Source: Dehalococcoidia bacterium
Lineage (GTDB): Bacteria > Chloroflexota > Dehalococcoidia > Dehalococcoidales > UBA3254
Length of the DNA: 64,000 nucleotides
Reading direction: 5' to 3'
NCBI GenBank assembly: GCA_025361145.1
Contig: JANYAV010000002.1
Coordinates: forward strand, 1 to 64,000
Positions within the stretch are counted from its first letter, which is position 1; each line of letters begins with the position of its first letter. A model generated the notes under the pieces. That model was given only the letters and a program-made list of their open reading frames with translations. It searched no databases and had not been told where the DNA came from. Below, piece after piece: positions 1 through 64,000 of this stretch. Made by a program: the position numbers and the translations under genes.

Positions 1-1
1 C

Positions 2-1528
2 GATGATTGGCAGTTCACTAACTACGGCTCCTACATCGCTAAAGGAGGTCACTGCACTGGACAGAGTATGACCTCAATGTGGTATTACGAAGTGCAACCG
101 GATGGAAAAGGTCTGACTCTTTACGGCCGTTATGATAATAATGGAGATAAGCCGGCAACTCCGGCTTTATGGCAGGATGACTCCATGGGGTATAGATTCT
201 CTTCGGTGGTCTGGAAAGAGATGGACTGGGGCAGCTGGGGCAGGAAAATGACGGAAAAATACGCGGCTAAAATTGATGCTGCTACCTTTAAAATGTTCCA
301 ATATACCATGCAGTTGACGGGGCAACCGCAAATGACTGAGATATGGAATACCCAGGTTGGCGGCGGCCACGCCATGGTGGTCTACCGGATATTTCAAAAT
401 AATCTGTATATAGCCGATCCTAACTATCCGGCCAATACTGACCGGCGGATTGAGTATAAAGACGGCAAATTTGTGCCCTACAATTCAGGAGAAAACGCAG
501 AGGAAATAGCCAACGGGAACGGCAAAGCCTACGATTCAATCACTTACGTAGCTAAAACTTCACTGACGGATTGGAATAGTCTATCCACTCATTGGGCTGA
601 GTTAAAAGCTGGGACAGTTGGCAATGGTATTTTCCCCAATTATCAAATCGAATATAAAGGTGTAGATGGAAAGTACACGGAACTGAAAGACGGCTATGTT
701 TCTCCTGATAAGCTCATCGATATCGCTGTTTCCTCTAATACTCCCGATACAGCCTGGGCCGTTTACCGTGACGGAGTGAAACTTAAACGGGATGCCAATG
801 GCAATTACGAGCTACTGTCAGGCATCAATAAATTGGGAATATATGTCGTTGCCAGGGTTGATGCTTTAGATCAAAATAACAATCCTATAAAGGTCGCTAA
901 ATATGTTGATTTCAAGTATATCAATGTAGAATTTCAGGATAATCAGTGTAAATCACCTCCACCAAAGGAGATACTGGAAAAATTGCAGAAAACCACCACC
1001 TTTAAATGCGAACTGCTGAACCTGCCGACCACGATAGAAGGGCAAGGGTCGATGAACAGGTGGGTGCCCGGATTCAAATTTACCAAGCATTTCTATGTGC
1101 CTGGCAACGTTATTGCAATGGGCGGCAGCGGTGCCATGGCCATAACCTGGTCGGGAACCTCGTTTAGCGGCGGCGGAAGTGAGGCTTATCCTGACAAGCT
1201 GACCGGCAACGTTTGTTATAACAACGGCAAACTGATGGTTTCTTTTGATTACGCAACTAACGATCCTAAAGATAATCTCACCATGAGTGTGAAAAATGTA
1301 CCCTGCGATCCCCAGTACTTCATGGATCCCAAGTATGCTTATAATGGCAAATCAATGCTGCAGTATATGAACACCGAAGCTCCGATAGTCAAAAACTATG
1401 TGACCACCCTGGAATGGAACAGTCACGAGGAACTTCCTGCCTTCGACCGCCCGCCGGAAGTGTGGGATGCCAAACTCACCGCCAAGGACTGGTCAACTAC
1501 CTGCGGTTTCGGTTTAACTTTTGACTAA
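2..1528 (+). CDS. Papain-like cysteine peptidase-type protein, N-terminus cut by window edge
   Basis: The reading frame is open from base 2, so the protein starts before the window; the ATG at 68 is internal. At least 508 residues are visible. A papain/C39-like active-site pattern is present: GGHCTGQS with the likely nucleophilic Cys just inside the edge, then VGGGHAMVVY with the likely catalytic His about 100 residues later, followed by ADPNYP, which could give the third residue. The rest (about residues 180-500) is a large, probably beta-rich region of unknown function with several Cys. No membrane segment is visible, and the signal peptide, if any, is off the window. Substrate unknown; peptidase activity is inferred from the motifs only. 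Confidence 0.7.
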   Translation, partial: DDWQFTNYGSYIAKGGHCTGQSMTSMWYYEVQPDGKGLTLYGRYDNNGDKPATPALWQDDSMGYRFSSVVWKEMDWGSWGRKMTEKYAAKIDAATFKMFQYTMQLTGQPQMTEIWNTQVGGGHAMVVYRIFQNNLYIADPNYPANTDRRIEYKDGKFVPYNSGENAEEIANGNGKAYDSITYVAKTSLTDWNSLSTHWAELKAGTVGNGIFPNYQIEYKGVDGKYTELKDGYVSPDKLIDIAVSSNTPDTAWAVYRDGVKLKRDANGNYELLSGINKLGIYVVARVDALDQNNNPIKVAKYVDFKYINVEFQDNQCKSPPPKEILEKLQKTTTFKCELLNLPTTIEGQGSMNRWVPGFKFTKHFYVPGNVIAMGGSGAMAITWSGTSFSGGGSEAYPDKLTGNVCYNNGKLMVSFDYATNDPKDNLTMSVKNVPCDPQYFMDPKYAYNGKSMLQYMNTEAPIVKNYVTTLEWNSHEELPAFDRPPEVWDAKLTAKDWSTTCGFGLTFD

Positions 1529-1675
1529 ACAAAAAGGGCAGAGGATTCACTAAAAACATAACAGCACCCAGGGATTTAATTATTGACCTGGTCTTTTGAG
1601 ATCAGTCCATCTCTGATTTCAGACTAAAAAAGGGTGATGTTCAAAAAATTACACCTCTAATCTCTAGCTTGTCAG

Positions 1676-1728
1676 GGTTGGCATAGGAGGCCCATATATA
1701 AAGCTTGCTATGCCAACCTTTTTATTTT
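1676..1728 (+). terminator. Intrinsic terminator after the peptidase-like gene
   Basis: An 11-bp perfect stem (GGTTGGCATAG at 1676-1686 with its complement at 1708-1718) is followed by TTTTTATTTT. It lies about 150 bp after the stop codon at 1528. In the rest of the gap 1529-1922 I see nothing else except AT-rich sequence that may hold the promoter of the next gene. Confidence 0.8.
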
Positions 1729-1922
1729 CGGTGAAGCGTGTTTGAGCGTTCTAATGACTAAAGTACCGTTTTATTTAGTACCATAGGCCTATTTGTAAAC
1801 GTGGAATAGGTCTTGTGGACGATAGCAACATTTATATACTATGTGTACAAGGTTAAAATTAAGTTCAAATGTTACTCTGGAAAATATCTCTATTTAGTGT
1901 TTTGTTTTGATTTACTTGAATT

Positions 1923-3059
1923 ATGCCATATCACACTCATCACACGCCTACAGAATTAAAATTAAAACATGCTGCCGAGGAATGGAGAACCACATTTGAC
2001 TCTATTTCGGACGGTATCTACCTGATGGATCTGGGTAACCGGATTATCAGGGTTAATAGAGCCTTTGCGGATATGTTTAAAATGGAGTTCCAGCAACTTC
2101 TAGGCAAACATTTCTCTGAAATATTTCAGGACAGGCAGGGAGCGCTGCAATGTGCCGTCCATCAAAAAACTCTGGCAACCAGCAGACCTATCGTGGAAGA
2201 CTATTTTGAACCTGTTTTAGGTATTTACATTCAGGAGGCCGCCTCTCCAATTTTTGATGACAGAGGAGAGATTATCGGAACAGTAAACATTATTCGAGAT
2301 ATCACTGAATATAAGCGATCTCAGGCCCAGGCCTTAGAAGTGGAAACCCTGAAGCAGTCGAATAAGGTTAAGATTGAACTGCTGGCTAATGTCTCTCATG
2401 AGCTAAGAACTCCCCTCACTTCCATCCAGGGCTTTCTTGAAACCTTAATGGAGACCGATGTCAGGTGGAGTAAGAAACAACAATTGGATATACTTCAGTC
2501 CGCCAGTAGGGAAGTTGATCGTCTTACTTTTTTAATCCGGGATCTGCTCCTGATATCCAAACTTGATTCAGGTACCATGGTTTTACAAAGAAATAATTAC
2601 ACCATAAGTGATATTGTGGAGTCTGTTAAAGCTGTTCTAGTCAGTCTTTCGTCTAATCACAACCTTAAAATAAAAATACCTGCGGATTTACCTCCCATCT
2701 TTGTTGAACAGGTCAGGATTGCCCAGGTCCTCACTAATCTGGTGGAAAACGCCTGTAAATTCTCTGCCTCAGGCAGCCGGATTATTATTAGTGCCGTCCT
2801 CCAGGGTCAAGCTGTCATAATCAGTGTTCAGGATTACGGCATAGGCATGTCGGCGGAAGTAGTAGCCAATTTATTCAACCGCTTCTATCAAGCCAAAGAG
2901 GTAGCCTCCGGCAAGACCAGAGGGACAGGCTTGGGCTTATCTATCTGCAAGGGTATAGTCGAGGCCCACGGCGGCAAAATCTGGGCTGAGAGCTCGGAGG
3001 GCAAGGGTTCTAAATTCAGCTTTAGTCTCCCCGCCGCACAGTCACCTCCAAAAAGGTGA
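1923..3059 (+). CDS. PAS-domain sensor histidine kinase, soluble
   Basis: A 378-residue protein. Residues about 15-135 form a PAS domain (EEWRTTFDSISDGIYLMD onward). A HisKA phosphoacceptor helix follows with SHELRTPL near residue 160, then a HATPase_c domain with N-box NLVENACKFS, G1 box DYGIGM and G2 box GTGLGLSICKGIVEAHGG. It is a kinase that autophosphorylates and passes phosphate to a response regulator. No transmembrane segment is present, so it should sense a cytoplasmic signal. No response regulator gene lies beside it, so it is an orphan. No clear Shine-Dalgarno precedes the ATG; the exact start is uncertain. Confidence 0.93.
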   Translation: MPYHTHHTPTELKLKHAAEEWRTTFDSISDGIYLMDLGNRIIRVNRAFADMFKMEFQQLLGKHFSEIFQDRQGALQCAVHQKTLATSRPIVEDYFEPVLGIYIQEAASPIFDDRGEIIGTVNIIRDITEYKRSQAQALEVETLKQSNKVKIELLANVSHELRTPLTSIQGFLETLMETDVRWSKKQQLDILQSASREVDRLTFLIRDLLLISKLDSGTMVLQRNNYTISDIVESVKAVLVSLSSNHNLKIKIPADLPPIFVEQVRIAQVLTNLVENACKFSASGSRIIISAVLQGQAVIISVQDYGIGMSAEVVANLFNRFYQAKEVASGKTRGTGLGLSICKGIVEAHGGKIWAESSEGKGSKFSFSLPAAQSPPKR

Positions 3060-3310
3060 GACCCTGTGAGGCTAAAATACTTTTATTTCTTTTATTCTTG
3101 CGAGGTTAAATTCCTTTAGGTGGTCGTTGTCTCTGCCTCCTTTACTTCGCGCATTATTCCTGAATCCTAAATCGTTAATCGTATTTTTTCGTCTTAAATT
3201 CGGCTCGAAGTTTCCAGCTTGTGTTTTTAGGGTTTCAAAAACTGGATTGTTTATTTACCGGTTAATGTTTATAATCATCGGCATGATATATTAACCGGAG
3301 GTTAAAGTAT

Positions 3311-4426
3311 ATGTCGAAATTTTCTGGTCTGAGGCTTTGGTTTCTGTGCGCCAGTTTCATTTTGGTTTTGGTTTTAGCCGGCTGCGCTGGTACTCCTGAG
3401 CCGTCGAGAGCCACGAGTCCCTCTGTTGTTGTCCCCACTACCTCGAGCGCTCCAGTTTTTGAGAAGATAACCGTTGTACCTCTGACTCGCACTCCTATTT
3501 CAACTGCAGGCAAGGCGCTGGCGGCGGATATTATGGACATCGATCAGCAGAACCACCGCCTCTATCTGGCAGACACTACCGCCCAGGGTGTTGATGTCTT
3601 TGACATTTCTACCAAAAAGGCAGTTTTCCTCACCGTTATTCCCACCTCCAGTGGAGTAAATGGGGTTTGTGTGGCCAAGCCGATCAACAAACTCTACGCA
3701 GGCCTTAATAGCAATTCAATTGCAATTATTGATATTAATCCCGCCTCTCCCAGGCTAAATCAGGTTATTGCCACTGTAGATACCCGGGATAACACTCGCA
3801 CCGATTGTATCTCCTACGATCCGGTGGACAACAAGGTCTACGCTGCCAACTCCAATAACCTCGTCACCGTCATCGACGGGACCACAGACAAGATGATCAC
3901 CCAGATTACCGGCCTGGGCCCCGGCCTTATACAGAGTCGTTACAACGCTAAAGACGGATACGTGTATCAGAACTCTGCCGCACAGAATGTAATCATCCAG
4001 ATCGACCCGAAGGCCGATATTTTAGTCAAGAAGATGGATATTGTGGACGATGCTAGCCCGTGCGGCCTGGCTATTAACCCGAAGACCAATGTAGGACTGC
4101 TCGGGAATACCAGTTTCCCCCAACACCTGACCTTCTGGGATTTTGCGTCCCAGAAAGTTAAATCCACCAGCGATGCAGCGGGTGGCGCCGATATGGTAGC
4201 CTATAACCCGGTTGCCGACCTGTTCTTTGCTGCCTGTTCAAGAGCTGATACCGGGCCGGTGATGGCCATCTTTAATGGTAGCGATGAGAAATTTATTACC
4301 AATGTGCCGACCGCTGAAGGTGCCCATAATGTGGCTTATGACGAGACCAATGGCATGGTTTATACCATAGATGAAACACCTTCCAATGCCGCCCTGGTTG
4401 GTTTTCCCTGGCCTTACAAAAAATAA
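3311..4426 (+). CDS. Surface lipoprotein with beta-propeller (YVTN/YncE-like) repeats
   Basis: A 371-residue protein with a lipoprotein signal peptide: a basic N-terminus, a hydrophobic core and the lipobox LAGC ending at about residue 25. A Ser/Thr/Pro linker follows, then repeated blade-like units such as LYLADTTAQGVDVFDI, KVYAANSNNLVTVIDG and LFFAACSRADTGPVMAIF, typical of YVTN/NHL-type beta-propellers. It is probably anchored on the outer face of the membrane; ligand unknown. The start is supported by ACCGGAGG just upstream with good spacing. It appears monocistronic, with a GC-rich hairpin downstream. Confidence 0.85.
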   Translation: MSKFSGLRLWFLCASFILVLVLAGCAGTPEPSRATSPSVVVPTTSSAPVFEKITVVPLTRTPISTAGKALAADIMDIDQQNHRLYLADTTAQGVDVFDISTKKAVFLTVIPTSSGVNGVCVAKPINKLYAGLNSNSIAIIDINPASPRLNQVIATVDTRDNTRTDCISYDPVDNKVYAANSNNLVTVIDGTTDKMITQITGLGPGLIQSRYNAKDGYVYQNSAAQNVIIQIDPKADILVKKMDIVDDASPCGLAINPKTNVGLLGNTSFPQHLTFWDFASQKVKSTSDAAGGADMVAYNPVADLFFAACSRADTGPVMAIFNGSDEKFITNVPTAEGAHNVAYDETNGMVYTIDETPSNAALVGFPWPYKK

Positions 4427-4455
4427 CGCTTGAAAATTTGATATTCTGCAACAAG

Positions 4456-4500
4456 GGGGAAAGGGTAGCCTGAGAGGGTTTCCCCTTTCCCCTAATTTGT
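4456..4500 (+). terminator. Possible weak terminator after the propeller lipoprotein
   Basis: A 10-bp stem GGGGAAAGGG (4456-4465) pairs with CCCTTTCCCC (4483-4492) and is followed by only a short TAATTT. The strong stem but weak T-tract makes this a moderate call. Confidence 0.5.
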
Positions 4501-4583
4501 GTCTGAGCTTAATAATTGTCTCAATATTGTCTCAAAGCTAATGGGATAATTAATTGGAGAATAACCTTATCGGGAACCTCAGG

Positions 4584-5939
4584 TTAACTTTTACCTCGGG
4601 CGAAAGAGGCGAATATGCCGATGAAGGAAAAAATTGCGAAAATGCCCAGAGCCAATTTAATCCCTTGGAGTAAAACGGGATAATATTGAGGAGTGATCTC
4701 GACCTGGCCAATGATCAAAGAGAAAATAACCGTGACAATGGCCAATCCTATCATTCCGCCGAACTGCCTCATTATTGATAAAGTTGCGGAAGCAATCCCG
4801 GCGGAAGAGGGCGGCACTGATTTCATGATCGCGGTGGTGTTGGGGGGCACAAATAATGCTAGCCCGAAACCTATCATCGCCAGGGCTGCTACTACATAAA
4901 TTATTGACGTATCCGTGTCGATAAAATACAGGAGAGCCAATCCTGCCGTGCTTAACAGCATGCCAGCGGTTGCAATATTGCGTATATTTATGCGGTCGGA
5001 GAGGTGTCCTGCGATCGGCGTAAAAATGGCTTCAATCAGCGCTAAAACTCCTAGCATAAGGCCGGCATTCTGCGGGCTTAAACCTTTTATATATTGAAGG
5101 TAAAGGCTTATAATTACCCCTAATGCAAATGTAGCACAGTAATTTATCAAAGCCGCCAGATTGGAAAAAACAAATGTCCGGTTATTATTAAAGATTGCCA
5201 GATTCATTAGAGGAAAAGTTGAGCGTTTCTCCCACCAGATAAAACCCGCCAGGCAGGCCATTCCTGCCATGACCAGCCAGATACCCAGTTGACCTGGCAG
5301 CCGGGTAAATCCATATATCATCAAGCAGATGGCAAATCCTGAGACCAGGCCGCCTACTGTGTCAAAGCGGCCGCCAGCCGCTTTTTCCGGCACTTTACGC
5401 AGCTGCCACAGCAAGACCAGCGATACCAATCCTAAAGGTACATTTACTAAGAATATGCTTCTCCATCCCAGGTACTGGGTCAGTACACCTCCGATCAAAG
5501 GGCCAAAGGTCAAACCGCCATAAACAGAAGCCAGGTATATTCCCAGGGCTTTACCGGTTTCTTTATGCGGATAAGTTGAAATTATGACTACCGCGGCCGC
5601 GGCGTTACTCAGTCCCACTCCGACTCCTTGCAAGGCCCTGGACAGAATAAGCATCCATTCGGAAACAGAACAGGCACAGATGACTGAGGCGGAGACCAAA
5701 ATAATAAAGCCAAAAGTAAACATCCGCCGCGCTCCCAGGATGTCCGAAAGCCTTCCCCCGGGCAGCATAAATATGCAGCTCGCCAGGAAGAAAACAGTAG
5801 TAACCCAGGGCAGTGTAGCTGCGCCGATATTAAACGCCTGGCTGATTTCTGGTAGAGCGACATTAACTGCCGAGATCATTAGAGATCCGCCAAACATGGC
5901 GCAGGTTATGGCAATCAAAATCTTGGTTCTATTATTCAT
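4584..5939 (-). CDS. MFS drug-exporter-like transporter (DHA2/EmrB-QacA type)
   Basis: A 451-residue multi-span membrane protein. The MFS motif A is clear after the second helix (GGRLSDILGARR), and an antiporter-type motif C region reads GLTFGPLIGGVL followed by GWRSIFLVNVPLG, the hallmark of the EmrB/QacA branch. The N-terminal helix (AISAVNVALPEI-like) also fits that branch. It is expected to export hydrophobic compounds in exchange for protons. It is divergent from the PPOX-like gene at 6117, sharing a 177-bp AT-rich intergenic region that could be controlled jointly. Substrate cannot be deduced. Confidence 0.88.
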   Translation of the reverse strand: MNNRTKILIAITCAMFGGSLMISAVNVALPEISQAFNIGAATLPWVTTVFFLASCIFMLPGGRLSDILGARRMFTFGFIILVSASVICACSVSEWMLILSRALQGVGVGLSNAAAAVVIISTYPHKETGKALGIYLASVYGGLTFGPLIGGVLTQYLGWRSIFLVNVPLGLVSLVLLWQLRKVPEKAAGGRFDTVGGLVSGFAICLMIYGFTRLPGQLGIWLVMAGMACLAGFIWWEKRSTFPLMNLAIFNNNRTFVFSNLAALINYCATFALGVIISLYLQYIKGLSPQNAGLMLGVLALIEAIFTPIAGHLSDRINIRNIATAGMLLSTAGLALLYFIDTDTSIIYVVAALAMIGFGLALFVPPNTTAIMKSVPPSSAGIASATLSIMRQFGGMIGLAIVTVIFSLIIGQVEITPQYYPVLLQGIKLALGIFAIFSFIGIFASFARGKS

Positions 5940-6116
5940 AGATATTATTTATCTCAACATTAATTATATTGAAAAACAACAGTGTGAAAAATTTGCAGAA
6001 CATGTCAGAATCGTTTAAATTATAACATAATTTTAAATTGGGTCTGGCCAGCCAATAAGGTTTTTATTGACTATAATAAATATAAATAATTTAGAGATAG
6101 ACAGGATGAAGATGAA

Positions 6117-6572
6117 ATGATTGAATCTGCTGCCATAATTAAGATCAGGGCTCTCTTCAAATCGCAAAAATTAGCCGTTCTTTCGACCTTTAATCAAGAC
6201 CAGCCTTACTCTAATCTGGTTGCCTTTGCCGAAACCAGGGACTGTAAATCTTTGATCTTCGCTACCAATCGTAATACTAACAAATACAGGAACCTCTTAA
6301 AAAATCGGTCGGTTTCCCTTTTAATAGATGACAGGACTAATCTCAGTGGTGATTTTAATCAAAACCTGGCGATAACTGTACTGGGTTTGGCTGAGGAAGT
6401 ATCTTCTGATGAAAAACCCTCTTTTAAAGATCTGCTGATTTCCAAAAATCCCAATATCAAGGGGTTTGTTAACGGCGCGGACAATACTCTTTTCAAAGTG
6501 ACGATTAGTGATTACATATCAGCGGGTTTTAATTCGGTCGAAAAACTGCATATCCAGGCTAAGCTGCCTTAA
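6117..6572 (+). CDS. Pyridoxamine 5'-phosphate oxidase-like flavin-binding protein
   Basis: A 151-residue protein of the split-barrel PNPOx-like family. The N-terminal pattern KLAVLSTFNQDQPYSNLVAF is the usual first barrel strands, and NTNKYRNLLKNRSVSLLIDD is the characteristic flavin-contact segment. Such proteins bind FMN, F420 or heme; which one cannot be told here. It is divergent from the MFS exporter, and an AGGATGAAG stretch upstream serves as the ribosome-binding site. Confidence 0.82.
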   Translation: MIESAAIIKIRALFKSQKLAVLSTFNQDQPYSNLVAFAETRDCKSLIFATNRNTNKYRNLLKNRSVSLLIDDRTNLSGDFNQNLAITVLGLAEEVSSDEKPSFKDLLISKNPNIKGFVNGADNTLFKVTISDYISAGFNSVEKLHIQAKLP

Positions 6573-6625
6573 TCAAGACGGTCGCTTCAAGCTGCCGGGA
6601 TTATTGACTGATGGGCACCAGGATT

Positions 6626-7999
6626 TTAACTTTTAAAAGTTTTGGCTGCGTATTTATCCGCATCAAATTTACGTTTTAATCCATTGTCATTCATGTAACG
6701 GATATTGCCAAAAATCGCTCTTTCAGACCAGGGTCTATCGTGTCTACCGAAACACCAGCTAACTCCAGTGAATCCATTGGGATCTCTACCGTCAAGCTCA
6801 TATTTATTATTTAGATACAAAGCTATCTTGAAGGCTTCTTCCGGTGTTTGGGTCCATTCCAGAATCTTTTTACCCCAATACATACGCATATACCCATTCA
6901 TTTTTCCGGTATATAGCATCTCTCTTTGTGCGGCATTCCAGTATTGATCGTGGGTGTTAGCGCTTTCATAATCAGCTAACCTATAAATTATCTCCCGCCT
7001 GTCATGCCTGTGTAAATTTAAAGTACGTTGTGCCCACGCCGGGAGCCCTTTAAAAGAATCGTAATCTGGATTATAAACCGTATTATTGATGCTCAGTTCC
7101 CGCCGAACAATCAGCTCTTCGAGGAAGTCCTCAGATCCCGGACCTCCGGTTTCTATTGTTTTGAGAGCTACGTAGAGGGGAGATATCTGACCAAAATGTA
7201 GGTATGGACTGAGGTTGGAAACAACCTCAGAATTGGGGTCATTGCGTTCGTCTTGATATTTATATAATCTGTTTTTTAGAAACTCCCTCAAATGCAATTC
7301 AGCCTCTGAACTTCCTCCCCTGAATGTGGTCACTGGGGAGACACCGGTATCAATTTTCAGGCTGGCGATAGTCCCTCCGATGTCATCAATTCCAGTAGTG
7401 ATATAATCCATTCCTAACGAGGAATATTTCGCATTGTTCTCATCAAGGGGTTTTAAATACTGGGCTAATCGTTTGGATATTTTGGGTCGAAAAGTCGCGG
7501 CCGAATACTCCGCTTTAGGTGAAGCTTCTGCCACTGGCACCACCACATCAGATTCTACCTGTAATAGTGGGCAGTCTATGCTCAGGGATACCGCCTGTCG
7601 CCAATCCCTCTGCACCTTCAAGTAACCCCGATCGACGACTATTAGCGAGGCCTCTTTAGCCAGCTTAGAGAGACCTTTTGGGGGATTGCCTGTTTTGATA
7701 ACCAGTTGTATTTTGCGCTCTTTTAGCGCAGATTGGACTTCTTTCAGTCCCTCCAGCATGAAATGGTAATGCCGGCTACGGGCCTCGGGGAATTCAGCAG
7801 TGAGCCCAAAATAGACCAGTAGCGGTTGGGATAATTCATTGGCCTTCAAAATGGCATATTCCAGGGCATGGTTATAGGCTGTTCTTTGGGAAGCTTGCAT
7901 CCAGTAAATGACACATTTCCCTTTACAAACTGGCTTATCATTCAGAGGTTTCAGCCGTTCATTTTCAATAGCCCAGGCTAATTTTGCTGAAGAATGCAA
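6626..7999 (-). CDS. phr: Class II CPD deoxyribodipyrimidine photolyase
   Basis: A 457-residue protein. The N-terminal photolyase domain begins with the class II signature VIYWMQASQR; the C-terminal FAD-binding domain contains LSPYLHFGQISP, EELIVRRELSIN and MYWGKKILEW, followed by the class II ending DPNGFTGVSWCFGRHDRPWSER. It uses light and FADH to split cyclobutane pyrimidine dimers. A light-dependent enzyme in a genome with anaerobic features suggests occasional exposure at a surface or shallow habitat. The DUF3243 gene lies 8 bp upstream on the same strand, so the two are probably co-transcribed. Confidence 0.95.
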   Translation of the reverse strand: MHSSAKLAWAIENERLKPLNDKPVCKGKCVIYWMQASQRTAYNHALEYAILKANELSQPLLVYFGLTAEFPEARSRHYHFMLEGLKEVQSALKERKIQLVIKTGNPPKGLSKLAKEASLIVVDRGYLKVQRDWRQAVSLSIDCPLLQVESDVVVPVAEASPKAEYSAATFRPKISKRLAQYLKPLDENNAKYSSLGMDYITTGIDDIGGTIASLKIDTGVSPVTTFRGGSSEAELHLREFLKNRLYKYQDERNDPNSEVVSNLSPYLHFGQISPLYVALKTIETGGPGSEDFLEELIVRRELSINNTVYNPDYDSFKGLPAWAQRTLNLHRHDRREIIYRLADYESANTHDQYWNAAQREMLYTGKMNGYMRMYWGKKILEWTQTPEEAFKIALYLNNKYELDGRDPNGFTGVSWCFGRHDRPWSERAIFGNIRYMNDNGLKRKFDADKYAAKTFKS

Positions 8000-8007
8000 G
8001 TTTATGA

Positions 8008-8286
8008 TTATCCTTTGGCCATAATTTTAAAAAGTAACTTGCCCAGGGTTTTTCTTTCATCAGGATTGGCTGCATCCCAAAGCTCTTTCAGTAAAGCTTC
8101 CTCTTTGGATTCGGCACAAATCCTTTCAGCTAGAAAATCCCCGACTTTGACCGAAGCCAATTCAATTATTTTATCCGGTAAACCTACTTTTTTGGCTGTT
8201 TTGATGGCCTCATTCAAGGTCTTTTTCCACTGATCCCAGTTTTTAACGAAATCCCCTCCGCTTAAACAAGTAGTTCCTTCTTCCAT
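8008..8286 (-). CDS. DUF3243 family small protein
   Basis: A protein of 92 residues with the DUF3243 pattern WDQWKKTLNEAI followed by KVGDFLAERI and ELWDAANPDERKTLGKLLFKI, all helical, function unknown. The start is decided by the ribosome-binding site: AGGAGG at 8293-8298 abuts the first ATG (8292) with no spacing, but is six bases from the second ATG (8286), which I take as the start. It ends just before the photolyase gene on the same strand. Confidence 0.8.
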   Translation of the reverse strand: MEEGTTCLSGGDFVKNWDQWKKTLNEAIKTAKKVGLPDKIIELASVKVGDFLAERICAESKEEALLKELWDAANPDERKTLGKLLFKIMAKG

Positions 8287-8356
8287 CGCCATCCTCCTAT
8301 AAGATAATGATAATTATATTCTATATTTATTTGGCGGAAAGTGGATGATTACCGGC

Positions 8357-8854
8357 TTAGTCCCGCTTTTCTAGAGCTTGTCTAGTGCTCAGTAGCCTTT
8401 CTAATCGGATCCGATTGTATCTTTGTGCCAGGATGCATGGCAGGTTGGTGATAGCAGCATAAACCATCATAATGATACCAACATACCAGGTATTCCAGGC
8501 AAAGAATACCAGCCCAAATACAAAAATGATCCAGTGCAGAATTTCCGCCCGGCAGGTTTCTAGAATAAAAAGTCGTATGTAGGCTGATTTTGTGGTTTGG
8601 AGGTGTTTCTTTTTAAACGCCCTGCGGGAGACTTCAGCTCCGTCCGGCAGCCAACCTTTCCATTTGTTGATTTTGAAAGAGTGCTCATATAATCTGGCTT
8701 GTTTTTCCCACTTGCGCTCTTTAAAGAGCCAGTATTTTGGATCAAAAGACTTCGCTTTTAGCCTTGACACAATACCCGCTACACTCAAGTTAATCACCAG
8801 CCAGACCAGGAAATCGAGTGCTAGTATCCAGGCGGTGGATAAATGTATGATCAT
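8357..8854 (-). CDS. CrtO-like glycosyl-carotenoid acyltransferase family membrane protein
   Basis: A 165-residue integral membrane protein resembling glycosyl-4,4'-diaponeurosporenoate acyltransferase (staphylococcal CrtO). It has an N-terminal hydrophobic helix, then the family pattern FKINKWKGWLPDG, later ETCRAEILHW, and two C-terminal membrane helices. In the staphyloxanthin pathway CrtO esterifies the glycosylated carotenoid with a fatty acid. The neighbours are a CrtN/P-like oxidoreductase (divergent) and, 3 kb on, a CrtQ-like glycosyltransferase, which supports a related lipid-tail modification. The true acceptor is unknown because no carotenoid synthase is visible. Confidence 0.8.
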   Translation of the reverse strand: MIIHLSTAWILALDFLVWLVINLSVAGIVSRLKAKSFDPKYWLFKERKWEKQARLYEHSFKINKWKGWLPDGAEVSRRAFKKKHLQTTKSAYIRLFILETCRAEILHWIIFVFGLVFFAWNTWYVGIIMMVYAAITNLPCILAQRYNRIRLERLLSTRQALEKRD

Positions 8855-9107
8855 TTTGAATGGGTCCTTTGTATATGCCCAAAATTTTGATGCTAATTGA
8901 GATGCCAGATTTAGATGTTTTACCTATTATATCTTTTATCAGTTCACCAGGGAAATGCCTCCAGACAAACTGCCTGGCTATTTAAAAAATATTGAATATC
9001 ATATAATAGGCGTCATAATGACCTTTGGACTCATCAGGTTAAAGGTTCCAATTAAGCTGATATTCGAGATATTCTATCCAAATTTTACAATAGTATCAGG
9101 AGTTAAC

Positions 9108-10664
9108 GTGAACGATTATTATGATGTGGTAATTATTGGTGGAGGGCTAGCCGGGTTATCGGCTGGGGCTTACATCGTCAGGGATGGACGCAGCCTGCTG
9201 GTTTGTGAACAGGCTGATCAAACCGGAGGCTATTTCCGTTCTTTCAACCGTGAAGGCTTTATTTTTGATGCAGGATTGAAGGCGGTCGAAAATTCGGGAA
9301 TGCTATTACCCATGCTCCAACAATTAAATCTGGATAAGAAAGTAAATCTGCATAAGAGTACCTGTGCAATGGTTCTTGCTGAAGACCTTGTAGTGCTAAA
9401 TAATTCCCAGGATATCCACCAATTTTACGGGCTTTTAGGCCAGCATTTTCCAGATCAAATACCTGGCTTAAAGGTTCTGGAAAAAGAATCCGAGAAGATT
9501 TCACAGTGGGTGAGCATCATGGTCACCCTTCCCAATCCTCTTTTTGAAGAACCTAAAAAAATTCTGCGCCGTCTGCCTGGCTGGCTATTTCATAATCTTC
9601 CGGGCTTAATCAATTTTAAACGTACTCAGGCGTTGTTGGAGGTGCCTTTAACCAGTTTTCTGAGTCGATATTTGAGCAATCCCGATCTTATCCGGGTTTT
9701 ATCCCAACTTTACTTTGGCGGAACCCCTGCTCTCTTCGGACTGGGCTACTCCAAGATATATCTGGATTATTATTACCCTGAAAAGGGCATGCAGAGTCTG
9801 ACCGATGTTTTGGGAGATTACATAATTCAGAAAAGTGGCCACATTGAGACACGTGCCAGGGTAACTCAAATTTCTATTGAAAACGGGCAGGCCGTTGGCG
9901 TGCAACTGGAGAATGGCAGAACCGTTAAGAGTAAATATGTTGTCTCTGCTTCTGATATGAAACGCACCTTTCTAAATCTGATCGAACCTCAAGCCTTGAA
10001 GCCTGATTTTCGAGACCGAATTGAAAAAGCTGAAATCGGAGAATCGGCAGTCTGCGTTTTTCTGGGTACGGATATCCCGCCTGAAAAACTACCGGTACAG
10101 AACTGTCCGCATTTGTATGTACATCCTGACTACCAGGGCATTGAAGCCATAGATAGAATGAAAGATAACTTTTTCTTACGTACACCTGTAGAAATGTCCA
10201 TCCCGGTTTTGAATAATCCCGCACTGGCCCCTCCTGGAAAATCCGGAATAATTATTAGCGCCCTGGCTAAAAGCACTTTTTCCCGCGATTGGTACACTCA
10301 GGATGGCAAAACCACCCCGGCTTACTTTCAGCTGAAAGAAAAGATAGCCGATCAATTGATTGATATTGCTCAAAAAATTATTCCTGGCCTCAAAGAGCAT
10401 ATCTTGTTCCGTCAAATCGCCACGCCCTATACCTATAGTCGCTACACTCTCAATTCCGGCGGGTCAATCTGCGGTTGGACATATGATCGTAAAACCACTT
10501 TTCATCGTAAGGGAACACCTGGCATGGGGACTTCCATGCTGACTCCCATACGCAATCTGCTGCAGGCCGGACACTGGACCGTTTACCCTGGCGGAGCCCC
10601 GGTTTCCATTCTTAGCGGCAGACTGGCGTCTAATTATATTACGCGGCATATCTCTAAAGAATAA
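9108..10664 (+). CDS. CrtN/CrtP-like FAD-dependent oxidoreductase (phytoene desaturase family)
   Basis: A 518-residue protein when started at the GTG at 9108, which has AGGAG five bases upstream; an upstream ATG at 8955 would add a sequence unlike the family and is unlikely. An N-terminal dinucleotide-binding fold (VIIGGGLAGLSAGAY, with CEQADQTGGYFRSF after it) and the C-terminal desaturase region (GMGTSMLTP followed by LLQAGHWTVYPGG) place it in the carotenoid desaturase/oxidase/isomerase family. It would desaturate or oxidise a polyprenyl chain. It belongs with the CrtO-like, tocopherol-cyclase-like and CrtQ-like genes around it. Substrate unknown. Confidence 0.87.
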   Translation: MNDYYDVVIIGGGLAGLSAGAYIVRDGRSLLVCEQADQTGGYFRSFNREGFIFDAGLKAVENSGMLLPMLQQLNLDKKVNLHKSTCAMVLAEDLVVLNNSQDIHQFYGLLGQHFPDQIPGLKVLEKESEKISQWVSIMVTLPNPLFEEPKKILRRLPGWLFHNLPGLINFKRTQALLEVPLTSFLSRYLSNPDLIRVLSQLYFGGTPALFGLGYSKIYLDYYYPEKGMQSLTDVLGDYIIQKSGHIETRARVTQISIENGQAVGVQLENGRTVKSKYVVSASDMKRTFLNLIEPQALKPDFRDRIEKAEIGESAVCVFLGTDIPPEKLPVQNCPHLYVHPDYQGIEAIDRMKDNFFLRTPVEMSIPVLNNPALAPPGKSGIIISALAKSTFSRDWYTQDGKTTPAYFQLKEKIADQLIDIAQKIIPGLKEHILFRQIATPYTYSRYTLNSGGSICGWTYDRKTTFHRKGTPGMGTSMLTPIRNLLQAGHWTVYPGGAPVSILSGRLASNYITRHISKE

Positions 10665-10794
10665 ATACCTTACAATGTAAAGATATACGGCGGTTTCACC
10701 GCTTGTTTAAACATCGGGTATTCAAAACAGAATTACGGAGAAAATTGATTAATTTAACGATATCCCTGAATACCGCCAGGTTCGGGCCGCTACT

Positions 10795-11808
10795 TTGATA
10801 TTACGAGGCTTACGAAAAACCTGGAAACCTGCTATTTTTCAAGGTAAACGCACCCTGAAGGGTTACTTTGAAGGCTGGTACTATAAATTTGCTGATAAAA
10901 ATGGTAAGAATGTTGCTGCTCTTATTCCTGGTATATCCTTAGATGTGGCTGGAAAACATCCTCATGCTTTTATCCAATTTCTTGATGATTCAGGGATATT
11001 AAGTCACTATTTTCGCTACGAAATCAAGGAATTTATAACCTCCGATAAGAATTCGGGGATCTGGGTGGCTGGAAGCTTCTTTAGTCCGACCCGAATTGAA
11101 ATCAATATTGATGACCCTCTCAAAAAAATTAAAGGAACCCTCGAATTTAAGGACATATCTCCCTGGCCTGTCAAGCTCTTTTCACCTGGAGCTATGGGAT
11201 GGTACGCCTTTGTTCCCGCTATGGAGTGCTATCACGGGGTCTTGAGTTTCGATCATTTGATTACAGGGGGCCTGGAATTAAATGGTAAGTACGTTGATTA
11301 CACTGGCGGTCGGGGCTATATAGAGAAGGACTGGGGCAGGTCTTTCCCCAGGTATCATATCTGGGTTCAGACTAACCATTTTGATAACCCAGGGACGTCC
11401 TTGATGGTCTCTGTTGCCGATGTGCCCTGGCTGGGAGGCTCTTTTGATGGTTTTATCATTGGATTCTGGCACGAGGGCCGATTATACCGCTTTACAACCT
11501 ACACTGGAGCCAAAATAACGACTATTTTCTCTGATAACCAGAGATTGGTTTTACACGTTCAGACGAAAAAACAGCGACTGGAAGTTGAAGTAACCTATTT
11601 AAGAGGTGCCCAGTTGCTAACTCCCGTTTTGGGAGATATGCAGGGCAGGTTATCTGAAAGTCTGGCGGCTTCAACTCATCTTAAACTTTTTCAACTTTAC
11701 AAAGGTTCAGAGACGTTGCTGTTTGAGGGTACCGGACGCCATACGGGGTTGGAGATCGAAGGTGAGTTATCATCTAAAAAAGAAAGACTTAAAGTGATTT
11801 TGGCTTAA
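10795..11808 (+). CDS. Tocopherol cyclase family protein
   Basis: A 337-residue protein from a TTG start; the start is uncertain as no strong ribosome-binding site is visible. Family patterns are GYFEGWYYKF near the N-terminus, GRGYIEKDWGRSFP in the middle and repeated beta-strands. Plant tocopherol cyclase closes the chromanol ring of prenylated quinols; bacterial relatives are uncharacterised and may act on other prenylated lipids or only bind them. It lies 130 bp after the FAD oxidoreductase and converges on the glycosyltransferase with only 3 bp between stop codons. A short hairpin (11794-11815) spans the two stops. Confidence 0.82.
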   Translation: MILRGLRKTWKPAIFQGKRTLKGYFEGWYYKFADKNGKNVAALIPGISLDVAGKHPHAFIQFLDDSGILSHYFRYEIKEFITSDKNSGIWVAGSFFSPTRIEINIDDPLKKIKGTLEFKDISPWPVKLFSPGAMGWYAFVPAMECYHGVLSFDHLITGGLELNGKYVDYTGGRGYIEKDWGRSFPRYHIWVQTNHFDNPGTSLMVSVADVPWLGGSFDGFIIGFWHEGRLYRFTTYTGAKITTIFSDNQRLVLHVQTKKQRLEVEVTYLRGAQLLTPVLGDMQGRLSESLAASTHLKLFQLYKGSETLLFEGTGRHTGLEIEGELSSKKERLKVILA

Positions 11809-11811
11809 AAA

Positions 11812-12936
11812 TCACCTTTCAGGATTTTTCTCTTTAAGGTTGATTTTTACCCCTTTCCACTCCACGCTCCTTCGCACAAAAATTAAAAAGAATGAGCGAA
11901 GAAAAACGAACATAAAGAAGAGCAGGGAAATGGGGTAAAACAGAGCGGAAAAATAATTGAAAGTACCCATTCTTATGAACATCCAGCGAATTTGAGCAGC
12001 ATAGCCGAGGTAAAGTGCACCCCATATTAATATCTGCTGCGTATTCAGATTGATAAGTGCTTCAATTAGATACCTGGTTGTACTGATGCTGCCGCCGATC
12101 CAGACAATCGTAGCTATCAAAATCGGCATGGAAGTCTTAGCTGCCCCCGTGGCAAAACCTTTACTCCAACCCTCAATCAGTTGTTTCACGCCGTGCGGAT
12201 ACATGCGAAACGAGATCGTGCCCTTGCCTCCATAACAATATATCGAGACATGCTGTTTCTTAATTCGATTTCCCAGAGCCAGGTCTTCCACGACCTCTCC
12301 CTTTACGCCAAGATGCCCGCCGCTTTCAAAATAATATTTCTTGGTCATTACTACACACGGACCAAATAATCCTACGGGTTTGATGAGTCTTCCAAGCACC
12401 GTAAAAGCGCCCATCCCGGCCATGCCAATGAGATTGAAATACGAGGATAATTGTTCGTACCATTTTTTTGTTTTATGGAAGGGTTGTATCGTGACTACAC
12501 CCTGCCGTTCAAGAAAAGTATCTACGATACTTTTAAGGCCGTCCTTCTCCATGAATGTATCTGCATCCAGAAAAATTAGAAGCTCTCCATTGGCGGCTTT
12601 GGCGCCTTGAAAGCATGCCCAGGGTTTACCCAGCCATCCTGCGGGCATCGGTTTCGATATTATGGCAGTTACACCTGCCCTCTCAGCGACTTCCTGGGTT
12701 TTGTCTTCCGAAGGTCCGATAACAACTATGATTTCATCTGCGGAGAAACTCTGATTTCGCAGCGACTCAAGCAAAATTGGCAATAAATATTCTTCATTTC
12801 GAGCAGGAATGATGATAGAGACAGAGGGATATGATTTGCTCTCTCCACTCCTTCTCTGGCAACGAGGGATTCGGAATAGAAAGAGAAAACCCAGGATCCA
12901 AAAAACGAGGGCAAATGTAAGATCGATAATATGCAT
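11812..12936 (-). CDS. CrtQ-like family 2 glycosyltransferase
   Basis: A 374-residue membrane-associated GT-A glycosyltransferase. An N-terminal membrane helix is followed by the nucleotide-sugar fold SIIIPARNEE and the LIFLDADTFM metal-binding DxD, then the acceptor region EGWSKGFATGA, and three or so C-terminal helices ending in SVEWKGVKINL. Segments such as IQPFHKTKKWYE and FRMYPHGVKQLIEGW resemble staphylococcal CrtQ closely, which glycosylates 4,4'-diaponeurosporenoate. It is convergent with the tocopherol-cyclase-like gene and is probably part of the same lipid-modification set. Confidence 0.87.
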   Translation of the reverse strand: MHIIDLTFALVFWILGFLFLFRIPRCQRRSGESKSYPSVSIIIPARNEEYLLPILLESLRNQSFSADEIIVVIGPSEDKTQEVAERAGVTAIISKPMPAGWLGKPWACFQGAKAANGELLIFLDADTFMEKDGLKSIVDTFLERQGVVTIQPFHKTKKWYEQLSSYFNLIGMAGMGAFTVLGRLIKPVGLFGPCVVMTKKYYFESGGHLGVKGEVVEDLALGNRIKKQHVSIYCYGGKGTISFRMYPHGVKQLIEGWSKGFATGAAKTSMPILIATIVWIGGSISTTRYLIEALINLNTQQILIWGALYLGYAAQIRWMFIRMGTFNYFSALFYPISLLFFMFVFLRSFFLIFVRRSVEWKGVKINLKEKNPER

Positions 12937-13139
12937 AGTTGATTACCTCGGATTATACTTGAAAATAATAATGTCCACAACTGCTAATTGTTCCCCCGCC
13001 ACTCCTAATCCACGCTTGGCTAATTTCCCCTCAAATCTGTGCCTACTCATTGGAACATTAGTCGAAATGTAAAACTATTAGGGAGCTTTTCTGCATTCCT
13101 GTATAATGGTTAATAGGATCAGGATAACGGGGGAATAAG

Positions 13140-13592
13140 ATGAATCAACTTAAGATAACTTTAGATTACCAGTGGGAAACAGTTTATTTAAGGGAGAATG
13201 TAGAATATTTATTCCCTCTGTCGGTCAGCCCTTTTATGAGGACTAAATATAAAGAGCCTGCCGTCTTCAAATGGGAAATTTACCAGAAATCCCCTGGCGA
13301 TAAAAAGTTGGTTTATATTGGAGAAGCCCCGGAACTGTGTCCGAGACGTATCTACAGCTATCTCAATCCCGGTCCCACCCAGGCTTCCAATAAAAAGATC
13401 AACACCGAGTTTAAAGCCTATATCAAGGAAAACTTGAAGGTCGGATTGGAAATCTGCCGAATTCAGGATATGGCCTTCGGTGGCACTATGCTGGATAGCA
13501 AGGCTTTCGCCGATAAACATATCAGGCGTTTGGTGGTGGAAGCCATGATGGTTGAGCACCACAAAAGAGGTTATACCATAGCGGATTTATAG
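13140..13592 (+). CDS. Small protein with a GIY-YIG-like segment
   Basis: A 150-residue protein. Residues about 35-60 read WEIYQ, then KLVYIGEAPELCPRRIYSYL, which resembles the GIY-YIG nuclease core (Y, YIG and the following Arg). A canonical catalytic Glu is not obvious, so nuclease activity is unproven. It begins a run of small plus-strand genes (YwbE, YaiI and Uup homologues) spaced 20-40 bp apart, likely one transcript. Confidence 0.6.
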   Translation: MNQLKITLDYQWETVYLRENVEYLFPLSVSPFMRTKYKEPAVFKWEIYQKSPGDKKLVYIGEAPELCPRRIYSYLNPGPTQASNKKINTEFKAYIKENLKVGLEICRIQDMAFGGTMLDSKAFADKHIRRLVVEAMMVEHHKRGYTIADL

Positions 13593-13614
13593 GGATAAAG
13601 GTGACAGCAACAGT

Positions 13615-13830
13615 ATGATGGGTACTCAGCGAATTAATATTAAACTCGGTGCAAAGGTCTCGATTGTTTTAAAGGCAGACCAGCGGTCGGGCAAATTAAC
13701 TGAAGGGATAGTCAAAGATATTTTAACCAACTCCGTGACCCATCCGCACGGTATCAAAGTCCGTTTAGAAAACGGACTGGTCGGTAGGGTGAAAATAATA
13801 ACCAACACCCCAAATACAAATTTTAAATAA
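13615..13830 (+). CDS. ywbE: YwbE family protein (DUF2196)
   Basis: A 71-residue protein with the highly conserved YwbE signature: KLGAKVSIVLKADQRSGKLT, then VKDILTNS and THPHGIKVRLENG. The fold is a small beta-barrel; function is unknown and sometimes guessed to be nucleic-acid related. AAGGTGA upstream is the likely ribosome-binding site. It lies 22 bp after the GIY-YIG-like gene. Confidence 0.92.
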   Translation: MMGTQRINIKLGAKVSIVLKADQRSGKLTEGIVKDILTNSVTHPHGIKVRLENGLVGRVKIITNTPNTNFK

Positions 13831-13870
13831 ATCTCAAATAAGCATTCACTGAGAAACTAGAAACTAAAAT

Positions 13871-14317
13871 ATGTTTAAAATCCTCGTAGATGCCGATAGC
13901 TGCCCGGTTAAGAATGAAGTCTTCCGTGTAGCTCAGCGATATGGCTTAAAAGTAATATTGGCAGCCAATTCAGCTATTAATTGTCCTGCGGAAGACTGGA
14001 TTGAAGTCAAGGTGGTAAACGACCATCTGGATGCGGCGGATGACTGGATAGTAGAAAATATTATCAAGAATGACATCGTAATTACCGCAGATATCCCGCT
14101 GGTTTCACTGAGCATCAAGCAAGGGGCCAGGGTCTTGAGTCCTCGGGGTGTCCTTTTCACAGAGGCCTCGGTTGGCAACGCTCTGGCTACGCGTGATTTA
14201 ATGACCCATCTGCGGGATATCGGTTTAAAAACCGATGGTCCGCCGTCATTCGATAAAAAAGACCGCTCTCGCTTTCTTCAGTCATTGGACGGTTTAATTC
14301 GCTCGATGAATACTTAA
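13871..14317 (+). CDS. yaiI: YaiI/YqxD family protein (DUF188, NYN-like)
   Basis: A 148-residue protein with the complete YaiI/YqxD pattern: ILVDADSCPVKNEV at the start, NSAINCPAEDW, the acidic DAADDWIVENI and ADIPLVS. The acidic cluster suggests a metal-dependent PIN/NYN-like nuclease fold, but activity is not established. No Shine-Dalgarno is visible; the leader (GAAACTAAAAT before the ATG) is nearly identical to that of the next gene. Confidence 0.92.
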   Translation: MFKILVDADSCPVKNEVFRVAQRYGLKVILAANSAINCPAEDWIEVKVVNDHLDAADDWIVENIIKNDIVITADIPLVSLSIKQGARVLSPRGVLFTEASVGNALATRDLMTHLRDIGLKTDGPPSFDKKDRSRFLQSLDGLIRSMNT

Positions 14318-14348
14318 AACTATAAACTCGGAACTTGAAACTAAAAAT

Positions 14349-16163
14349 ATGGCTTATTTAAATCTACAAAGTGTCGCTCTGACCTTCGGTCATAACCGCC
14401 TGTTCGAGGATATTAGTTTAACTATCGAACAGGGAGAGAAAGTAGCTCTCGTGGGCCGCAACGGTTCAGGAAAGTCCACTCTCCTCAAATTAATCGATGG
14501 CAGCCTCAAACCGGATTCCGGTGTGGTCGCTCTTCAGAAGGGCATTCGCACCGCTTATCTGGACCAGATGGTGCCTGGTGAGATGCCGGGGACGGTCTTT
14601 GATGTGGTAAAAACTGGCCTAGACCTGATTCATGATCATTTGAAATCAGCAGACGGCTGGGAGCGTGTTCAGCAGGTAGAGAAAATACTCTCTCTGCTGG
14701 GTCTGGATAAAGAGCGGGTCTTTAACACTCTCTCCTCTGGCTTGAAGCGTCAGGTGCTATTAGCTAGGGCTTTGGCAGGTGAACCGGACATTCTGTTACT
14801 GGATGAACCGACCAACCATTTGGATATCGACTCTATTAGACGGCTGGAAGAGATGATGCTGCGCTTCGCTGGGGCTCTCATATTTGTGACCCATGACCGT
14901 CTATTCTTACAGAGAATAGCGCAGCGCATTGTGGAAATAGACAGGGGTAAGCTATTCGATCAGTCCTGTGATTACGGGACATTTCTGGAACGGCGGGCGG
15001 CTGCTCGTGAGGTAGAAGAGGCTCAGAACATTTTATTTGATAAGAAACTGGAGAAGGAAGAAATCTGGGTCCGGCGGGGAGTGCGGGCGCGCCGTACCCG
15101 CAATGAAGGCCGGGTCAGAGAATTGCATAAGTTAAGGGAAACTCGCCAGGCCAGGAGGGAACAACCCGGAACAGTCAGAATGGAAGCCCAGGAAGCCGAG
15201 CGTTCCGGTATGCTGGTGGTCAAGGCTGATAAGGTTAATTTTAGCTATACTGACAAAACAGTGATCAAGGATTTTTACGCCACTATCATGAAAGGCGATA
15301 GGGTGGGCATACTGGGCCCAAACGGCTGCGGCAAGACCACTCTTTTACGCCTTCTTCTGGGCGGGCTTCAGCCGGATTCAGGCACAGTTCGCCTGGGCAC
15401 CAATCTTCAAATCAGTTATTTTGACCAATTGCGTGAGCAGCTGGATGAGAACAAGACTGTTCAGGAAAACGTGGTAGCAGATAATGATACAGTTACTATT
15501 AACGGTAAAAAGCGGCATATTATCGGTTATTTGGAGGATTTTCTCTTCTCTCCAGATCAAGCGCGGTCTTACGTTTCACTCCTTTCAGGCGGAGAACGCA
15601 ACCGCCTGCTGTTGGCCCGGCTGTTTACCCGTCCCTCCAACTTGTTGGTGCTCGATGAACCCACCAATGATCTGGACATGGAAACTCTGGATCTTCTGGA
15701 AGACTACCTTATGAATTATAACGGCACGGTGCTTTTGGTCAGCCATGACAGGGCTTTTATCAATAACGTGGTTACTAGCACTTTGGTCTTTGAAGGGGAG
15801 GGTGTGGTCAAGGAATACATCGGCGGTTATGACGACTGGTTGCGCCAGCGTCCCGCGGAAGTCAAACCGCTAAAACAAGCGACGTTAAAAAAAGCCACTG
15901 TTCAGGATAGACCGCCCAGGCCGAAGGCCAAATATGGCTTTAAGCAGCAAAAAGAATTGGCAACGCTGCCTCAAACTATACATAAGCTTGAAACAGAGCA
16001 AGCGGAATTATACCAGATGATGGGCGACCCCGATCTGTATAAGAAAGACAAATCTGAGATCCTGGCCAGGCAAGAAAGATTGGAAATCGTGAAAAAGCTG
16101 CTGAATGATTCATACGCACTTTGGGAAGAACTCGAGCAGCTTAAAAACGCCTCGGAAAAGTAA
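14349..16163 (+). CDS. uup: ABC-F ATPase, Uup-like
   Basis: A 604-residue ABC-F protein with two nucleotide-binding domains and no membrane domain. The first Walker A is GRNGSGKST (near residue 37), with signature LSSGLKRQ and Walker B ILLLDEPTNHLD; the second is GPNGCGKTT (near residue 325), with LSGGERNR and LVLDEPTNDLD. The inter-domain linker is basic and contains RRTRNEGRVRELHKLRETR, and a C-terminal coiled coil follows, both as in Uup. ABC-F proteins act on ribosomes or on DNA intermediates. It is the last gene of the 13.1-16.2 kb run. Confidence 0.9.
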   Translation: MAYLNLQSVALTFGHNRLFEDISLTIEQGEKVALVGRNGSGKSTLLKLIDGSLKPDSGVVALQKGIRTAYLDQMVPGEMPGTVFDVVKTGLDLIHDHLKSADGWERVQQVEKILSLLGLDKERVFNTLSSGLKRQVLLARALAGEPDILLLDEPTNHLDIDSIRRLEEMMLRFAGALIFVTHDRLFLQRIAQRIVEIDRGKLFDQSCDYGTFLERRAAAREVEEAQNILFDKKLEKEEIWVRRGVRARRTRNEGRVRELHKLRETRQARREQPGTVRMEAQEAERSGMLVVKADKVNFSYTDKTVIKDFYATIMKGDRVGILGPNGCGKTTLLRLLLGGLQPDSGTVRLGTNLQISYFDQLREQLDENKTVQENVVADNDTVTINGKKRHIIGYLEDFLFSPDQARSYVSLLSGGERNRLLLARLFTRPSNLLVLDEPTNDLDMETLDLLEDYLMNYNGTVLLVSHDRAFINNVVTSTLVFEGEGVVKEYIGGYDDWLRQRPAEVKPLKQATLKKATVQDRPPRPKAKYGFKQQKELATLPQTIHKLETEQAELYQMMGDPDLYKKDKSEILARQERLEIVKKLLNDSYALWEELEQLKNASEK

Positions 16164-16332
16164 GCCCGTTATTTCCATCCTTTAGCTGTAAATTTGTAAA
16201 CCAACCGACAAGGGTATAGAGTTAGTAAGTCGGTTCCATAATTTGCTCTCTAAGTTTTATCAGGTAAAAGTTCGTTTCTGTATATCACTGTCTGAGAGCG
16301 ATATCTGATTCGTTAAATACGAGGAGGTACAC

Positions 16333-16524
16333 ATGGGGCAAAGTTCAATGAAGGTATCCGGTGATAGGGAATTCATTGCTTCCGATAGATGGAAATGTGA
16401 AAAAAGTCCGAGCGAAGCCCACCATTGGATCATCCAAAAGTACGAAATGACCTGCAAATATTGCAATTGTGTTAAATCCGTCAATACCGACCGCTTCGGC
16501 TGGTCTAAACCCGAGGCAAAATAA
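16333..16524 (+). CDS. Small zinc-ribbon-like protein
   Basis: A 63-residue protein with one Cys in KCEKSPSEAHHW and a CxxCxC motif (TCKYCNC), likely a structural zinc site made with His residues. A strong GAGGAGG ribosome-binding site seven bases before the ATG shows it is a real gene. Function unknown. It begins a trio of small genes ending at the strong terminator at 17235. Confidence 0.65.
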   Translation: MGQSSMKVSGDREFIASDRWKCEKSPSEAHHWIIQKYEMTCKYCNCVKSVNTDRFGWSKPEAK

Positions 16525-16611
16525 ACCCGCCTTTTTAGTTACCCTGTTTTAAACAATTCCTGTTGCGTATTTCCTACGAGATCTGTTGTATGAAAGCGCC
16601 TGGAGATTATT

Positions 16612-16854
16612 ATGGATAAGCTATTCCAGGAATCGGCTCGGAGAGAAGTCACCAGAGCCATTGCCGCGGACGAGAAAGCCAATTCCCGTTATTATCAGAC
16701 CCTGAGACGTTTCATTGGTATTGACCCGTCTGTAGCCCATATCCCACTGGACTCAGCCGGATTGAAGGAAATTAATACTCTCTGGATTAAACTCAATAAT
16801 ACAAACATAAATCTGCGCCGGGCTTATATGAAGCTGTATGGGGCCTATCTTTAA
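16612..16854 (+). CDS. Hypothetical helical protein
   Basis: An 80-residue basic protein predicted to be mostly helical, without Cys or membrane segments; I do not recognise it. A GGAG stretch seven bases upstream of the ATG supports the start. It sits between the zinc-ribbon gene and the coiled-coil gene, in the same direction. Confidence 0.5.
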   Translation: MDKLFQESARREVTRAIAADEKANSRYYQTLRRFIGIDPSVAHIPLDSAGLKEINTLWIKLNNTNINLRRAYMKLYGAYL

Positions 16855-16912
16855 TCTCTCTCAGTTTTTACCTTAGCGGGTTAGAAAATGGAAATATCGA
16901 ATGGAGAGAAGT

Positions 16913-17197
16913 ATGGAAAGTCAGGAACAGAGCACCGCTAAAGAGTCTCTGCGAAAAGAGCACCTAAAAGCTGAAGAAGCAAAAACCTTGTCCAGAGAAC
17001 AAGCGAGAGTTAAAGCCTATTCAGATAGAGAACAGAAAATAGAAAATGGGCAGAAGATAAAAGAAAACAAACGAGCAGATGACCTGGCTAATGAGGCAAT
17101 AAGAGAACTAGCCAAAGAAAAGGCTCGTAAAGAAGCTTATCAAGCTCAAGAGGCGCAAATTGCCCAGCAACAAGCAGCTAGAAAAGCCAAACAATAG
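16913..17197 (+). CDS. Small, highly charged coiled-coil protein
   Basis: About 94 residues, almost entirely Glu, Lys, Ala, Gln and Arg in heptad-like order, so probably one long coiled coil. Two ATGs are possible; the one at 16913 has GGAG six bases before it and is preferred over 16901. Function unknown. It ends 37 bp before a strong terminator. Confidence 0.5.
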   Translation: MESQEQSTAKESLRKEHLKAEEAKTLSREQARVKAYSDREQKIENGQKIKENKRADDLANEAIRELAKEKARKEAYQAQEAQIAQQQAARKAKQ

Positions 17198-17234
17198 TAT
17201 TTATCACTCGACGGGAAAAATTAATATTCAAATC

Positions 17235-17275
17235 AAAAGGGCGTTACGATTTTATCGTAACGCCCTTTTTTATTA
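17235..17275 (+). terminator. Strong intrinsic terminator closing the small-gene trio
   Basis: A perfect 15-bp stem (17235-17249 with 17255-17269) and five-base loop, ending in a T-tract. It is nearly symmetrical and may work in both directions. In the rest of the gap up to 17500 I see nothing. Confidence 0.9.
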
Positions 17276-17500
17276 GAGATGGCATCAATACATATCGCCG
17301 AGGTATTTTTTAAGAGATTGAGAGATTGGTGGAGCCGAGGTATCAATAGGTAGTACCAGCAAGACATTCGAACTCATTTTCAATTTGGCTATTTAATATG
17401 CCCGAATTCGAGCCCATTACAGTGGGCGCTACAGTTCAATAGTAATATGTGGAAAAAGAGAATAGTTGAAAGGATTTTACCCGGCTATGGATTTTAAAAC

Positions 17501-18172
17501 CTATACCAGAAATAGCAGTGCAACTCCTAATATATCAGCAGCCGTGTGGGCCGACCAAGATACAAAAACATTGTTACACCTTGAAAATATCCATCCATAA
17601 AACATGCCGTCAATAAATATTCCCGCCATGTCTACCGCCAGAATGGCTGGAGATCCGGAAGTGAAGTGCTGCAGCCCAAATATAAATGAAGCTACGGCAA
17701 CAGCAACGAACCCGTTTAGATACCAGGCTAACCGTTGCTGAAGCAGACCACGATATATTAGTTCTTCGAAAAAGGGTATTACTATTAGTACCAATATTAA
17801 CAGACCGATCGAAGAACTATTTAACAATGGGATTCTATCCGATATGTGTTTCAGCAAATCCGGCCAATATGCCCTGGCAATTAAAGGGATAGGGAGTTGA
17901 AGAACGATTGCGACAATGAGAATAAGGTGCCAATTAGCTTGGAGGTCTTGTTTGAAGCCCTGTAACTTAACGCCCAGTTCTTCCCAGGAGTGTCCTCTTC
18001 TTTTCCTCTCACCAGCGATATAAATTAGAGTCGCAATGTAGGCTAACGGCTTCAATCCGGATATAAATATTCCGGGTATCATGCTCAGAAGAACGACAGC
18101 TAGCGTCACGTAAAGTACCCGGTGACTAGCCCCTATATATTTTCGGCTGGCATTCTCAATTTCCATCTTCAA
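17501..18172 (-). CDS. CPBP family intramembrane glutamic endopeptidase (CAAX/ABI type)
   Basis: A 223-residue membrane protein with about six or seven helices. The three CPBP motifs are present: FFEELIYRGLL (EExxxR, near residue 136), FGLQHF (FxxxH) and WSAHTAADI. The family includes CAAX prenyl proteases and bacteriocin-immunity or maturation proteases. The substrate is unknown and no bacteriocin gene is visible nearby. Confidence 0.88.
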   Translation of the reverse strand: MKMEIENASRKYIGASHRVLYVTLAVVLLSMIPGIFISGLKPLAYIATLIYIAGERKRRGHSWEELGVKLQGFKQDLQANWHLILIVAIVLQLPIPLIARAYWPDLLKHISDRIPLLNSSSIGLLILVLIVIPFFEELIYRGLLQQRLAWYLNGFVAVAVASFIFGLQHFTSGSPAILAVDMAGIFIDGMFYGWIFSRCNNVFVSWSAHTAADILGVALLFLV

Positions 18173-18286
18173 TGCTCATCATAGAGGGATGTAATTCATC
18201 GTATCAGTGAAAGCTCTGTTTTAAAAAACGTAGGCAAAATAATAGCAAATGGTTCTCATTATTGGCAGTATACTAATACCTTATTA

Positions 18287-18553
18287 TTAATGCAATGAAA
18301 GAGCAAAGTGTGTTGAAGAAACCAGCACTTTAGGTCGGTCGTAGGTGGTAATTTCGATTATCATCTCCGTTCTCCGCCCATTGCTGAGAGTCTCAGCCCG
18401 AAACCGTGTTCCCATCCCGATGTGTCCATCCGATACTTTTTCAGCAAGGATCATGCTGGGATTGTAACGCGGTTCATTGCGCTCATCGGCAACGAAGTCG
18501 AACACAGTTTCGACTGGTCTATTTATGATAATCTCGCCTTCTATGTGGGCCAT
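18287..18553 (-). pseudogene. Truncated SRPBCC (polyketide cyclase-like) protein
   Basis: The 88-residue frame opens as a normal START-like protein (EGEIIINRPVETVFDFVADERNEPRYNP, here split by motif: IIINRPVETVFDF and ERNEPRYNP) but stops after the middle strands, where relatives continue for about 50-60 more residues, including the long C-terminal helix. Only 114 bp lie between its stop and the next gene, so the missing part is not downstream. It is probably a decaying gene, or a short variant. Confidence 0.6.
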
Positions 18554-18613
18554 GCAGATTCCCCCTTTTTTGTTTAGAGACTGTCGACTAATTCAACAAT
18601 ATCCATCGACTTT

Positions 18614-19330
18614 TTATTCTAAATGTCCTGCTCGCTTGAAGTAAATGCTTAGCAACACTCCCCCTATTATCAGAGTGAGCCAGTTGATGGTAAGCGAGGC
18701 AACCTCATATCTATACTCAAGATTACTTCCATAAAGAATTGTCAGAAGAACTAGAGCTCCGATTGTCACTATTCCACTGGTGATTAAAAGAAGCCGAATT
18801 ACTTTTCCCAATCCTGGTTGTCCAATGAATACAGGCGCCATAAACAGGAAACTTACTCCCATCAACAGGTAGCCAATGTCTTCCAGGGCAATGAAAATCC
18901 CATGCGGATTATACTGTGAGAATAGCGAGAGTCCCTCAACTTCGCCCTTTATAAAGCTTGGCTGCATCACCGTCAGTTGAACAAAATAGTCCAGAATCAG
19001 AATTGCTGCAGAGACAATAGCCAGGGATAATGCAATGGAACTGAATACCTGCTTGTCCGGGTGAGTGTAACGATGGAGGCAAACTATAAGCACCACGAAC
19101 AGTAATACCATTAGTAATGCCGGGTACATCCAGAGATAGTCTCGCGGGACGAATTGGGCGGCATCAGTATAAGGATAGGTAATACAGTTTTCCAGAGTAC
19201 AAAATGGACCTGATCGTGGAGGAGTCGTAACTCCAATGACCAAAGATATGGCTGCGACGAAAGCAGTAAGGATTGAGGTTAAAAATCCAATTCGAATGAT
19301 ACTTTTTCTTGCGAGGTTAGATATTTCCAC
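18614..19330 (-). CDS. Six-helix membrane protein of unknown function
   Basis: A 238-residue protein with about six hydrophobic segments and a loop after the first containing two Cys (FCTLENC), probably on the outer face and able to form a disulfide. No family is recognised with confidence. It is transcribed in the same direction as the flavodoxin pair upstream but separated from them by 84 bp. Confidence 0.7.
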   Translation of the reverse strand: MEISNLARKSIIRIGFLTSILTAFVAAISLVIGVTTPPRSGPFCTLENCITYPYTDAAQFVPRDYLWMYPALLMVLLFVVLIVCLHRYTHPDKQVFSSIALSLAIVSAAILILDYFVQLTVMQPSFIKGEVEGLSLFSQYNPHGIFIALEDIGYLLMGVSFLFMAPVFIGQPGLGKVIRLLLITSGIVTIGALVLLTILYGSNLEYRYEVASLTINWLTLIIGGVLLSIYFKRAGHLE

Positions 19331-19414
19331 GTTGTTCTCCTTGTCAACTTAAAAACCTGGTGGAGTAAGGTATCCAAAATGCGCTACATAGTGGGTGATG
19401 TTTGCGAAACCGTT

Positions 19415-19876
19415 TTACTTCTTCAATTCAGTGGCGAGTTTTCTTGCATATTCTTTTGCCCGCTCGATTTCGCCTTCTTTAAGTTGTCCCTTTAGCCCCA
19501 ATACAACGGCTTTTAGAACTGGCAGCAGTTGGTTCATCTGCATCTCTTTAAGCTTTTCAGCAATCTTTTCAGCGGCACTGCCTTCCTTCCGCTCTATATT
19601 TTGAGCCAGTTCAGTGTCGAAGGCTGCGAATGGCTTGTTTGCCCATTCCTCACTCTTCACTTTGCCTAAAATACCTTTAACTGTAAAGCTCATTGTGCCG
19701 AATCGGGTTGGAGAACCAATAACCAGAAACTCATAATCTTTTATACCCAGATTCCTGGTATCCTTGATGTGGAATAATTCTGCTTCTATTCCAGACTCTT
19801 TTAGCGTTTCTGCGATTGTTTCTGCGATTTTCCTGGTGCTTCCAAAGGAGCTGTCATAAACAACCATGCCTTTCAT
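19415..19876 (-). CDS. Flavodoxin-domain protein
   Basis: A 153-residue flavodoxin fold: VVYDSSFGSTRKIAETIA is the FMN phosphate-binding loop, followed by LVIGSPTRFGTMS, a typical isoalloxazine-contact loop. It should carry electrons or reduce small substrates using FMN. It starts 3 bp after the stop of the FMN-reductase-like gene, with GGAGGG as the ribosome-binding site, so the two are translationally coupled. Confidence 0.88.
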   Translation of the reverse strand: MKGMVVYDSSFGSTRKIAETIAETLKESGIEAELFHIKDTRNLGIKDYEFLVIGSPTRFGTMSFTVKGILGKVKSEEWANKPFAAFDTELAQNIERKEGSAAEKIAEKLKEMQMNQLLPVLKAVVLGLKGQLKEGEIERAKEYARKLATELKK

Positions 19877-19878
19877 AT

Positions 19879-20655
19879 TTAACCCTCCACTCCCATTAGT
19901 TTAGACACCCTCCGTCCCAGTAAATCAAATAAATTTCCCGCCAGCTTTTTTAGCGGCCCTAAGGAGGTAGCGTAATAGTAGTCGGCCTCAAACCAGCCCT
20001 TTTCCTTGTAATATTGATAATCCCGAAAATTCTGATCGACATGTTTGATGCTTGTTCGGGAAAACCGAAAAAGCATCAACTTGATAAGTGAAGGTGGTGA
20101 TATTGGCCTCATAAGCTCTTTGTAGAATCTGGTTGAGGCCTGGTTGATTTTGCGGGTTAATTTTTCCTGTTGTAGTTTGGTCATGGGGTCTAAAGTCGTT
20201 GCACAACATCCTTTGGAAATATGGAAACCCATGGCTTCACATGCAAAATTCAAATATTTAAGAATGGCACCTCCGCCATAAATACCCTGGATAACAATAG
20301 CGGTACAGGTTTTGCCAAAAAATCTCGGGCGGTGATCAATAAATGCCAGGCGGTCCAAAAAGTTCTTCGTGCGGGCTGAAACCTGGAATGCATAATTCGG
20401 GGTGGCAAAAATGACACCGTCTGAGTGCTCTATCTTTTCCAGCAATACATCCCGGTCATCTTTTAAGGGACAATATTCCTCTCCCTTATTGAAGCATAGC
20501 TTGCAGCCCCGGCAAAACTCAAGGCGATAATCACTCAAAAACACATATTCAAAGTCAATCTCCCCATATTGCTTCAAATTCTTCTCAAATTCTTGCACTG
20601 CCTGATAGGTAGCCTTCTTACTCTGAGTCCCTATAAAGGCTGTCACCTTTTTCAT
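19879..20655 (-). CDS. NADPH-dependent FMN reductase/iron-sulfur flavoprotein-like oxidoreductase
   Basis: A 258-residue flavodoxin-like protein. KVTAFIGTQSKKATYQAV is the FMN loop and RGCKLCFNKGEEYCPLKDD carries a compact Cys group (CxxC then C) as in iron-sulfur flavoproteins, followed by GVIFATPNYAFQVSA. The strong AAGGAGGTGAT upstream of 20655 makes this ATG the start rather than 20685. It is coupled to the flavodoxin-domain gene downstream. Confidence 0.85.
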   Translation of the reverse strand: MKKVTAFIGTQSKKATYQAVQEFEKNLKQYGEIDFEYVFLSDYRLEFCRGCKLCFNKGEEYCPLKDDRDVLLEKIEHSDGVIFATPNYAFQVSARTKNFLDRLAFIDHRPRFFGKTCTAIVIQGIYGGGAILKYLNFACEAMGFHISKGCCATTLDPMTKLQQEKLTRKINQASTRFYKELMRPISPPSLIKLMLFRFSRTSIKHVDQNFRDYQYYKEKGWFEADYYYATSLGPLKKLAGNLFDLLGRRVSKLMGVEG

Positions 20656-20881
20656 TTTTACATCACCTCCTTTTCTCTGAATCAATTTTTTTACTATTAT
20701 AAGATGTTCTAAATAAAAGATACAATGCGTTTTGCTAACTCGCCCCGCGAATGGAGGGACAATTCCCGGACGGTTTAACCTGTCATCCTCATAATTTCGA
20801 TTAAGCTATTTTAGATTGAGGCTAAAAGCTAGCTCATAGGTCCTATCTATTGAACACGGTGGCCCACCATTTTAGCCACAA

Positions 20882-21122
20882 TTAGTAGCACTGACTGATA
20901 TAGCCGGTAATCTGCTCTCCTTCAATGAATTCTAGATTCGCCCCGGCATCATAGCCTTTATCCCCCAGGAGTTCCTCCGGTACCAGGGATAAAGTGTCTT
21001 TTTGCTGAGTGAGTAATGGCTTAAGCTGACTCCCGTCATCCCGGTTAGCCGGGGTGGTCTCGATGGCCGTGATGATCTGCGAATCCTCCTCTATAACCAC
21101 ACTAGCAGATACATTGTATAAG
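20882..21122 (-). pseudogene. Remnant of an IS1182-type DDE transposase
   Basis: About 80 codons remain of the catalytic domain: NVSASVVIEEDSQIITAIE, then TPANRDDGSQLKPLL and LLGDKGYDAGANLEF, the usual transposase pattern in which the Asp of DKGYD is one catalytic acid. The frame has no proper start and is cut on both sides; upstream it breaks at a run of seven C/G at 21121-21127. No terminal inverted repeats are evident, so this is a dead fragment. Confidence 0.75.
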
Positions 21123-21135
21123 GGGGGGACTAATT

Positions 21136-21354
21136 ATGAACCAAGATAAGAAAACCGAGGCCTTAAGTACAAATGTAATCAGGGGCTGCGATGGATATTG
21201 GGAATTATTTAATAGACCAGGCATCCCAACGCCACCATATGAAATAACAGGTAAATATTTGTTTTTCTCCCCGAACAAAGAGATTCTTATTGATATTGCG
21301 ATAGAGGAATTGAAAAACATCGGATTCCATCATGCTAAGACGAACATGATATGA
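21136..21354 (+). CDS. Hypothetical protein beside the IS remnant
   Basis: A 72-residue protein; GYWELFNRPGIPTPPYEITG then KYLFFSPNKEILIDIAIEEL looks like a folded alpha/beta piece and may be the N-terminal part of a longer protein that has lost its end. A G-rich run lies upstream at a workable distance. Not recognised; it could be a fragment left by the nearby insertion event. Confidence 0.4.
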   Translation: MNQDKKTEALSTNVIRGCDGYWELFNRPGIPTPPYEITGKYLFFSPNKEILIDIAIEELKNIGFHHAKTNMI

Positions 21355-21500
21355 AGACATCCAGAAGTGGCTTTTCATCAGAAAGTTGGGTAACAAAATA
21401 ACTTAACGTGAGACAATTATATGACGAAATGTTATAGCGAAAAAATGAAAACTGGAGAATAGTACTACCTATTGATATACTAGGTCTTTATTTTTGTAGC

Positions 21501-21576
21501 TGGTGGAGATAGGGGGATTCGAACCCCCGACCTTCGCGATGCGAACGCGACGCTCTCCCAACTGAGCCATATCCCC
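21501..21576 (-). tRNA. tRNA-Ala (anticodon CGC)
   Basis: A complete cloverleaf on the minus strand: acceptor GGGGATA/TATCTCC, D-arm GCTCAGTTGGGAGAGC, anticodon stem TCGCG/CGCGA with loop TTCGCAT, T-arm GGGGG-TTCGAAT-CCCCC, and an encoded CCA. It reads the GCG codon. Confidence 0.96.
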
Positions 21577-21589
21577 GCTTACATCGAAA

Positions 21590-21617
21590 ATTATAGCATA
21601 TACCGCCCGTATATCAA
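21590..21617 (-). promoter_or_regulatory. Sigma70-type promoter of tRNA-Ala
   Basis: On the minus strand TTGATA (21612-21617) and TATAAT (21590-21595) are separated by 16 bp, and the -10 lies 13 bp before the tRNA 5' end. Confidence 0.7.
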
Positions 21618-21685
21618 ATTATCTTGATAATTTTAGCCAATACGCAGCATCCCAGCTTTTCCAGTGTAGATGTTGATATAAAAAC

Positions 21686-21718
21686 AAAAGAGGCCGATAG
21701 ATTCTACCGGCCTCTTTT
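21686..21718 (-). terminator. Bidirectional terminator after the DUF5679 gene
   Basis: An 11-bp stem (21686-21696 with 21708-21718), with T-rich sequence on either strand, lies 22 bp beyond the stop codon of the minus-strand DUF5679 gene. Confidence 0.85.
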
Positions 21719-21739
21719 ATCTGTTAACCTCGGGGTAAA

Positions 21740-21880
21740 CTAGCCCTTGCCAATGCGGAACATTTTGGTGCCGCAAGTGGGGCAAACGCCCTGAGTCGCG
21801 GGCTTGCCATTCTTCATGGTGATACCCTTGGCGTTCTTCATCTCTTTCTTAGCGCGACACTTTACACAATAACCTTGCAT
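21740..21880 (-). CDS. DUF5679 zinc-ribbon miniprotein
   Basis: A 46-residue gene: it starts MQGYCVKCRAKKEM and carries a second pair in VCPTCGTKMF, so two CxxC knuckles bind one zinc. It matches the DUF5679 family of very small conserved proteins. AGGAGG seven bases upstream of the ATG and its own terminator show that it is a genuine monocistronic gene. Role unknown; small zinc ribbons often contact nucleic acid or ribosomes. Confidence 0.88.
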   Translation of the reverse strand: MQGYCVKCRAKKEMKNAKGITMKNGKPATQGVCPTCGTKMFRIGKG

Positions 21881-22035
21881 AGTGACACCTCCTTTTTGTA
21901 GCTAAGATAAACTATTTAGAATCAATTGTCAATAGGTTTTGTGGCTAATTTGTTAAAAATCGTTAAAAAAGCCCCAAAAAGTGACTTTCGTACGGCTTTC
22001 GGGACCCCAAATACGGTTTTTGTCAGTTAAAAAAT

Positions 22036-22067
22036 CGGCGCAGGATAACTTTGAGTGTCCTGCGCCG
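22036..22067 (-). terminator. Terminator of the 22-27.6 kb catabolic operon
   Basis: A 10-bp GC-rich stem CGGCGCAGGA/TCCTGCGCCG, followed on the minus strand by ATTTTTTAA. It lies just beyond the stop of the CoA-transferase B gene and marks the operon end. Confidence 0.88.
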
Positions 22068-22088
22068 TAAAATTACTAGCGTCTTCCC

Positions 22089-22775
22089 TTAAAGCAGCTC
22101 TATATCTTTTAAATCCTCTGCAATAATTAATTTGGCTTCAGTGAGTTCCTGTACTTCAGCCGCCGTCCAGCCGGGGGCCACTTCTTTTAGTATCGGCCCT
22201 TTAGCTGTGAATTTGATTACCGCTATGTCTGTCACGATCATGTCCATGCAGTGGGGCGCGGTGAGAGGGATACTGCACTGCTTAACGATCTTGGCTTTAT
22301 TGTCCTTGGTAGTATGCTCTGTAGCGCCGATTATTCTCTTGGCGCAAAAAGCCAGGTCCATACCGCCGCCAATGTTGCCTACGCCGCGTCCGGGAAACAT
22401 CCAGTTGGCCAGGTCGCCCTTTTCATTCACCTCAAGAACGCCCAAAACTGAAATATCAATTCTTCCACTGCGGATTATAGCGAAGGAGTCAGCATGATTG
22501 AAAAAGCACATCCCTGGTTTTGGGTATACGTACTGACCGCCGGCGTTGGTAAGATCGATATCCGCCCATTGGGCTTTATCTTCATCAGTGACCACACGTC
22601 CAAAACCCATTGCCCCGTTTTCGGTGTGATAAGTTACATCCATACCTTCCGGAACAAAACTGGAACACAGGGTGGGAATGCCGATGCCCAGGTTGACAAC
22701 AGCGCCATCAAAAAATTCTCTGGCGATTCTCATCGCGATTGCTTCGCGGCTTAATCTCTCTTTAGTCAAATCCAT
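22089..22775 (-). CDS. 3-oxoacid CoA-transferase subunit B
   Basis: A 228-residue protein of the type I CoA-transferase beta subunit. The catalytic Glu sits in the ENG motif (HTENGAMG, near residue 52); GRGVGNIGGGMDL and the ending APGWTAAEVQ fit the family. With subunit A it moves CoA from a donor such as succinyl-CoA or acetyl-CoA to a 3-oxoacid, most often acetoacetate. It is the last gene of the operon and starts 5 bp after the A subunit. Acetoacetate would come from the BKACE enzyme encoded in the same operon. Confidence 0.93.
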   Translation of the reverse strand: MDLTKERLSREAIAMRIAREFFDGAVVNLGIGIPTLCSSFVPEGMDVTYHTENGAMGFGRVVTDEDKAQWADIDLTNAGGQYVYPKPGMCFFNHADSFAIIRSGRIDISVLGVLEVNEKGDLANWMFPGRGVGNIGGGMDLAFCAKRIIGATEHTTKDNKAKIVKQCSIPLTAPHCMDMIVTDIAVIKFTAKGPILKEVAPGWTAAEVQELTEAKLIIAEDLKDIELL

Positions 22776-22780
22776 TTTAG

Positions 22781-23530
22781 TTACACCTCTTCTTTAACTT
22801 GAAAGTCAGTTTCGAGATGGCGCGGGAAATCTGTCTTTTCGGTTACTTTGACTATACGTTTGACGAAAATGCTGGGCACCACCACACAATTGGGATTAAT
22901 CTCTCCCGGCTGGACTATTTCATCCACTTCAGCGATTGTTAAATCAGCCCCCATGGCCATTATGGGATTAAACTGGCGCTGAGTACCGCGGAAGATCAGG
23001 TTGCCCATTGTATCGGCCTTCCAGGCCCTCACAAGGGCAATGTCCGCCCTCAGTCCGAGTTCCATTAAGTAAGGCCGGCCGTTAAAGTATCTTCTTTCCT
23101 TACCATCTTCGAAAACTGTCCCTGGCCCTACCGGGGTGTAAAAAGCGGCAATGCCGGCGCCTCCAGCCCTGATTCGTTCTGCCATCGTGCCCTGAGGCAC
23201 CATTTCCAGCTCGACTTCTCCGGCCAGAATTTGTTTCTCCGCCTCACTGGGCCGTTTGGCCGATGTGGAAAACGGGAAGGAAGCGATCATTTTCTTGACC
23301 TGATGATTCTGGAACAGAATCCGGTGATCATCATAATCCAGCGTCAGGCCAATGCCACCTGCGGTGTTGGCCACCAGCGTCAGGTTCTTGGCGCCCTGTT
23401 CGCGAAGGGCTTTTATCAAGAAGAAGGGTGTTCCACCGGGTCCGGCGAAGTTACCGATGAAGACTGTTGAACCATCTTTTACATCGCCCACGGCTTCTTT
23501 AAATGAATTGAAAACTTTGTTGATAGCCAT
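22781..23530 (-). CDS. 3-oxoacid CoA-transferase subunit A
   Basis: A 249-residue alpha subunit: DGSTVFIGNFAGPGGTPFFLIKALREQG is the opening fold (glycine loop NFAGPGGTP), and the VANTAGG and RTFNGRPYLMEL-like (YFNGRPYLMEL) segments follow family order. It forms a heterotetramer or dimer with subunit B. Gene order A then B on the minus strand is the normal one. It lies 22 bp after the dehydrogenase gene. Confidence 0.93.
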   Translation of the reverse strand: MAINKVFNSFKEAVGDVKDGSTVFIGNFAGPGGTPFFLIKALREQGAKNLTLVANTAGGIGLTLDYDDHRILFQNHQVKKMIASFPFSTSAKRPSEAEKQILAGEVELEMVPQGTMAERIRAGGAGIAAFYTPVGPGTVFEDGKERRYFNGRPYLMELGLRADIALVRAWKADTMGNLIFRGTQRQFNPIMAMGADLTIAEVDEIVQPGEINPNCVVVPSIFVKRIVKVTEKTDFPRHLETDFQVKEEV

Positions 23531-23552
23531 CTTATCTCCTCAACGATGTACT

Positions 23553-24509
23553 TTAAAGCACAGGTCCGGTAATATCGTTCTCTTGTAAAACCTTTAACAA
23601 TTTTAACAGGCGAACGTCTCTGTCACGGCAGACCTCTGCTTCGCTCTTGCCTTTATAATCATAAAAACCTTTGCCAGTCTTTACGCCGAAGTTGCCTTTC
23701 GCCACCAATTCATAAAGCATTTTGGGTTTGTAATCCAAGGGAGTGCAATCTTTGGTATTGGTCGCGTTTTTGGCGCTCAGGTCGAGACCGCCAAAGTCGA
23801 TTCTCTGGACTCCGCCCACTACCATCATGCGCATCGCCAGCCCCCAGATCATGGCATCGTCCAGGTCTTTGGCGTCCAGATAGCCGTTATCCAGCAAGAA
23901 ATAAATTTCGCGTTGATAAGCTACCATGATACGGCTGACTACATAACCTGCCACCGGTTTGTTAAATAAGACAGGTTTTTTGCCCATGCTCTTTAACAGA
24001 TCTACTACGGCAGTTACATTTTTCGGATCAGTTTTTTCGTTCTTCAGGATGTCTACCAGCGGAATAATCTGGGGAGGAGTATAGAAATGCGTCACCAGAA
24101 TTTTATCAGGGCGGGAAGTTTCAACGAAATCAAAGATGTTTAGAAAGGTGCTATTGCTGGTGATAAGGGTCTTGGGCGGACAAATAGTATCCAATTGTTT
24201 AAAGATTTCAATTTTAGCGTCTTTGGTCTCTACTACGGTCTCGATCGCCAGATCGGCATCTTTGGCGCCCTCTTCCATGGATGTAGTGGGATGAATACGG
24301 CTCATGATAGGTTCGACATCACTTTTCTTAAGTAGTCCAGCTTCAACCATGGTTTCCAGGCTGACCTTAGTCAGAGTTTCTGCTCTTTTCAGAGTGCTCT
24401 CGGTACGCGAGTATAAGGACACATCGTAACCACCGGTGGCAAATACCTGGGCAATACCATGTCCCATGGTACCAGCCCCAACTACAAAGATCTTTTTGAA
24501 TTTTGGCAT
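23553..24509 (-). CDS. 3-hydroxyacyl-CoA dehydrogenase family protein (may act on a free 3-hydroxy acid)
   Basis: A 318-residue protein from the ATG at 24509; the TTG six bases earlier lies in the ribosome-binding site. The N-terminal Rossmann fold has GAGTMGHGIAQVF; a C-terminal helical dimerisation domain is followed by YELVAKGNFGVKTGKGFYDY. The catalytic His region reads VTHFYTPPQIIPLVDIL, nearer to the family members for free hydroxy acids (carnitine or gulonate dehydrogenases) than to classic beta-oxidation enzymes. After strand 2 there is SRTES instead of an acidic residue, suggesting NADP(H). In the operon it would interconvert a 3-hydroxy acid and the 3-keto acid cleaved by BKACE. Confidence 0.88.
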   Translation of the reverse strand: MPKFKKIFVVGAGTMGHGIAQVFATGGYDVSLYSRTESTLKRAETLTKVSLETMVEAGLLKKSDVEPIMSRIHPTTSMEEGAKDADLAIETVVETKDAKIEIFKQLDTICPPKTLITSNSTFLNIFDFVETSRPDKILVTHFYTPPQIIPLVDILKNEKTDPKNVTAVVDLLKSMGKKPVLFNKPVAGYVVSRIMVAYQREIYFLLDNGYLDAKDLDDAMIWGLAMRMMVVGGVQRIDFGGLDLSAKNATNTKDCTPLDYKPKMLYELVAKGNFGVKTGKGFYDYKGKSEAEVCRDRDVRLLKLLKVLQENDITGPVL

Positions 24510-24544
24510 TTTCAACTCCCCATATTTTTAATCTGACTTTTTAA

Positions 24545-24880
24545 TTAATCTACTTTGCTCATGATCACCATCATGGTTGCCGTCTCATTGTTCAGGATCC
24601 GCACGGAGCGCTCTTCATTGGGGCCAATATAAACCATATCGCCGGGTGCCATGATTAATTCTTCGGTCTGGCTGTTGACTGCCATGGAACCTGACAATAA
24701 ATAATAAACTCTTTCCATCGGAGATGAGGACATTTCTGCGCCGCCGCTGGGCAGGAAATGGGAATAACTTATATTAATTCTTTGTGACACTTCTCCGGGT
24801 GTGAGTTTATGACCTGTCCAGCAATTAAAGTGCTTTTTGGCTTCGTATTGTTCACTTTCGGAGGCTTTTATCAACTTCAT
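24545..24880 (-). CDS. Small cupin-domain protein
   Basis: A 111-residue single-domain cupin: SHFLPSGGAEMSSSPMERVYYLLSG carries the first cupin motif in degenerate form (no HxH pair, here PSGGAEM then ERVYYLLSG), and MAPGDMVYIGPNEE the second. Loss of the usual metal-binding His residues suggests a binding or regulatory role rather than an oxygenase. It sits inside the operon, between the dehydrogenase and the SDR, behind a 169-bp gap that contains a perfect inverted repeat. Confidence 0.82.
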   Translation of the reverse strand: MKLIKASESEQYEAKKHFNCWTGHKLTPGEVSQRINISYSHFLPSGGAEMSSSPMERVYYLLSGSMAVNSQTEELIMAPGDMVYIGPNEERSVRILNNETATMMVIMSKVD

Positions 24881-24985
24881 TCTATGATCCTTCCTTTTAA
24901 AATATTTTAGATCTCCGGTGTTTCAGTTCCCGGTGAAGTAATGAGATGATAATCTTAACGTGCTCTTCCATTGTACCACTAAGAA

Positions 24986-25016
24986 TTCTGGTTGGGCTAG
25001 TCTAGCCCAACCAGAA
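24986..25016. repeat. Perfect 15-bp inverted repeat inside the operon
   Basis: TTCTGGTTGGGCTAG (24986-25000), one base, then its exact complement (25002-25016). It lies between the SDR and cupin genes. No T-tract follows on the minus strand, so it is more likely an intercistronic RNA hairpin or an operator than a terminator. Confidence 0.8.
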
Positions 25017-25049
25017 CAGTTTACGTTTAATTGTCGCAGTAAAGCAATA

Positions 25050-25826
25050 CTAACCTATGGCAGTTAAACCTCCGTCCAGATAGAGGATCTGCCCGGTCAT
25101 GAAATCAGAGGCTGCAGAAGCCAGGAAAACACAGGCACCTACCATGTCTGAAGGTTGTCCCACTCTACCCAACGGACAGCTGGACAGGAATCTCTGGAGC
25201 TTGGCCGGGTCATTCAGGGTAGCTTCTGAAAACTTGGTAGCTACAGTAGAAGGACCGATGGCGTTCACATTAATCTTGTGGGGCGCCCATTCGGAGGCCA
25301 GTGAACGAGTGATCATGTCAATGGCTGCCTTGGTTGAGGCGTAAGCTTCGTTACCGCCCCAGGCAGTGGCTCTCACGCCTCTGACTGAGGAAAGGTTAAT
25401 GACTTTGCCTTTCTTATTTTTGATCATGACTTTACCGAATTCCCGGCAGCTTAGCATGGTGCCACGTACATTAATGTTGAAAATGAAGTCCCAATCGCTG
25501 ACGGTGATTTCCGTAGCCATTTTCTTAACGTTGACCCCATGGGAGTTAACCAGGATATCCACGGTTCCAAAAGTTGAGACCACCTTGTCTCTCAGTGCCG
25601 CCACGCTTTTCTCATCCGTGACATCAAATTTGACACCAATGGCCTCAGAACCCTTGAATTTGGCTTTAATGTCGGAAGCAACGGCGTCAACTCGCTCTTG
25701 AGAGATATCGGCAATTACGACTTTAGCCCCGTATTCGGCCAGTCCGCTCGCCATAGCTTCACCAATGCCACCCGCGCCGCCTAGCACTACGGCGATCTGA
25801 TTGTCCACCCGGAACACATTAGCCAT
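25050..25826 (-). CDS. SDR family oxidoreductase
   Basis: A 258-residue classical short-chain dehydrogenase. It has the cofactor loop LGGAGGIGEAMA, NSHG in place of NNAG, catalytic Ser in NLSSVRG and YASTKAA with the catalytic Tyr and Lys, and the ending LYLDGGLTAIG. The residue after strand 2 is Asp (VVIADIS), which usually means NAD(H). In the operon it could reduce an aromatic triol or diketone, as phloroglucinol reductases (also SDRs) do, or oxidise an alcohol. The NAD signature slightly favours the latter. Confidence 0.92.
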   Translation of the reverse strand: MANVFRVDNQIAVVLGGAGGIGEAMASGLAEYGAKVVIADISQERVDAVASDIKAKFKGSEAIGVKFDVTDEKSVAALRDKVVSTFGTVDILVNSHGVNVKKMATEITVSDWDFIFNINVRGTMLSCREFGKVMIKNKKGKVINLSSVRGVRATAWGGNEAYASTKAAIDMITRSLASEWAPHKINVNAIGPSTVATKFSEATLNDPAKLQRFLSSCPLGRVGQPSDMVGACVFLASAASDFMTGQILYLDGGLTAIG

Positions 25827-25853
25827 ATTTATTACCTTCTCTATTTTGTATTT

Positions 25854-26723
25854 TTACTTGACAGGTTTTAGTCCGAAAAGCTCACGAGCTTCCGCGGGTG
25901 TGCAGGGCTCTTTGCCCAATTCGCGAGCAATTTTAACAATTCTAGCCACTAACTGTGCGTTGCTTGTGGCCAGTTCGCCCCTCTTGTAGTACACATTATC
26001 TTCCAGGCCTACTCTCACATTGCCGCCCATGATCATGCCGAGCGTGCCCAGAGTTGTCTGAGCCTTGCCGACACCCAGGGTATTGAAATAGCAATTCTCT
26101 GGCAGGTATTGAAGATAAGTGTTGAATAAGTTGTGATCGGTGCTCAGGGCGCCCTGATAAGCCATGCCCAGAATCAGGTTAACATTAAAAGGCGGTTTCA
26201 TCAGGCCTTTCTTGAGCAGAATCTCTACTTCCTCAAGCATGGCTAGATTGTAGACTTCCATTTCTGGTTTAACGCCGAATTGGTTCATGCGTTTTACGAA
26301 ACCCTCAATGTCGGCGCGGGTGTTCATCCAAACTGTTCCGGCCGCTTCACCAAAGGTTCTGACGAGAGTTCCCATGTTGAGAGAAGCCATTTCAGGATGG
26401 GCTTCAAGACATCCGGTGCGTTGTTCAACTGTCAGATTAGCGCCGCCGCCGGTGGAGTCCTGTAAAATGACATTGCATTTCTGGCGGATTTTATCATGGA
26501 TTTCGTTGAAAATAGCCGGATCGCCGCTGTTGACGTTATTCTTGTCGCGTGCATGAATGTGTACGATGGCAGCGCCTTCGTTAAAACAATCATAGGATGA
26601 CTGAGCGATTTCATCCGGTTGTTCCGGAACGGATGGGTTCAATTTCTTGGAAACTAGAGCGCCTGTCTGCGCTACAGTGATAACCACCTTGTTTTCGGGC
26701 ATCTTTAAGTATTTAATAGCCAA
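25854..26723 (-). CDS. BKACE family beta-keto acid cleavage enzyme (DUF849)
   Basis: A 289-residue TIM-barrel protein of the BKACE family. The N-terminal strand VVITVAQTGALVS, zinc ligands in AAIVHIHARD, and GGNVRVGLEDNVY with GELATSNAQLV are diagnostic. These enzymes use zinc to condense a beta-keto acid with acetyl-CoA and release acetoacetate plus a new acyl-CoA. A TTG start at 26723 has GAGGAC upstream; an ATG 21 bases later is the alternative. It is the key enzyme for reading the operon: its acetoacetate product matches the CoA-transferase encoded downstream. Confidence 0.95.
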   Translation of the reverse strand: MAIKYLKMPENKVVITVAQTGALVSKKLNPSVPEQPDEIAQSSYDCFNEGAAIVHIHARDKNNVNSGDPAIFNEIHDKIRQKCNVILQDSTGGGANLTVEQRTGCLEAHPEMASLNMGTLVRTFGEAAGTVWMNTRADIEGFVKRMNQFGVKPEMEVYNLAMLEEVEILLKKGLMKPPFNVNLILGMAYQGALSTDHNLFNTYLQYLPENCYFNTLGVGKAQTTLGTLGMIMGGNVRVGLEDNVYYKRGELATSNAQLVARIVKIARELGKEPCTPAEARELFGLKPVK

Positions 26724-26777
26724 GTTAAGTCCTCTTTTATTATTTTTAATATATTATTTCTTATTTAATTTTCGGTA

Positions 26778-27563
26778 TTATTTTTCGTCAACAATAGCAA
26801 CCAGACGAACCATAGATGCTTCTCCACCCTGGTAGCGGATCGGGAAGGCGGCTAATGTGCAGCGTTTGCCGGTTACTTCATCGATCTGTCCGCCGGCGAT
26901 CTCGATGCCGGGGATACCATGCTGGGCTAAAGCCAGATGGGTAGGCTCATAGATGGGGAATAATTTATCAGGATCTTCGCCTCTTTCCTGCATATATTCG
27001 TCTCTCAGGTTAGGAGCCCATTTCCACAGTGGGGTGTGCGCGCAAGGATGATCGGTAGCGCCGCCATCAACAGCCAGGGCCTTAATGTCATGCTCAATAA
27101 ACCATTCCGCGGCTTCGGTGTAGCAGCCGGGATAATGATTGAAATATTGATATCCGTAGGTGGGGAAATATTTATGCCAGCCGGTGTTAATGACCACGAA
27201 ATCGCCTTTCTTAATCTTGGGTTTGGCGGCATCCAATTCTTTGCGGCCGATAACATCCCACTTCTTGAGATGTCTCATGTCAACTACCACGCCTTCGCCG
27301 TAGCAGCTAGCCAGGGGAATCTTATCGATGGTCAGGCCACCCTCGAGTACATGCAGAGGGGCATCCATATGGGTGGAGGCATGCATCTTGGTCTTGATGA
27401 CGGTGGTCAGTTTATTGATGCGGCCTTTCTTGGGGTCACCGGGGAAAGTAACAAATTCGGGGAAAGTAACCTTACTGATTTCTACATCATACATCTGGGG
27501 CCAGGGCCATAGCGGGATTCCGGAATAGAAGGGTTGGGATAGGTCATAAATCTTCAAAGCCAT
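26778..27563 (-). CDS. Cyclase-family metal-dependent hydrolase (kynurenine formamidase-like fold)
   Basis: A 261-residue protein with the family metal motif HASTHMDAPLHV (HxxTHxDxPxH) near residue 60, DFVVINTGW and the closing PIYEPTHLALAQHGIPGIEIAG. Family members hydrolyse amide or cyclic C-C/C-O bonds with Zn or Mn. First gene of the operon, with GGAGG seven bases before its ATG. In a phloroglucinol-type route it could open the reduced ring; this is inferred from context only. Confidence 0.9.
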   Translation of the reverse strand: MALKIYDLSQPFYSGIPLWPWPQMYDVEISKVTFPEFVTFPGDPKKGRINKLTTVIKTKMHASTHMDAPLHVLEGGLTIDKIPLASCYGEGVVVDMRHLKKWDVIGRKELDAAKPKIKKGDFVVINTGWHKYFPTYGYQYFNHYPGCYTEAAEWFIEHDIKALAVDGGATDHPCAHTPLWKWAPNLRDEYMQERGEDPDKLFPIYEPTHLALAQHGIPGIEIAGGQIDEVTGKRCTLAAFPIRYQGGEASMVRLVAIVDEK

Positions 27564-27661
27564 AAATTTCCTCCATATGTTAATTTGTTATTCGCTATTT
27601 TACACTTACGCGTCTAAGGTCGAAAATTGAAGTTCGGAAATAACTCTGACGTAAAATTTGG

Positions 27662-27718
27662 TTTATACTGTATAAATACAAGACACAATAGCATCTAAAT
27701 ATCTATCATTATTGATAG
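27662..27718 (-). promoter_or_regulatory. Two palindromes upstream of the catabolic operon
   Basis: TTTATAC-T-GTATAAA (27662-27676) and CTATCA-TTAT-TGATAG (27703-27718) lie 100-155 bp upstream of the first operon gene. They are possible operators for a dimeric regulator, which is not encoded next to the operon. No clear -35/-10 pair could be assigned. Confidence 0.45.
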
Positions 27719-27856
27719 GATAACACTCTATTTTACTCATCATTTCGCTTTTTTGTCAATATATCCCGTTAGCTAACCGGGCATATGTATAATAATTTTA
27801 TACGATATTCATATCGAGATGTTCGTTTGGTTGATAATGAGCTGGTTTTTAGACTT

Positions 27857-28822
27857 TTAATTTCTTCTGGTAACCACAAAATCGGCCAGATTTTTTAGCG
27901 CCTCCGCCGCTGGATCGGTCGGTAATTCCTTTAAGGCCCGGCATGCGCTATCGCGATACTCTCCGGCAATTCGGTAGCATTCCTCGACAATATTGGAATT
28001 GCGTATCTGTTCAATTGCCTGCTGAATGTTCTCCTTTTTACTTCGGTCCAGGAATAAGCGTTTGATGGGATTGTCCTGCGGATAGCGCTCATTAAGCAGC
28101 ATCGCCGGTAGGGTGAAAGTGCCTTGGGTCAGATCTGAGCCTGCTGGTTTCCCTAGCTCTTTTTCCGTACCGATAAAATCCAGGATATCATCTACAATCT
28201 GAAAAGCCAGTCCCAGATCGTTTCCATATTGTCGTAGTGTCTGGATTGCGCCTTCCGGCGCCTCGCTAAGAATTCCGCCGGACTCGGTTGAAAGGCAGAA
28301 AAGAGAAGCGGTTTTGCCGTATATCCTTTGTATATAATCTTCACGGGTCTGATTTAAAATGTAGGAGTTTTTAGCCTGGTTTAGCTCGCCCCTTGAGATC
28401 GTCATCAGAGTTTGCGAAAAAAGCCTGATCGCCCTGACATTTTGAGTGTCAGAAACTTCTACACCGGCCTTGGCGAAAAGATAATCACCCAGTAAGATAG
28501 CCGCTTCTGTGCCCCAAACCTTGTAAATGGTCTCCTTGCCCCTGCGGGTAAAGGATTTATCGATCGCGTCATCATGCACAAGAGTGGCGGTATGCATTAA
28601 CTCAATGGCTGTCGCCATGTGTATCAGGTATTCCAGGCGGTAATTGAAGAAATGACCTGAGAGCAGGGTCAGCGCCGGTCGGATTCGCTTACCTCCCACG
28701 CCCAGGCTTTGTTCGAGAAGTTGCGCTAGCCACTTGAAGTCAACCTGGCCCACCTTTTTTATGGAGTCCTCTATTTTGCTCAGATCATCCACTATCGGGG
28801 CGTAAATCTGGTTCAGTTCCAA
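27857..28822 (-). CDS. Long-chain polyprenyl diphosphate synthase
   Basis: A 321-residue trans-isoprenyl diphosphate synthase. The first Asp-rich motif is LVHDDAIDKSFTRRG and the second is QIVDDILDFIG; GGKRIRPAL binds the homoallylic substrate. The residues before the first motif are small or hydrophobic, as in medium/long-chain synthases that make quinone side chains. It follows metG by 13 bp and is probably co-transcribed with it. Confidence 0.92.
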   Translation of the reverse strand: MELNQIYAPIVDDLSKIEDSIKKVGQVDFKWLAQLLEQSLGVGGKRIRPALTLLSGHFFNYRLEYLIHMATAIELMHTATLVHDDAIDKSFTRRGKETIYKVWGTEAAILLGDYLFAKAGVEVSDTQNVRAIRLFSQTLMTISRGELNQAKNSYILNQTREDYIQRIYGKTASLFCLSTESGGILSEAPEGAIQTLRQYGNDLGLAFQIVDDILDFIGTEKELGKPAGSDLTQGTFTLPAMLLNERYPQDNPIKRLFLDRSKKENIQQAIEQIRNSNIVEECYRIAGEYRDSACRALKELPTDPAAEALKNLADFVVTRRN

Positions 28823-28835
28823 ATCAATAGCCTCT

Positions 28836-30512
28836 CTATTCGGCCTGGGTATGTTCGGGCCGTTTATTTTCTTCTTCGATTAGTTTTTCATCCAGTTTGA
28901 CGAAAAGCGGCTGGGGGACTGCCAGTTTCTGGCCAGGAGCGGGCAGTTCTATCTTCCAACCCGCTGACTGCACTTCACCAGCGTAGCCCAAATTCTCATG
29001 TAATTTCTGTGAACTGAAAGGCAGGAACGGATAGAAAATTGTCCTCAGAGCTGATATTACGCAAATAGCTACATATAATGAAGTCCCCGCGGCCGCTTTA
29101 TCCACTTTGATGGCCTTCCAGGGTGCCTTTTCATCAAGGTAACGGTTGGCTTCCGCGGCCAATGCCATGGCCGTTTTGATTGCGTCTTTGAATTTGCACA
29201 GTGATATCAGTCTATCGACGGCTGCTAATGTCTCCTCAGCTTTATCCATCAAGGCTTTGCCGGCGCTGTCTATTTCTCCCGGAAATGGGATAGCTCCGTC
29301 ATAATTTTTATAGGTGAAGGTTAAAACCCTGTGTGCTAGATTGCCATAGGTTGCCACCAGTTCGTCATTATTGCGGCGGTAGAATTCCCGCCAGGAAAAA
29401 TCGGTATCGGTGGTCTCTGGCATGTTAATTGACAACATGTAACGCAGCGGATCGGGATCATAGCGGCTCAGATAGTCTGGCAGCGAGACCACCCAATTGC
29501 GGCTGGTTGAAAATTTCTTTTCTTCGAAGGTTAAAAACTCATTGGCCGGGACTTCGTAGGGCAGATTGAGTCCGCCGTAGGCCATCAGCATGGCCGGCCA
29601 GATAATGGAATGGAAGACGATGTTGTCTTTACCAATGAAATAATAGGAACGGGTCTCTTCTTTCTGCCAGAATATCCGCCATTTTCCCGGGTCTTGCTGG
29701 TTTTGCGCCCATTCCTGGCTGGCGGAGAGATAACCGATTACCGCGTCAAACCAGACGTAAATCCGTTTGCTATCATAGCCGGGCAGGGGGATGGGAATGC
29801 CCCATTCCATATCGCGAGTAATGGCTCTGTCCTTCAAACCTTCTTCCAGATAGTGTTTGGTGAAATGATAGACATTGGACCGCCAGAAAGTCTGGCCTGT
29901 GATCCATTCAGACAGCTTGTCCTGAAAGGCGCTTAATTTCAGAAAGAAATGCTCCGAGTTTTTAAATTCCGGCTCACCGCCGCAAAGTTTGCAGTGGGGT
30001 GATTTCAGATCGACCGGATTCATGGGTTTGCCGCACTGGTCGCACTGATCGCCCCGGGCATCGTTAAAACCGCAAAGAGGACAGGTGCCTTCGATATAGC
30101 GGTCAGTCAGGAATCGCTGGCATTTGGGACACCAGGCTTGCAGCACCACATCTTTGTAAATATAGCCCTTATTGAGCAGATTAAGGAAAAAATCCTGGGT
30201 TACCGCGATGTGGTTATCGGTGTTGGTGTGGGTAAATAGGTCGAAGGAAATTCCCATCTTCTGAAAGGTCTCGATAAATTGGTTCCGGTAGTACTTAGCC
30301 AGTTCAGCCGGAGTCTTGCCTTCCTGTTCGGCTTTGATGGTGATGGGTGTGCCGTGCTCGTCGGCGCCTGAGACCATCAGTACCTCATTGCCTTTAGCCC
30401 TGTGGTAGCGCGCGAAAATGTCCGCTGGTAGATATGCTCCGGCTAAGTGGCCTAAATGGCGTGATCCGCTGGCATAGGGCCAGGCCACGCCGATGAATAT
30501 TCGTTCAGACAT
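28836..30512 (-). CDS. metG: Methionyl-tRNA synthetase
   Basis: A 558-residue class I synthetase. The HIGH equivalent is HLGH (near residue 20) and the KMSKS equivalent is KFSTS (near residue 333). The connective peptide holds four CxxC knuckles (CPKC, CPLC, CDQC, CKLC), the two-zinc form. The C-terminal tRNA-binding EMAP/Trbp111 domain found in many MetG proteins is absent. It follows a small zinc-ribbon gene and RsmI in the same direction. Confidence 0.97.
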   Translation of the reverse strand: MSERIFIGVAWPYASGSRHLGHLAGAYLPADIFARYHRAKGNEVLMVSGADEHGTPITIKAEQEGKTPAELAKYYRNQFIETFQKMGISFDLFTHTNTDNHIAVTQDFFLNLLNKGYIYKDVVLQAWCPKCQRFLTDRYIEGTCPLCGFNDARGDQCDQCGKPMNPVDLKSPHCKLCGGEPEFKNSEHFFLKLSAFQDKLSEWITGQTFWRSNVYHFTKHYLEEGLKDRAITRDMEWGIPIPLPGYDSKRIYVWFDAVIGYLSASQEWAQNQQDPGKWRIFWQKEETRSYYFIGKDNIVFHSIIWPAMLMAYGGLNLPYEVPANEFLTFEEKKFSTSRNWVVSLPDYLSRYDPDPLRYMLSINMPETTDTDFSWREFYRRNNDELVATYGNLAHRVLTFTYKNYDGAIPFPGEIDSAGKALMDKAEETLAAVDRLISLCKFKDAIKTAMALAAEANRYLDEKAPWKAIKVDKAAAGTSLYVAICVISALRTIFYPFLPFSSQKLHENLGYAGEVQSAGWKIELPAPGQKLAVPQPLFVKLDEKLIEEENKRPEHTQAE

Positions 30513-30545
30513 GTATATGCTCCTGGAACTTTGACGGTATCTTGG

Positions 30546-30580
30546 TTACTATTTACTAATTACTAACTACTATTTATTGA
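30546..30580. repeat. Low-complexity AT-rich intergenic motif (one of five)
   Basis: Variants of ACTAATTACTAACTACTA occur between genes at 30546-30580, 33552-33590, 49299-49325, 52738-52765 and 59887-59918. A second family, TTTGACTTTTGA, recurs at 40763-40805, 52753-52779 and 54213-54280. Origin unknown; listed here as a class. Confidence 0.5.
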
Positions 30581-30777
30581 TCACTCAGGTCAAATAACAT
30601 CTCAGCGCCCTCTTTGTCGTTCTCGGGTTTTACCAGATTTTTCTTCTGGCTGCACTCCATGCATATGGTCTTATTTTTACCTTTCTCTTCTACGAAAAGA
30701 TAGCGTTCCGGGTAAAGAATGGCACGCCCGCATTGATCACAATTAATATTGCCTAATGAAATACATCCGCGACGCAC
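30574..30777 (-). CDS. Small zinc-ribbon protein
   Basis: A 67-residue protein with CDQCGRAILYPERYL and TICMECSQKK, two CxxC pairs in one zinc ribbon, and an acidic C-terminus. It begins at a GTG with AAGGAG eight bases upstream. Sitting between rsmI and metG, it may belong to the translation-related operon. Function unknown. Confidence 0.75.
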   Translation of the reverse strand: MRRGCISLGNINCDQCGRAILYPERYLFVEEKGKNKTICMECSQKKNLVKPENDKEGAEMLFDLSDQ

Positions 30778-30788
30778 TGCTTTTCTCC

Positions 30789-31604
30789 TTACTTATTTTT
30801 TATCCAGGCCTGGTAAAGTTCTTTGCGTGAAAGGCCGGTTTCCTCGGCAATTTGGCCGATGGCTTCTCTGGAGGGTATTCCTGCTTTTTTCATCTCCGCC
30901 AGTTGTTTTTCAATCTCAGTGTTGATCTCAATCTTATTGTCTTCTGTTTTTCCTGCGACTACTATGGTGAATTCGCCTCTCGGCGCTGTAAAATGTTCGG
31001 CGGCTGAGCTCAAGGTGCCTCGATAAACTTCTTCGTAAATCTTGGTCATTTCCCGGCATACTGCTATTTGCCTGTCTCCCCAGATTTCCAGCATATCCTG
31101 TAAAGAAGCTTCTATGCGATGGGGTGATTCAAAAAGAACCAAGGTGGATTTCTCGGCTGCTCTGGTTTTTAGCAGTTTCCTTCTGTCTCCGGCTTTATGG
31201 GGTAAAAACCCCATAAAGCAAAAACTATCCGTTGGCAGTCCTGAAACTACCAGGGCGGTGGTTAATACTGAAGGCCCGGGAATAGGAATTATTTTAATGT
31301 TCTTTTTAGCCACGGCCGAGATCAGTTCATAGCCCGGATCGGAAATCCCTGGTGTTCCGGCGTCTGATACCAGTGCTACGTCATCTTGCTCCAGCACTTT
31401 TAAAAGGTAGTCCAGCTTGGTCAATTTATTGTGCTCATGATAGCTGGTGGTGGGGGTTTTAATATCATAAGCTGTCAGTAGCTGCCGTGTTTTGCGGGTG
31501 TCTTCAGCTGCTATCAGTTTAACTTCCTTAAGGGTCCGTATTGCCCTCAGGGTTATATCTTCTAGATTGCCTATTGGAGTGGCTACTATATATAGCGCGG
31601 CCAT
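30789..31604 (-). CDS. rsmI: 16S rRNA 2'-O-ribose C1402 methyltransferase
   Basis: A protein of about 271 residues if begun at the ATG for MAALYIVATPIGN, the conserved RsmI N-terminus; ATG 31616 and TTG 31625 are alternatives. The tetrapyrrole-methylase fold shows DTRKTRQLL, SYHEHN, VSDAGTPGISDPG and IPGPSVLTTALVVSGLP. A C-terminal helix-turn-helix-like tail (EETGLSRKELYQAWI) is normal for the family. It methylates the 2'-OH of C1402 in 16S rRNA. Confidence 0.95.
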   Translation of the reverse strand: MAALYIVATPIGNLEDITLRAIRTLKEVKLIAAEDTRKTRQLLTAYDIKTPTTSYHEHNKLTKLDYLLKVLEQDDVALVSDAGTPGISDPGYELISAVAKKNIKIIPIPGPSVLTTALVVSGLPTDSFCFMGFLPHKAGDRRKLLKTRAAEKSTLVLFESPHRIEASLQDMLEIWGDRQIAVCREMTKIYEEVYRGTLSSAAEHFTAPRGEFTIVVAGKTEDNKIEINTEIEKQLAEMKKAGIPSREAIGQIAEETGLSRKELYQAWIKNK

Positions 31605-31873
31605 AGCTGACGTCATTATAACCAATTGAGGCTTGTTCGTCCAATAATATTCGAGGCGTTTTGTTCATTTTAGGTTAGTGCCCAGGGTCTGTCATTCCTG
31701 CGAAAGCAGGAAGCTAAACCGCCGCTTTAACCATACTATTGATTCCAGTATAACCGTTAATTGAATATAACCAGTTGAAAACCTTACTCGCTTTTTTAGG
31801 GTTGCATTGTATACAATATATAAATATCTATTAGACGGATGGATTAACTTTGGTGCCTTTGAGGAGGATTCAA

Positions 31874-32395
31874 ATGAATCAAGAACATAACCAGCCTCTG
31901 GCAGCTTTACAAACGGCTATCCAAATGGAAATAGATGGTAAAAAATGTTATCTTCAGTTATCCAAAACCGGCACTGATGAGGCCGGCTGCAAATTGTTCG
32001 CGGCTCTGGCAGAGGAAGAAGATATCCACCTTAAGAAATTTGAGCAAATCTTTCGCGCCCTTGATTCCGGCCATATTTGGCCTGACGTTACCCTCGGCGA
32101 TAGCCAGGCCGCTACCTCTGTCGGCATCTTTACTCAAACACCTGCGGGACATAAGGGCTCTATCTCCAGTGAACTGAAGTCGATACAAAAAGCTATGACT
32201 ATGGAAAACCAAACTCTCGATTATTATCTGGAGCAGGCCGGCAAGTCTACTCAGCCTCTAGAAAAACAATTCTATCAAGCCGTGGCTGCGCAGGAACGGG
32301 TTCATCATGCCTTATTATTGGACTATTTTGAATATCTTAAAGATCCCGCCCAGTGGTTTACTATGAAAGAGCATCAATCTCTGGATGGAGGTTAA
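31874..32395 (+). CDS. Rubrerythrin-like ferritin-fold protein (no rubredoxin domain)
   Basis: A 173-residue four-helix protein. Likely di-iron ligands are in MEIDGKKCYL, LAEEEDIHLKKFE and QERVHHALLLDYFE, giving Glu and His at the spacing of rubrerythrins; the C-terminal rubredoxin domain is missing. It probably handles peroxide or iron. GAGGAGGA before the ATG at 31874 decides the start over 31850. It lies 131 bp upstream of the Fe-S subunit gene in the same direction. Confidence 0.82.
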   Translation: MNQEHNQPLAALQTAIQMEIDGKKCYLQLSKTGTDEAGCKLFAALAEEEDIHLKKFEQIFRALDSGHIWPDVTLGDSQAATSVGIFTQTPAGHKGSISSELKSIQKAMTMENQTLDYYLEQAGKSTQPLEKQFYQAVAAQERVHHALLLDYFEYLKDPAQWFTMKEHQSLDGG

Positions 32396-32526
32396 AACAC
32401 CTGAACCCACTATTTATTCTCCTAAAAGGTGACAAATAAAAGAGAGATATAGTAGAATTGAAATTGTCGATGGGTATGATGTTCTACTCAGCTTCAATCG
32501 AGATTCTAATTCGGAGGTCTAATCAA

Positions 32527-33384
32527 GTGGCTAGATATGGAATGATCATGGATGCTACCAAATGTAATGGTTGTTATAATTGTTTTTTAGCCTGTAAGGA
32601 TGAGCACTGCGGCAACGAATATTCGCCCTATACTGTCTCTCAACCCATGACCGGGCAATTCTGGATGAAGATTGTTGAAAAAGAGAGAGGCCAGTATCCT
32701 AAGGTCAAGGTCAACTATACCGCCGTGCCCTGCATGCATTGCGACAAACCTAGCTGTTTGAAAGCGGCCCAGAATGGCGCTATCTACAAGCGTCCGGATG
32801 GCATCGTTATTATTGATCCCGAAAAAGCTGTCGGCCAGAAGAACCTGGTATCTGCTTGTCCCTATCGCGTTATTTATTGGAATGAGGAAAAGAAAGTTGG
32901 TCAGAAATGCACCATGTGCGCTCATCTCCTGGACAAGGGTTGGAAAGAGCCTCGCTGCGTGGAAGCCTGCCCCACCGGTGCTTTGATTTTTGGCGATCTT
33001 GACGATCCCAAGAGTGAAATCGCGCAGCTGCTGGCCTCAGGCAAAACTGAGATTCTTCACCCCGAATATAAAATGGGCGAAAAGGTTAGCTACATCGGTC
33101 TGCCAAAGCGCTTCGTGGCTGGTGCCGTGGTTTTTGGTGATACCGATGAATGCGCTGTCGGCGTCAAGGTCACTTTGCAAGGCGAAGGCGAAAAGCAGAC
33201 CCTTTCTACTGATAACTACGGTGATTTCGAATTTGAAGGTCTTGCCGCGGATAAAGAATATGTGGTCAATATCGAAGCCCCTGGTTATAAGACCCAGAAA
33301 ATAACTGCTAAAACCGCCATTGATGTCTATTTGGGTGATATTATTCTAAAGAAAACCGCAGTTCGTAAAGTCAAAGCCGAATAA
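32527..33384 (+). CDS. Fe-S electron-transfer subunit of transhydroxylase beta type
   Basis: A 285-residue protein from the GTG at 32527, eight bases after GGAGGT. It carries ferredoxin-type loops: CNGCYNCFLAC near the start, then CMHCDKPSC, and KCTMCAH with CVEACPTGA, enough for three [4Fe-4S] clusters. After residue about 200 there is a transthyretin/CnaB-like beta-domain (VTLQGEGEKQTLSTDNYGDF, GYKTQKIT). An Fe-S domain followed by a prealbumin-like domain is the arrangement of the pyrogallol-phloroglucinol transhydroxylase beta subunit. The matching catalytic-type subunit is encoded at 60175. Its own terminator follows, so it may be separately expressed. Confidence 0.88.
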   Translation: MARYGMIMDATKCNGCYNCFLACKDEHCGNEYSPYTVSQPMTGQFWMKIVEKERGQYPKVKVNYTAVPCMHCDKPSCLKAAQNGAIYKRPDGIVIIDPEKAVGQKNLVSACPYRVIYWNEEKKVGQKCTMCAHLLDKGWKEPRCVEACPTGALIFGDLDDPKSEIAQLLASGKTEILHPEYKMGEKVSYIGLPKRFVAGAVVFGDTDECAVGVKVTLQGEGEKQTLSTDNYGDFEFEGLAADKEYVVNIEAPGYKTQKITAKTAIDVYLGDIILKKTAVRKVKAE

Positions 33385-33407
33385 CTCCATAATTATTTCA
33401 TCATCAA

Positions 33408-33443
33408 CAGTCCGTTGAGGGAAATTCAACGGACTGTTTTGTT
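33408..33443 (+). terminator. Terminator after the transhydroxylase-type beta gene
   Basis: An 11-bp perfect stem CAGTCCGTTGA (33408-33418) with its complement (33426-33436), then TTTTGTTT. It lies 24 bp after the stop codon. Confidence 0.88.
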
Positions 33444-33476
33444 TCCCCAAAATTAAAGTTTGACCGGCCCCTCTCG

Positions 33477-33528
33477 CTAAAGGTCGGACCTCGCAGTCTC
33501 CTTTTCCCGATGCAGGTCCGACCTTATA
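33477..33528. repeat. Dispersed hairpin repeat, copy 1
   Basis: A perfect 12-bp inverted repeat (33480-33491 with 33514-33525) encloses GCAGTCTCC...CCCGATGC; a second copy sits at 54089-54140 with the same loop. The surrounding gap 33444-33922 also holds a low-complexity stretch rich in ACTAACT/AATTACT (33552-33590) but no gene that I can support. Confidence 0.75.
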
Positions 33529-33922
33529 TTCGGTCTCTTTTCCTCGCCCGGTAAGTAACCACTAACTCCTAATTACTAACTACAAAAATACACATTCCAT
33601 CTTATCCTTCTCTCGGTAAAGGTCTCATCTTGCTGGTCTTTTCACCTTTGTAGTAAGCGAGACTTTATACTCCCCGTCTTCTTTACTCGCCTGTTAACTT
33701 ATTGGAGTTTTTATCATTTGAACTTTGGTATTAGAAATTGTTTAGGATTGAGTGCTTAGATATTAGAATTTAAACACTCGATTATCCTAATTATTGTTTT
33801 TTATAAGGTGTCACCTTTTTATTACCGTTCAATCTCAACTTCTTCCAACATCAAATTGACTTGACATATGCGACCTGTTAAGATGAAAATGTGGCTGGGA
33901 AATCCTGGAAAGATAGAGGAAG

Positions 33923-34519
33923 ATGTCTGCATTAAGCGAACTTGGTAAAGAGATTACGGTCTGTCAGCGTTGTGACCTTTACAAGAATGCCACCCACGCG
34001 GTGCCCGGGGAAGGGCCTGAGAATGCCGATATCATGTTTATCGGAGAAGCCCCCGGTGCCAATGAAGATCAGCAAGGCCGTCCTTTTGTTGGAGCTTCGG
34101 GTAAATTCCTCGATCAATTGATCGCCTCTATCGGCCTTTCACGCGATCAGGTCTTTATCGCCAATGTGGTCAAACACCGTCCGCCTGAAAATCGTGAACC
34201 GCTGCCGTCTGAAATAGCTGCCTGTAAAAACTGGTTGGACCATCAGATAGCGATTATCAAACCGCGTATGATCGTTACTCTGGGCCGCCATTCCATGGCT
34301 CGCTTTTTCCCCGACAAAACTATCAGCAAGATTCATGGAACGGCTGAGAAACGTGACGGCGTTATTTATTTTGCCATGTATCATCCTGCCGCAGCCTTGC
34401 ACCAGGGCAATCTGCGCAGTGAAATAGAAAAAGATATGTTGAAGATTCCCGGTCTCCTGGATGAGATGCAGGAAAAACCGCAGGCTGCTGAAAAACCGCA
34501 GCAAATGAGTATGTTTTAA
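33923..34519 (+). CDS. Type-4 (family 4) uracil-DNA glycosylase
   Basis: A 198-residue protein. Motif 1 is GEAPGANEDQQGRPFVG and motif 2 is YHPAAALHQ, both typical of family 4 UDG, which removes uracil from DNA. The family holds a [4Fe-4S] cluster with four Cys; here Cys14, Cys17 and Cys101 are present, but the position in VVKHRPPENR, usually Cys, is His85. The gene ends directly before the RNase J ATG with no gap, so the two are translationally coupled. Confidence 0.9.
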   Translation: MSALSELGKEITVCQRCDLYKNATHAVPGEGPENADIMFIGEAPGANEDQQGRPFVGASGKFLDQLIASIGLSRDQVFIANVVKHRPPENREPLPSEIAACKNWLDHQIAIIKPRMIVTLGRHSMARFFPDKTISKIHGTAEKRDGVIYFAMYHPAAALHQGNLRSEIEKDMLKIPGLLDEMQEKPQAAEKPQQMSMF

Positions 34520-36184
34520 ATGCCAGTATTAAAATCTAAATTAAGAATTATTCCGCTGGGCGGCTTGAATGAAATCGGTAAGAACATGATGCTTCTCGAA
34601 TATGAGAATGACATCATTGTTATCGATGCTGGTCTCATGTTCCCGGGTGAAGATATGTTGGGTATTGATATGATCATTCCGGATATCTCTTATCTTGTAC
34701 AAAAAAAGGATCATATCCGCGGTATCATCATCACTCACGGCCATGAAGACCATATCGGCGCTTTGCCTTATATTGTGAATCAGCTAGAGAATGTCCCGAT
34801 TTACGCCGCCAAGCTTACTCAGGGTTTGATCTCTATTAAGCTGAAAGAAGGCAAAACTTTCGCTGCCTCCCGGCAGAAGACCGTCGCGGCTGGCGTGCAG
34901 GTCCCGCTGGGTAAATTTAAATTTGAGTTTTTCCATGTTTGTCATAGTATTCCAGATGCTATGGGCATTATTATTTACACTCCGGTCGGCACTATCGTCC
35001 ACAGCGGTGATTTTAAGCTGGACTATACGCCTGTGGATGCCAAACCCACCGATCTGTCCCGTCTTTCACAGCTGGGCGCCCAGGGCGTTTTATTGCTGAT
35101 GTCGGATTCTACTTATGCCGAATTGCCCGGCTACACTCCCTCTGAAAAAGTGGTGGGTGATACCTTCGACCGCATCATGTCTAACGCGCCCGGCCGCGTC
35201 ATAGTTACCACCTTCTCATCCTTGCTCTCCCGTGTTCAACAGGTCATTGACGCGGCTGCTAAATATGGCCGCAAGGTCTTCATTGTCGGCCGCAGCATGA
35301 ATGACACCGTTAAAATATCTATGGAACTGGGTTATCTTAACGCTCCTGGTAACGTTCTCGGCAAATTGGAAGAAGCCCGTGGTCTTCCTCATAACAAGGT
35401 GGTTTTTGTCACTACCGGTAGCCAGGGTGAACCGACCTCAGCTTTGGTGCGTATGGCTAATCAGGACCACAGTCAGGTGCATATCCAGCGCGGCGACACC
35501 GTTATTCTTTCGGCTACCCCTATACCGGGCAATGAATCTCTGGTCAATCGCACCATAGACACCCTCTTTAAACGGGGGGCGCAGGTTATTTACGATAAGC
35601 TGGCTCAGGTGCATGTCCATGGCCACGGCAGCCAGGAAGAACTTAAACTGTTGTTAAACCTGGTGAAACCTAAGTATTTTATGCCTGTCCACGGAGAATA
35701 CCGCCATTTAAGTCTGCATTGCCGTTTGGCTGAATCAGTGGGTATTCCTCGCAATAATATTTTTGTCATGGAAGATGGAGATATTCTGGAGCTGAATAGC
35801 CAGTCCGCTAGAGTGGCCGGCAAGATTACCGCCGGCAATGTCTATGTCGATGGTTTGAGCGTGGGTGATGTAGGCAACGCCGTTCTTCACGACCGGCGCA
35901 TTCTCTCCCGTGACGGCATTGCTGTTGTTGTGATCGCGATTAATAAGGATACCGGTCTATTAAGCGGTAGGCCTGAAGTGGTCTCTCGCGGTTTTGTCGA
36001 TACCCGCGAAGCAGGAGAACTGCTCGAAAAAAGTGTCGACTATATAACCAAATTTTTGACTTATGATAAAGCCTTAACCGATTGGGCGCTGGTATCCAAT
36101 AACGTTAAAGAAAATCTGAGCAACTTTTATTATGAGAAGACCCGCCGCCGACCTGTTATTATTCCCGTTCAGGTCAGGGTCTAA
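34520..36184 (+). CDS. rnj: Ribonuclease J
   Basis: A 554-residue metallo-beta-lactamase/beta-CASP nuclease. The metal motif is HGHEDHIGALP (near residue 74), with HSGDFKLD and a C-terminal PVHGEYRHL; the beta-CASP motifs TTGSQGEP and LVNRTID are also present. RNase J combines endo- and 5'-3' exonuclease activity in mRNA decay and rRNA maturation. It starts on the base after the UDG stop codon. Confidence 0.96.
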   Translation: MPVLKSKLRIIPLGGLNEIGKNMMLLEYENDIIVIDAGLMFPGEDMLGIDMIIPDISYLVQKKDHIRGIIITHGHEDHIGALPYIVNQLENVPIYAAKLTQGLISIKLKEGKTFAASRQKTVAAGVQVPLGKFKFEFFHVCHSIPDAMGIIIYTPVGTIVHSGDFKLDYTPVDAKPTDLSRLSQLGAQGVLLLMSDSTYAELPGYTPSEKVVGDTFDRIMSNAPGRVIVTTFSSLLSRVQQVIDAAAKYGRKVFIVGRSMNDTVKISMELGYLNAPGNVLGKLEEARGLPHNKVVFVTTGSQGEPTSALVRMANQDHSQVHIQRGDTVILSATPIPGNESLVNRTIDTLFKRGAQVIYDKLAQVHVHGHGSQEELKLLLNLVKPKYFMPVHGEYRHLSLHCRLAESVGIPRNNIFVMEDGDILELNSQSARVAGKITAGNVYVDGLSVGDVGNAVLHDRRILSRDGIAVVVIAINKDTGLLSGRPEVVSRGFVDTREAGELLEKSVDYITKFLTYDKALTDWALVSNNVKENLSNFYYEKTRRRPVIIPVQVRV

Positions 36185-36287
36185 TCAGCTCAGAGCAATT
36201 TTAGTAGTTGGTTTAATCGTTATTTTCAGTTTCCCTCTTTCGTACCTCTTGCCAGCCTCTGTCTCAAGGTATATTATTTAACACAAG

Positions 36288-38663
36288 ATGGCTAGAGCAA
36301 AGAACGCTAATCACTCGGGTTTTAAGCAATTTCTGATCTTCACCGCGATCAGCTTATTGATTATTGCCGTTGTCGGAGCTATCGTCTACTGGCAGTGGGA
36401 TAATATCTCCGGCTGGTCGTCCAGCGTTACCATCGCCATTACCCAACTTTTTGGCTGGGGCTTGATTCTGGTCGTCTTGGCTATTCTGTCTTTTCTCGTA
36501 ATTGTTCTTTCTCAACCTATGGCTTTAATTAGATACTGGAACCGCTGGCTTGGCCTTTTGATTTTGGCGGGCGCCGTCTGGGGCATCCTGGCCTTCATTC
36601 CGGCCGATGGTTTATTAACCGATTATAGCCTGGGCGGCCAGATCGGCAAGAGCCTGATCGGCGACTCCCTGGCCATTAGTATTTTGATCCTGGCCCTGCT
36701 GGTTATAGTTGGCGTTCTTTTTATCACACCCCGGGGTTTCTCTCGCCTGATCACTGGTTTTTTCTCCTGGCTGACCGGTAAAATACGCAAAGAACCCGTT
36801 GCCGGCGGGCCCATGCCCTTGCCCCCAACCCCAGTAGCTCCCCGCCTGAGTCCTTCAGTGACTGGTCAGGAGAGCGATTTGCGGACTACCGCTTTTCCTC
36901 GCTATAAACCCGAAATAAAACCCCGCCCCGCCCAACCTGTTCCCGGATCGAAAAACTGGCTGTGGAATCGTCTGCATTCTGAAACAGCGCAACCGCCTGT
37001 CACCGTTCCTCTTCCTGCTGAAGAGCCTGTTAAAGAAGTAGCTCAAGCTTCTGAAGAGACCGATTCTGCTAAAGCTGAAGCTAAAGAGAAAAAAGCCAAT
37101 TCTAAAGACCTTAAACAGGTAGCCGAAGAGGTCTGGAAAAAGTACGGTGAAGCGGCCACTGAGACCACTGCCGACGGCTGGAAATTGCCGCCTATTGAAA
37201 TGCTGGACAATGCCCCTGAAGTAGAATTCAGCCAGGCCGATAATATGAAAAAAGCCAAGCTGATCGAAGACGCCCTCTCCAGTTACGGCGTGGAAGGCAA
37301 GGTCGTTCAGATCAACGTCGGTCCTACCGTTACTCAGTTTGGTATCGAGCCAGGTTGGGATCGCAAATTAAAGGAAATTAAAGAAAAAGATAAAAACGGT
37401 GAAGTTAAAGTAACCCTTGAAGAAGTGGCTCGCACTCGCGTTAAAGTGGACCGCATTACCTCGCTTTCCAATGATTTGTCTCTGGCTTTGGCGGCACCCA
37501 GTATTCGTATCGAGGCTCCCGTTCCCGGCAAATCTATCGTGGGCATTGAAGTCCCTAATTCCATCATTGGAGTTGTCAGCCTGCGTAGTGTGGTAGAATC
37601 CAGTATCTTCCAGAAAATGGAAGCCCGCACCAAGTTAGCGGTACCTCTGGGCAAAGGCGCGGGAGGGGAATCGGTGGTCGGTGATCTGGCTAAGATGCCG
37701 CATCTGTTGATTGCGGGTGCTACCGGTTCCGGTAAGACAGTTTGTATCCACTCCATTATTTGCGGCCTGCTGCTTCATAATACCCCTGGCGATCTACGTT
37801 TTATCATGATTGATCCTAAACGTGTTGAGCTCACTTCGTATAGCAGTTTGCCTCACCTGGCAACCCCCGTCATCGTTGAAACAAATAGGGCTTTGCTTTC
37901 TCTGCGCTGGCTGGGGCAGGAGATGGACAAGCGCTATCAGGCTCTCGCCGCCGCCCGATCTCGTAATATTGAAGCTTATAATAAAGCCCATACCCGTGAA
38001 AAATTGCCTTATTTGGTGTTGGTAATTGATGAACTGGCTGATCTGATGATGACTTCCGGTGAAGAGGTCGAACATACCCTTTGCCGCTTGGCCCAATTGG
38101 CTCGTGCCGTAGGTATTCATCTGGTCGTGGCTACCCAGCGCCCGTCCGTGGATGTGGTCACCGGACTGATCAAAGCCAACTTCCCCACTCGTATCAGCTT
38201 TGCCGTGACTTCTCAGGTAGACTCACGTACTATCCTTGATTCGGGCGGAGCTGAAAAATTACTGGGCCGCGGAGATATGCTTTACATGCCCACCGAAGCC
38301 GCCAAAGCCAAGCGTCTTCAGGGTTGTTTCCTCTCCGACGCTGAAATCGAGCGGGTGGTTTATTTCTGGAATAACCAGAAGAAAGAAACTGCCTCTCAGC
38401 TGGTAATGGACGATCTGGTAATAGAAGACGCCGCTCAGATAAACAAACCGGCGCTGGATCCTCTTTTCGATCAAGCCCTTAAACTGGCTAGCGAACACAA
38501 TACAGTCTCCGCCTCTTTCTTGCAAAGGCATCTGCGTATTGGCTATCCCCGCGCTGCCCGTCTGATGGAGCAGCTTGAGGAACACCTCGGCCAGGTCTCA
38601 GACGATGATGAATCACTGTGGAAAGATGAAGAGAAAGAAGAAAAGAAAGATAATCTCAACTAA
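36288..38663 (+). CDS. ftsK: DNA translocase FtsK/SpoIIIE
   Basis: A 791-residue protein with four N-terminal membrane helices (residues about 15-155), a Pro/Glu/Lys-rich linker, the alpha domain, and the RecA-like motor with Walker [10 protein letters not shown] (near residue 477) and Walker [14 protein letters not shown] winged-helix gamma domain at the end ([24 protein letters not shown]) reads polar DNA sequences. It pumps chromosome ends through the division septum. Its last bases overlap the convergent uvrB stop by 4 bp. Confidence 0.96.
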
Positions 38664-40690
38664 ACCTGTTTCTTTACCTCTTTCACACCCCGGGCTATGT
38701 CAGCGAACTCAAATTCTCGCCTTAATTCGATGATGCGGTCTCTCATCAAGGCGGCTTTTTCGAATTCCAGATTCTTGGCAGCTTGTTTCATTTGGATTTC
38801 CAGGTCTTTGATCAACCTGGTCACCTCTTCTCGGGTGGCCGGACCCTGCATGCCTTTAGCGCTGTTGTAAGTGCCTTTTTCTTCTGCCACTGATGCGGCT
38901 ACCCGCTCGGTGATGTCTCTGACCGTCTTACTGATGCCTGTAGGTGTAATGCCGTGCAATTTATTGTAATCTTCCTGGATGCCGCGTCGCCGGTTTATTT
39001 CTTCGATCGCGTCATGCATGGACACTGTTACTTTATCCGCGTACATAATAGCCCTGCCTTCCACGTGGCGGGAGGCACGTCCCATAGTTTGAATTAATGC
39101 CCCCCGCGAGCGCAAATAGCCTTCTTTGTCTGCATCTAATATTGCCACCAGACTCACCTCAGGCAGGTCTAGGCCTTCTCTCAGCAGGTTGATGCCCACT
39201 ATTACATCATAAATACCCAACCGCAGGTCCCGCAGTATCTCCACCCGTTCCAGCGTATCTACCTCTGAGTGCAGGTAATGCGTTTTGACTCCCATCTCCA
39301 ATAAATAGTCGGCCAGTTCTTCGGCCATGCGCTTGGTCAGAGTGGTTACTAGGCTGCGTTGGTTTTTACTCGCTCTTAATTTTATCTGATCTAGTAGGTC
39401 GTCAATTTGCCCTTTGGTGGGTTTTATTTCTATTATTGGTTCCAACAGGCCGGTCGGGCGCACCAGTTGTTCTACGATTTGCTGGCTCTGGGAGGTCTCA
39501 TATTCGCTCGGTGTGGCCGAGACATAAATTACCTGGTTAATCCTCTGGTTATATTCACTAAAGTTCAACGGTCGGTTGTCCAGTGCTGAGGGCAGCCTGA
39601 AGCCGAATTCTACCAGGGTGTTTTTACGGGACTGGTCGCCGTGATACATTCCCCGCACTTGCGGCAGAGTCATGTGAGATTCGTCTATGAAAAGCAGGTA
39701 GTCCTTGGGCAAATAATCCAGCAGGGTCCAAGGCGTGCTGCCGGGCGCTCGCTGGGCTAGGTGGCGTGAATAGTTTTCCACTCCATTGCAGAAACCGGCT
39801 TCCCGCAGCATCTCCAGATCATAATTCGTGCGCTGCTCCAGTCTCGCTGCTTCCAGTATCTTGTCCTGTTTTTTGAGTTCCGTAACGCGTTCTTGCAGTT
39901 CTTGTTTAATCGATTCAATCGCCAGCGCCAGTTTGCCTTGCGAAGTCACAAAATGCTTGGCTGGGTAGATATCGATCGAATCTGTTTCGCCCAGTATTTC
40001 TCCAGTCAGTGGGTCTATTTTTTGGATGTGGTCCAGGTTATTACCGAAGAACTCAATACGCAGTGCTGTGTCCTCATAGGCGGGCTGGATTTCCAGCGTG
40101 TCTCCCCTTACCCTGAACTTGCCGCGAGAAAAATCAATATCGTTGCGTTGATATTGCATATCCACCAGCTTGCGCAGCAGGTCAGGAATGCGGTAGCTGG
40201 TGTCCTTTTTTATACTTAGGATAAAATTCTTGTATTCTTCCGGTTCACCCAGGCCGTAGATGCAGGAGACTGAAGCTACGATCAACGTGTCCCGCCGTGA
40301 AAGCAGCGCCATTGTCGCAGCGTGCCGCAGTTTATCTATCTCGTCGTTAATTTCTATCTCTTTTTCAATAAAGGTATCGGTCCGTGGCAGATAGGCCTCC
40401 GGCTGGTAGTAATCGTAATAACTTACGAAGTATTCCACTGCGTTGTGTGGGAAAAAATCCTTGAATTCGGAGTATAGTTGCGCTGCCAGCGTTTTATTGT
40501 GACACATTACCAGCGTGGGACGCTGAACTCTGGCCACAATATTGGCCATCGTAAAAGTTTTGCCGCTGCCTGTGACGCCTAGCAAGGTTTGTTGCTTGAA
40601 GTTATCATTGAGACCTTCAACCAGTTTATCCACCGCTTGAGGTTGGTCGCCGGTCATCTTAAAATCGGATACTATTTCAAATTGAGCCAT
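38660..40690 (-). CDS. uvrB: Excinuclease ABC subunit B
   Basis: A 676-residue full-length UvrB. Walker A is GVTGSGKTF (near residue 40), the damage-probing beta-hairpin is [21 protein letters not shown] (split: [10 protein letters not shown] and [10 protein letters not shown]), helicase motif VI is QTMGRASRH, and a UVR domain closes the protein. It acts with UvrA and UvrC in nucleotide excision repair; neither lies in the window. It converges with ftsK. Confidence 0.97.
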
Positions 40691-40807
40691 ATTATCATTC
40701 TTACCTGGAATTAGGCTTTGAATTTTAGCAGGTGCTTCAGTATATCCCTGACAGCCCCGTTACATTTAAACTTTTAACTTTAACTTTTGAATTTTGACTT
40801 ATTTGTT

Positions 40808-41233
40808 TCATTCATCGTCAACTGGTTTCTCGCGTCTTAAATTCTTTGTCTCAGACCTCTTTTTTTTCGTCTCCAGCCTCTTTATCTTAGAAGCCAGTGT
40901 GGGTCTGGTTTTGCGGCGCGTTTTTGGCTGCTGGGCCGCCTTGCGTATCAGCTCCATTAGTCTGTTGAGTGCGTCCTGCCTGTTAGCCGCCTGGGTGCGG
41001 AAACGCTGCGCGTCTATAAGCAGTACCCCTTCCTTGGTCAGATAGCCGCGTGCCTGTTCCAGCAGGCGTATCCGTACCACTTCGGGCAGAGAAGGCGAGT
41101 TCGCGGCATCGAAGCGCAGTTGCACGGCGGTAGAAACCTTATTGACGTTCTGGCCTCCCGGTCCTGCCGAGCGCACAAATTCCTCATGAATCTCATTCTC
41201 GTTGATAGCGATTTCCGCCGTGATTTGCAGCAT
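40808..41233 (-). CDS. arfB: Alternative ribosome-rescue factor ArfB (YaeJ)
   Basis: A 141-residue peptidyl-tRNA hydrolase. The GGQ motif is in RSAGPGGQNVNKVSTAVQLRF (split: SAGPGGQNVNK and VSTAVQLRF) and the C-terminal tail is strongly basic (KTRRKTRPTLASKIKR), as needed to occupy the empty mRNA channel of stalled ribosomes. Length and order fit ArfB, not a full release factor. Confidence 0.94.
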   Translation of the reverse strand: MLQITAEIAINENEIHEEFVRSAGPGGQNVNKVSTAVQLRFDAANSPSLPEVVRIRLLEQARGYLTKEGVLLIDAQRFRTQAANRQDALNRLMELIRKAAQQPKTRRKTRPTLASKIKRLETKKKRSETKNLRREKPVDDE

Positions 41234-41317
41234 GCCTCTAGCTTACCTCACAAGACCCTTGGGTGCAATCCCTTTGCGCTTGTTTTTGAACACGTCATGA
41301 CCTCACCGATAACCGAT

Positions 41318-41887
41318 TTAGGGTTTAAAATCATAGGTTAATAATTGGGTTTTCTCATCGGAGGCTATTTGCAGGTTTATTGTGGCTCCGTTTTGGCTTA
41401 GAGTCACCCCGTCGAATGCCCCGAAACTTAGGTCTACGGTTGTGGTCGCAGTCTCTCCTGCGCCTATGGTGCCGATAGCTTTGCTAATGGAATCCTTTCC
41501 GCCTATCTGGATCTGTTTGCCCTTACTGTACACTCTGATCTCACAAATAACATTGTGGGCATCGATGCTGCCGGTGTTAGTGATTTCGCCTGTGATAGAG
41601 CGGCTCAGTAGCCCGGTATCTTTGATGCTGGTAATCATCAGATTGAAGTTCACATTTTCATTGTTGCCGGGAAGCTTGGTAAAAGTTGGGCTGGCTGTTG
41701 CCGTCGCGGGCCTGGTTATCGTTGGGGAACTTGTTATTGAGGGTGAGCTAATGGGTTTTGTGGCTGGTACCTGGGTGGCGAGCGCTGACGATTGATTAAA
41801 GCCGTACTTACCTATCAGGATTCCTACCGCGATTAATATTAAAGCCGCCATTATTATTCCTGAGATTAGCCCTAGCTTTTTTAGCAT
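41318..41887 (-). CDS. Membrane-anchored protein with FxLYD-like domain
   Basis: A 189-residue protein: an N-terminal membrane helix (about residues 8-28), a Ser/Thr/Pro linker, then a beta-sandwich (GEITNTGSIDAHNVICEIRVY, then ISKAIGTIGAGETATTTVDL) of the FxLYD type. Probably extracellular and anchored. It is 21 bp downstream of the MFS gene on the same strand and may be co-expressed. Function unknown. Confidence 0.75.
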   Translation of the reverse strand: MLKKLGLISGIIMAALILIAVGILIGKYGFNQSSALATQVPATKPISSPSITSSPTITRPATATASPTFTKLPGNNENVNFNLMITSIKDTGLLSRSITGEITNTGSIDAHNVICEIRVYSKGKQIQIGGKDSISKAIGTIGAGETATTTVDLSFGAFDGVTLSQNGATINLQIASDEKTQLLTYDFKP

Positions 41888-41908
41888 TTTTACTTTACTT
41901 GTTCTCCT

Positions 41909-43141
41909 TTATTTTATTAGAGGTCTAAGCGTCGCCGTTAAAGCGAAACCTGTTATAGCCAATACTCCCATTATAATAAAGGCCATCAGGTAGCTGTTAA
42001 AAGTATCGAAAATATAACCGGTCAGGAAAGGCCCTAGCGCTCCTCCGATGGTAAAAGCTAGCACAAGACTGCCAAAAATCAGGCCGTGGTTTCTAATTCC
42101 GAAGAGCCAGGCCACGATGGGTGATTCTGATGCTTCCATTCCTCCGAAAGCAAAGCCGAACACAATCGCGCAGAACGATAACGGAATAGAATCTTTTACA
42201 AAAATAAGTCCTATCAGGCTGCCAGCCATCAAAAAGTAACCGATTAAGAAGATGGCACGGTTTCCCATGCGGTCTCCAGCCTGTCCCAGTATCAACCTGC
42301 CTGGAATGCTGGCTCCTGCGCAGACAGCCATGATCGCGGCGGCGCTAGAAATCGGTATATTCAGATCGGTTATGTGGGGTACCAGGTGCACTAGTACGGT
42401 CATCAGAATAAAACCGAAGACGAATTCCATGGCGGCTACTGTCCAGAATTGGCGCGTAACCATCGCTTCCTTCAGCGAGACACCTGTGACCACGCTGGAT
42501 TGCCCCTCTTGTTTCTCTCCATAGGGTTTTAAACCCATCGTAGATGGATCCCGTCTCATGAATTGGGCCGCTGCCACGGATACCACCAGGATAATCGCGC
42601 CGATCATCCAGTAAGAATCACGCCAGCCGTGTTGCTGTATCAGGCTGCTGGCGACCGGCGCGGCTATCAGTTCACCCACACTCAGGCCGATCAGCACGAT
42701 GCCGGACATCAGACTCAGCCGGGTACTGAACCAGCGGGTAATGGTTGATAAGGTTGGCACATAGGTCCCCGACATTCCCAGACCAATTAGTACTCCGTAA
42801 AAGAAAAAGAGTTGCCAGAGGTTGTTTACTTGGGACATTAGCATGAAACCGGCTCCCACTAGGATGCCGCACAGTGTAATCACCAGCCTTGGGCCAAACC
42901 TATCGTTCAGCTTCCCCATAAAAATACCGGCCAGGCCGGCTATTAAGGAATTCAATGAGAAAGCTGCCGCAGTGGTCGCCCGGCTCCAGTGGAATTCCTC
43001 TGAGACCGGTTTGAAAAAAGTCCCAAAGAAACCGTTGCCTCCCAGCACCACCAGCATGGTGATAAACATACAGGCCACGATTATGTATCCGTAAAAGATC
43101 CTGGGTTTACTTGGGGTAGCCGCGGGTTTGTAGCTAAACAT
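41909..43141 (-). CDS. MFS transporter, monocarboxylate/OFA-like
   Basis: A 410-residue, 12-helix MFS protein. The opening FYGYIIVACMFITML with HWSRATTAAAFSL, motif A GKLNDRFGPRLV, and the second-half GDRMGNRAIFLIGY resemble the MCT/oxalate-formate antiporter branch. Members carry small organic acids, so it could supply or export an acid used in this metabolism. Substrate not determined. Confidence 0.87.
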   Translation of the reverse strand: MFSYKPAATPSKPRIFYGYIIVACMFITMLVVLGGNGFFGTFFKPVSEEFHWSRATTAAAFSLNSLIAGLAGIFMGKLNDRFGPRLVITLCGILVGAGFMLMSQVNNLWQLFFFYGVLIGLGMSGTYVPTLSTITRWFSTRLSLMSGIVLIGLSVGELIAAPVASSLIQQHGWRDSYWMIGAIILVVSVAAAQFMRRDPSTMGLKPYGEKQEGQSSVVTGVSLKEAMVTRQFWTVAAMEFVFGFILMTVLVHLVPHITDLNIPISSAAAIMAVCAGASIPGRLILGQAGDRMGNRAIFLIGYFLMAGSLIGLIFVKDSIPLSFCAIVFGFAFGGMEASESPIVAWLFGIRNHGLIFGSLVLAFTIGGALGPFLTGYIFDTFNSYLMAFIIMGVLAITGFALTATLRPLIK

Positions 43142-43297
43142 TAAAGTATTCTCCAGCTAACTGGTTATTATTAATGTAGGTGCAGATTGGATTATTGTCA
43201 AGGCAACCCGGACGCTATAATCTAATTGAAAATAATCCCAAAATTTGCGAAAATGGTAATAATAATTCTGTGCTTTAAAAGGGAGCGGCAATTAATA

Positions 43298-43489
43298 GTG
43301 AATATACAAACTCTTGCATGTTCTGAATGTAATATTAAAACACCCCACATTGAGGAATTGGATGAAACCTATCTGTCTCGTTGGCGCTGCTTATGTTGTA
43401 ATAATACCCAGCGTCCCGGTGGGAATAGCATGGTGTCGGCAGGTTGTCCGGGAATAGACGATCCTGGTTGTTCAGCCGGTCCTGGCTAG
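43298..43489 (+). CDS. Small Cys-rich zinc-ribbon-like protein
   Basis: About 63 residues from a GTG at 43298. CSECN and CLCCNN form a likely four-Cys zinc site, followed by a glycine-rich tail with two more Cys (GCPGIDDPGC). An ATG frame from 43226 is open but lacks a ribosome-binding site. Not recognised; real but of unknown role. Confidence 0.5.
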   Translation: MNIQTLACSECNIKTPHIEELDETYLSRWRCLCCNNTQRPGGNSMVSAGCPGIDDPGCSAGPG

Positions 43490-43703
43490 CTCAACTCAAA
43501 TCTAGCGGCTGGGGATATCCAGCGCTAACATTACTGATAGATAATACAAAATAGGTCTCAAATAGAATACTAGAGGCGACAGTTTGGAGGTAATACTTCG
43601 GCTGATCGCCTCTCGTCATATCCTTAAGGCTTTACCGGTAGGCATTGATCGTTAGCTAATTGACATAAATAGTGAGGAAGAGCTGAAATAGCCTCATAAA
43701 TAC

Positions 43704-43791
43704 TGGCGGATGGGGTGGGATTCGAACCCACGGTACCTTGCGGTACGGCGGTTTTCAAGACCGCTACCATAGACCACTCGGACACCCATCC
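43704..43791 (-). tRNA. tRNA-Ser (anticodon TGA), attachment site of the 43.7-48.7 kb element
   Basis: A complete class II tRNA on the minus strand: acceptor GGATGGG/CCCATCC, anticodon stem GCGGT/ACCGC with loop CTTGAAA, a long variable arm (CGTACCGCAAGGTACC) and an encoded CCA. It reads UCA. Its 5' half (43753-43791) is repeated exactly at 48623-48661, so an integration event renewed this half of the gene. Confidence 0.96.
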
Positions 43792-43834
43792 TTGTAGCTA
43801 ATATTCTTTTATGAATGCTCGCTACTTTGTCAAA

Positions 43835-43855
43835 TGGCACTAAATTGGCACTAAT
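43835..43855. repeat. Paired TGGCACTAA motif, left end of the element
   Basis: TGGCACTAA occurs at 43835 and again 11 bp later at 43846. The same pair with the same spacing is found near the other end (48495 and 48506). Possible integrase or excisionase arm-binding sites. Confidence 0.6.
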
Positions 43856-43912
43856 TGAATTCAATGACACAAATTTTTAGAACTCATCGACAAATAGCAA
43901 GACACGTTTGTC

Positions 43913-43941
43913 ATTATAACTATTAGATTGGATTTCGTCAA
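43913..43941 (-). promoter_or_regulatory. Element-borne sigma70 promoter now driving tRNA-Ser
   Basis: On the minus strand TTGACG (43936-43941), a 17-bp spacer and TATAAT (43913-43918). It points at tRNA-Ser 122 bp away. A near-identical promoter lies beyond the other att copy at 48741-48769, apparently the displaced original. Confidence 0.75.
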
Positions 43942-44103
43942 AAGTTTTTACATAAATAATCCAATATAAATGAATGTGTAAATATCAATTCACAAATAGT
44001 AGTTGAGAAGAAGTGAGGTTGGCGCAGTTAGCAAAGAAATAATTTAAGGTGATTAAATTAGAAATATGGGTTTAGTACAAATCAACGACTATTTGGTCGT
44101 ATA

Positions 44104-44517
44104 CTATTTTTGTCTTCGTTTCCCTATTTCAATTATGGCTGCTCCCACAAACCAAAATAAAAGTAACACTCCCGCAATTATTGAAGGATACTTAAAATCG
44201 AAGTCATTTATGTTACTTAATTTCATGGTATATGTAAAAAAGACTAAGCCAACTATAAAAATAGTCATCCAACGAGGGTCATTCTTAAATTCAAATATTA
44301 GATCAAAAAACGTACGACCAACTGTTGTTTTAAATATATGCGAACTATTTGAAGCCTTGAATTCTTCTTGATCGCCATCATCATAAGAATCTTGATTAAT
44401 GTCAGTCTGTTTTTCTTCATCACTAACAATATTATGATTTTTATCACCAGGGATTCTTGTCGGTGAATTATCAAATTCATCAATTGTTGTAGTGGTAATT
44501 CGTCGTCTGATTGCCAT
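44104..44517 (-). CDS. Two-helix membrane protein in the element
   Basis: A 137-residue protein: about 70 polar, acidic residues (rich in Asp, Asn and Thr) lead to two C-terminal membrane helices (MTIFIVGLVFFTYTM and SIIAGVLLLFWFVGAAI). The gene starts 3 bp after the stop of the 240-residue gene, so they form a two-gene operon. Not recognised. Confidence 0.65.
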   Translation of the reverse strand: MAIRRRITTTTIDEFDNSPTRIPGDKNHNIVSDEEKQTDINQDSYDDGDQEEFKASNSSHIFKTTVGRTFFDLIFEFKNDPRWMTIFIVGLVFFTYTMKLSNINDFDFKYPSIIAGVLLLFWFVGAAIIEIGKRRQK

Positions 44518-44520
44518 TAT

Positions 44521-45243
44521 CTAGAGCTCCAATGAGTTTGCAGTATTCTCAATTTTGTCCCATATTAAACGAACAGCCTCATTTAAAAGCTTAGAAATGG
44601 AAGCAATATCTACATCTTTAGTCTTAAAGACGTCAATATCAAAAAATAAACCGCATTTATTAAAATAACTTGATTCGAAGTTAAAAAAAGGTACAACTTC
44701 TTTTTCATGCATAGGTCCCACAGAAACTTTTACTTGAAATTGTCCGTCTATAATATCGAAAATTAATTGTAAGTTAGTTTGTTTTCCACTTACTAAAGTT
44801 TTTACCTTGTCTGTATAATAGGTCGAGAATAATAATTCATTTATCTGATCGAAACTTCTATTGGTAGGGACAAAAGTCTGGGTGCGACAACCAAAACGAA
44901 TAACCTTTGTTATTTTGTAATAATCGTTTTTGTTCAATCCTTTCCAATAAGCAGAAGCTTTATCAACAAAATAATTCCGAGTTTGAGGATTATTTACAAT
45001 ATAACCGGCACTTTTATACCCTGCAAAAGCACCCTCTAGCTCGATTTTGTTGGATTGGTCTGTGAAATTAATTATATTAGAATCAATTTTCCAGTGAGGA
45101 AAATAATTATTGTTCTTTATATAATCTGCAACAAATCCGCGAACATCCAGAAATGCGCCAACGGGTTCATGCCTTACTTCCAATATATGTTGAGCTAGCA
45201 TTACTTTATCTTTCGCTGTCTTAAGTGTATGTTGTTCTTTCAT
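44521..45243 (-). CDS. Hypothetical 240-residue soluble protein in the element
   Basis: Mixed alpha/beta, no membrane segment and no catalytic motif I can name. The C-terminal part (LFFDIDVFKTKDVDIASISKLL, then WDKIENTANSLE) somewhat recalls the sporadic TIGR04255 family, whose proteins occur in mobile or defence-related places; this likeness is weak. It is the first gene of a two-gene unit with the membrane protein at 44104. Confidence 0.65.
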   Translation of the reverse strand: MKEQHTLKTAKDKVMLAQHILEVRHEPVGAFLDVRGFVADYIKNNNYFPHWKIDSNIINFTDQSNKIELEGAFAGYKSAGYIVNNPQTRNYFVDKASAYWKGLNKNDYYKITKVIRFGCRTQTFVPTNRSFDQINELLFSTYYTDKVKTLVSGKQTNLQLIFDIIDGQFQVKVSVGPMHEKEVVPFFNFESSYFNKCGLFFDIDVFKTKDVDIASISKLLNEAVRLIWDKIENTANSLEL

Positions 45244-45384
45244 TATTTTCCCCCGGTTTAGTCATGATATTTTCAGCAAGAATAACTCGATTATTGGTTT
45301 GTCGCCATCATATTAGCATTAAAGTATTGCAGACACAAGATCCTCAGGTTTTAACTAAAATATTTAGAAATTGATATCAAGATG

Positions 45385-45580
45385 TTATTTAATTGTTTGT
45401 AAAGATACAAACGCTTCATCAAAGCTCTTAGCAGCTGTCGCCTGCATACCTGGAGTAACGTGGCTGTAAGTATCGAGAGTGATTTGTATCGAACTATGTC
45501 CAAGTCTTTCTTGCACTATTTTGGGGTGAGGGTCACGCAAACCTAATAATTCAGATCGTCTTGATGAGTGTACCTCTCAT
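45385..45580 (-). pseudogene. Tyrosine recombinase (integrase) C-terminal remnant
   Basis: A frame without a start codon ends in LRDPHPKIVQERLGHSSIQ, then TLDTYSHVTPGMQ, the box II His and nucleophile Tyr of tyrosine recombinases. Upstream the frame breaks near the LRH motif (a stop codon and shifted bases at about 45580-45600), and no N-terminal part is seen. The rest of 45244-45806 holds nothing else that I can support. Confidence 0.82.
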
Positions 45581-45827
45581 AATTTACGCCTCCGGTATAC
45601 CTAATCATTAAGATGATAACATAAATGAATTATAGGTGTATTAAAGGTTCTTATCAATCGTGGCCAGTGTGCCAAACTTGATTACGTGTTCGGACTTGCA
45701 ATAATTTCACATGACTAGCTTCCGTTCATCGATCATAAGACAAGACTAGCATATGAAATGCCAAATGTTAGGTAAAACAATGTTTTAATTGTGTTAAAAT
45801 TAGAAAATGCCTAAGAAGGACGTAATA

Positions 45828-46352
45828 ATGAAGAAATTTTTCAAGGATGTATGGAAAGAATTTAAAAACAAGGGAGAAACGATAGGTTTAATTTTTTGTG
45901 TAATCGGATTTATTATCCTTATCGTAACAGGAGCATGGAACTTATCTAAAAGTTTAGAATTATTAGGCGTATCTCTCGGTTTATTATCCCTTGGTCTTGC
46001 AATGATATCTTTAGGGATGTCCGACAAATCAGATATTCGTTATACGGAAATACTAACTCGATTAGATAAAAATGTTTCTAAAGTACTTGAATATTATCCA
46101 TCGGATAAAATAGATATCCCACATGGCTCATCAAAAGATGTAGTCATTAAAGCACCCATCGCTGAGGCTTTTGTCAAAGGCTATGTGCCTGAAGTGACTA
46201 TTAAACCTGAATACTCTATTGAGATAAGTAAGATAAAAGCTCAAGCGAGGCTTGATGCTGATACCATGAAAGTTGGGTATGTAAGAGGCGAATTATACCA
46301 GATTGAAGATGGTAGTTGGGCCATACACTGGGGCGGAAAATATCAGTTGTAG
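45828..46352 (+). CDS. Membrane-anchored protein of unknown function in the element
   Basis: 174 residues from the ATG at 45828, which has AAGGA nine bases upstream; the ATG at 45807 would add seven residues. Two membrane helices (about residues 18-65) are followed by a soluble tail containing DIPHGSSKDVVIKAP and ending ELYQIEDGSWAIHWGGKYQL. Not recognised. Confidence 0.6.
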   Translation: MKKFFKDVWKEFKNKGETIGLIFCVIGFIILIVTGAWNLSKSLELLGVSLGLLSLGLAMISLGMSDKSDIRYTEILTRLDKNVSKVLEYYPSDKIDIPHGSSKDVVIKAPIAEAFVKGYVPEVTIKPEYSIEISKIKAQARLDADTMKVGYVRGELYQIEDGSWAIHWGGKYQL

Positions 46353-46589
46353 TATCACCGTACCAATCTGGATTGATTCGTAGGGTACCAAATATTAGTT
46401 TGCCTTTAGCCTAATGTCGGTGTAAAATATTATAGAAAATTTGAAAAGCAGTTAAGAAGGGAAAAAGGTTTACAATTCATATAGGTTTATTATATAAAGG
46501 ACAGCTACAAGCATATATGAAGTAGGCACTCTAGAGCAGACAGAACATAAATTGATAGAGTAAATTTCTACTTTGTACGCTGAAAATCC

Positions 46590-46725
46590 CCTCTCTACCT
46601 AATAAGAGTTATTAGGTCGAAAGTTCAACGAAGAAGTTGCAGGAAACTACTTAATGCGTTAAACGCATAGCGAAGGATCGGGTTTAAATGAGCAGGATAG
46701 TCTAACGGACTATCCTGCTTTTTTT
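46590..46725 (+). ncRNA. Candidate structured RNA in the element
   Basis: No gene fits 46353-46747, but this part carries three strong hairpins: ACCTAATAA/TTATTAGGT (46597-46617), ATGCGTT/AACGCAT (46654-46668) and the terminator at 46691. The 5' end is unknown and may lie further upstream. It could be a separate small RNA or a leader of the excisionase-like gene. I do not recognise a known RNA family. Confidence 0.4.
46691..46725 (+). terminator. Strong intrinsic terminator before the excisionase-like gene
   Basis: AGCAGGATAGTC, a five-base loop (TAACG), its exact complement, then seven T. It ends the candidate RNA and lies 23 bp before the next start codon. Confidence 0.92.
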
Positions 46726-46747
46726 ATTAAATATTTAGGGGTGAATA

Positions 46748-46918
46748 ATGGAACCAGAAAAGAAAGTAATAACCGAAAAAGAATTATCCGAAGCATTGGG
46801 AATATCAATAAATTTTGCTTATAAAGAAGTGCGGAATGGCAATATATTTTCGGTCAAGTGTGGCGATCGCTATCTAATACCAGTAAAATCTTTATATCGG
46901 ATGTTGTCCGTTGAGTAA
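46748..46918 (+). CDS. Excisionase-like helix-turn-helix protein
   Basis: A 56-residue protein: VITEKELSEALGISINFAYKEVRNG is a MerR/excisionase-type helix-turn-helix (here ELSEALGIS and FAYKEVRNG) and RYLIPVKSLYRML is the usual following wing. Such proteins bind DNA to direct excision or act as small repressors. It has AGGGGTG upstream. It supports the mobile nature of the region. The following gap 46919-47375 is AT-rich and holds no gene I can support. Confidence 0.78.
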   Translation: MEPEKKVITEKELSEALGISINFAYKEVRNGNIFSVKCGDRYLIPVKSLYRMLSVE

Positions 46919-47375
46919 GCAAAATAGGCAATATGGGCGGTCGGCGCAGCCTCCGCCGAAAAAGCAATATGGTATTATCAAGAAGCATATCTTATTTCTG
47001 GCTCAAAGCGTTTTTTAAACAGATTAATTTACATAGAATCCGATCTTAAAGCTAATATATCTATCCCTGGAGGCTATAAAAGAAGACTAATTGATAGTGC
47101 TAGAGATTTTATTAAGTGAAATTCACAATTTGAATGAATACTGGGTGAAGGAACCAATAATAAGTTTGGTATTGTTGAATTGACCGCATTACAGCCATAT
47201 TCAAGACAAGCCTGGGCGAATATTCCCAAAGCAGTTCCAGCAATTAAGCCCAACAAGAAACTAGAAATAAATTAAGAACTTTACCCATATGACGATATAA
47301 TAACAAAATAAGGAATATATCAAAAATAGGATTTATGGTATATAATTCCTTTAATCGATTTGTTGGGAGGATAAA

Positions 47376-48281
47376 TTGCCTAAAATATTATTCTATTGGT
47401 TATTGTCTATCTTCTTAGCGTTAACCTTTTTAACCAGTTGCGAAGTGCCGAGTAATTCCTCTGTAAATACACTGCCAGTATTTACAACCTCAATCCAGCC
47501 AACTTATAAACCAGCAATTACAAATTTAATAACTACGATACCTAAACCTGTAATCATCGGTTCGCCCACACAATCATCTATTACTTTAACACCACCAATT
47601 ACAACAAGCCCTATAACAAAAATAGAGCCATTCACTGCCAGTATCATTACCTTTCTAAACCTTGAAGCGAAAAAACAATACGCCGTGATTTTCACTAATA
47701 ATACACAAAATATTTTTAAGTTTAGTTGCACCATTAGACAACATGATAATAACGGTAACTATTTATCAGATTATAGTGTTACATCTGACTTCGTACCCGC
47801 AAACACGCATTATGTTTATGTATTACCACGGGAAATAGCCAAGGGTCTTACGATAAGTGACCCACAGATAGTAGGCGTATCACCATCTGCGCAGCCTAAA
47901 TTTGCTATTATCTCAATAAGTAATCTCAGTATTGTCCCTGAGTTAGCTGGGGATAATAGAGGTATCAATTCATTTTCTTATATAACCGGAACGTTATTAA
48001 ATACTGGTACTGTGAATTTTGGAACAGGGGTTAGTGGAGAAGGAATAACACCAAAGTCGATAATTATACAAATATTGAAACGTACTTATGATAGTGGTTT
48101 TACTTTAGCTGCAAGTAGTGAAGCATTATCCTCTCCTGAAGTAAATGGAGTCAGAATTACGATGCCACCTCCTGGAGAACATGTCGTTTTTTATATTCCG
48201 TTATATGAAAGTGTAATTATTAAAGATGCGCAAAAAGCAATAATTGATGGCGAGATCACGATTTTAGCTCCTGGTAGGTAA
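47376..48281 (+). CDS. Lipoprotein of unknown function
   Basis: A 301-residue protein starting at TTG with GGGAGG five bases upstream. The signal peptide ends in a lipobox-like TSC (FLTSCEVP); a Thr/Pro/Ser-rich linker of about 60 residues follows, then two beta-rich parts (residues 95-165 and 170-300, the second reading NFGTGVSGEG and ITMPPPGEHVVFY). Same style as the chromosomal lipoproteins in this window, so possibly native to the host group. Confidence 0.72.
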   Translation: MPKILFYWLLSIFLALTFLTSCEVPSNSSVNTLPVFTTSIQPTYKPAITNLITTIPKPVIIGSPTQSSITLTPPITTSPITKIEPFTASIITFLNLEAKKQYAVIFTNNTQNIFKFSCTIRQHDNNGNYLSDYSVTSDFVPANTHYVYVLPREIAKGLTISDPQIVGVSPSAQPKFAIISISNLSIVPELAGDNRGINSFSYITGTLLNTGTVNFGTGVSGEGITPKSIIIQILKRTYDSGFTLAASSEALSSPEVNGVRITMPPPGEHVVFYIPLYESVIIKDAQKAIIDGEITILAPGR

Positions 48282-48494
48282 AGGTCAAGATGGACAAAAT
48301 TTAGCCTAGTTCGCAAACACTAATTTATTAGGTAATTTGCTGCCATTTTGATGACTTTATTAAAGTGATTCTAGTATCGAGTAGTTTTAACTTGAAATTT
48401 ATGCTAACAGAGAGTTTTAGTGATATGTACTGCTAGGCACAAAGTAACGATAATTGAAGACTTCGAAGCCAGTGGTTGAGTATTAGAAAATTAA

Positions 48495-48515
48495 TGGCAC
48501 TAATTTGGCACTAAT
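48495..48515. repeat. Paired TGGCACTAA motif, right end of the element
   Basis: TGGCACTAA at 48495 and 48506, the same 11-bp spacing as at 43835/43846. The gap 48282-48622 holds otherwise only AT-rich sequence. Confidence 0.6.
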
Positions 48516-48622
48516 GCTTTTCTATAGAGGGTTAAAAATAGGGTTATTTGAGGCTAAAACAAGAATAGGCACGAAGTAAGAGTTTAGCTTTAAAAACAGT
48601 AGAAAACTAGGCTAGAGACAGA

Positions 48623-48661
48623 TTTCAAGACCGCTACCATAGACCACTCGGACACCCATCC
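48623..48661 (-). repeat. tRNA-Ser 5'-half fragment (distal att copy)
   Basis: 39 bases identical to 43753-43791. The sequence stops at the anticodon loop and has no 3' half, so it is not a functional tRNA. Confidence 0.93.
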
Positions 48662-48740
48662 ATGAAGCATAAAACCCAAATATTAAGGTTAAATCAACGC
48701 TGAAATAACACCCATAATTGGTATCGAGGACACGCTTGTC

Positions 48741-48769
48741 ATTATAACTTTTAGTGCATGCTTCGTCAA
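48741..48769 (-). promoter_or_regulatory. Displaced original tRNA-Ser promoter
   Basis: TTGACG (48764-48769), 17 bp, TATAAT (48741-48746) on the minus strand, with bases around the -10 (GTTATAATGACAA) shared with the element-borne copy. It now points only at the tRNA fragment. Confidence 0.7.
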
Positions 48770-48910
48770 AGAAGACTATGTGTTGGTATGTTCATCTCGA
48801 TTTAGATGTGCTAGTGTGCATCATAAGTCTGACGTCATTTTAGGGAGGACGTCATAACACTTCTTTTTCTTGGTTTTATCTTGAGGTTTTCTTAAACAAA
48901 TTGCTTGCCG

Positions 48911-49153
48911 CTAGCCCAGGTCTTTTTTGATCTGATCGAACTCTTCTTTCGTGATTTCACCCTTCGCATACCGCTCCTTGGCGATATCGAGCGGACTTCG
49001 GATCTCCCTGCTTCCTCCTCCGGATATATTGCCCCTGGTTAATCTGGTTATTAACCACACTACCAGCGCGATAATTCCACCCCAAAATATTATCATCAGA
49101 AAAATCATCAAACCCATCCCCCAACCCCAGTTTCCCCAATCCCACCACATCAT
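48911..49153 (-). CDS. SHOCT-domain membrane miniprotein
   Basis: An 80-residue protein: a Trp/Gly-rich start ([12 protein letters not shown]), one membrane helix, and a C-terminal SHOCT motif ([26 protein letters not shown], seen as [18 protein letters not shown]). GGAGGTGA precedes the ATG. SHOCT domains are short oligomerisation modules; function unknown. Confidence 0.85.
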
Positions 49154-49257
49154 AAGTCACCTCCAAATATTTTAAGTATCTTATTTATCATTATAGCCAT
49201 AGGGTCGCCAAATAAATTTTCGATTTAACATAGTACGCCTACTTGCATATCGTTGTA

Positions 49258-49291
49258 AAAAAAGCTGGAGGCAAATGTCTCCAGCTTTTTT
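49258..49291 (-). terminator. Bidirectional terminator between the SHOCT gene and the FAD/Fe-S gene
   Basis: A perfect 13-bp stem (49258-49270 with 49279-49291) around GCAAATGT, giving T-tracts on both strands. It ends the large minus-strand gene to its right. Confidence 0.9.
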
Positions 49292-49319
49292 AAGGTCTCT
49301 ACTACCCACTAACTACTAA

Positions 49320-52300
49320 TTACTTCTTCTCTTTCCCCTGTAGATACTTAATCATCGGCCCTGTTACCAGGGGCACTACGTCCTTGATCATATGCGGCAT
49401 CAGGTTGTCCATGACCTTAGGCATCAATAGCGGCATTTGCTCCGCCATATAATCCGGCATAGGAATCGCATCTGCTACCCTCTTGAGCATGGTCGGCATA
49501 ACCTTTGGCATCATCATTGGCAGCAATCTGGGGAAGAGTATTGGGAACATTGGTTTCATCAAATTTAAGGCTCCCGGAATTTTGCCCATCGCCCGCATCA
49601 TTGGTCCCATTCCGAAGGGCATGGCGTCTATCATCTCCGGCCACATGGTCCCCATTAACTTGGCGAAACCTTCCGGTGTCATTAATGCGATCATGGCTTC
49701 AAATACTGCCCACTGCCGCTGTACTTCGGGATGGGGGTCGGGCAACTCAAAACCTAATCTCTCCGCGGCGAAATGGGCCAGGTCTACTACTTCCACGGGT
49801 AATTTTTTCTTGTCCGCGCTTACCCTTAGCTGAAATTCGCAGCAGGGACATAGGGCTACCACCTTTTCAGCTCCCACCGCCGCGGCTTCATCCAATCTGG
49901 TCTTGCCTATCTCGGCTGCCACTGGCGGATCTTTAATTAAAGTTAATACGCTGCCGCAGCACAGTCCTTCCTCGCGGTTGTGTTCCATTTCCACTACTTT
50001 GACCCCGGGGATTGCTGCCAGCATCTGGCGCGGCGGTTCATAGATGCTGGAAACCCGGCCAGCGTGGCAGGAATCATGCCAGGTTACCGTGCAGGGTTTT
50101 TGTCCATTGGCTGGGAATTTGAATTCTCCTGCGCTTATTTTCTCAGCCAGAATTTCACTGTAATGCCGTGTTTTGATGTTGTATTCAATGCCTAAATTTT
50201 TGGTCCATTTAGGGTAAACATGGCGCCACATCATATCGCAGGCTGGGCAAGAAGTAATTACCGTGTCTGCCCCGGCTTCTTTAACTGCTTTAATATTTTT
50301 CCTGAGGGTTGCCTCAAAGACGTCCCATTTACCGCATACCAGCATGGGTGTCCCGCAGCAGCTTTCCTTGTTTCCCACATTTGTGAAATCAACACCGGCG
50401 GCATCTAGCAGTCTGACGCTGGCAATCGCGATGTCCTTTTCCACGTAACTGGCAGTGCAGCCGGCAAAATAGACTGTCTTAGCTTGAATACCTGGGCCGT
50501 GTTTGACTAGTAAATCTTTGGGGAACCAGTCGCTCCTGTTTTTCCTGTAGCCCGCCCAGATATCGCCTTCTTCGGTCAGGGCTGCAGCCATCATCTCGAA
50601 GGGTGGGAAGGTCATTTTTTTCTCTGTGTGTATCAGCTCTCCCCTCAATTTCATCCAGGATGACTCGATGGGCAGGGACACCGAGCAGCGGTTATTGCAT
50701 ATTTCGCAGGTAGTGCAGGCTACTATGGAATCCACCATGAATTGATCCCATTTCTCATGGCCTTCCAGGTATTCACGCAGCCAGTACCATTTGCCTCTGG
50801 GAGACTGACTCTCCCAGCCTCTACCGTAAAATTGGTCGCAATTATCTACGCAATATCCGCATTGAGAGCAGGCATAGGCATACCAGGCCACATCCCCCGG
50901 AATGCCTTTGGCTGGCGTTAGCCTTGGCCTTTCCCCAATCTGAGTTACCACGCTGTTGCCAAAAGGTCGGATCAGGGGCTCACAAGCTCCGGAAATATTC
51001 ATGATTATTGGCAGACTGCCCTGGCCAATTACTTTGCCAGGATTCAGTATACCTTTAGGGTCTACTTCTTGCTTGAAAGCCTTGACTCTGGCGGCTCTCT
51101 CTTTACCCATGACTTGATTTAACTTGTTAGCGTAGTACAATCCGGTAGAATACGGACGTCCGCCGTATTTTTCGGCAATTTTCATAATAGTCAAAGACAG
51201 ACCGAAGACAAAGTTATATCTAAATTTGCGCTGATCACTGGGAATAAGGCCCAGAATTACCGCTTCCGGTTCACCTGTGCCTTCTTTGCGGACGATAATG
51301 CCCTCTTTGACCAGAGGTTGTTTTACTACACGCTCAAGCTCGTCCATCATTTTTGCTAGATTGGAGAGCGGCACAACCACCTCAGCCGGTACCAGGCTGG
51401 GCCCCAGCCGCTTAACCGCCATTATCTTGAATCGATTTTCCCACTCATGCTGGGCGATATCGTCTGGTAGCTTTTCGGCCTTAAAACGTTTTATTATTTC
51501 TGGTAGCTTGTTCATAACCACTGAACGGTCTTTAGAGCGGAAAGCTATAGTAGTGATAAATAACTTGGGTAGAAGCACACGCTTTTCCACCGCATGTTCA
51601 AGATGCTCTCTCAACGGGACTACATTCCTGAGTTCAGCCATTAAAGGATTAATAAATATTAGTGACCATATCGGCAGCTTTTCATCTACCAGCGACTGTA
51701 TCAGTCCCTGCATACTAGCGGTATCCGAGCTTCCCAGGGCTACAATATCCAAATTTTCCTGAGGTTGAACGCGCAGAGTCACTTCACTGATCAGTCCGGT
51801 AATGCCTCCGGCTTCGCTGACCAGGTCGAGGTCTTTCCCTTCCAATATTCGTACGCTTCCATCAGGCAGCACTACCCGGGCTTTGATTACATTGTCTCTG
51901 AACCAGCCGGATTCAAATGAGCCGATACCCGCTCCTCCCTGGGCGAGCCACCCGCCCACACTGGCTGCCGGGTAGCTGGAGGGATAAAGCCTCAGTGTCA
52001 GTCCCTGTTTTAGCAATTCCCTGTCTAGCTTTTCAAAAACTATGCCAGGTTGCACCGTAGCGGTCATGGCCTTCGGGTCAATGCTCAGAATATCTTTCAT
52101 CCGGTAGAAATCTACTACCAGCCCCTGTTTAATCGGTAGCACACCTCCATATCCTGTAGTGGCCTTGCCTCTGGGAGTTAGCGGTATACTTTGTTCCGCT
52201 GCCCATTTAACCAGCTCTTGTAATTCTTTTTCGGAGGTTGGCTGCGCCACCGCGTCCGGAATAGTGTTTCCTACCAGCGGTGCAATCATACTCGGCAGGG

Positions 52301-52406
52301 CCGCGATATCATGTCCGTACAGCATCCTTTCTGTTGCATTAAAAGACACGCGGCTGCCCAATGTTTGCTCCAGGTAATCTCTGTTCGCTTTGCTGATTTT
52401 GCTCAT
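49320..52406 (-). CDS. FAD-linked oxidase fused to Fe-S (CCG-domain) reductase, with Met/Pro-rich tail
   Basis: A 1028-residue fusion. Residues about 1-470 are a GlcD-type FAD-binding dehydrogenase (TPRGKATTGYGG is the FAD loop). Residues 510-575 hold two [4Fe-4S] loops (CSQCGYCVDNC and CTTCEICNNRC). Residues 650-900 contain two CCG domains (NKESCCGTP, EEGLCCGSV). It probably oxidises a 2-hydroxy acid such as lactate or glycolate and passes electrons to Fe-S centres. The last 125 residues are unusual, with 25 Met and many Pro in repeats such as MMMPKVMPTML. An ArsR-type regulator lies 370 bp upstream. Confidence 0.9.
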   Translation of the reverse strand: MSKISKANRDYLEQTLGSRVSFNATERMLYGHDIAALPSMIAPLVGNTIPDAVAQPTSEKELQELVKWAAEQSIPLTPRGKATTGYGGVLPIKQGLVVDFYRMKDILSIDPKAMTATVQPGIVFEKLDRELLKQGLTLRLYPSSYPAASVGGWLAQGGAGIGSFESGWFRDNVIKARVVLPDGSVRILEGKDLDLVSEAGGITGLISEVTLRVQPQENLDIVALGSSDTASMQGLIQSLVDEKLPIWSLIFINPLMAELRNVVPLREHLEHAVEKRVLLPKLFITTIAFRSKDRSVVMNKLPEIIKRFKAEKLPDDIAQHEWENRFKIMAVKRLGPSLVPAEVVVPLSNLAKMMDELERVVKQPLVKEGIIVRKEGTGEPEAVILGLIPSDQRKFRYNFVFGLSLTIMKIAEKYGGRPYSTGLYYANKLNQVMGKERAARVKAFKQEVDPKGILNPGKVIGQGSLPIIMNISGACEPLIRPFGNSVVTQIGERPRLTPAKGIPGDVAWYAYACSQCGYCVDNCDQFYGRGWESQSPRGKWYWLREYLEGHEKWDQFMVDSIVACTTCEICNNRCSVSLPIESSWMKLRGELIHTEKKMTFPPFEMMAAALTEEGDIWAGYRKNRSDWFPKDLLVKHGPGIQAKTVYFAGCTASYVEKDIAIASVRLLDAAGVDFTNVGNKESCCGTPMLVCGKWDVFEATLRKNIKAVKEAGADTVITSCPACDMMWRHVYPKWTKNLGIEYNIKTRHYSEILAEKISAGEFKFPANGQKPCTVTWHDSCHAGRVSSIYEPPRQMLAAIPGVKVVEMEHNREEGLCCGSVLTLIKDPPVAAEIGKTRLDEAAAVGAEKVVALCPCCEFQLRVSADKKKLPVEVVDLAHFAAERLGFELPDPHPEVQRQWAVFEAMIALMTPEGFAKLMGTMWPEMIDAMPFGMGPMMRAMGKIPGALNLMKPMFPILFPRLLPMMMPKVMPTMLKRVADAIPMPDYMAEQMPLLMPKVMDNLMPHMIKDVVPLVTGPMIKYLQGKEKK

Positions 52407-52462
52407 TCCCTTTCCTCCGTCTTCTTACGCTTTGCAATGTTGGAGTCCGCCTGCGGCGGAAG

Positions 52463-52712
52463 CTCTGGTGTCATCCTGGAATCCTCGAAATGCCTTGACT
52501 CACCTCAGCGAATAGGATAGTGGGTACCTTAAGGGTGCTGGCTGAAGATCTGGGGTAGTGCATACTTTAGTTCTCTCCTATCTCCCTCGTAACTCGAAAT
52601 TAGAAGCTAGTTACTGAAAACTGTTATCTGACCATTGTAAACTGATCTCTGGTGTCATCCTGGAAGCCTCGAAGGGCGAGGCTGAAGGATCTGGGGTAGT
52701 GCGTACTTTGTT
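52463..52712. repeat. Local imperfect direct repeats
   Basis: The block CTCTGGTGTCATCCTGGAA (52463 region) recurs at about 52648, and GGATCTGGGGTAGTGC with a following TACTTT occurs in both (the first reads GATCTGGGGTAGTGCA). They fill the 370-bp gap 52407-52776, which holds no gene. Confidence 0.6.
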
Positions 52713-52776
52713 GCTCCTCTTCTCTCCACTGTTAACTGACAACTAATAATTATTAACTACTTTTGCCCTTTGACTT

Positions 52777-53109
52777 TTATAGGTATCTATCCGCTTGCTC
52801 TCTATTTTTGGCTAAACGGTTTAAAAGGACTTCGTGTACCAGGTCGCAAGCTTCAATTATTTTTTCATCTGTCAATCGATAAAAAACATTTATGCCCTCA
52901 CGGCGGGGAGTTACTACCCCTTTATTGCGCAGCAGGGCAAGTTGTCTTGAAACTATCGCTTGAGGCAGTTTTAGAATATCCGCCAGTTCACCTACCTGCT
53001 TTTCGCCGTAGCGCAACTGGTTGATAATCAATAGTCTCTTATAATCAGAAAATGTCTTGCACATTTCAGCTTTTAGTTTAAACAGCTCAATTTCGCGTTC
53101 TGTAGGCAT
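52777..53109 (-). CDS. ArsR-family winged-helix regulator
   Basis: A 110-residue protein from the ATG at 53109, with GGAGAG upstream; the TTG at 53115 is less likely. ArsR features are FSDYKRLLIINQLRYGEKQVGELADIL, and the recognition part LPQAIVSRQLALLRNKGVV with RREGINVFYRL (wing). No metal-binding Cys is seen, so the signal is probably not a metal, and a redox or sulfur signal is possible. It may control itself and the FAD/Fe-S gene downstream. Confidence 0.9.
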   Translation of the reverse strand: MPTEREIELFKLKAEMCKTFSDYKRLLIINQLRYGEKQVGELADILKLPQAIVSRQLALLRNKGVVTPRREGINVFYRLTDEKIIEACDLVHEVLLNRLAKNREQADRYL

Positions 53110-53122
53110 ATTCAACTCTCCA

Positions 53123-53144
53123 TATATATAAATAAATATATATA
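53123..53144 (-). promoter_or_regulatory. Possible ArsR operator
   Basis: TATATATA-N6-TATATATA lies 14 bp upstream of the regulator start codon. AT-rich inverted repeats at this place are usual for ArsR autoregulation, but AT richness alone could produce it. Confidence 0.45.
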
Positions 53145-53399
53145 CAATATTATGCTAGTCCCTGTTCTCCTTGTTGTCAATATCTGGAAATTCGTACTCG
53201 AATCTGGAAGTTTTCCCAAAAAATCATTATTGTAATAAAATTATATAAGCCTTAAAATTGGCATAAATAAAAACGCTCTTTTAATAGCTTTCGTTAAAAT
53301 CCATATCATTAAATAGAAGACTACAAATTGGATTATAATAAATCTCCGCAAAGCACCCCTGCCCTGGAAAAAGTCTTGAACAGAATATGAGGATTTACC

Positions 53400-54044
53400 A
53401 TGAGCCGGTTTCATTCATTAATCAGGTCCGGAGAAAATATCTGCCGTGATCTGGCTAAACTGTATAGAAAAATACGGTGGCCGATTACTTCTGCTATCTG
53501 CCGCGTTCTGATGCTCATGCATATAAACCAGTCACATCTGACACTGAGCCGCATTTTTGTTTTAATTGCTCTCTATTTTACCTGGGTAAATTCTTTTTTC
53601 ACCACTGCACTGATTTTAATGTTGACCGTCTTTATACTGGATTGCCTGGACGGAGATCTATCGCGGATGCTGGGCCACGAAACTCCTGTGGGTGAATTTG
53701 AAGATGTCATGGCGGATAATTTAGCCTGCCTGATTCTGCCTTTGGCTCTTATTCAAACAGGTAGGTTGAATAGTGTTTTAGGAGCACTCTTTATTTTTTC
53801 AGCTTTATCCGTCCTTTGGCTGGCTAAAAGGAAAATATTGCGGAATGGCAATGATATCCAATTACTTTTCTGGCCTAAGGGCGATATCTTCCAAAGTCTC
53901 TCAAGAAAAGTTATCTGGTTTGTGATGTATCTTTTCGTTTTTTTTAGAATTGATATTTTTAATCCCAGTTATGCGGTAATCTCGATAGTGCTGTGTATCT
54001 CAACAGCGGTGAACTACTATCAGATCGTAAAATCAAGGTTATAG
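53400..54044 (+). CDS. CDP-alcohol phosphatidyltransferase, paralogue 1
   Basis: A 214-residue membrane protein. The catalytic motif D-x2-DG-x2-(A/S)R-x8-G-x3-D-x3-D is complete (DCLDGDLSR, then GEFEDVMAD), with Ser replacing the usual Ala. Several membrane helices follow. The enzyme swaps CMP of a CDP-activated lipid for an alcohol. The acceptor is unknown. A paralogue with the same unusual motif is on the opposite strand at 54880. Confidence 0.88.
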   Translation: MSRFHSLIRSGENICRDLAKLYRKIRWPITSAICRVLMLMHINQSHLTLSRIFVLIALYFTWVNSFFTTALILMLTVFILDCLDGDLSRMLGHETPVGEFEDVMADNLACLILPLALIQTGRLNSVLGALFIFSALSVLWLAKRKILRNGNDIQLLFWPKGDIFQSLSRKVIWFVMYLFVFFRIDIFNPSYAVISIVLCISTAVNYYQIVKSRL

Positions 54045-54088
54045 CCGGAATCATTTCCGAGCTAGTACGTGTAGTGTCTCCTGGTTCT

Positions 54089-54140
54089 CTAAAGGTTGGA
54101 CCTCGCAGTCTCCCTTTCCCGGTGCAGGTCCGACCTTTAG
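54089..54140. repeat. Dispersed hairpin repeat, copy 2
   Basis: A 15-bp inverted repeat with one G.T pair (54089-54103 with 54126-54140), loop GCAGTCTCCCTTTCCCGGTGC, almost the same as 33477-33528. Confidence 0.75.
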
Positions 54141-54208
54141 AAATCATCTTCCCGGGTCCAGTGTAAGGAACGAATCGTGATGAACTTTGACCTGATCGAT
54201 TTCGGATA

Positions 54209-54877
54209 TTAAATTACTTTTTGCTTTACTTTAAAACTTTTTACTTTAAATTTGACTTTTGATCTTTGACTTTTGATTTCCTCCCACCTCCTGATCCCCC
54301 ACACCATCCCAAACCTGATCATAAACCCCAGGGCGATTGTAGCTAGAATAGACGGCACCAGCCCGATGTTCCAGGGTAGGTGGCCTTTTTGAAGTACCTG
54401 CTTGCCGATTGCTCCGATACTGACGTACATTGCTTCCCACACCACCAGAGCGATCAATATACCTGCGATGAATTTGCCAAATTGAATGCGCATCAAACCA
54501 GCCGTTATCGATAGCGAGACCTTTAATGGAATCACCAGCCGGAAAAATAAAATTGCCGGCAACGTTTTACTGCCTAGCTTAATCTTAACCTGCTCCAGCT
54601 TGTCCGGAGTTACCTTCAGAAATTTGGGGAAGCGCTCTATAAAACGTAACCCCAGATGTTTGGCTAAGACATAAGCCGTCAACGCCCCGGCCAGTCCTCC
54701 TAGCAGAATGACCGCGATAATCGCTGCGCCAGTCAAATACTGGGCGGTTGCTATCTGCCAGCCGGCGTACATCAAAGCAGCCTGGGTCACTCCCGGGAAG
54801 GGAATTCCCATCTCCTTGAGTGTCTGGGCTATCAATGCCGAGATTATGATGGCTGTATCCGCCGACGAAATTATCAT
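54209..54877 (-). CDS. DedA/VTT-family membrane protein
   Basis: A 222-residue protein with the VTT fold: GIPFPGVTQAALMYAGW, then GGLAGALTAYVLAKHLGLRF and FFRLVIPLKVSLSITAGLM with the conserved Arg. DedA proteins flip or recycle lipids such as undecaprenyl phosphate. The C-terminus (SQRSKVKFKVKSFKVKQKV) is the translation of a low-complexity AT-rich repeat and is probably an extension by mutation. It starts 2 bp after the CDP-alcohol transferase, so the two are translationally coupled. Confidence 0.87.
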   Translation of the reverse strand: MIISSADTAIIISALIAQTLKEMGIPFPGVTQAALMYAGWQIATAQYLTGAAIIAVILLGGLAGALTAYVLAKHLGLRFIERFPKFLKVTPDKLEQVKIKLGSKTLPAILFFRLVIPLKVSLSITAGLMRIQFGKFIAGILIALVVWEAMYVSIGAIGKQVLQKGHLPWNIGLVPSILATIALGFMIRFGMVWGIRRWEEIKSQRSKVKFKVKSFKVKQKVI

Positions 54878-54879
54878 AC

Positions 54880-55551
54880 TTATTCCCGGTTATGCAGCCT
54901 GTTTTTTATTACCTGGTAATACTCATAGACCAGTTGCGCTCCGAGTAGGATGCACAGCGTCGCTACCACCGGGGTGAACCAATCTATACCTCGGAAGGCG
55001 TATAAAACCATCAAAATCGGTAGTATCCAGTACCTCAATAGGTGTTGAAGGGGACCGGCATAGGCGTGCAGCAGCCAATCAGATTTCTTATCTAGGTTTC
55101 TCCTGATTACGGCCAGCCACCAGGATTGAGTAATCAGGAATACATATCCCGCGCCCAGCAATCCAGTTATCATTTTTTGTTGTATTAATACCAGAGGTAA
55201 AGCGACGACTAGCAGATTATCAATGGTTACATCCTCAAATTTTCCCAGGTCATTGTCGTGTTTTAGTGCCCTGGATAAATCACCATCGATCCAGTCCATA
55301 AAATAAAAAGCAGCCAGTGCCACAATCGACCATTCAAATTGTTGTCTGATCCAGAGAAAGCCGAAAACCAATATTATTAAAAAGCGGAATATTGAAACGT
55401 GGGATTGGTTAAAATGCAGGCGGATTAAAAGTGAACAGATGGGTGACGTTAGCGGACGGCGCGCTATTATAAATTTATTAGCGAAATAAGGAGCTAAACC
55501 CCTGATCATTGCCCAGGTCTTTAATGCCCTTTCTTGCTCGCTATTTTTCAA
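54880..55551 (-). CDS. CDP-alcohol phosphatidyltransferase, paralogue 2
   Basis: A 223-residue membrane protein with DWIDGDLSR, then GKFEDVTID, the complete CDP-alcohol motif, again with Ser in place of Ala. It shares the layout and the HFNQSH (LHFNQSHVSIFR) segment before the motif with paralogue 1 (MHINQSHLTLSR). Coupled with the DedA gene. It may make a phospholipid headgroup or glycolipid. Confidence 0.88.
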   Translation of the reverse strand: MKNSEQERALKTWAMIRGLAPYFANKFIIARRPLTSPICSLLIRLHFNQSHVSIFRFLIILVFGFLWIRQQFEWSIVALAAFYFMDWIDGDLSRALKHDNDLGKFEDVTIDNLLVVALPLVLIQQKMITGLLGAGYVFLITQSWWLAVIRRNLDKKSDWLLHAYAGPLQHLLRYWILPILMVLYAFRGIDWFTPVVATLCILLGAQLVYEYYQVIKNRLHNRE

Positions 55552-55709
55552 TTATAAGCCTCTCCTGAATTCAGGTTATTATACAATACTCGCGGAGTTT
55601 ATTACATAATATAATGAAAGGAACGGTCGATTGACAATACTCAGGTGAGACGTTAATATCATGGTATCCATTTTATAAATTCAGAAAAATTTAACTATGG
55701 GGTATAAAA

Positions 55710-56426
55710 ATGAAAGTATTCTTGGGCATTATTATCGGTATCGTAGTAGTAGTGGTTATCGGGGTGCTTGTGCTCGGCTACCTGGGCTTTGTTCCCGGAC
55801 TTTCTAATCTTATGGGCGCCAATAAGCCAGCCAAGCTGGGTGGCACTTATAGCGCGGCCGACTATACCAGTGTTATGTCTAAAACCGGTATTCAAATGAA
55901 CGACAACCTGGCTAACAGGTATCTCCCCAAGAGCCAGAAAGTTTATGGGCCACCCAAGACGGTCAGTGTGGACATGACCCCCGCTGAAATTCTGGCTATA
56001 CTTAACACCAAGCCCATGTCTCCGAATGTTCCTTTTAAGGATTATGATCTTCGTATTAACGCGGATAATTCTGTAGAGGCTTCTGCTTTATTGGAGGTTG
56101 ACAAGATAGCCAACAACGATCAGATTCCCCAGGAAGTCAAAGACGCTCTAAAAAGCGTCAATGACGCCGGTCTCAAAGAAGTGCCTGTCTATATGAAAGG
56201 AGATGTCTCCGTCGTCAACGGCCAGTTGAATTACACTGCTGAAGATATTAAAATCGGTAAGCTTTCAATTCCTGCCGGGCAAGTCAATGACGCTAAGAGC
56301 CAGGTCTCAAATTATTTCCAAACTCTTGAGTCACATATCCCGGGGCTTTCAATTAAAAATGCTAGCATTATTAACGGCAAACTCCATTTTGACGGCACCG
56401 TCCCCAGTTCCGTCAGTGCTAAATAA
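55710..56426 (+). CDS. Membrane-anchored protein of unknown function
   Basis: A 238-residue protein with an N-terminal signal anchor (residues 4-27), then an extracellular soluble domain, including PAEILAILNTKPMSPNVPF and a C-terminal region IKNASIINGKLHFDGTVP that looks like a lipid-binding or sandwich fold. Not recognised. It ends at a terminator. Confidence 0.75.
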   Translation: MKVFLGIIIGIVVVVVIGVLVLGYLGFVPGLSNLMGANKPAKLGGTYSAADYTSVMSKTGIQMNDNLANRYLPKSQKVYGPPKTVSVDMTPAEILAILNTKPMSPNVPFKDYDLRINADNSVEASALLEVDKIANNDQIPQEVKDALKSVNDAGLKEVPVYMKGDVSVVNGQLNYTAEDIKIGKLSIPAGQVNDAKSQVSNYFQTLESHIPGLSIKNASIINGKLHFDGTVPSSVSAK

Positions 56427-56445
56427 AAGTTAAATCTAAACTATT

Positions 56446-56487
56446 AAAAGACAAGGGAAGAGCAACATTTTCTTTCCTTGTCTTTTT
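56446..56487 (+). terminator. Intrinsic terminator after the membrane-anchored protein
   Basis: AAAAGACAAGG (56446-56456) pairs with CCTTGTCTTTT (56476-56486), the stem running on through a G.T pair. A T-tract follows. Confidence 0.85.
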
Positions 56488-56607
56488 GTTATATACTCAT
56501 AGCCACGCGGATACGCCTGGGAGTATTATCACTGCTTTTAACATACGCGCTATTTGAAATTAGTTCATGATCTGAACAATAGATATTTATCCCTCAAGGA
56601 ACAAAAG

Positions 56608-57090
56608 ATGAAAATAAAAATTTGGAATTATTTAGCCTTAATGCTTTTATTACTGATGTTATTTACGGCTGGTTGTACTGGGGCAAACACTCAATTGAGT
56701 CCGTCTCCGGCGACGACAATTATCCCGTCAAATGTTGTATCACCGACCACCCCATCAGTTGTTATACCTACGATTACCCCGCAGGAGGCTTATAACTTGA
56801 TACAGAAAAGCGCGAATAACTCCGATTTTGTCATACTTGATGTCAGAACTCCTGACGAATTCAACAGCGGGCATATCGCCGGTGCGGTTAACATTGATTA
56901 TTATTCCCCGGAATTCAGGGCGAATATCAGTAAATTAGACAAAAATAAGCAATATTTAGTCTACTGCAGAACCGGCATACGGGCAGAGGATGCCACTAGC
57001 ATAATGCTGGATATCGGATTTAAAAAGGTCCAAAACCTTATCGGTGGCATTACTCAGTGGATTCAGGGTGGGTATCCCACGCTAAAATAA
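56608..57090 (+). CDS. Rhodanese-domain lipoprotein
   Basis: 160 residues from the ATG at 56608, with AAGGA upstream; an ATG at 56554 would make an odd leader. The lipobox is TAGC (residues about 19-22), followed by a Thr/Pro linker and a single rhodanese domain: VILDVRTPDEFNSGHIAGAVNI (as LDVRTPDEF and GHIAGAVNI), with active-site Cys in VYCRTGIRA. It should transfer sulfane sulfur at the outer membrane face. Confidence 0.92.
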   Translation: MKIKIWNYLALMLLLLMLFTAGCTGANTQLSPSPATTIIPSNVVSPTTPSVVIPTITPQEAYNLIQKSANNSDFVILDVRTPDEFNSGHIAGAVNIDYYSPEFRANISKLDKNKQYLVYCRTGIRAEDATSIMLDIGFKKVQNLIGGITQWIQGGYPTLK

Positions 57091-57137
57091 GCTTAACGAC
57101 ATTACGCGAATCGTCGTCTGTATTCAGTTAAGTTGGT

Positions 57138-57896
57138 CTAATAGGCCGTCCAGCCGGCATCTGCTGTGATAATCGCGCCGTTGATAAAGCTGGAATCTTC
57201 ACTAGCCAGGAAGAGCGCGACTTTAGCGATTTCCTCCGGCTCTCCTATTCTGGGATTTAAATTCATGCCTAACATTGCTCTTTCCATGCCAAATTGATTC
57301 GGAGCTGTGATGGTAGACCCTATATTGGTATTAACCCCGCCGGGAGCAATGGCGTTGCAGCGGATACCTAGTTTAGCATATTGAAAGCCCACATTTTTAG
57401 TTAATCCTATGACCGCATGTTTCGATGCTGTATAGGCTGTCCCCGCTCTGGAACCTTGAAGTCCTCCAGCCGATGCTATATTGATAATAATTCCAGATTT
57501 CTTTTCGATAAATATAGCCAGCGCTTTTCTGGTTCCACGCATGGGCCCGGTGGCATTCACAGCGAATACTTTTTCCCAGAGCTCATCAGTTAAGGCGGCC
57601 GCAGGCACAAAATTGTCCATTATGCCGGCATTATTTACTAGAATATCTAAAGTGCCGTATATACTTACAGCTTTATCGATCATATTTTGAACATCAGCTT
57701 CTTTGGTCACATCCGCTATTACGGCTGTAGCAATTCCACTTTTGGCTGTTATCTCGGTGACAACTGTATTTATCGTATCCACTTTGATGTCCGCTACGAT
57801 CACTTTAGCGCCTTCTTGCGCATAAAGCATCGCTATTGCTTTACCCATGCCAGATCCGGCGCCCGTTACTACTGCCACTTTATTTTGAAGTTTCAT
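57138..57896 (-). CDS. SDR family oxidoreductase
   Basis: A 252-residue classical SDR: TGAGSGMGKAIAM, NNAGIMDNF, catalytic Ser in NIASAGG and YTASKHA, and the ending IITADAGWTAY. The strand-2 residue is Asp (VIVADIK), so NAD(H) is likely. It is 25-30 percent-type similar in layout to the operon SDR but is a separate subtype. Single gene; substrate unknown. Confidence 0.9.
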   Translation of the reverse strand: MKLQNKVAVVTGAGSGMGKAIAMLYAQEGAKVIVADIKVDTINTVVTEITAKSGIATAVIADVTKEADVQNMIDKAVSIYGTLDILVNNAGIMDNFVPAAALTDELWEKVFAVNATGPMRGTRKALAIFIEKKSGIIINIASAGGLQGSRAGTAYTASKHAVIGLTKNVGFQYAKLGIRCNAIAPGGVNTNIGSTITAPNQFGMERAMLGMNLNPRIGEPEEIAKVALFLASEDSSFINGAIITADAGWTAY

Positions 57897-58053
57897 CTAT
57901 TTAGCCCTCCTGGTTCTATACTATTAACATTATATACGTAAATAGCTGCAAAACTAGTCATAGCAATACTGTCTTTACTCTATTAGAATAACTTGGGTAG
58001 TTCGATGACATCCCCTAGTATCAGTTCTGCTGCAAAATGGTAGCAAAAACAAG

Positions 58054-58089
58054 AAAAGCCCTTGAGCCTTTAATAACTCAAGGGCTTTT
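58054..58089 (-). terminator. Bidirectional terminator after tRNA-Arg
   Basis: A perfect 13-bp stem AAAAGCCCTTGAG/CTCAAGGGCTTTT (58054-58066 with 58077-58089), 14 bp from the tRNA 3' end on the minus strand, with T-rich sequence beyond. Confidence 0.85.
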
Positions 58090-58102
58090 TAGCTATAAAT
58101 AG

Positions 58103-58178
58103 TGGTGCGCCTGGAGGGATTCGAACCCTCGACCACCGGTTTCGAAGACCGATGCTCTATCCACTGAGCTACGGGCGC
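58103..58178 (-). tRNA. tRNA-Arg (anticodon TCG)
   Basis: Minus strand: acceptor GCGCCCG/CAGGCGC with one C-A mismatch (positions 6 and 67), D-arm GCTCAGTGGATAGAGC, anticodon stem TCGGT/ACCGG with loop CTTCGAA, T-arm GAGGG-TTCGAAT-CCCTC, and encoded CCA. It reads CGA. Confidence 0.94.
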
Positions 58179-58226
58179 ATGAGGCTAAATTTAACTTATA
58201 ATTTACATAACTCCAGAATTTGTCAT

Positions 58227-58451
58227 TTAATCGTTACCAGACCCTCCAGTTAGTAACACTCCGTCCAATAACTCATTTGCATCACTTTGTCTGCCTTCTA
58301 TTATATGAGAATACACAGTCATTGTAAAAGCTGCCGAGGCGTGGCTAAGGGCTTCAGTAATGACCTTAGGTGGTGCTCTGCGTAATAGAATAAACCAAGC
58401 GAATGTATGTAGAAGGGCGTTAAAGCTCTCTTGTCTTGACCATGCTGACAA
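58227..58451 (-). pseudogene. Tyrosine recombinase C-terminal remnant beside tRNA-Arg
   Basis: The 74-codon frame ends with APPKVITEALSHASAAFTMT then VYSHIIEGRQSDANEL, the C-terminal third of an integrase. The box II LRHT is now LLHT (catalytic Arg lost) and LGH is now LSH; the Tyr is kept. The rest of the gene is missing. It marks a second old integration event, near tRNA-Arg. Confidence 0.8.
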
Positions 58452-58540
58452 GCATTGCGTAAAAGGTTATTATTAGGGTAAAGGTGTGCCCTGATGCCGG
58501 TGAAGCAGATCGCGGACCGGTTTTTACGCGGAGAGGTGTT

Positions 58541-59677
58541 ATGGTTACTTTCTGTTATACTGAATTTGCCCCGGCTGAGAGAAGTTCCCCGGCTGAGATT
58601 GCCGCTCAGGTGAGACGAGTTGCGGAATTTGTCGGTCAGTCCGGCATCCTTGACATGGTGCCAGAAGCTCTTTTGATTCTAAATCAGAACCGCCAGATTG
58701 TTTTTGCTAACAACAACGCTATTCAGCTGCTTGAGTCAGACGAAGAGAACACAATCTATGGTCTGCGTCCTGGTGAACTTTTAGACTGTACGCACGCATC
58801 AGAATCTACTTCCGGCTGCGGTACTACTAAATTTTGCAGTGCCTGCGGTGCTGTCAAGGCAATTCAAAGCAGTTTGAGCGGAGCTGAGGCTATCGAGGAA
58901 TGCCGTCTTAACCAGAAAAAAAGCGGTAACGCTTTGGACCTTAGAGCCTGGGCTTTTCCCCTAAAGGTAGCTGAGCAGCTCTTCAGTTTATTCGTAATTA
59001 CCGATATCAGCGATGAGAAAAGAAGACGTATACTGGAGCGTATATTTTTCCACGATATTCTTAACACTGCCAGCGGGATTTTCAGCTTTGCTGAGATTCT
59101 GGGAGAGCTTGATGCCGCCGAAATTAAGGAGTTTCAAGGCCATATCTACAAACTCAGTACTCGCCTGATTGATGAGATTAACTCTCAGAGAGACCTGATG
59201 AAAGCTGAAAATCATGAATTGACCGCTAACTATAAAGAGGTCGATTCTTTGAGTTTTATCACCGATCTTACTGCTCTTTATAGTAAGAACGATGTGGCTA
59301 AGGGCAAAAATGTGGTGATGGCGCCTGATTCTCAGTTGGTCACCTTCACTACTGATCCTGTGCTACTGGCTAGAGTGCTGGGCAATATGCTGAAGAACGC
59401 ACTAGAGTCAACTGGACCAGGAGAGACAGTTACATCCAGCTGCCGCAAAATTGATAACAAGGTGCAATTTAGCGTCCACAACCCCTGTTTTATATCGCAG
59501 GAAATCCAGTTACAAATCTTTCTTCGTTCCTTCTCTACCAAAGGTGCAAATCGTGGTCTGGGCACCTACAGCATGCGTCTCCTGAGCGAGCGTTATTTGC
59601 AGGGGAAGGTCTGGTTTACTTCATCTAAGGAAGACGGCACCCGCTTTTATGCGTCATATCCTCTTTCCATCCAGTAG
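58541..59677 (+). CDS. PAS sensor kinase with a Cys-rich PAS insert
   Basis: 378 residues from the ATG at 58541, which has GGAGAGG upstream; GTG 58484 is the alternative. The PAS domain (LDMVPEALLILNQNRQIVFANNNA, as ALLILNQNRQIVFANN) contains CTHASESTSGCGTTKFC and CGAVKAI, four Cys that could bind a redox or metal cofactor. The phosphoacceptor is the atypical FFHDILNTASG, and the ATPase domain has NMLKNALES and RGLGTYSMRLL. Probably a cytoplasmic redox or metal sensor. No response regulator adjacent. Confidence 0.85.
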   Translation: MVTFCYTEFAPAERSSPAEIAAQVRRVAEFVGQSGILDMVPEALLILNQNRQIVFANNNAIQLLESDEENTIYGLRPGELLDCTHASESTSGCGTTKFCSACGAVKAIQSSLSGAEAIEECRLNQKKSGNALDLRAWAFPLKVAEQLFSLFVITDISDEKRRRILERIFFHDILNTASGIFSFAEILGELDAAEIKEFQGHIYKLSTRLIDEINSQRDLMKAENHELTANYKEVDSLSFITDLTALYSKNDVAKGKNVVMAPDSQLVTFTTDPVLLARVLGNMLKNALESTGPGETVTSSCRKIDNKVQFSVHNPCFISQEIQLQIFLRSFSTKGANRGLGTYSMRLLSERYLQGKVWFTSSKEDGTRFYASYPLSIQ

Positions 59678-59720
59678 CAGCCCCTCTCTTAGTTGGAAAT
59701 GACTTTTAGCCGCAATCAGG

Positions 59721-59750
59721 TTGCTAGAGCCACGCTTTCAATGTTATAAT
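59721..59750 (+). promoter_or_regulatory. Sigma70-type promoter of tRNA-Gln
   Basis: TTGCTA (59721-59726), an 18-bp spacer and TATAAT (59745-59750), ending 11 bp before the tRNA 5' end. Confidence 0.72.
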
Positions 59751-59761
59751 CTCTACTGTAC

Positions 59762-59835
59762 TGGGGGTTAGTCTAGTGGTAGGACAGCGGACTCTGACTC
59801 CGCGTGCGGAGGTTCGAGCCCTCCACCCCCAGCCA
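59762..59835 (+). tRNA. tRNA-Gln (anticodon CTG)
   Basis: Complete cloverleaf on the plus strand: acceptor TGGGGGT/ACCCCCA, anticodon stem GCGGA/TCCGC with loop CTCTGAC, T-arm GGAGG-TTCGAGC-CCTCC, and encoded CCA. It reads CAG. Confidence 0.96.
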
Positions 59836-59911
59836 TTATCTACGCATTACAAACTACCCCGATTAGAGCTGCGGTAAATTACTTTTTTAACTACTAACTA
59901 TTAATAACTAA

Positions 59912-60055
59912 TTACTTCTTGTGCAATAACGAAGCTCCGCTAACATCCATCTTGCCGGCCGCGGCTGTACCTTTATAATTCAAGGTGGATGCGCCGGAAA
60001 CCTCAACGTCCAGTTATTCGTTAACAGCCGGAATACGTACAGGATCGGCTAAATA
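59912..60055 (-). pseudogene. Remnant of a DUF2807 (head-GIN) protein
   Basis: On the minus strand the frame reads LDVEVSGASTLNYKGTAAAG then KMDVSGASLLHKK and stops, the C-terminal end of the DUF2807 repeat family. An in-frame stop codon precedes LDVEV (60014-60016) and no start is found, so only the end of the gene is left. The preceding 59836-59911 is low-complexity AT-rich DNA. Confidence 0.6.
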
Positions 60056-60174
60056 AAAGGTTGATAATTTGCACAAACTGACCTATCATAATAGTTGGAA
60101 CCTTTCCACGAATCTATTGACGGCTGTAGCACTATGTTACGCCGGCCAAAATTTCAGTCTCGGAGGATTTTCAG

Positions 60175-62679
60175 GTGTCTGAACAAACTTTTATTAATTG
60201 TGGCCAGGGTGGCCCGGTTAAGGTTCATGTAAAGGATGGCAAAATCGTCAGGCTTCGCCCGTTAGTTTTCGATACTACCGATGGACCTTCCTGGAAGATC
60301 GATGCACGCGGGCAAAGCTTTACTCCTCCGCGTAAAGCCTGTTTACCTCCTTACTCAATGACTGAGAGAGTCAGGACTTATTCTGAGGATAGAATTCAGT
60401 ATCCGATGATCCGGGTGGATTTTGATCCTAACGGTGATCGGCATCCTGAGAATCGCGGTAAATCCGGTTATCGCCGCGCTACCTGGCAAGAAGCACTCGA
60501 CCTGGTGGCGGGAGAAATGAAACGCATCCGCGCTAAATACGGTGCATCTGCTATAATGTCCCGTACTTCGTCTCATCATAACTGGGGTAATATAGGCTAT
60601 CGTGCCAGCACCTGGTCCAGATTTTTTAATCTGATTGGTTTTACCGAGGTGCTGGATAATCCCGATAGCTGGGAAGGCTGGCATTGGGGCGCTCCACACG
60701 CCTACGGTTTATATTGGCGGCTGGGGTTGCCTGAGCAATACGATTTACTGGAAGATGCCCTGAAAAATACCGATATGGTGATTCACTGGGGCAATGATCC
60801 TGATTCAACCTTTGGTGTTTACGGCGGACAGGAATCAGCGATTTGGCGTGTCTGGTTGAAAAAGCTGGGCATCAAGCAGATTTTTATTGATCCTTTCTGT
60901 AATTATTCAGCAGTGACCTTCGGCGCCAAGTGGATTGCCCCTCGTCCCGGAACGGATGCAGCTATGGCTGAAGCCATCGCCTATGTCTGGTTAAAAGCTG
61001 GTTCTTATGATAAGAAATATGTAGAAACCCACACTCAGGGATTCGAGGCTTTTAAGAGCCAGATACTGGGTGAAACGGACGGGACTGCCCGCACTCCGAA
61101 ATGGGCGGCCGAGATTTGCGGTGTGCCCGAGCGCGTCATTACCGCGCTGGCTAAAGAATGGGCCTCTAAGCGTACTATGTTGGGAGCTGGGTCGAGAGGC
61201 GCGGAATCAGGTGCTTGCCGTCAAGCCTATGCTACCGAATGGCCGCGCTTGATGATCTATCTGCAGGCTATGCAGGGTTGGGGCAAACCCGGGGTGAACT
61301 TCTGGGGGACTTCCATGGGCGCTCCCTTTAATATTGAACCCGAGTTTTTTGGTTATAACGTAGGCGGCATGAACTTCGTGGCCAAGAAAAAACCGGTCAA
61401 TCCGATAAAACAGAAAATTCAGCGCTTACTGGTGCCGGATGCTGTCTTGAACCCTCCTATTAGCTGGAACGGCCCTGGGATTTGCGGTGGTTCTATTGAA
61501 CAGCAGTTCCAGAAATTTACTTATCCTATGGAAGGCAATTCCGAGGTCAAGATGTTTTACCGCTACGGCGGTTCCTTTATTAGTACTATGATAGACACCT
61601 CCAAGTGGCTTAAGATGTACCAGAGTCCCAAACTTGAGTTTGTGGTTAACGAGGACTGCTGGTTCTGCAACGAGACCCGCTATGCCGACGTAATATTGCC
61701 GGCTTGTACCAATTTCGAGCGTAATGATATTGGCGAATGGGCGCTGCCCGGCGGAGCTTCTTTGCATGGTTCCTGCGAATGTAATCATCGCGTAATCGTC
61801 TATCAACAGAAATGTATCGAACCTATGTTTGAATCCAAGAGCGACTATTGGATCTTGACTCAATTAGCTGATAGATTGGGGCTTAAAGAGGAATATACCG
61901 AAGGCAACACGGAAGAAGATTGGATAGAGAAGTTTTTCTATGCTACCGGGCTGCCCAAGGTCATCTCCTTCGATGCCTTCAAGAAAAAAGGTTATTATAT
62001 GGTACCCGTACCTCAGAATTATAAACCTACCCCCGCAATGCGCTGGTTTTATGAAGGCCGTGATTGCGATACTCCTGATACTGGTAATCCCAAATTGGGA
62101 ACGGATAAGGCTAAAGAACTCAGTTCTTTCAGCGGCAAGATTGAATTTGTCTCAGAGAGCTTAAAGAAATTTACCCCTGATGATCAAGAGAGGCCGTTGA
62201 CCGCCCGCTACATTCCCAGCTGGGAAGGTTATAACTCAGATCTGACTGCAACCTATCCATTGCAGTTGATTTCGCCTCATCCCAGGATGTCTTTCCATAC
62301 TCAACATGATACGCATGTCCCCTGGTTATGTGAGATTCCGGCCAACCGTATTTTTAAAGATGGTTATTACTGGCATGTTATCAGGATCCATCCCGTGGAT
62401 GCCGACGCCAGGGGTATTAAGAATAAGGATATCATTGAGATATACAACGACCGAGGTTCCGTACTGGGAATAGCGTATGTCACCGAAAGAATGCGTCCCG
62501 GTGTGCTCCATTCGTATGAGGGTTCATCCTCTTACGACCCGATTGTGCTTGGCAATCCGGCTAGTTCAGATAGGGGTGGATGCGTGAACCTGCTAACTCC
62601 TTCCCGCTTAATCTCTAAAAATGTTCCCGGTATGGCTCCCAACTCCTGCTTGATTGAAGTCAGGCGCTGGGAAGGATAG
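60175..62679 (+). CDS. Molybdopterin oxidoreductase of the pyrogallol-phloroglucinol transhydroxylase alpha type
   Basis: An 834-residue DMSO-reductase-family protein starting at GTG with CGGAGGA seven bases upstream. There is no N-terminal Fe-S Cys motif and no Tat signal, so it is cytoplasmic. The segments WKIDARGQSFTPPRK, SSHHNWGNIGYR and NPDSWEGWHW, and the late SYEGSSSYDP with RGGCVNLLTP, closely follow the transhydroxylase large subunit. His134, Asp164, Ser165 and Tyr394 fall at a constant offset of 10 from the residues I recall as catalytic (His144, Asp174, Tyr404) and Mo-ligand (Ser175) in that enzyme. The matching Fe-S beta subunit is 27 kb away at 32527. Dehalococcoidia may have paralogues with other substrates. 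Confidence 0.85.
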   Translation: MSEQTFINCGQGGPVKVHVKDGKIVRLRPLVFDTTDGPSWKIDARGQSFTPPRKACLPPYSMTERVRTYSEDRIQYPMIRVDFDPNGDRHPENRGKSGYRRATWQEALDLVAGEMKRIRAKYGASAIMSRTSSHHNWGNIGYRASTWSRFFNLIGFTEVLDNPDSWEGWHWGAPHAYGLYWRLGLPEQYDLLEDALKNTDMVIHWGNDPDSTFGVYGGQESAIWRVWLKKLGIKQIFIDPFCNYSAVTFGAKWIAPRPGTDAAMAEAIAYVWLKAGSYDKKYVETHTQGFEAFKSQILGETDGTARTPKWAAEICGVPERVITALAKEWASKRTMLGAGSRGAESGACRQAYATEWPRLMIYLQAMQGWGKPGVNFWGTSMGAPFNIEPEFFGYNVGGMNFVAKKKPVNPIKQKIQRLLVPDAVLNPPISWNGPGICGGSIEQQFQKFTYPMEGNSEVKMFYRYGGSFISTMIDTSKWLKMYQSPKLEFVVNEDCWFCNETRYADVILPACTNFERNDIGEWALPGGASLHGSCECNHRVIVYQQKCIEPMFESKSDYWILTQLADRLGLKEEYTEGNTEEDWIEKFFYATGLPKVISFDAFKKKGYYMVPVPQNYKPTPAMRWFYEGRDCDTPDTGNPKLGTDKAKELSSFSGKIEFVSESLKKFTPDDQERPLTARYIPSWEGYNSDLTATYPLQLISPHPRMSFHTQHDTHVPWLCEIPANRIFKDGYYWHVIRIHPVDADARGIKNKDIIEIYNDRGSVLGIAYVTERMRPGVLHSYEGSSSYDPIVLGNPASSDRGGCVNLLTPSRLISKNVPGMAPNSCLIEVRRWEG

Positions 62680-62702
62680 CTCATACTTCAGATCTAAAAG
62701 TT

Positions 62703-62732
62703 GGGGCAGCTAATTTTAGCTGCCCCTTTTTT
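62703..62732 (+). terminator. Intrinsic terminator after the molybdoenzyme gene
   Basis: GGGGCAGCT-AATTTT-AGCTGCCCC (62703-62726) followed by six T; 23 bp after the stop codon. Confidence 0.9.
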
Positions 62733-62786
62733 CTTTGACGCCTTGGATTGTTCCGTTTACTATGAAAATAGGAAGGCTGAAAGGAA

Positions 62787-63293
62787 GTGACTTTGCAGAG
62801 TGTTATTGAAGCTTATCTGGATATCGAGACCACAGGATTGTCTCCGCAGCTAAGTGAAATTACCGTTGTTGGTATCTATGTTACCGGCGGGGAGGAGAAC
62901 AAGTTTATTCAATTTGTGGGTCAGGATATCAATGGCGATTCTATTCTGGAGTCAATGAAGGGAGTTAAAAGACTTTATACTTTTAACGGACACCGCTTTG
63001 ACCTGCCCTTCATATTTATAAGACACGGGGTCAGCCTTGAGCAGCATTTTGAACATCACGATCTGATGAACCAATGCTGGGAACGTAATCTCTACGGTGG
63101 TTTGAAAGCGGTTGAACGCTGCTTGGGTATTGAGCGGCGGATCAAAGAAGTCAATGGCCTGGAAGCCGTCAGGTTGTGGTGGCAGTATGTTAATAATTAC
63201 GACCAATCCGCACTTAAGACCTTGCTGGAATATAATAAGGAAGACGTGGTTAACCTCAAGACCCTCAGAGATAGATTACTTGATCAGCCTTAG
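62787..63293 (+). CDS. YprB-like RNase H-fold 3'-5' exonuclease
   Basis: A 168-residue protein. DEDD-type exonuclease motifs are LDIETTGL (first Asp/Glu), FNGHRFDLPF (second) and YNKEDVVNL (third, with Asp). This matches the YprB/RNase_H_2 family that trims nucleic acid ends. Start at GTG 62787 is near AAGGAA; TTG 62793 is an alternative. Confidence 0.85.
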   Translation: MTLQSVIEAYLDIETTGLSPQLSEITVVGIYVTGGEENKFIQFVGQDINGDSILESMKGVKRLYTFNGHRFDLPFIFIRHGVSLEQHFEHHDLMNQCWERNLYGGLKAVERCLGIERRIKEVNGLEAVRLWWQYVNNYDQSALKTLLEYNKEDVVNLKTLRDRLLDQP

Positions 63294-63838
63294 AACCTGA
63301 ATAATCCTGTCTCTCTTTTTCATATCTTGTGGGGAACTACCCCTGTAACACCTCATTCTATCTCAATTTTATTCTTTTCCATCCAAGTTTGTTCTCTGCT
63401 GGATAGCGTTACTGAGACGGTCGTAGGGTGATAATCAAGTTTAAATTCGGACGAATCAGGACAAATTTTCAAACAGCCTTTTATACTGAACATTTAAAAA
63501 TTGATCTCTAATGAAAACGGAATTTAGCATAAAGCTGAGGTTGTTAATGCCAAAATCTAGCTGCAAGATTTCTCTGCGAATTTTTCCCAAAACGGTTGAT
63601 CATTAAGATCTTCCGGCAGATTTGATTGACAGATTTGTAAGGTTAAGGTTAATTGTTTGCCCATTTATGGAGCGGATTTGATAGGCCGGCCACTGATGTA
63701 TAAGCTAATTATTGTTGCCCGGAAACTGTTTCTTGAATTCCAAAACGATAAATACACGGAACTAATGTTCTAAATAATTCCATAATAATTCAGCTGTTTC
63801 CCGAGGGGTAAAAGGTAGCAAAACCGGGTTTCAACTCT
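63294..63838. other. Gene-free stretch
   Basis: AT-rich DNA of about 545 bp after the exonuclease gene. I see no gene, tRNA, convincing terminator or repeat in it. Confidence 0.5.
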
Positions 63839-64000
63839 TTAAGAATGCCCATCGTTAGTGGAGATAAAACCTCTTTTTAACAGTTCATCGAAGGCCTCGA
63901 ACCATTTTATCTGGACGTCGGTAGGCCATGTAGGATCAAAACTGGGGAATTTGGAAAGCAGGAGCTCTTTCCATGTTTGACTTCTTGGAATTAATTCCAT
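63839..64000 (-). CDS. C-terminal end of a protein, or a 53-residue small gene, at the right edge
   Basis: On the minus strand the frame reads MELIPRSQTWKELLLSKF, then PTWPTDVQIKWFEAFDELL, and stops at 63839. The segment FPSFDPTWPTDVQIKWFEAF resembles a small conserved C-terminal module. The ATG falls exactly on the last three bases of the window, so it may be the start of a short gene or simply an internal Met of a longer one. Confidence 0.5.
   Translation of the reverse strand: MELIPRSQTWKELLLSKFPSFDPTWPTDVQIKWFEAFDELLKRGFISTNDGHS

Follow-up and report, generated by a model that had tools for sequence, protein, structure and literature searches.

Integration of mobile elements into the 5' halves of tRNA genes is known but rare. 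In one system, as far as its citation in PMC6563490 describes it, the 5' part of the tRNA gene is where recombination takes place, so that restoring the 5' end falls to the element. With the pTN3-like integrases of the archaeal Thermococcales, the rebuilt tRNA no longer adjoins its own promoter and relies on the integrase promoter for its expression (PMC8371274, PMC5495485). The passages of PMC4482086 that concern dusA-associated islands describe a target gene whose 5' end is replaced by island sequence, with putative -10/-35 elements both before and after integration. In the tRNA-dependent lysogeny of mycobacteriophages, the phage brings a complete tRNA gene of its own instead of rebuilding the disrupted one (PMC10865867).

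The duplicated 5' half of tRNA-Ser(UGA)

The 64-kb stretch of Dehalococcoidia DNA analysed here, hereafter the window, holds the only complete tRNA-Ser(UGA) gene found in its genome (Table 1), for which the Rfam RF00005 match (52 bits) agrees with the ARAGORN prediction. Positions 1-39 of this tRNA, the last being the final base of the anticodon loop CTTGAAA, recur exactly at the far junction of an element, and together with 7 flanking bases the match covers 46 nt at 96% identity. The whole gene thus stands at one end and a 5' fragment at the other, and the first-pass annotation was right to see in the duplicated 39 bp the 5' half of the tRNA, from the anticodon loop, and not its 3' end. Since the element lies between anticodon-loop crossovers, the working tRNA has an element-borne 5' half, as had been claimed. 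Element-free relatives agree with this, as do the complete elements L077 and L079, in which the host promoter and 5' half lie at one end and an integrase-tail promoter and the whole tRNA at the other; G006 probably has the same two-ended anatomy. Second copies of a tRNA half were found twice in the few kb upstream of each integrase, both of them 5' halves. Comparison of the window's flank proteins with the tRNA-Ser loci of relatives yielded no syntenic empty site and nothing useful on synteny.

The 64-kb window contains exactly two occurrences of TTGACG-N17-TATAAT (43913-43941 and 48741-48769, both on the minus strand), each upstream of a 5'-half copy; three matches are found with one mismatch allowed, against 0.36 expected. 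Near-identical promoters do therefore stand beside both copies, as annotated, and they "follow" them on the plus strand only, since in the direction of transcription they precede them. The further proposal that the working tRNA uses an element-borne promoter is sustained as to origin: the element replaced the upstream region and the promoter is most likely the element's, from which the tRNA would presumably be transcribed.

Table 1. Features of the tRNA-Ser(UGA) locus and its element, in window coordinates.
Feature	Coordinates	Strand	Basis
Working tRNA-Ser(UGA): element-borne 5' half and host 3' half	43704-43791	-	ARAGORN, Rfam RF00005
Element-borne tRNA 5' half, 39 bp	43753-43791	-	exact repeat of 48623-48661
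Anticodon loop CTTGAAA and presumed crossover	43753-43759	-	within element-borne 5' half
Alternative proximal promoter-like site TTGACA-16-TAAAAG	43806-43833	-	score 8.1
Paired arm-type repeats TTAGTGCCA, tRNA-proximal end	43833-43855		repeat family D4
Probable relic integrase tail FDEIQSNSYNDKRVLLFVDEF-stop, promoter-bearing	43877-43942	-	reading frame; residues in common with L094 tail
Promoter TTGACG-17-TATAAT (TATAAT at 43913-43918), presumed driver of working tRNA	43913-43941	-	same arrangement inside intact integrase genes
Element ORF, 137 aa, no family match	44104-44517	-	ORF and profile search
Element ORF, 240 aa, no family match	44521-45243	-	ORF and profile search
Decayed tyrosine-integrase C-terminus HPKIVQERLGHSSIQITLDTYSHVTPG...FDEAFVSLQTIK-stop	45385-45528	-	frame; likeness to L043
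Element ORF, 181 aa, probable membrane protein	45807-46352	+	ORF
Helix-turn-helix protein, 56 aa, HTH_17, excisionase-like	46748-46918	+	E 1.8e-5
Element ORF, 301 aa, possible lipoprotein	47376-48281	+	ORF
Paired arm-type repeats TTAGTGCCA, far end	48493-48515		repeat family D4
Displaced tRNA 5' half at far junction	48623-48661	-	exact 39-bp repeat
Displaced promoter TTGACG-17-TATAAT (48741-48769) in probable relic integrase tail FDEACTKSYNDKRV	48729-48770	-	L094 likeness

Decay of the element and probable origin of the window promoters

Two copies of the arm repeat lie just inside each end of the element, as expected for a tyrosine-integrase element, and the same repeats adjoin intact integrases in L094, L049 and L051. 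Relatives of the window element have intact tyrosine integrases, whereas none was found in the element itself, where only a C-terminal relic is left, which matches the L043 integrase at 83% identity over 42 aa and is absent from the integrase matches of its own genome. This relic lacks Y-N, the residue pair that elsewhere encodes the -10 hexamer, and lies 1.4 kb from the promoter-bearing tail, which we count against our main explanation. The HTH_17 match (25.4 bits) falls slightly below the curated cut-off; Pfam and PHROGs assign no function to most of the element's ORFs, Rfam finds nothing over the element region except tRNA-Ser(UGA), and no other tRNA lies inside the element. The window promoter is not embedded in an intact integrase frame and survives as a relic tail only. 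Judged by its sequence, the window element is a decayed relative of the Dehalococcoidia elements with a promoter in the integrase, not an intact member, and excision PCR on it would probably fail because no intact integrase is left there.

Each of the two window promoters resembles an eroded integrase tail (FDEACTKSYNDKRVL and FDEIQSNSYNDKRVL; the closest intact tail is FDEAFTSGYNDRRVP). The tail upstream of the working tRNA has 8 of 15 residues in common with the L094 integrase tail. On the host side, FDEACTKSYNDKRVL is identical to the intact L094 tail at 10 of 15 residues, the best of the 176 F-D peptides in the window, with promoter codons accounting for 5 of the 10, and the corresponding block has 32 of 42 bases in common with L094. 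The first-pass annotation had taken the 5' half and promoter at 48623-48769 to be the original pair. This corresponds to a single integration, in which the genuine native promoter would be that at 48741-48769, with a look-alike on the element, either copied from a host long ago or arrived at by convergence. The two window blocks are indeed alike over 33 of 42 bases, and the host-side promoter of another element, L077, is also TTGACG-17-TATAAT. We nevertheless consider a single integration unlikely, since native promoters of tRNA-Ser(UGA) have their -10 about 15-45 nt upstream of the gene against about 80 nt here, some of the residues that the block shares with L094 are not set by the promoter, and comparable scars are found in Dehalococcoides and L008. 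The distance of the -10 and the resemblance of the block to an integrase tail make it probable that an earlier element left the promoter at 48741-48769 as a scar, and that it is not the original one.

Integrase-tail promoters across Dehalococcoidia elements

In a family of Dehalococcoidia integrases, about 80 bp separate the end of the integrase gene from the tRNA 5' end downstream, and TTGAC-17-TATAAT sits in the last codons of that gene, TTTGAC encoding F-D (-35) and TATAAT encoding Y-N (-10), with a spacer of 17. The integrase frames of these relatives are unbroken and stop short of the tRNA. The embedded promoter was found in 20 of 27 loci facing the tRNA 5' end and in 0 of 35 facing the 3' end (Fisher p 1e-10); a second sample gave 8 further cases, with 0 in 26 3'-facing loci, and overall the counts are 27/66 and 0/62. 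The 39 5'-facing loci without it mostly belong to another integrase clade. With the tail left out of the tree, nine changes of orientation and eight of the promoter are seen, with 0 conflicting independent pairs, the number of such pairs being below that needed for formal significance; a larger tree of 128 short C-terminal segments held too few well-supported pairs to add power. Folding of the gap between the integrase stop codon and the tRNA is weaker at 5'-facing loci than at 3'-facing ones (median -11.8 versus -17.3 kcal/mol per 80 nt, p = 0.001). Loss of a terminator in each 5'-facing case was considered and dropped, the T-runs being too variable.

That conservation of F-D...Y-N serves the integrase protein, the motif's likeness to a promoter being incidental, is highly improbable. 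F-D is conserved in 3'-facing integrases also, but the 3'-facing sister integrases lack Y-N, and synonymous codons are biased toward the promoter in 5'-facing loci only (combined p 2e-4 versus 0.47). The variants H-N (CATAAT), Y-T (TATACT) and Y-D (TATGAT) alter the protein and yet retain the -10, and the hexamers persist in scars that have no integrase gene. Another view would have the tRNA transcribed from the proximal TTGACA-16-TAAAAG (43833-43806) or by upstream read-through, with the integrase-tail promoter dispensable at this locus. The -35 of this site is perfect and its distance from the tRNA resembles that of native promoters, proximal promoters occur at a few 5'-facing loci (L101, L123, L241, L204), and we count the site as evidence against our main explanation. 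It is, however, the weaker site, its score falling inside the spread seen among 3'-facing controls, compared with 9.6 for the distal promoter, and in the 75 nt adjoining the tRNA of 5'-facing loci, intact relatives included, promoters are no better than in 3' controls; transcription from these sources seems quite unlikely to be the explanation.

Scars, a proposed mechanism and known systems

Scars with intact hexamers and without an integrase gene occur in L008 and in three Dehalococcoides genomes, D. mccartyi 195 included, where they precede tRNA-Ser(UGA). In D. mccartyi 195 the -35 of the scar starts 93 nt upstream of this tRNA. Leftover element promoters appear to have become the permanent promoter of this tRNA, even in cultured dechlorinating Dehalococcoides. 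The best explanation as a whole is, very probably, a decayed tyrosine-recombinase element whose integrase-tail promoter rebuilds the tRNA gene and outlives the element. Dehalococcoidia elements of this kind would recombine in the anticodon loop, with an attP carrying the 5' half; integration would separate the tRNA from its own promoter, and the element would therefore have to supply one. In much of the family this promoter would be the one written into the last integrase codons, about 80 bp upstream of the tRNA, and integration would join it, the 5' half and the host 3' half into a working gene. During decay the promoter would be retained because the tRNA is needed, while the remaining integrase erodes. 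The window appears to hold two such cases: a relic integrase tail (43942-43877) is the probable driver of the working tRNA, and the displaced "host" promoter (48770-48729) is in all likelihood the tail of an element that is older still.

More generally, we think it likely that the integrase C-terminal tail evolved a sigma-70-type promoter under dual selection for protein and promoter, specifically together with a 5'-half attP, and that it can outlive the element as the permanent promoter of an essential host tRNA, as in Dehalococcoides. This offers an answer to how a cell is spared when an element beheads a needed tRNA gene, namely by a promoter inside the element's own integrase gene. It would be a case of compact overlapping codes tied to insertion orientation, for which the related 3'-facing integrases serve as controls, and a route for lasting rewiring of core genes by mobile elements, in which the element is lost and the promoter retained. 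The claim is directly testable because such a scar is present in D. mccartyi 195, a bioremediation organism available in culture. Literature phrase searches found no description of a promoter inside an integrase reading frame that is kept as a scar.

Like the system cited in PMC6563490, the window family recombines with a tRNA gene's 5' part; compared with what that citation conveys, the present case extends over an entire family, its promoter being carried within the integrase gene and scars remaining. Integration of the archaeal pTN3-like elements splits their integrase gene, and the promoter put to use is the one upstream of that gene (PMC8371274, PMC5495485), whereas in the bacterial elements described here the integrase stays whole, as the intact frames of the relatives attest, and a separate promoter lies in its last codons; they are not of this suicidal type. 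The dusA-associated islands have a protein-coding target, and the passages concerned do not place their promoter inside the integrase frame (PMC4482086). The tRNA-dependent lysogeny is another way to avoid killing the host when a needed tRNA is disrupted (PMC10865867), with a short core, an unrebuilt tRNA and a whole tRNA gene carried along, whereas here a 39-bp core rebuilds the tRNA from two halves. The usual 3'-half tRNA islands and prophages have the integrase family, arm repeats and crossover region in common with the Dehalococcoidia elements, but they keep the host promoter, their attP carries the 3' half and their integrase tails are without a promoter, while the window repeat is the 5' half.

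The duplicated tRNA 5' half and its element

The first 39 bases of tRNA-Ser(UGA) are duplicated exactly at the far end of the element (see the table), the repeat running through the anticodon loop to its last base (CTTGAAA, on a GCGGT stem); the 7 bases upstream of it match at 5 positions between the copies. The window contains just two instances of TTGACG-17-TATAAT, one ahead of each copy, which bears out the first-pass annotation's claim that the 5' half is duplicated and that each copy has its promoter. Paired TTAGTGCCA repeats lie just within both element ends. In the reading direction of the tRNA, a promoter and a 5' half come first, then the element, then a second promoter, a second 5' half and the 3' half; this arrangement places the crossover in the anticodon loop and means that the element supplied a 5' half. 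Because the genome search gave one complete tRNA-Ser(UGA), with tRNA-Ser(GGA) and tRNA-Ser(CGA) located elsewhere, this gene is presumably essential.

The integrase of the window element is reduced to a C-terminal relic, which the Pfam integrase search of its own genome did not reach, and autonomous movement therefore cannot be expected. The element encodes an excisionase-like helix-turn-helix protein of 56 aa, its other ORFs being without assigned function. Several short inverted repeats, with no Rfam match, occupy the intergenic region ahead of the helix-turn-helix ORF.

Features of the window, and elements and tRNA fragments in related genomes
Feature	Position or size	Strand	Remarks
tRNA-Ser(UGA) gene	43791-43704	minus	Rfam agrees
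Duplicated tRNA 5' half	48661-48623		
TTGACG-17-TATAAT promoters	43913-43941 and 48741-48769		upstream of each 5'-half copy
Integrase C-terminal relic	45528-45385		sole integrase trace of window element
Short inverted repeats	46580-46748		
L079, element at tRNA-Ser-CGA	6.8 kb		
L077, element at tRNA-Arg-UCG	6.4 kb		restriction-modification and Rep-like genes
G006 element	22.6 kb		layout as L079/L077
G006 5' half, element-borne	L037:4274-4312		
G006 5' half, displaced host	L038:6903-6941		
G015 5'-half fragment	L044:10183-10239		

Integrase orientation and predicted embedded promoters

With the tRNA region as query against 60 related genomes, many were found to have a same-strand integrase gene ending shortly upstream of tRNA-Ser(UGA), and an extra tRNA 5' half is present in several related genomes. 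Four related integrases used as queries yielded 26 viral contigs and 80 genome loci, mostly from Chloroflexota (Dehalococcoidia). The family forms two orientation groups: at 27 loci the 3' end of the integrase gene points at the tRNA 5' end (5'-facing; Ser-UGA, Ser-CGA, Arg-UCG, Thr-CGU and Arg-UCU), and at 35 it points at the tRNA 3' end (3'-facing). The window's own genome holds two 3'-facing relatives, one with an intact integrase at tRNA-Arg(CCU) (contig C7, L056/L057), the other with an integrase remnant adjoining an apparent tRNA-Arg 3' fragment (contig C3, L058).

A predicted promoter directed at the tRNA (-35 TTGAC or TTGAT; -10 TATAAT or one mismatch; spacing 17) is embedded in the integrase tail at 20 of the 27 5'-facing loci versus none of the 35 3'-facing ones (Fisher p = 1e-10), the -35 lying within TTT-GAC (Phe-Asp) and the -10 within TAT-AAT (Tyr-Asn). 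Further sampling within the host's order gave 8 more cases, all 5'-facing, and its 26 3'-facing loci gave none; the overall figures are 27/66 versus 0/62, and most of the 39 5'-facing loci lacking the promoter fall in a different integrase clade. An integrase tree computed with the tail left out implies 9 changes of orientation and 8 of the promoter; its independent pairs show zero conflicts between the two but do not reach the number needed for formal significance. A bias of synonymous codons toward the promoter is seen where integrases are 5'-facing (combined p = 2e-4) and is not seen where they are 3'-facing (p = 0.47). The 75 nt adjacent to the tRNA at embedded-promoter loci contain no promoter better than those of 3' controls. 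Between integrase stop and tRNA, structure is weaker in 5'-facing than in 3'-facing loci, consistent with there being no terminator between promoter and tRNA.

A second clade, with tail MALLDEVL, is also 5'-facing (L010, L012, L018, L022, L226, L230, L231, L234 and others; targets Ser-UGA, Leu-UAA, Arg-CCU, Lys-CUU and Trp-CCA), and its loci showed neither an embedded nor a clear proximal promoter. At three tRNA-Lys loci (L193, L221, L255) the integrase frame enters the tRNA, with its stop codon about 10 nt inside the 5' end. Two bins labelled Deltaproteobacteria (L075, L089) have, at tRNA-Ser(CGA), an element of the Dehalococcoidia type whose integrase tail contains the promoter, reflecting either cross-phylum transfer or misbinning.

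Promoter origin, complete elements and probable scars

The peptides spanning the window promoters are FDEACTKSYNDKRVL (host side) and FDEIQSNSYNDKRVL (element side). The intact integrase tail of locus L094, FDEAFTSGYNDRRVP, has 10 of 15 residues in common with the former, which scores highest against it among the 176 F-D peptides of the window, and 8 of 15 with the latter. Because five of the residues shared with this tail are the promoter codons themselves, the likeness lends strong support to a putative integrase-tail origin of the host-side promoter and moderate support to that of the element-side one. In the simplest history, an older family element would have entered the tRNA and eroded down to its promoter, and a second, now also decaying, would have entered the same anticodon loop. 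The half and promoter at 48623-48769, earlier called the original pair, can thus be kept as the formerly working pair, although the promoter of that pair, given the likeness to the L094 tail, is probably not ancestral.

In relatives, the complete elements L079 and L077 have on the host side a 5' half preceded by a promoter (-10 about 20-25 nt ahead) and at the opposite end the integrase-tail promoter, then 5' half, then 3' half. The larger G006 element has a TTGACG-17-TATACT promoter and 5' half on its host side, preceded by a reading frame that we take to be the end of seryl-tRNA synthetase, and integrase, embedded promoter and whole tRNA at the other; with cobalamin genes and a second integrase fragment in its interior, it may be composite. 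Its two 5' halves differ at 4 of 39 positions, so that integration is predicted to yield a chimeric tRNA-Ser, altered in D arm and anticodon stem.

No integrase gene was found at tRNA-Ser(UGA) in three Dehalococcoides genomes (L304, L305, L306), two of which (G009, G045) have 27-28 reductive dehalogenase matches, the third (G075, L304) being probably D. mccartyi 195. Upstream of the tRNA they read FDAGFASRYNMPA (FDSAFSNRYNVPT in G009), with hexamers intact and -35 elements that start 198, 184 and 93 nt before the tRNA; strain 195 has lost the arm-repeat region, and its 44-bp promoter block is 98% conserved. The promoter in these genomes looks like an integrase-tail relic, a scar kept after the rest was eroded. 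In the other genus of the Dehalococcoides family, which is probably Dehalogenimonas, this tRNA has TAAAAT sites of the ordinary proximal kind. Similar scars occur at L008 and, with spacer 18, at a 5'-half fragment in G015; this fragment and its integrase-tail-like scar are inverted relative to the whole tRNA, some 34 kb away, which suggests rearrangement between tRNA copies.

Relation to known integration systems

Elements that integrate into the 5' half of a tRNA are rare but have precedents (Zhao and Williams 2002, as cited in PMC6563490). With archaeal pTN3-like integrases the tRNA is afterwards expressed from the integrase promoter (PMC8371274; PMC5495485), and dusA islands replace the gene's 5' end and have putative promoter sites before and after integration (PMC4482086). 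Our literature search, which covered Zhao and Williams 2002 through its citation, turned up no description of a promoter lying within integrase coding sequence, none of a family-wide link between such a promoter and orientation, and none of integrase-tail promoter scars; relative to known 5'-half integration, these three features, involving promoters predicted from sequence, appear to be new. What the window element shares with the dusA islands, the pTN3-like integrases and the case of Zhao and Williams is integration at, or replacement of, the 5' end.
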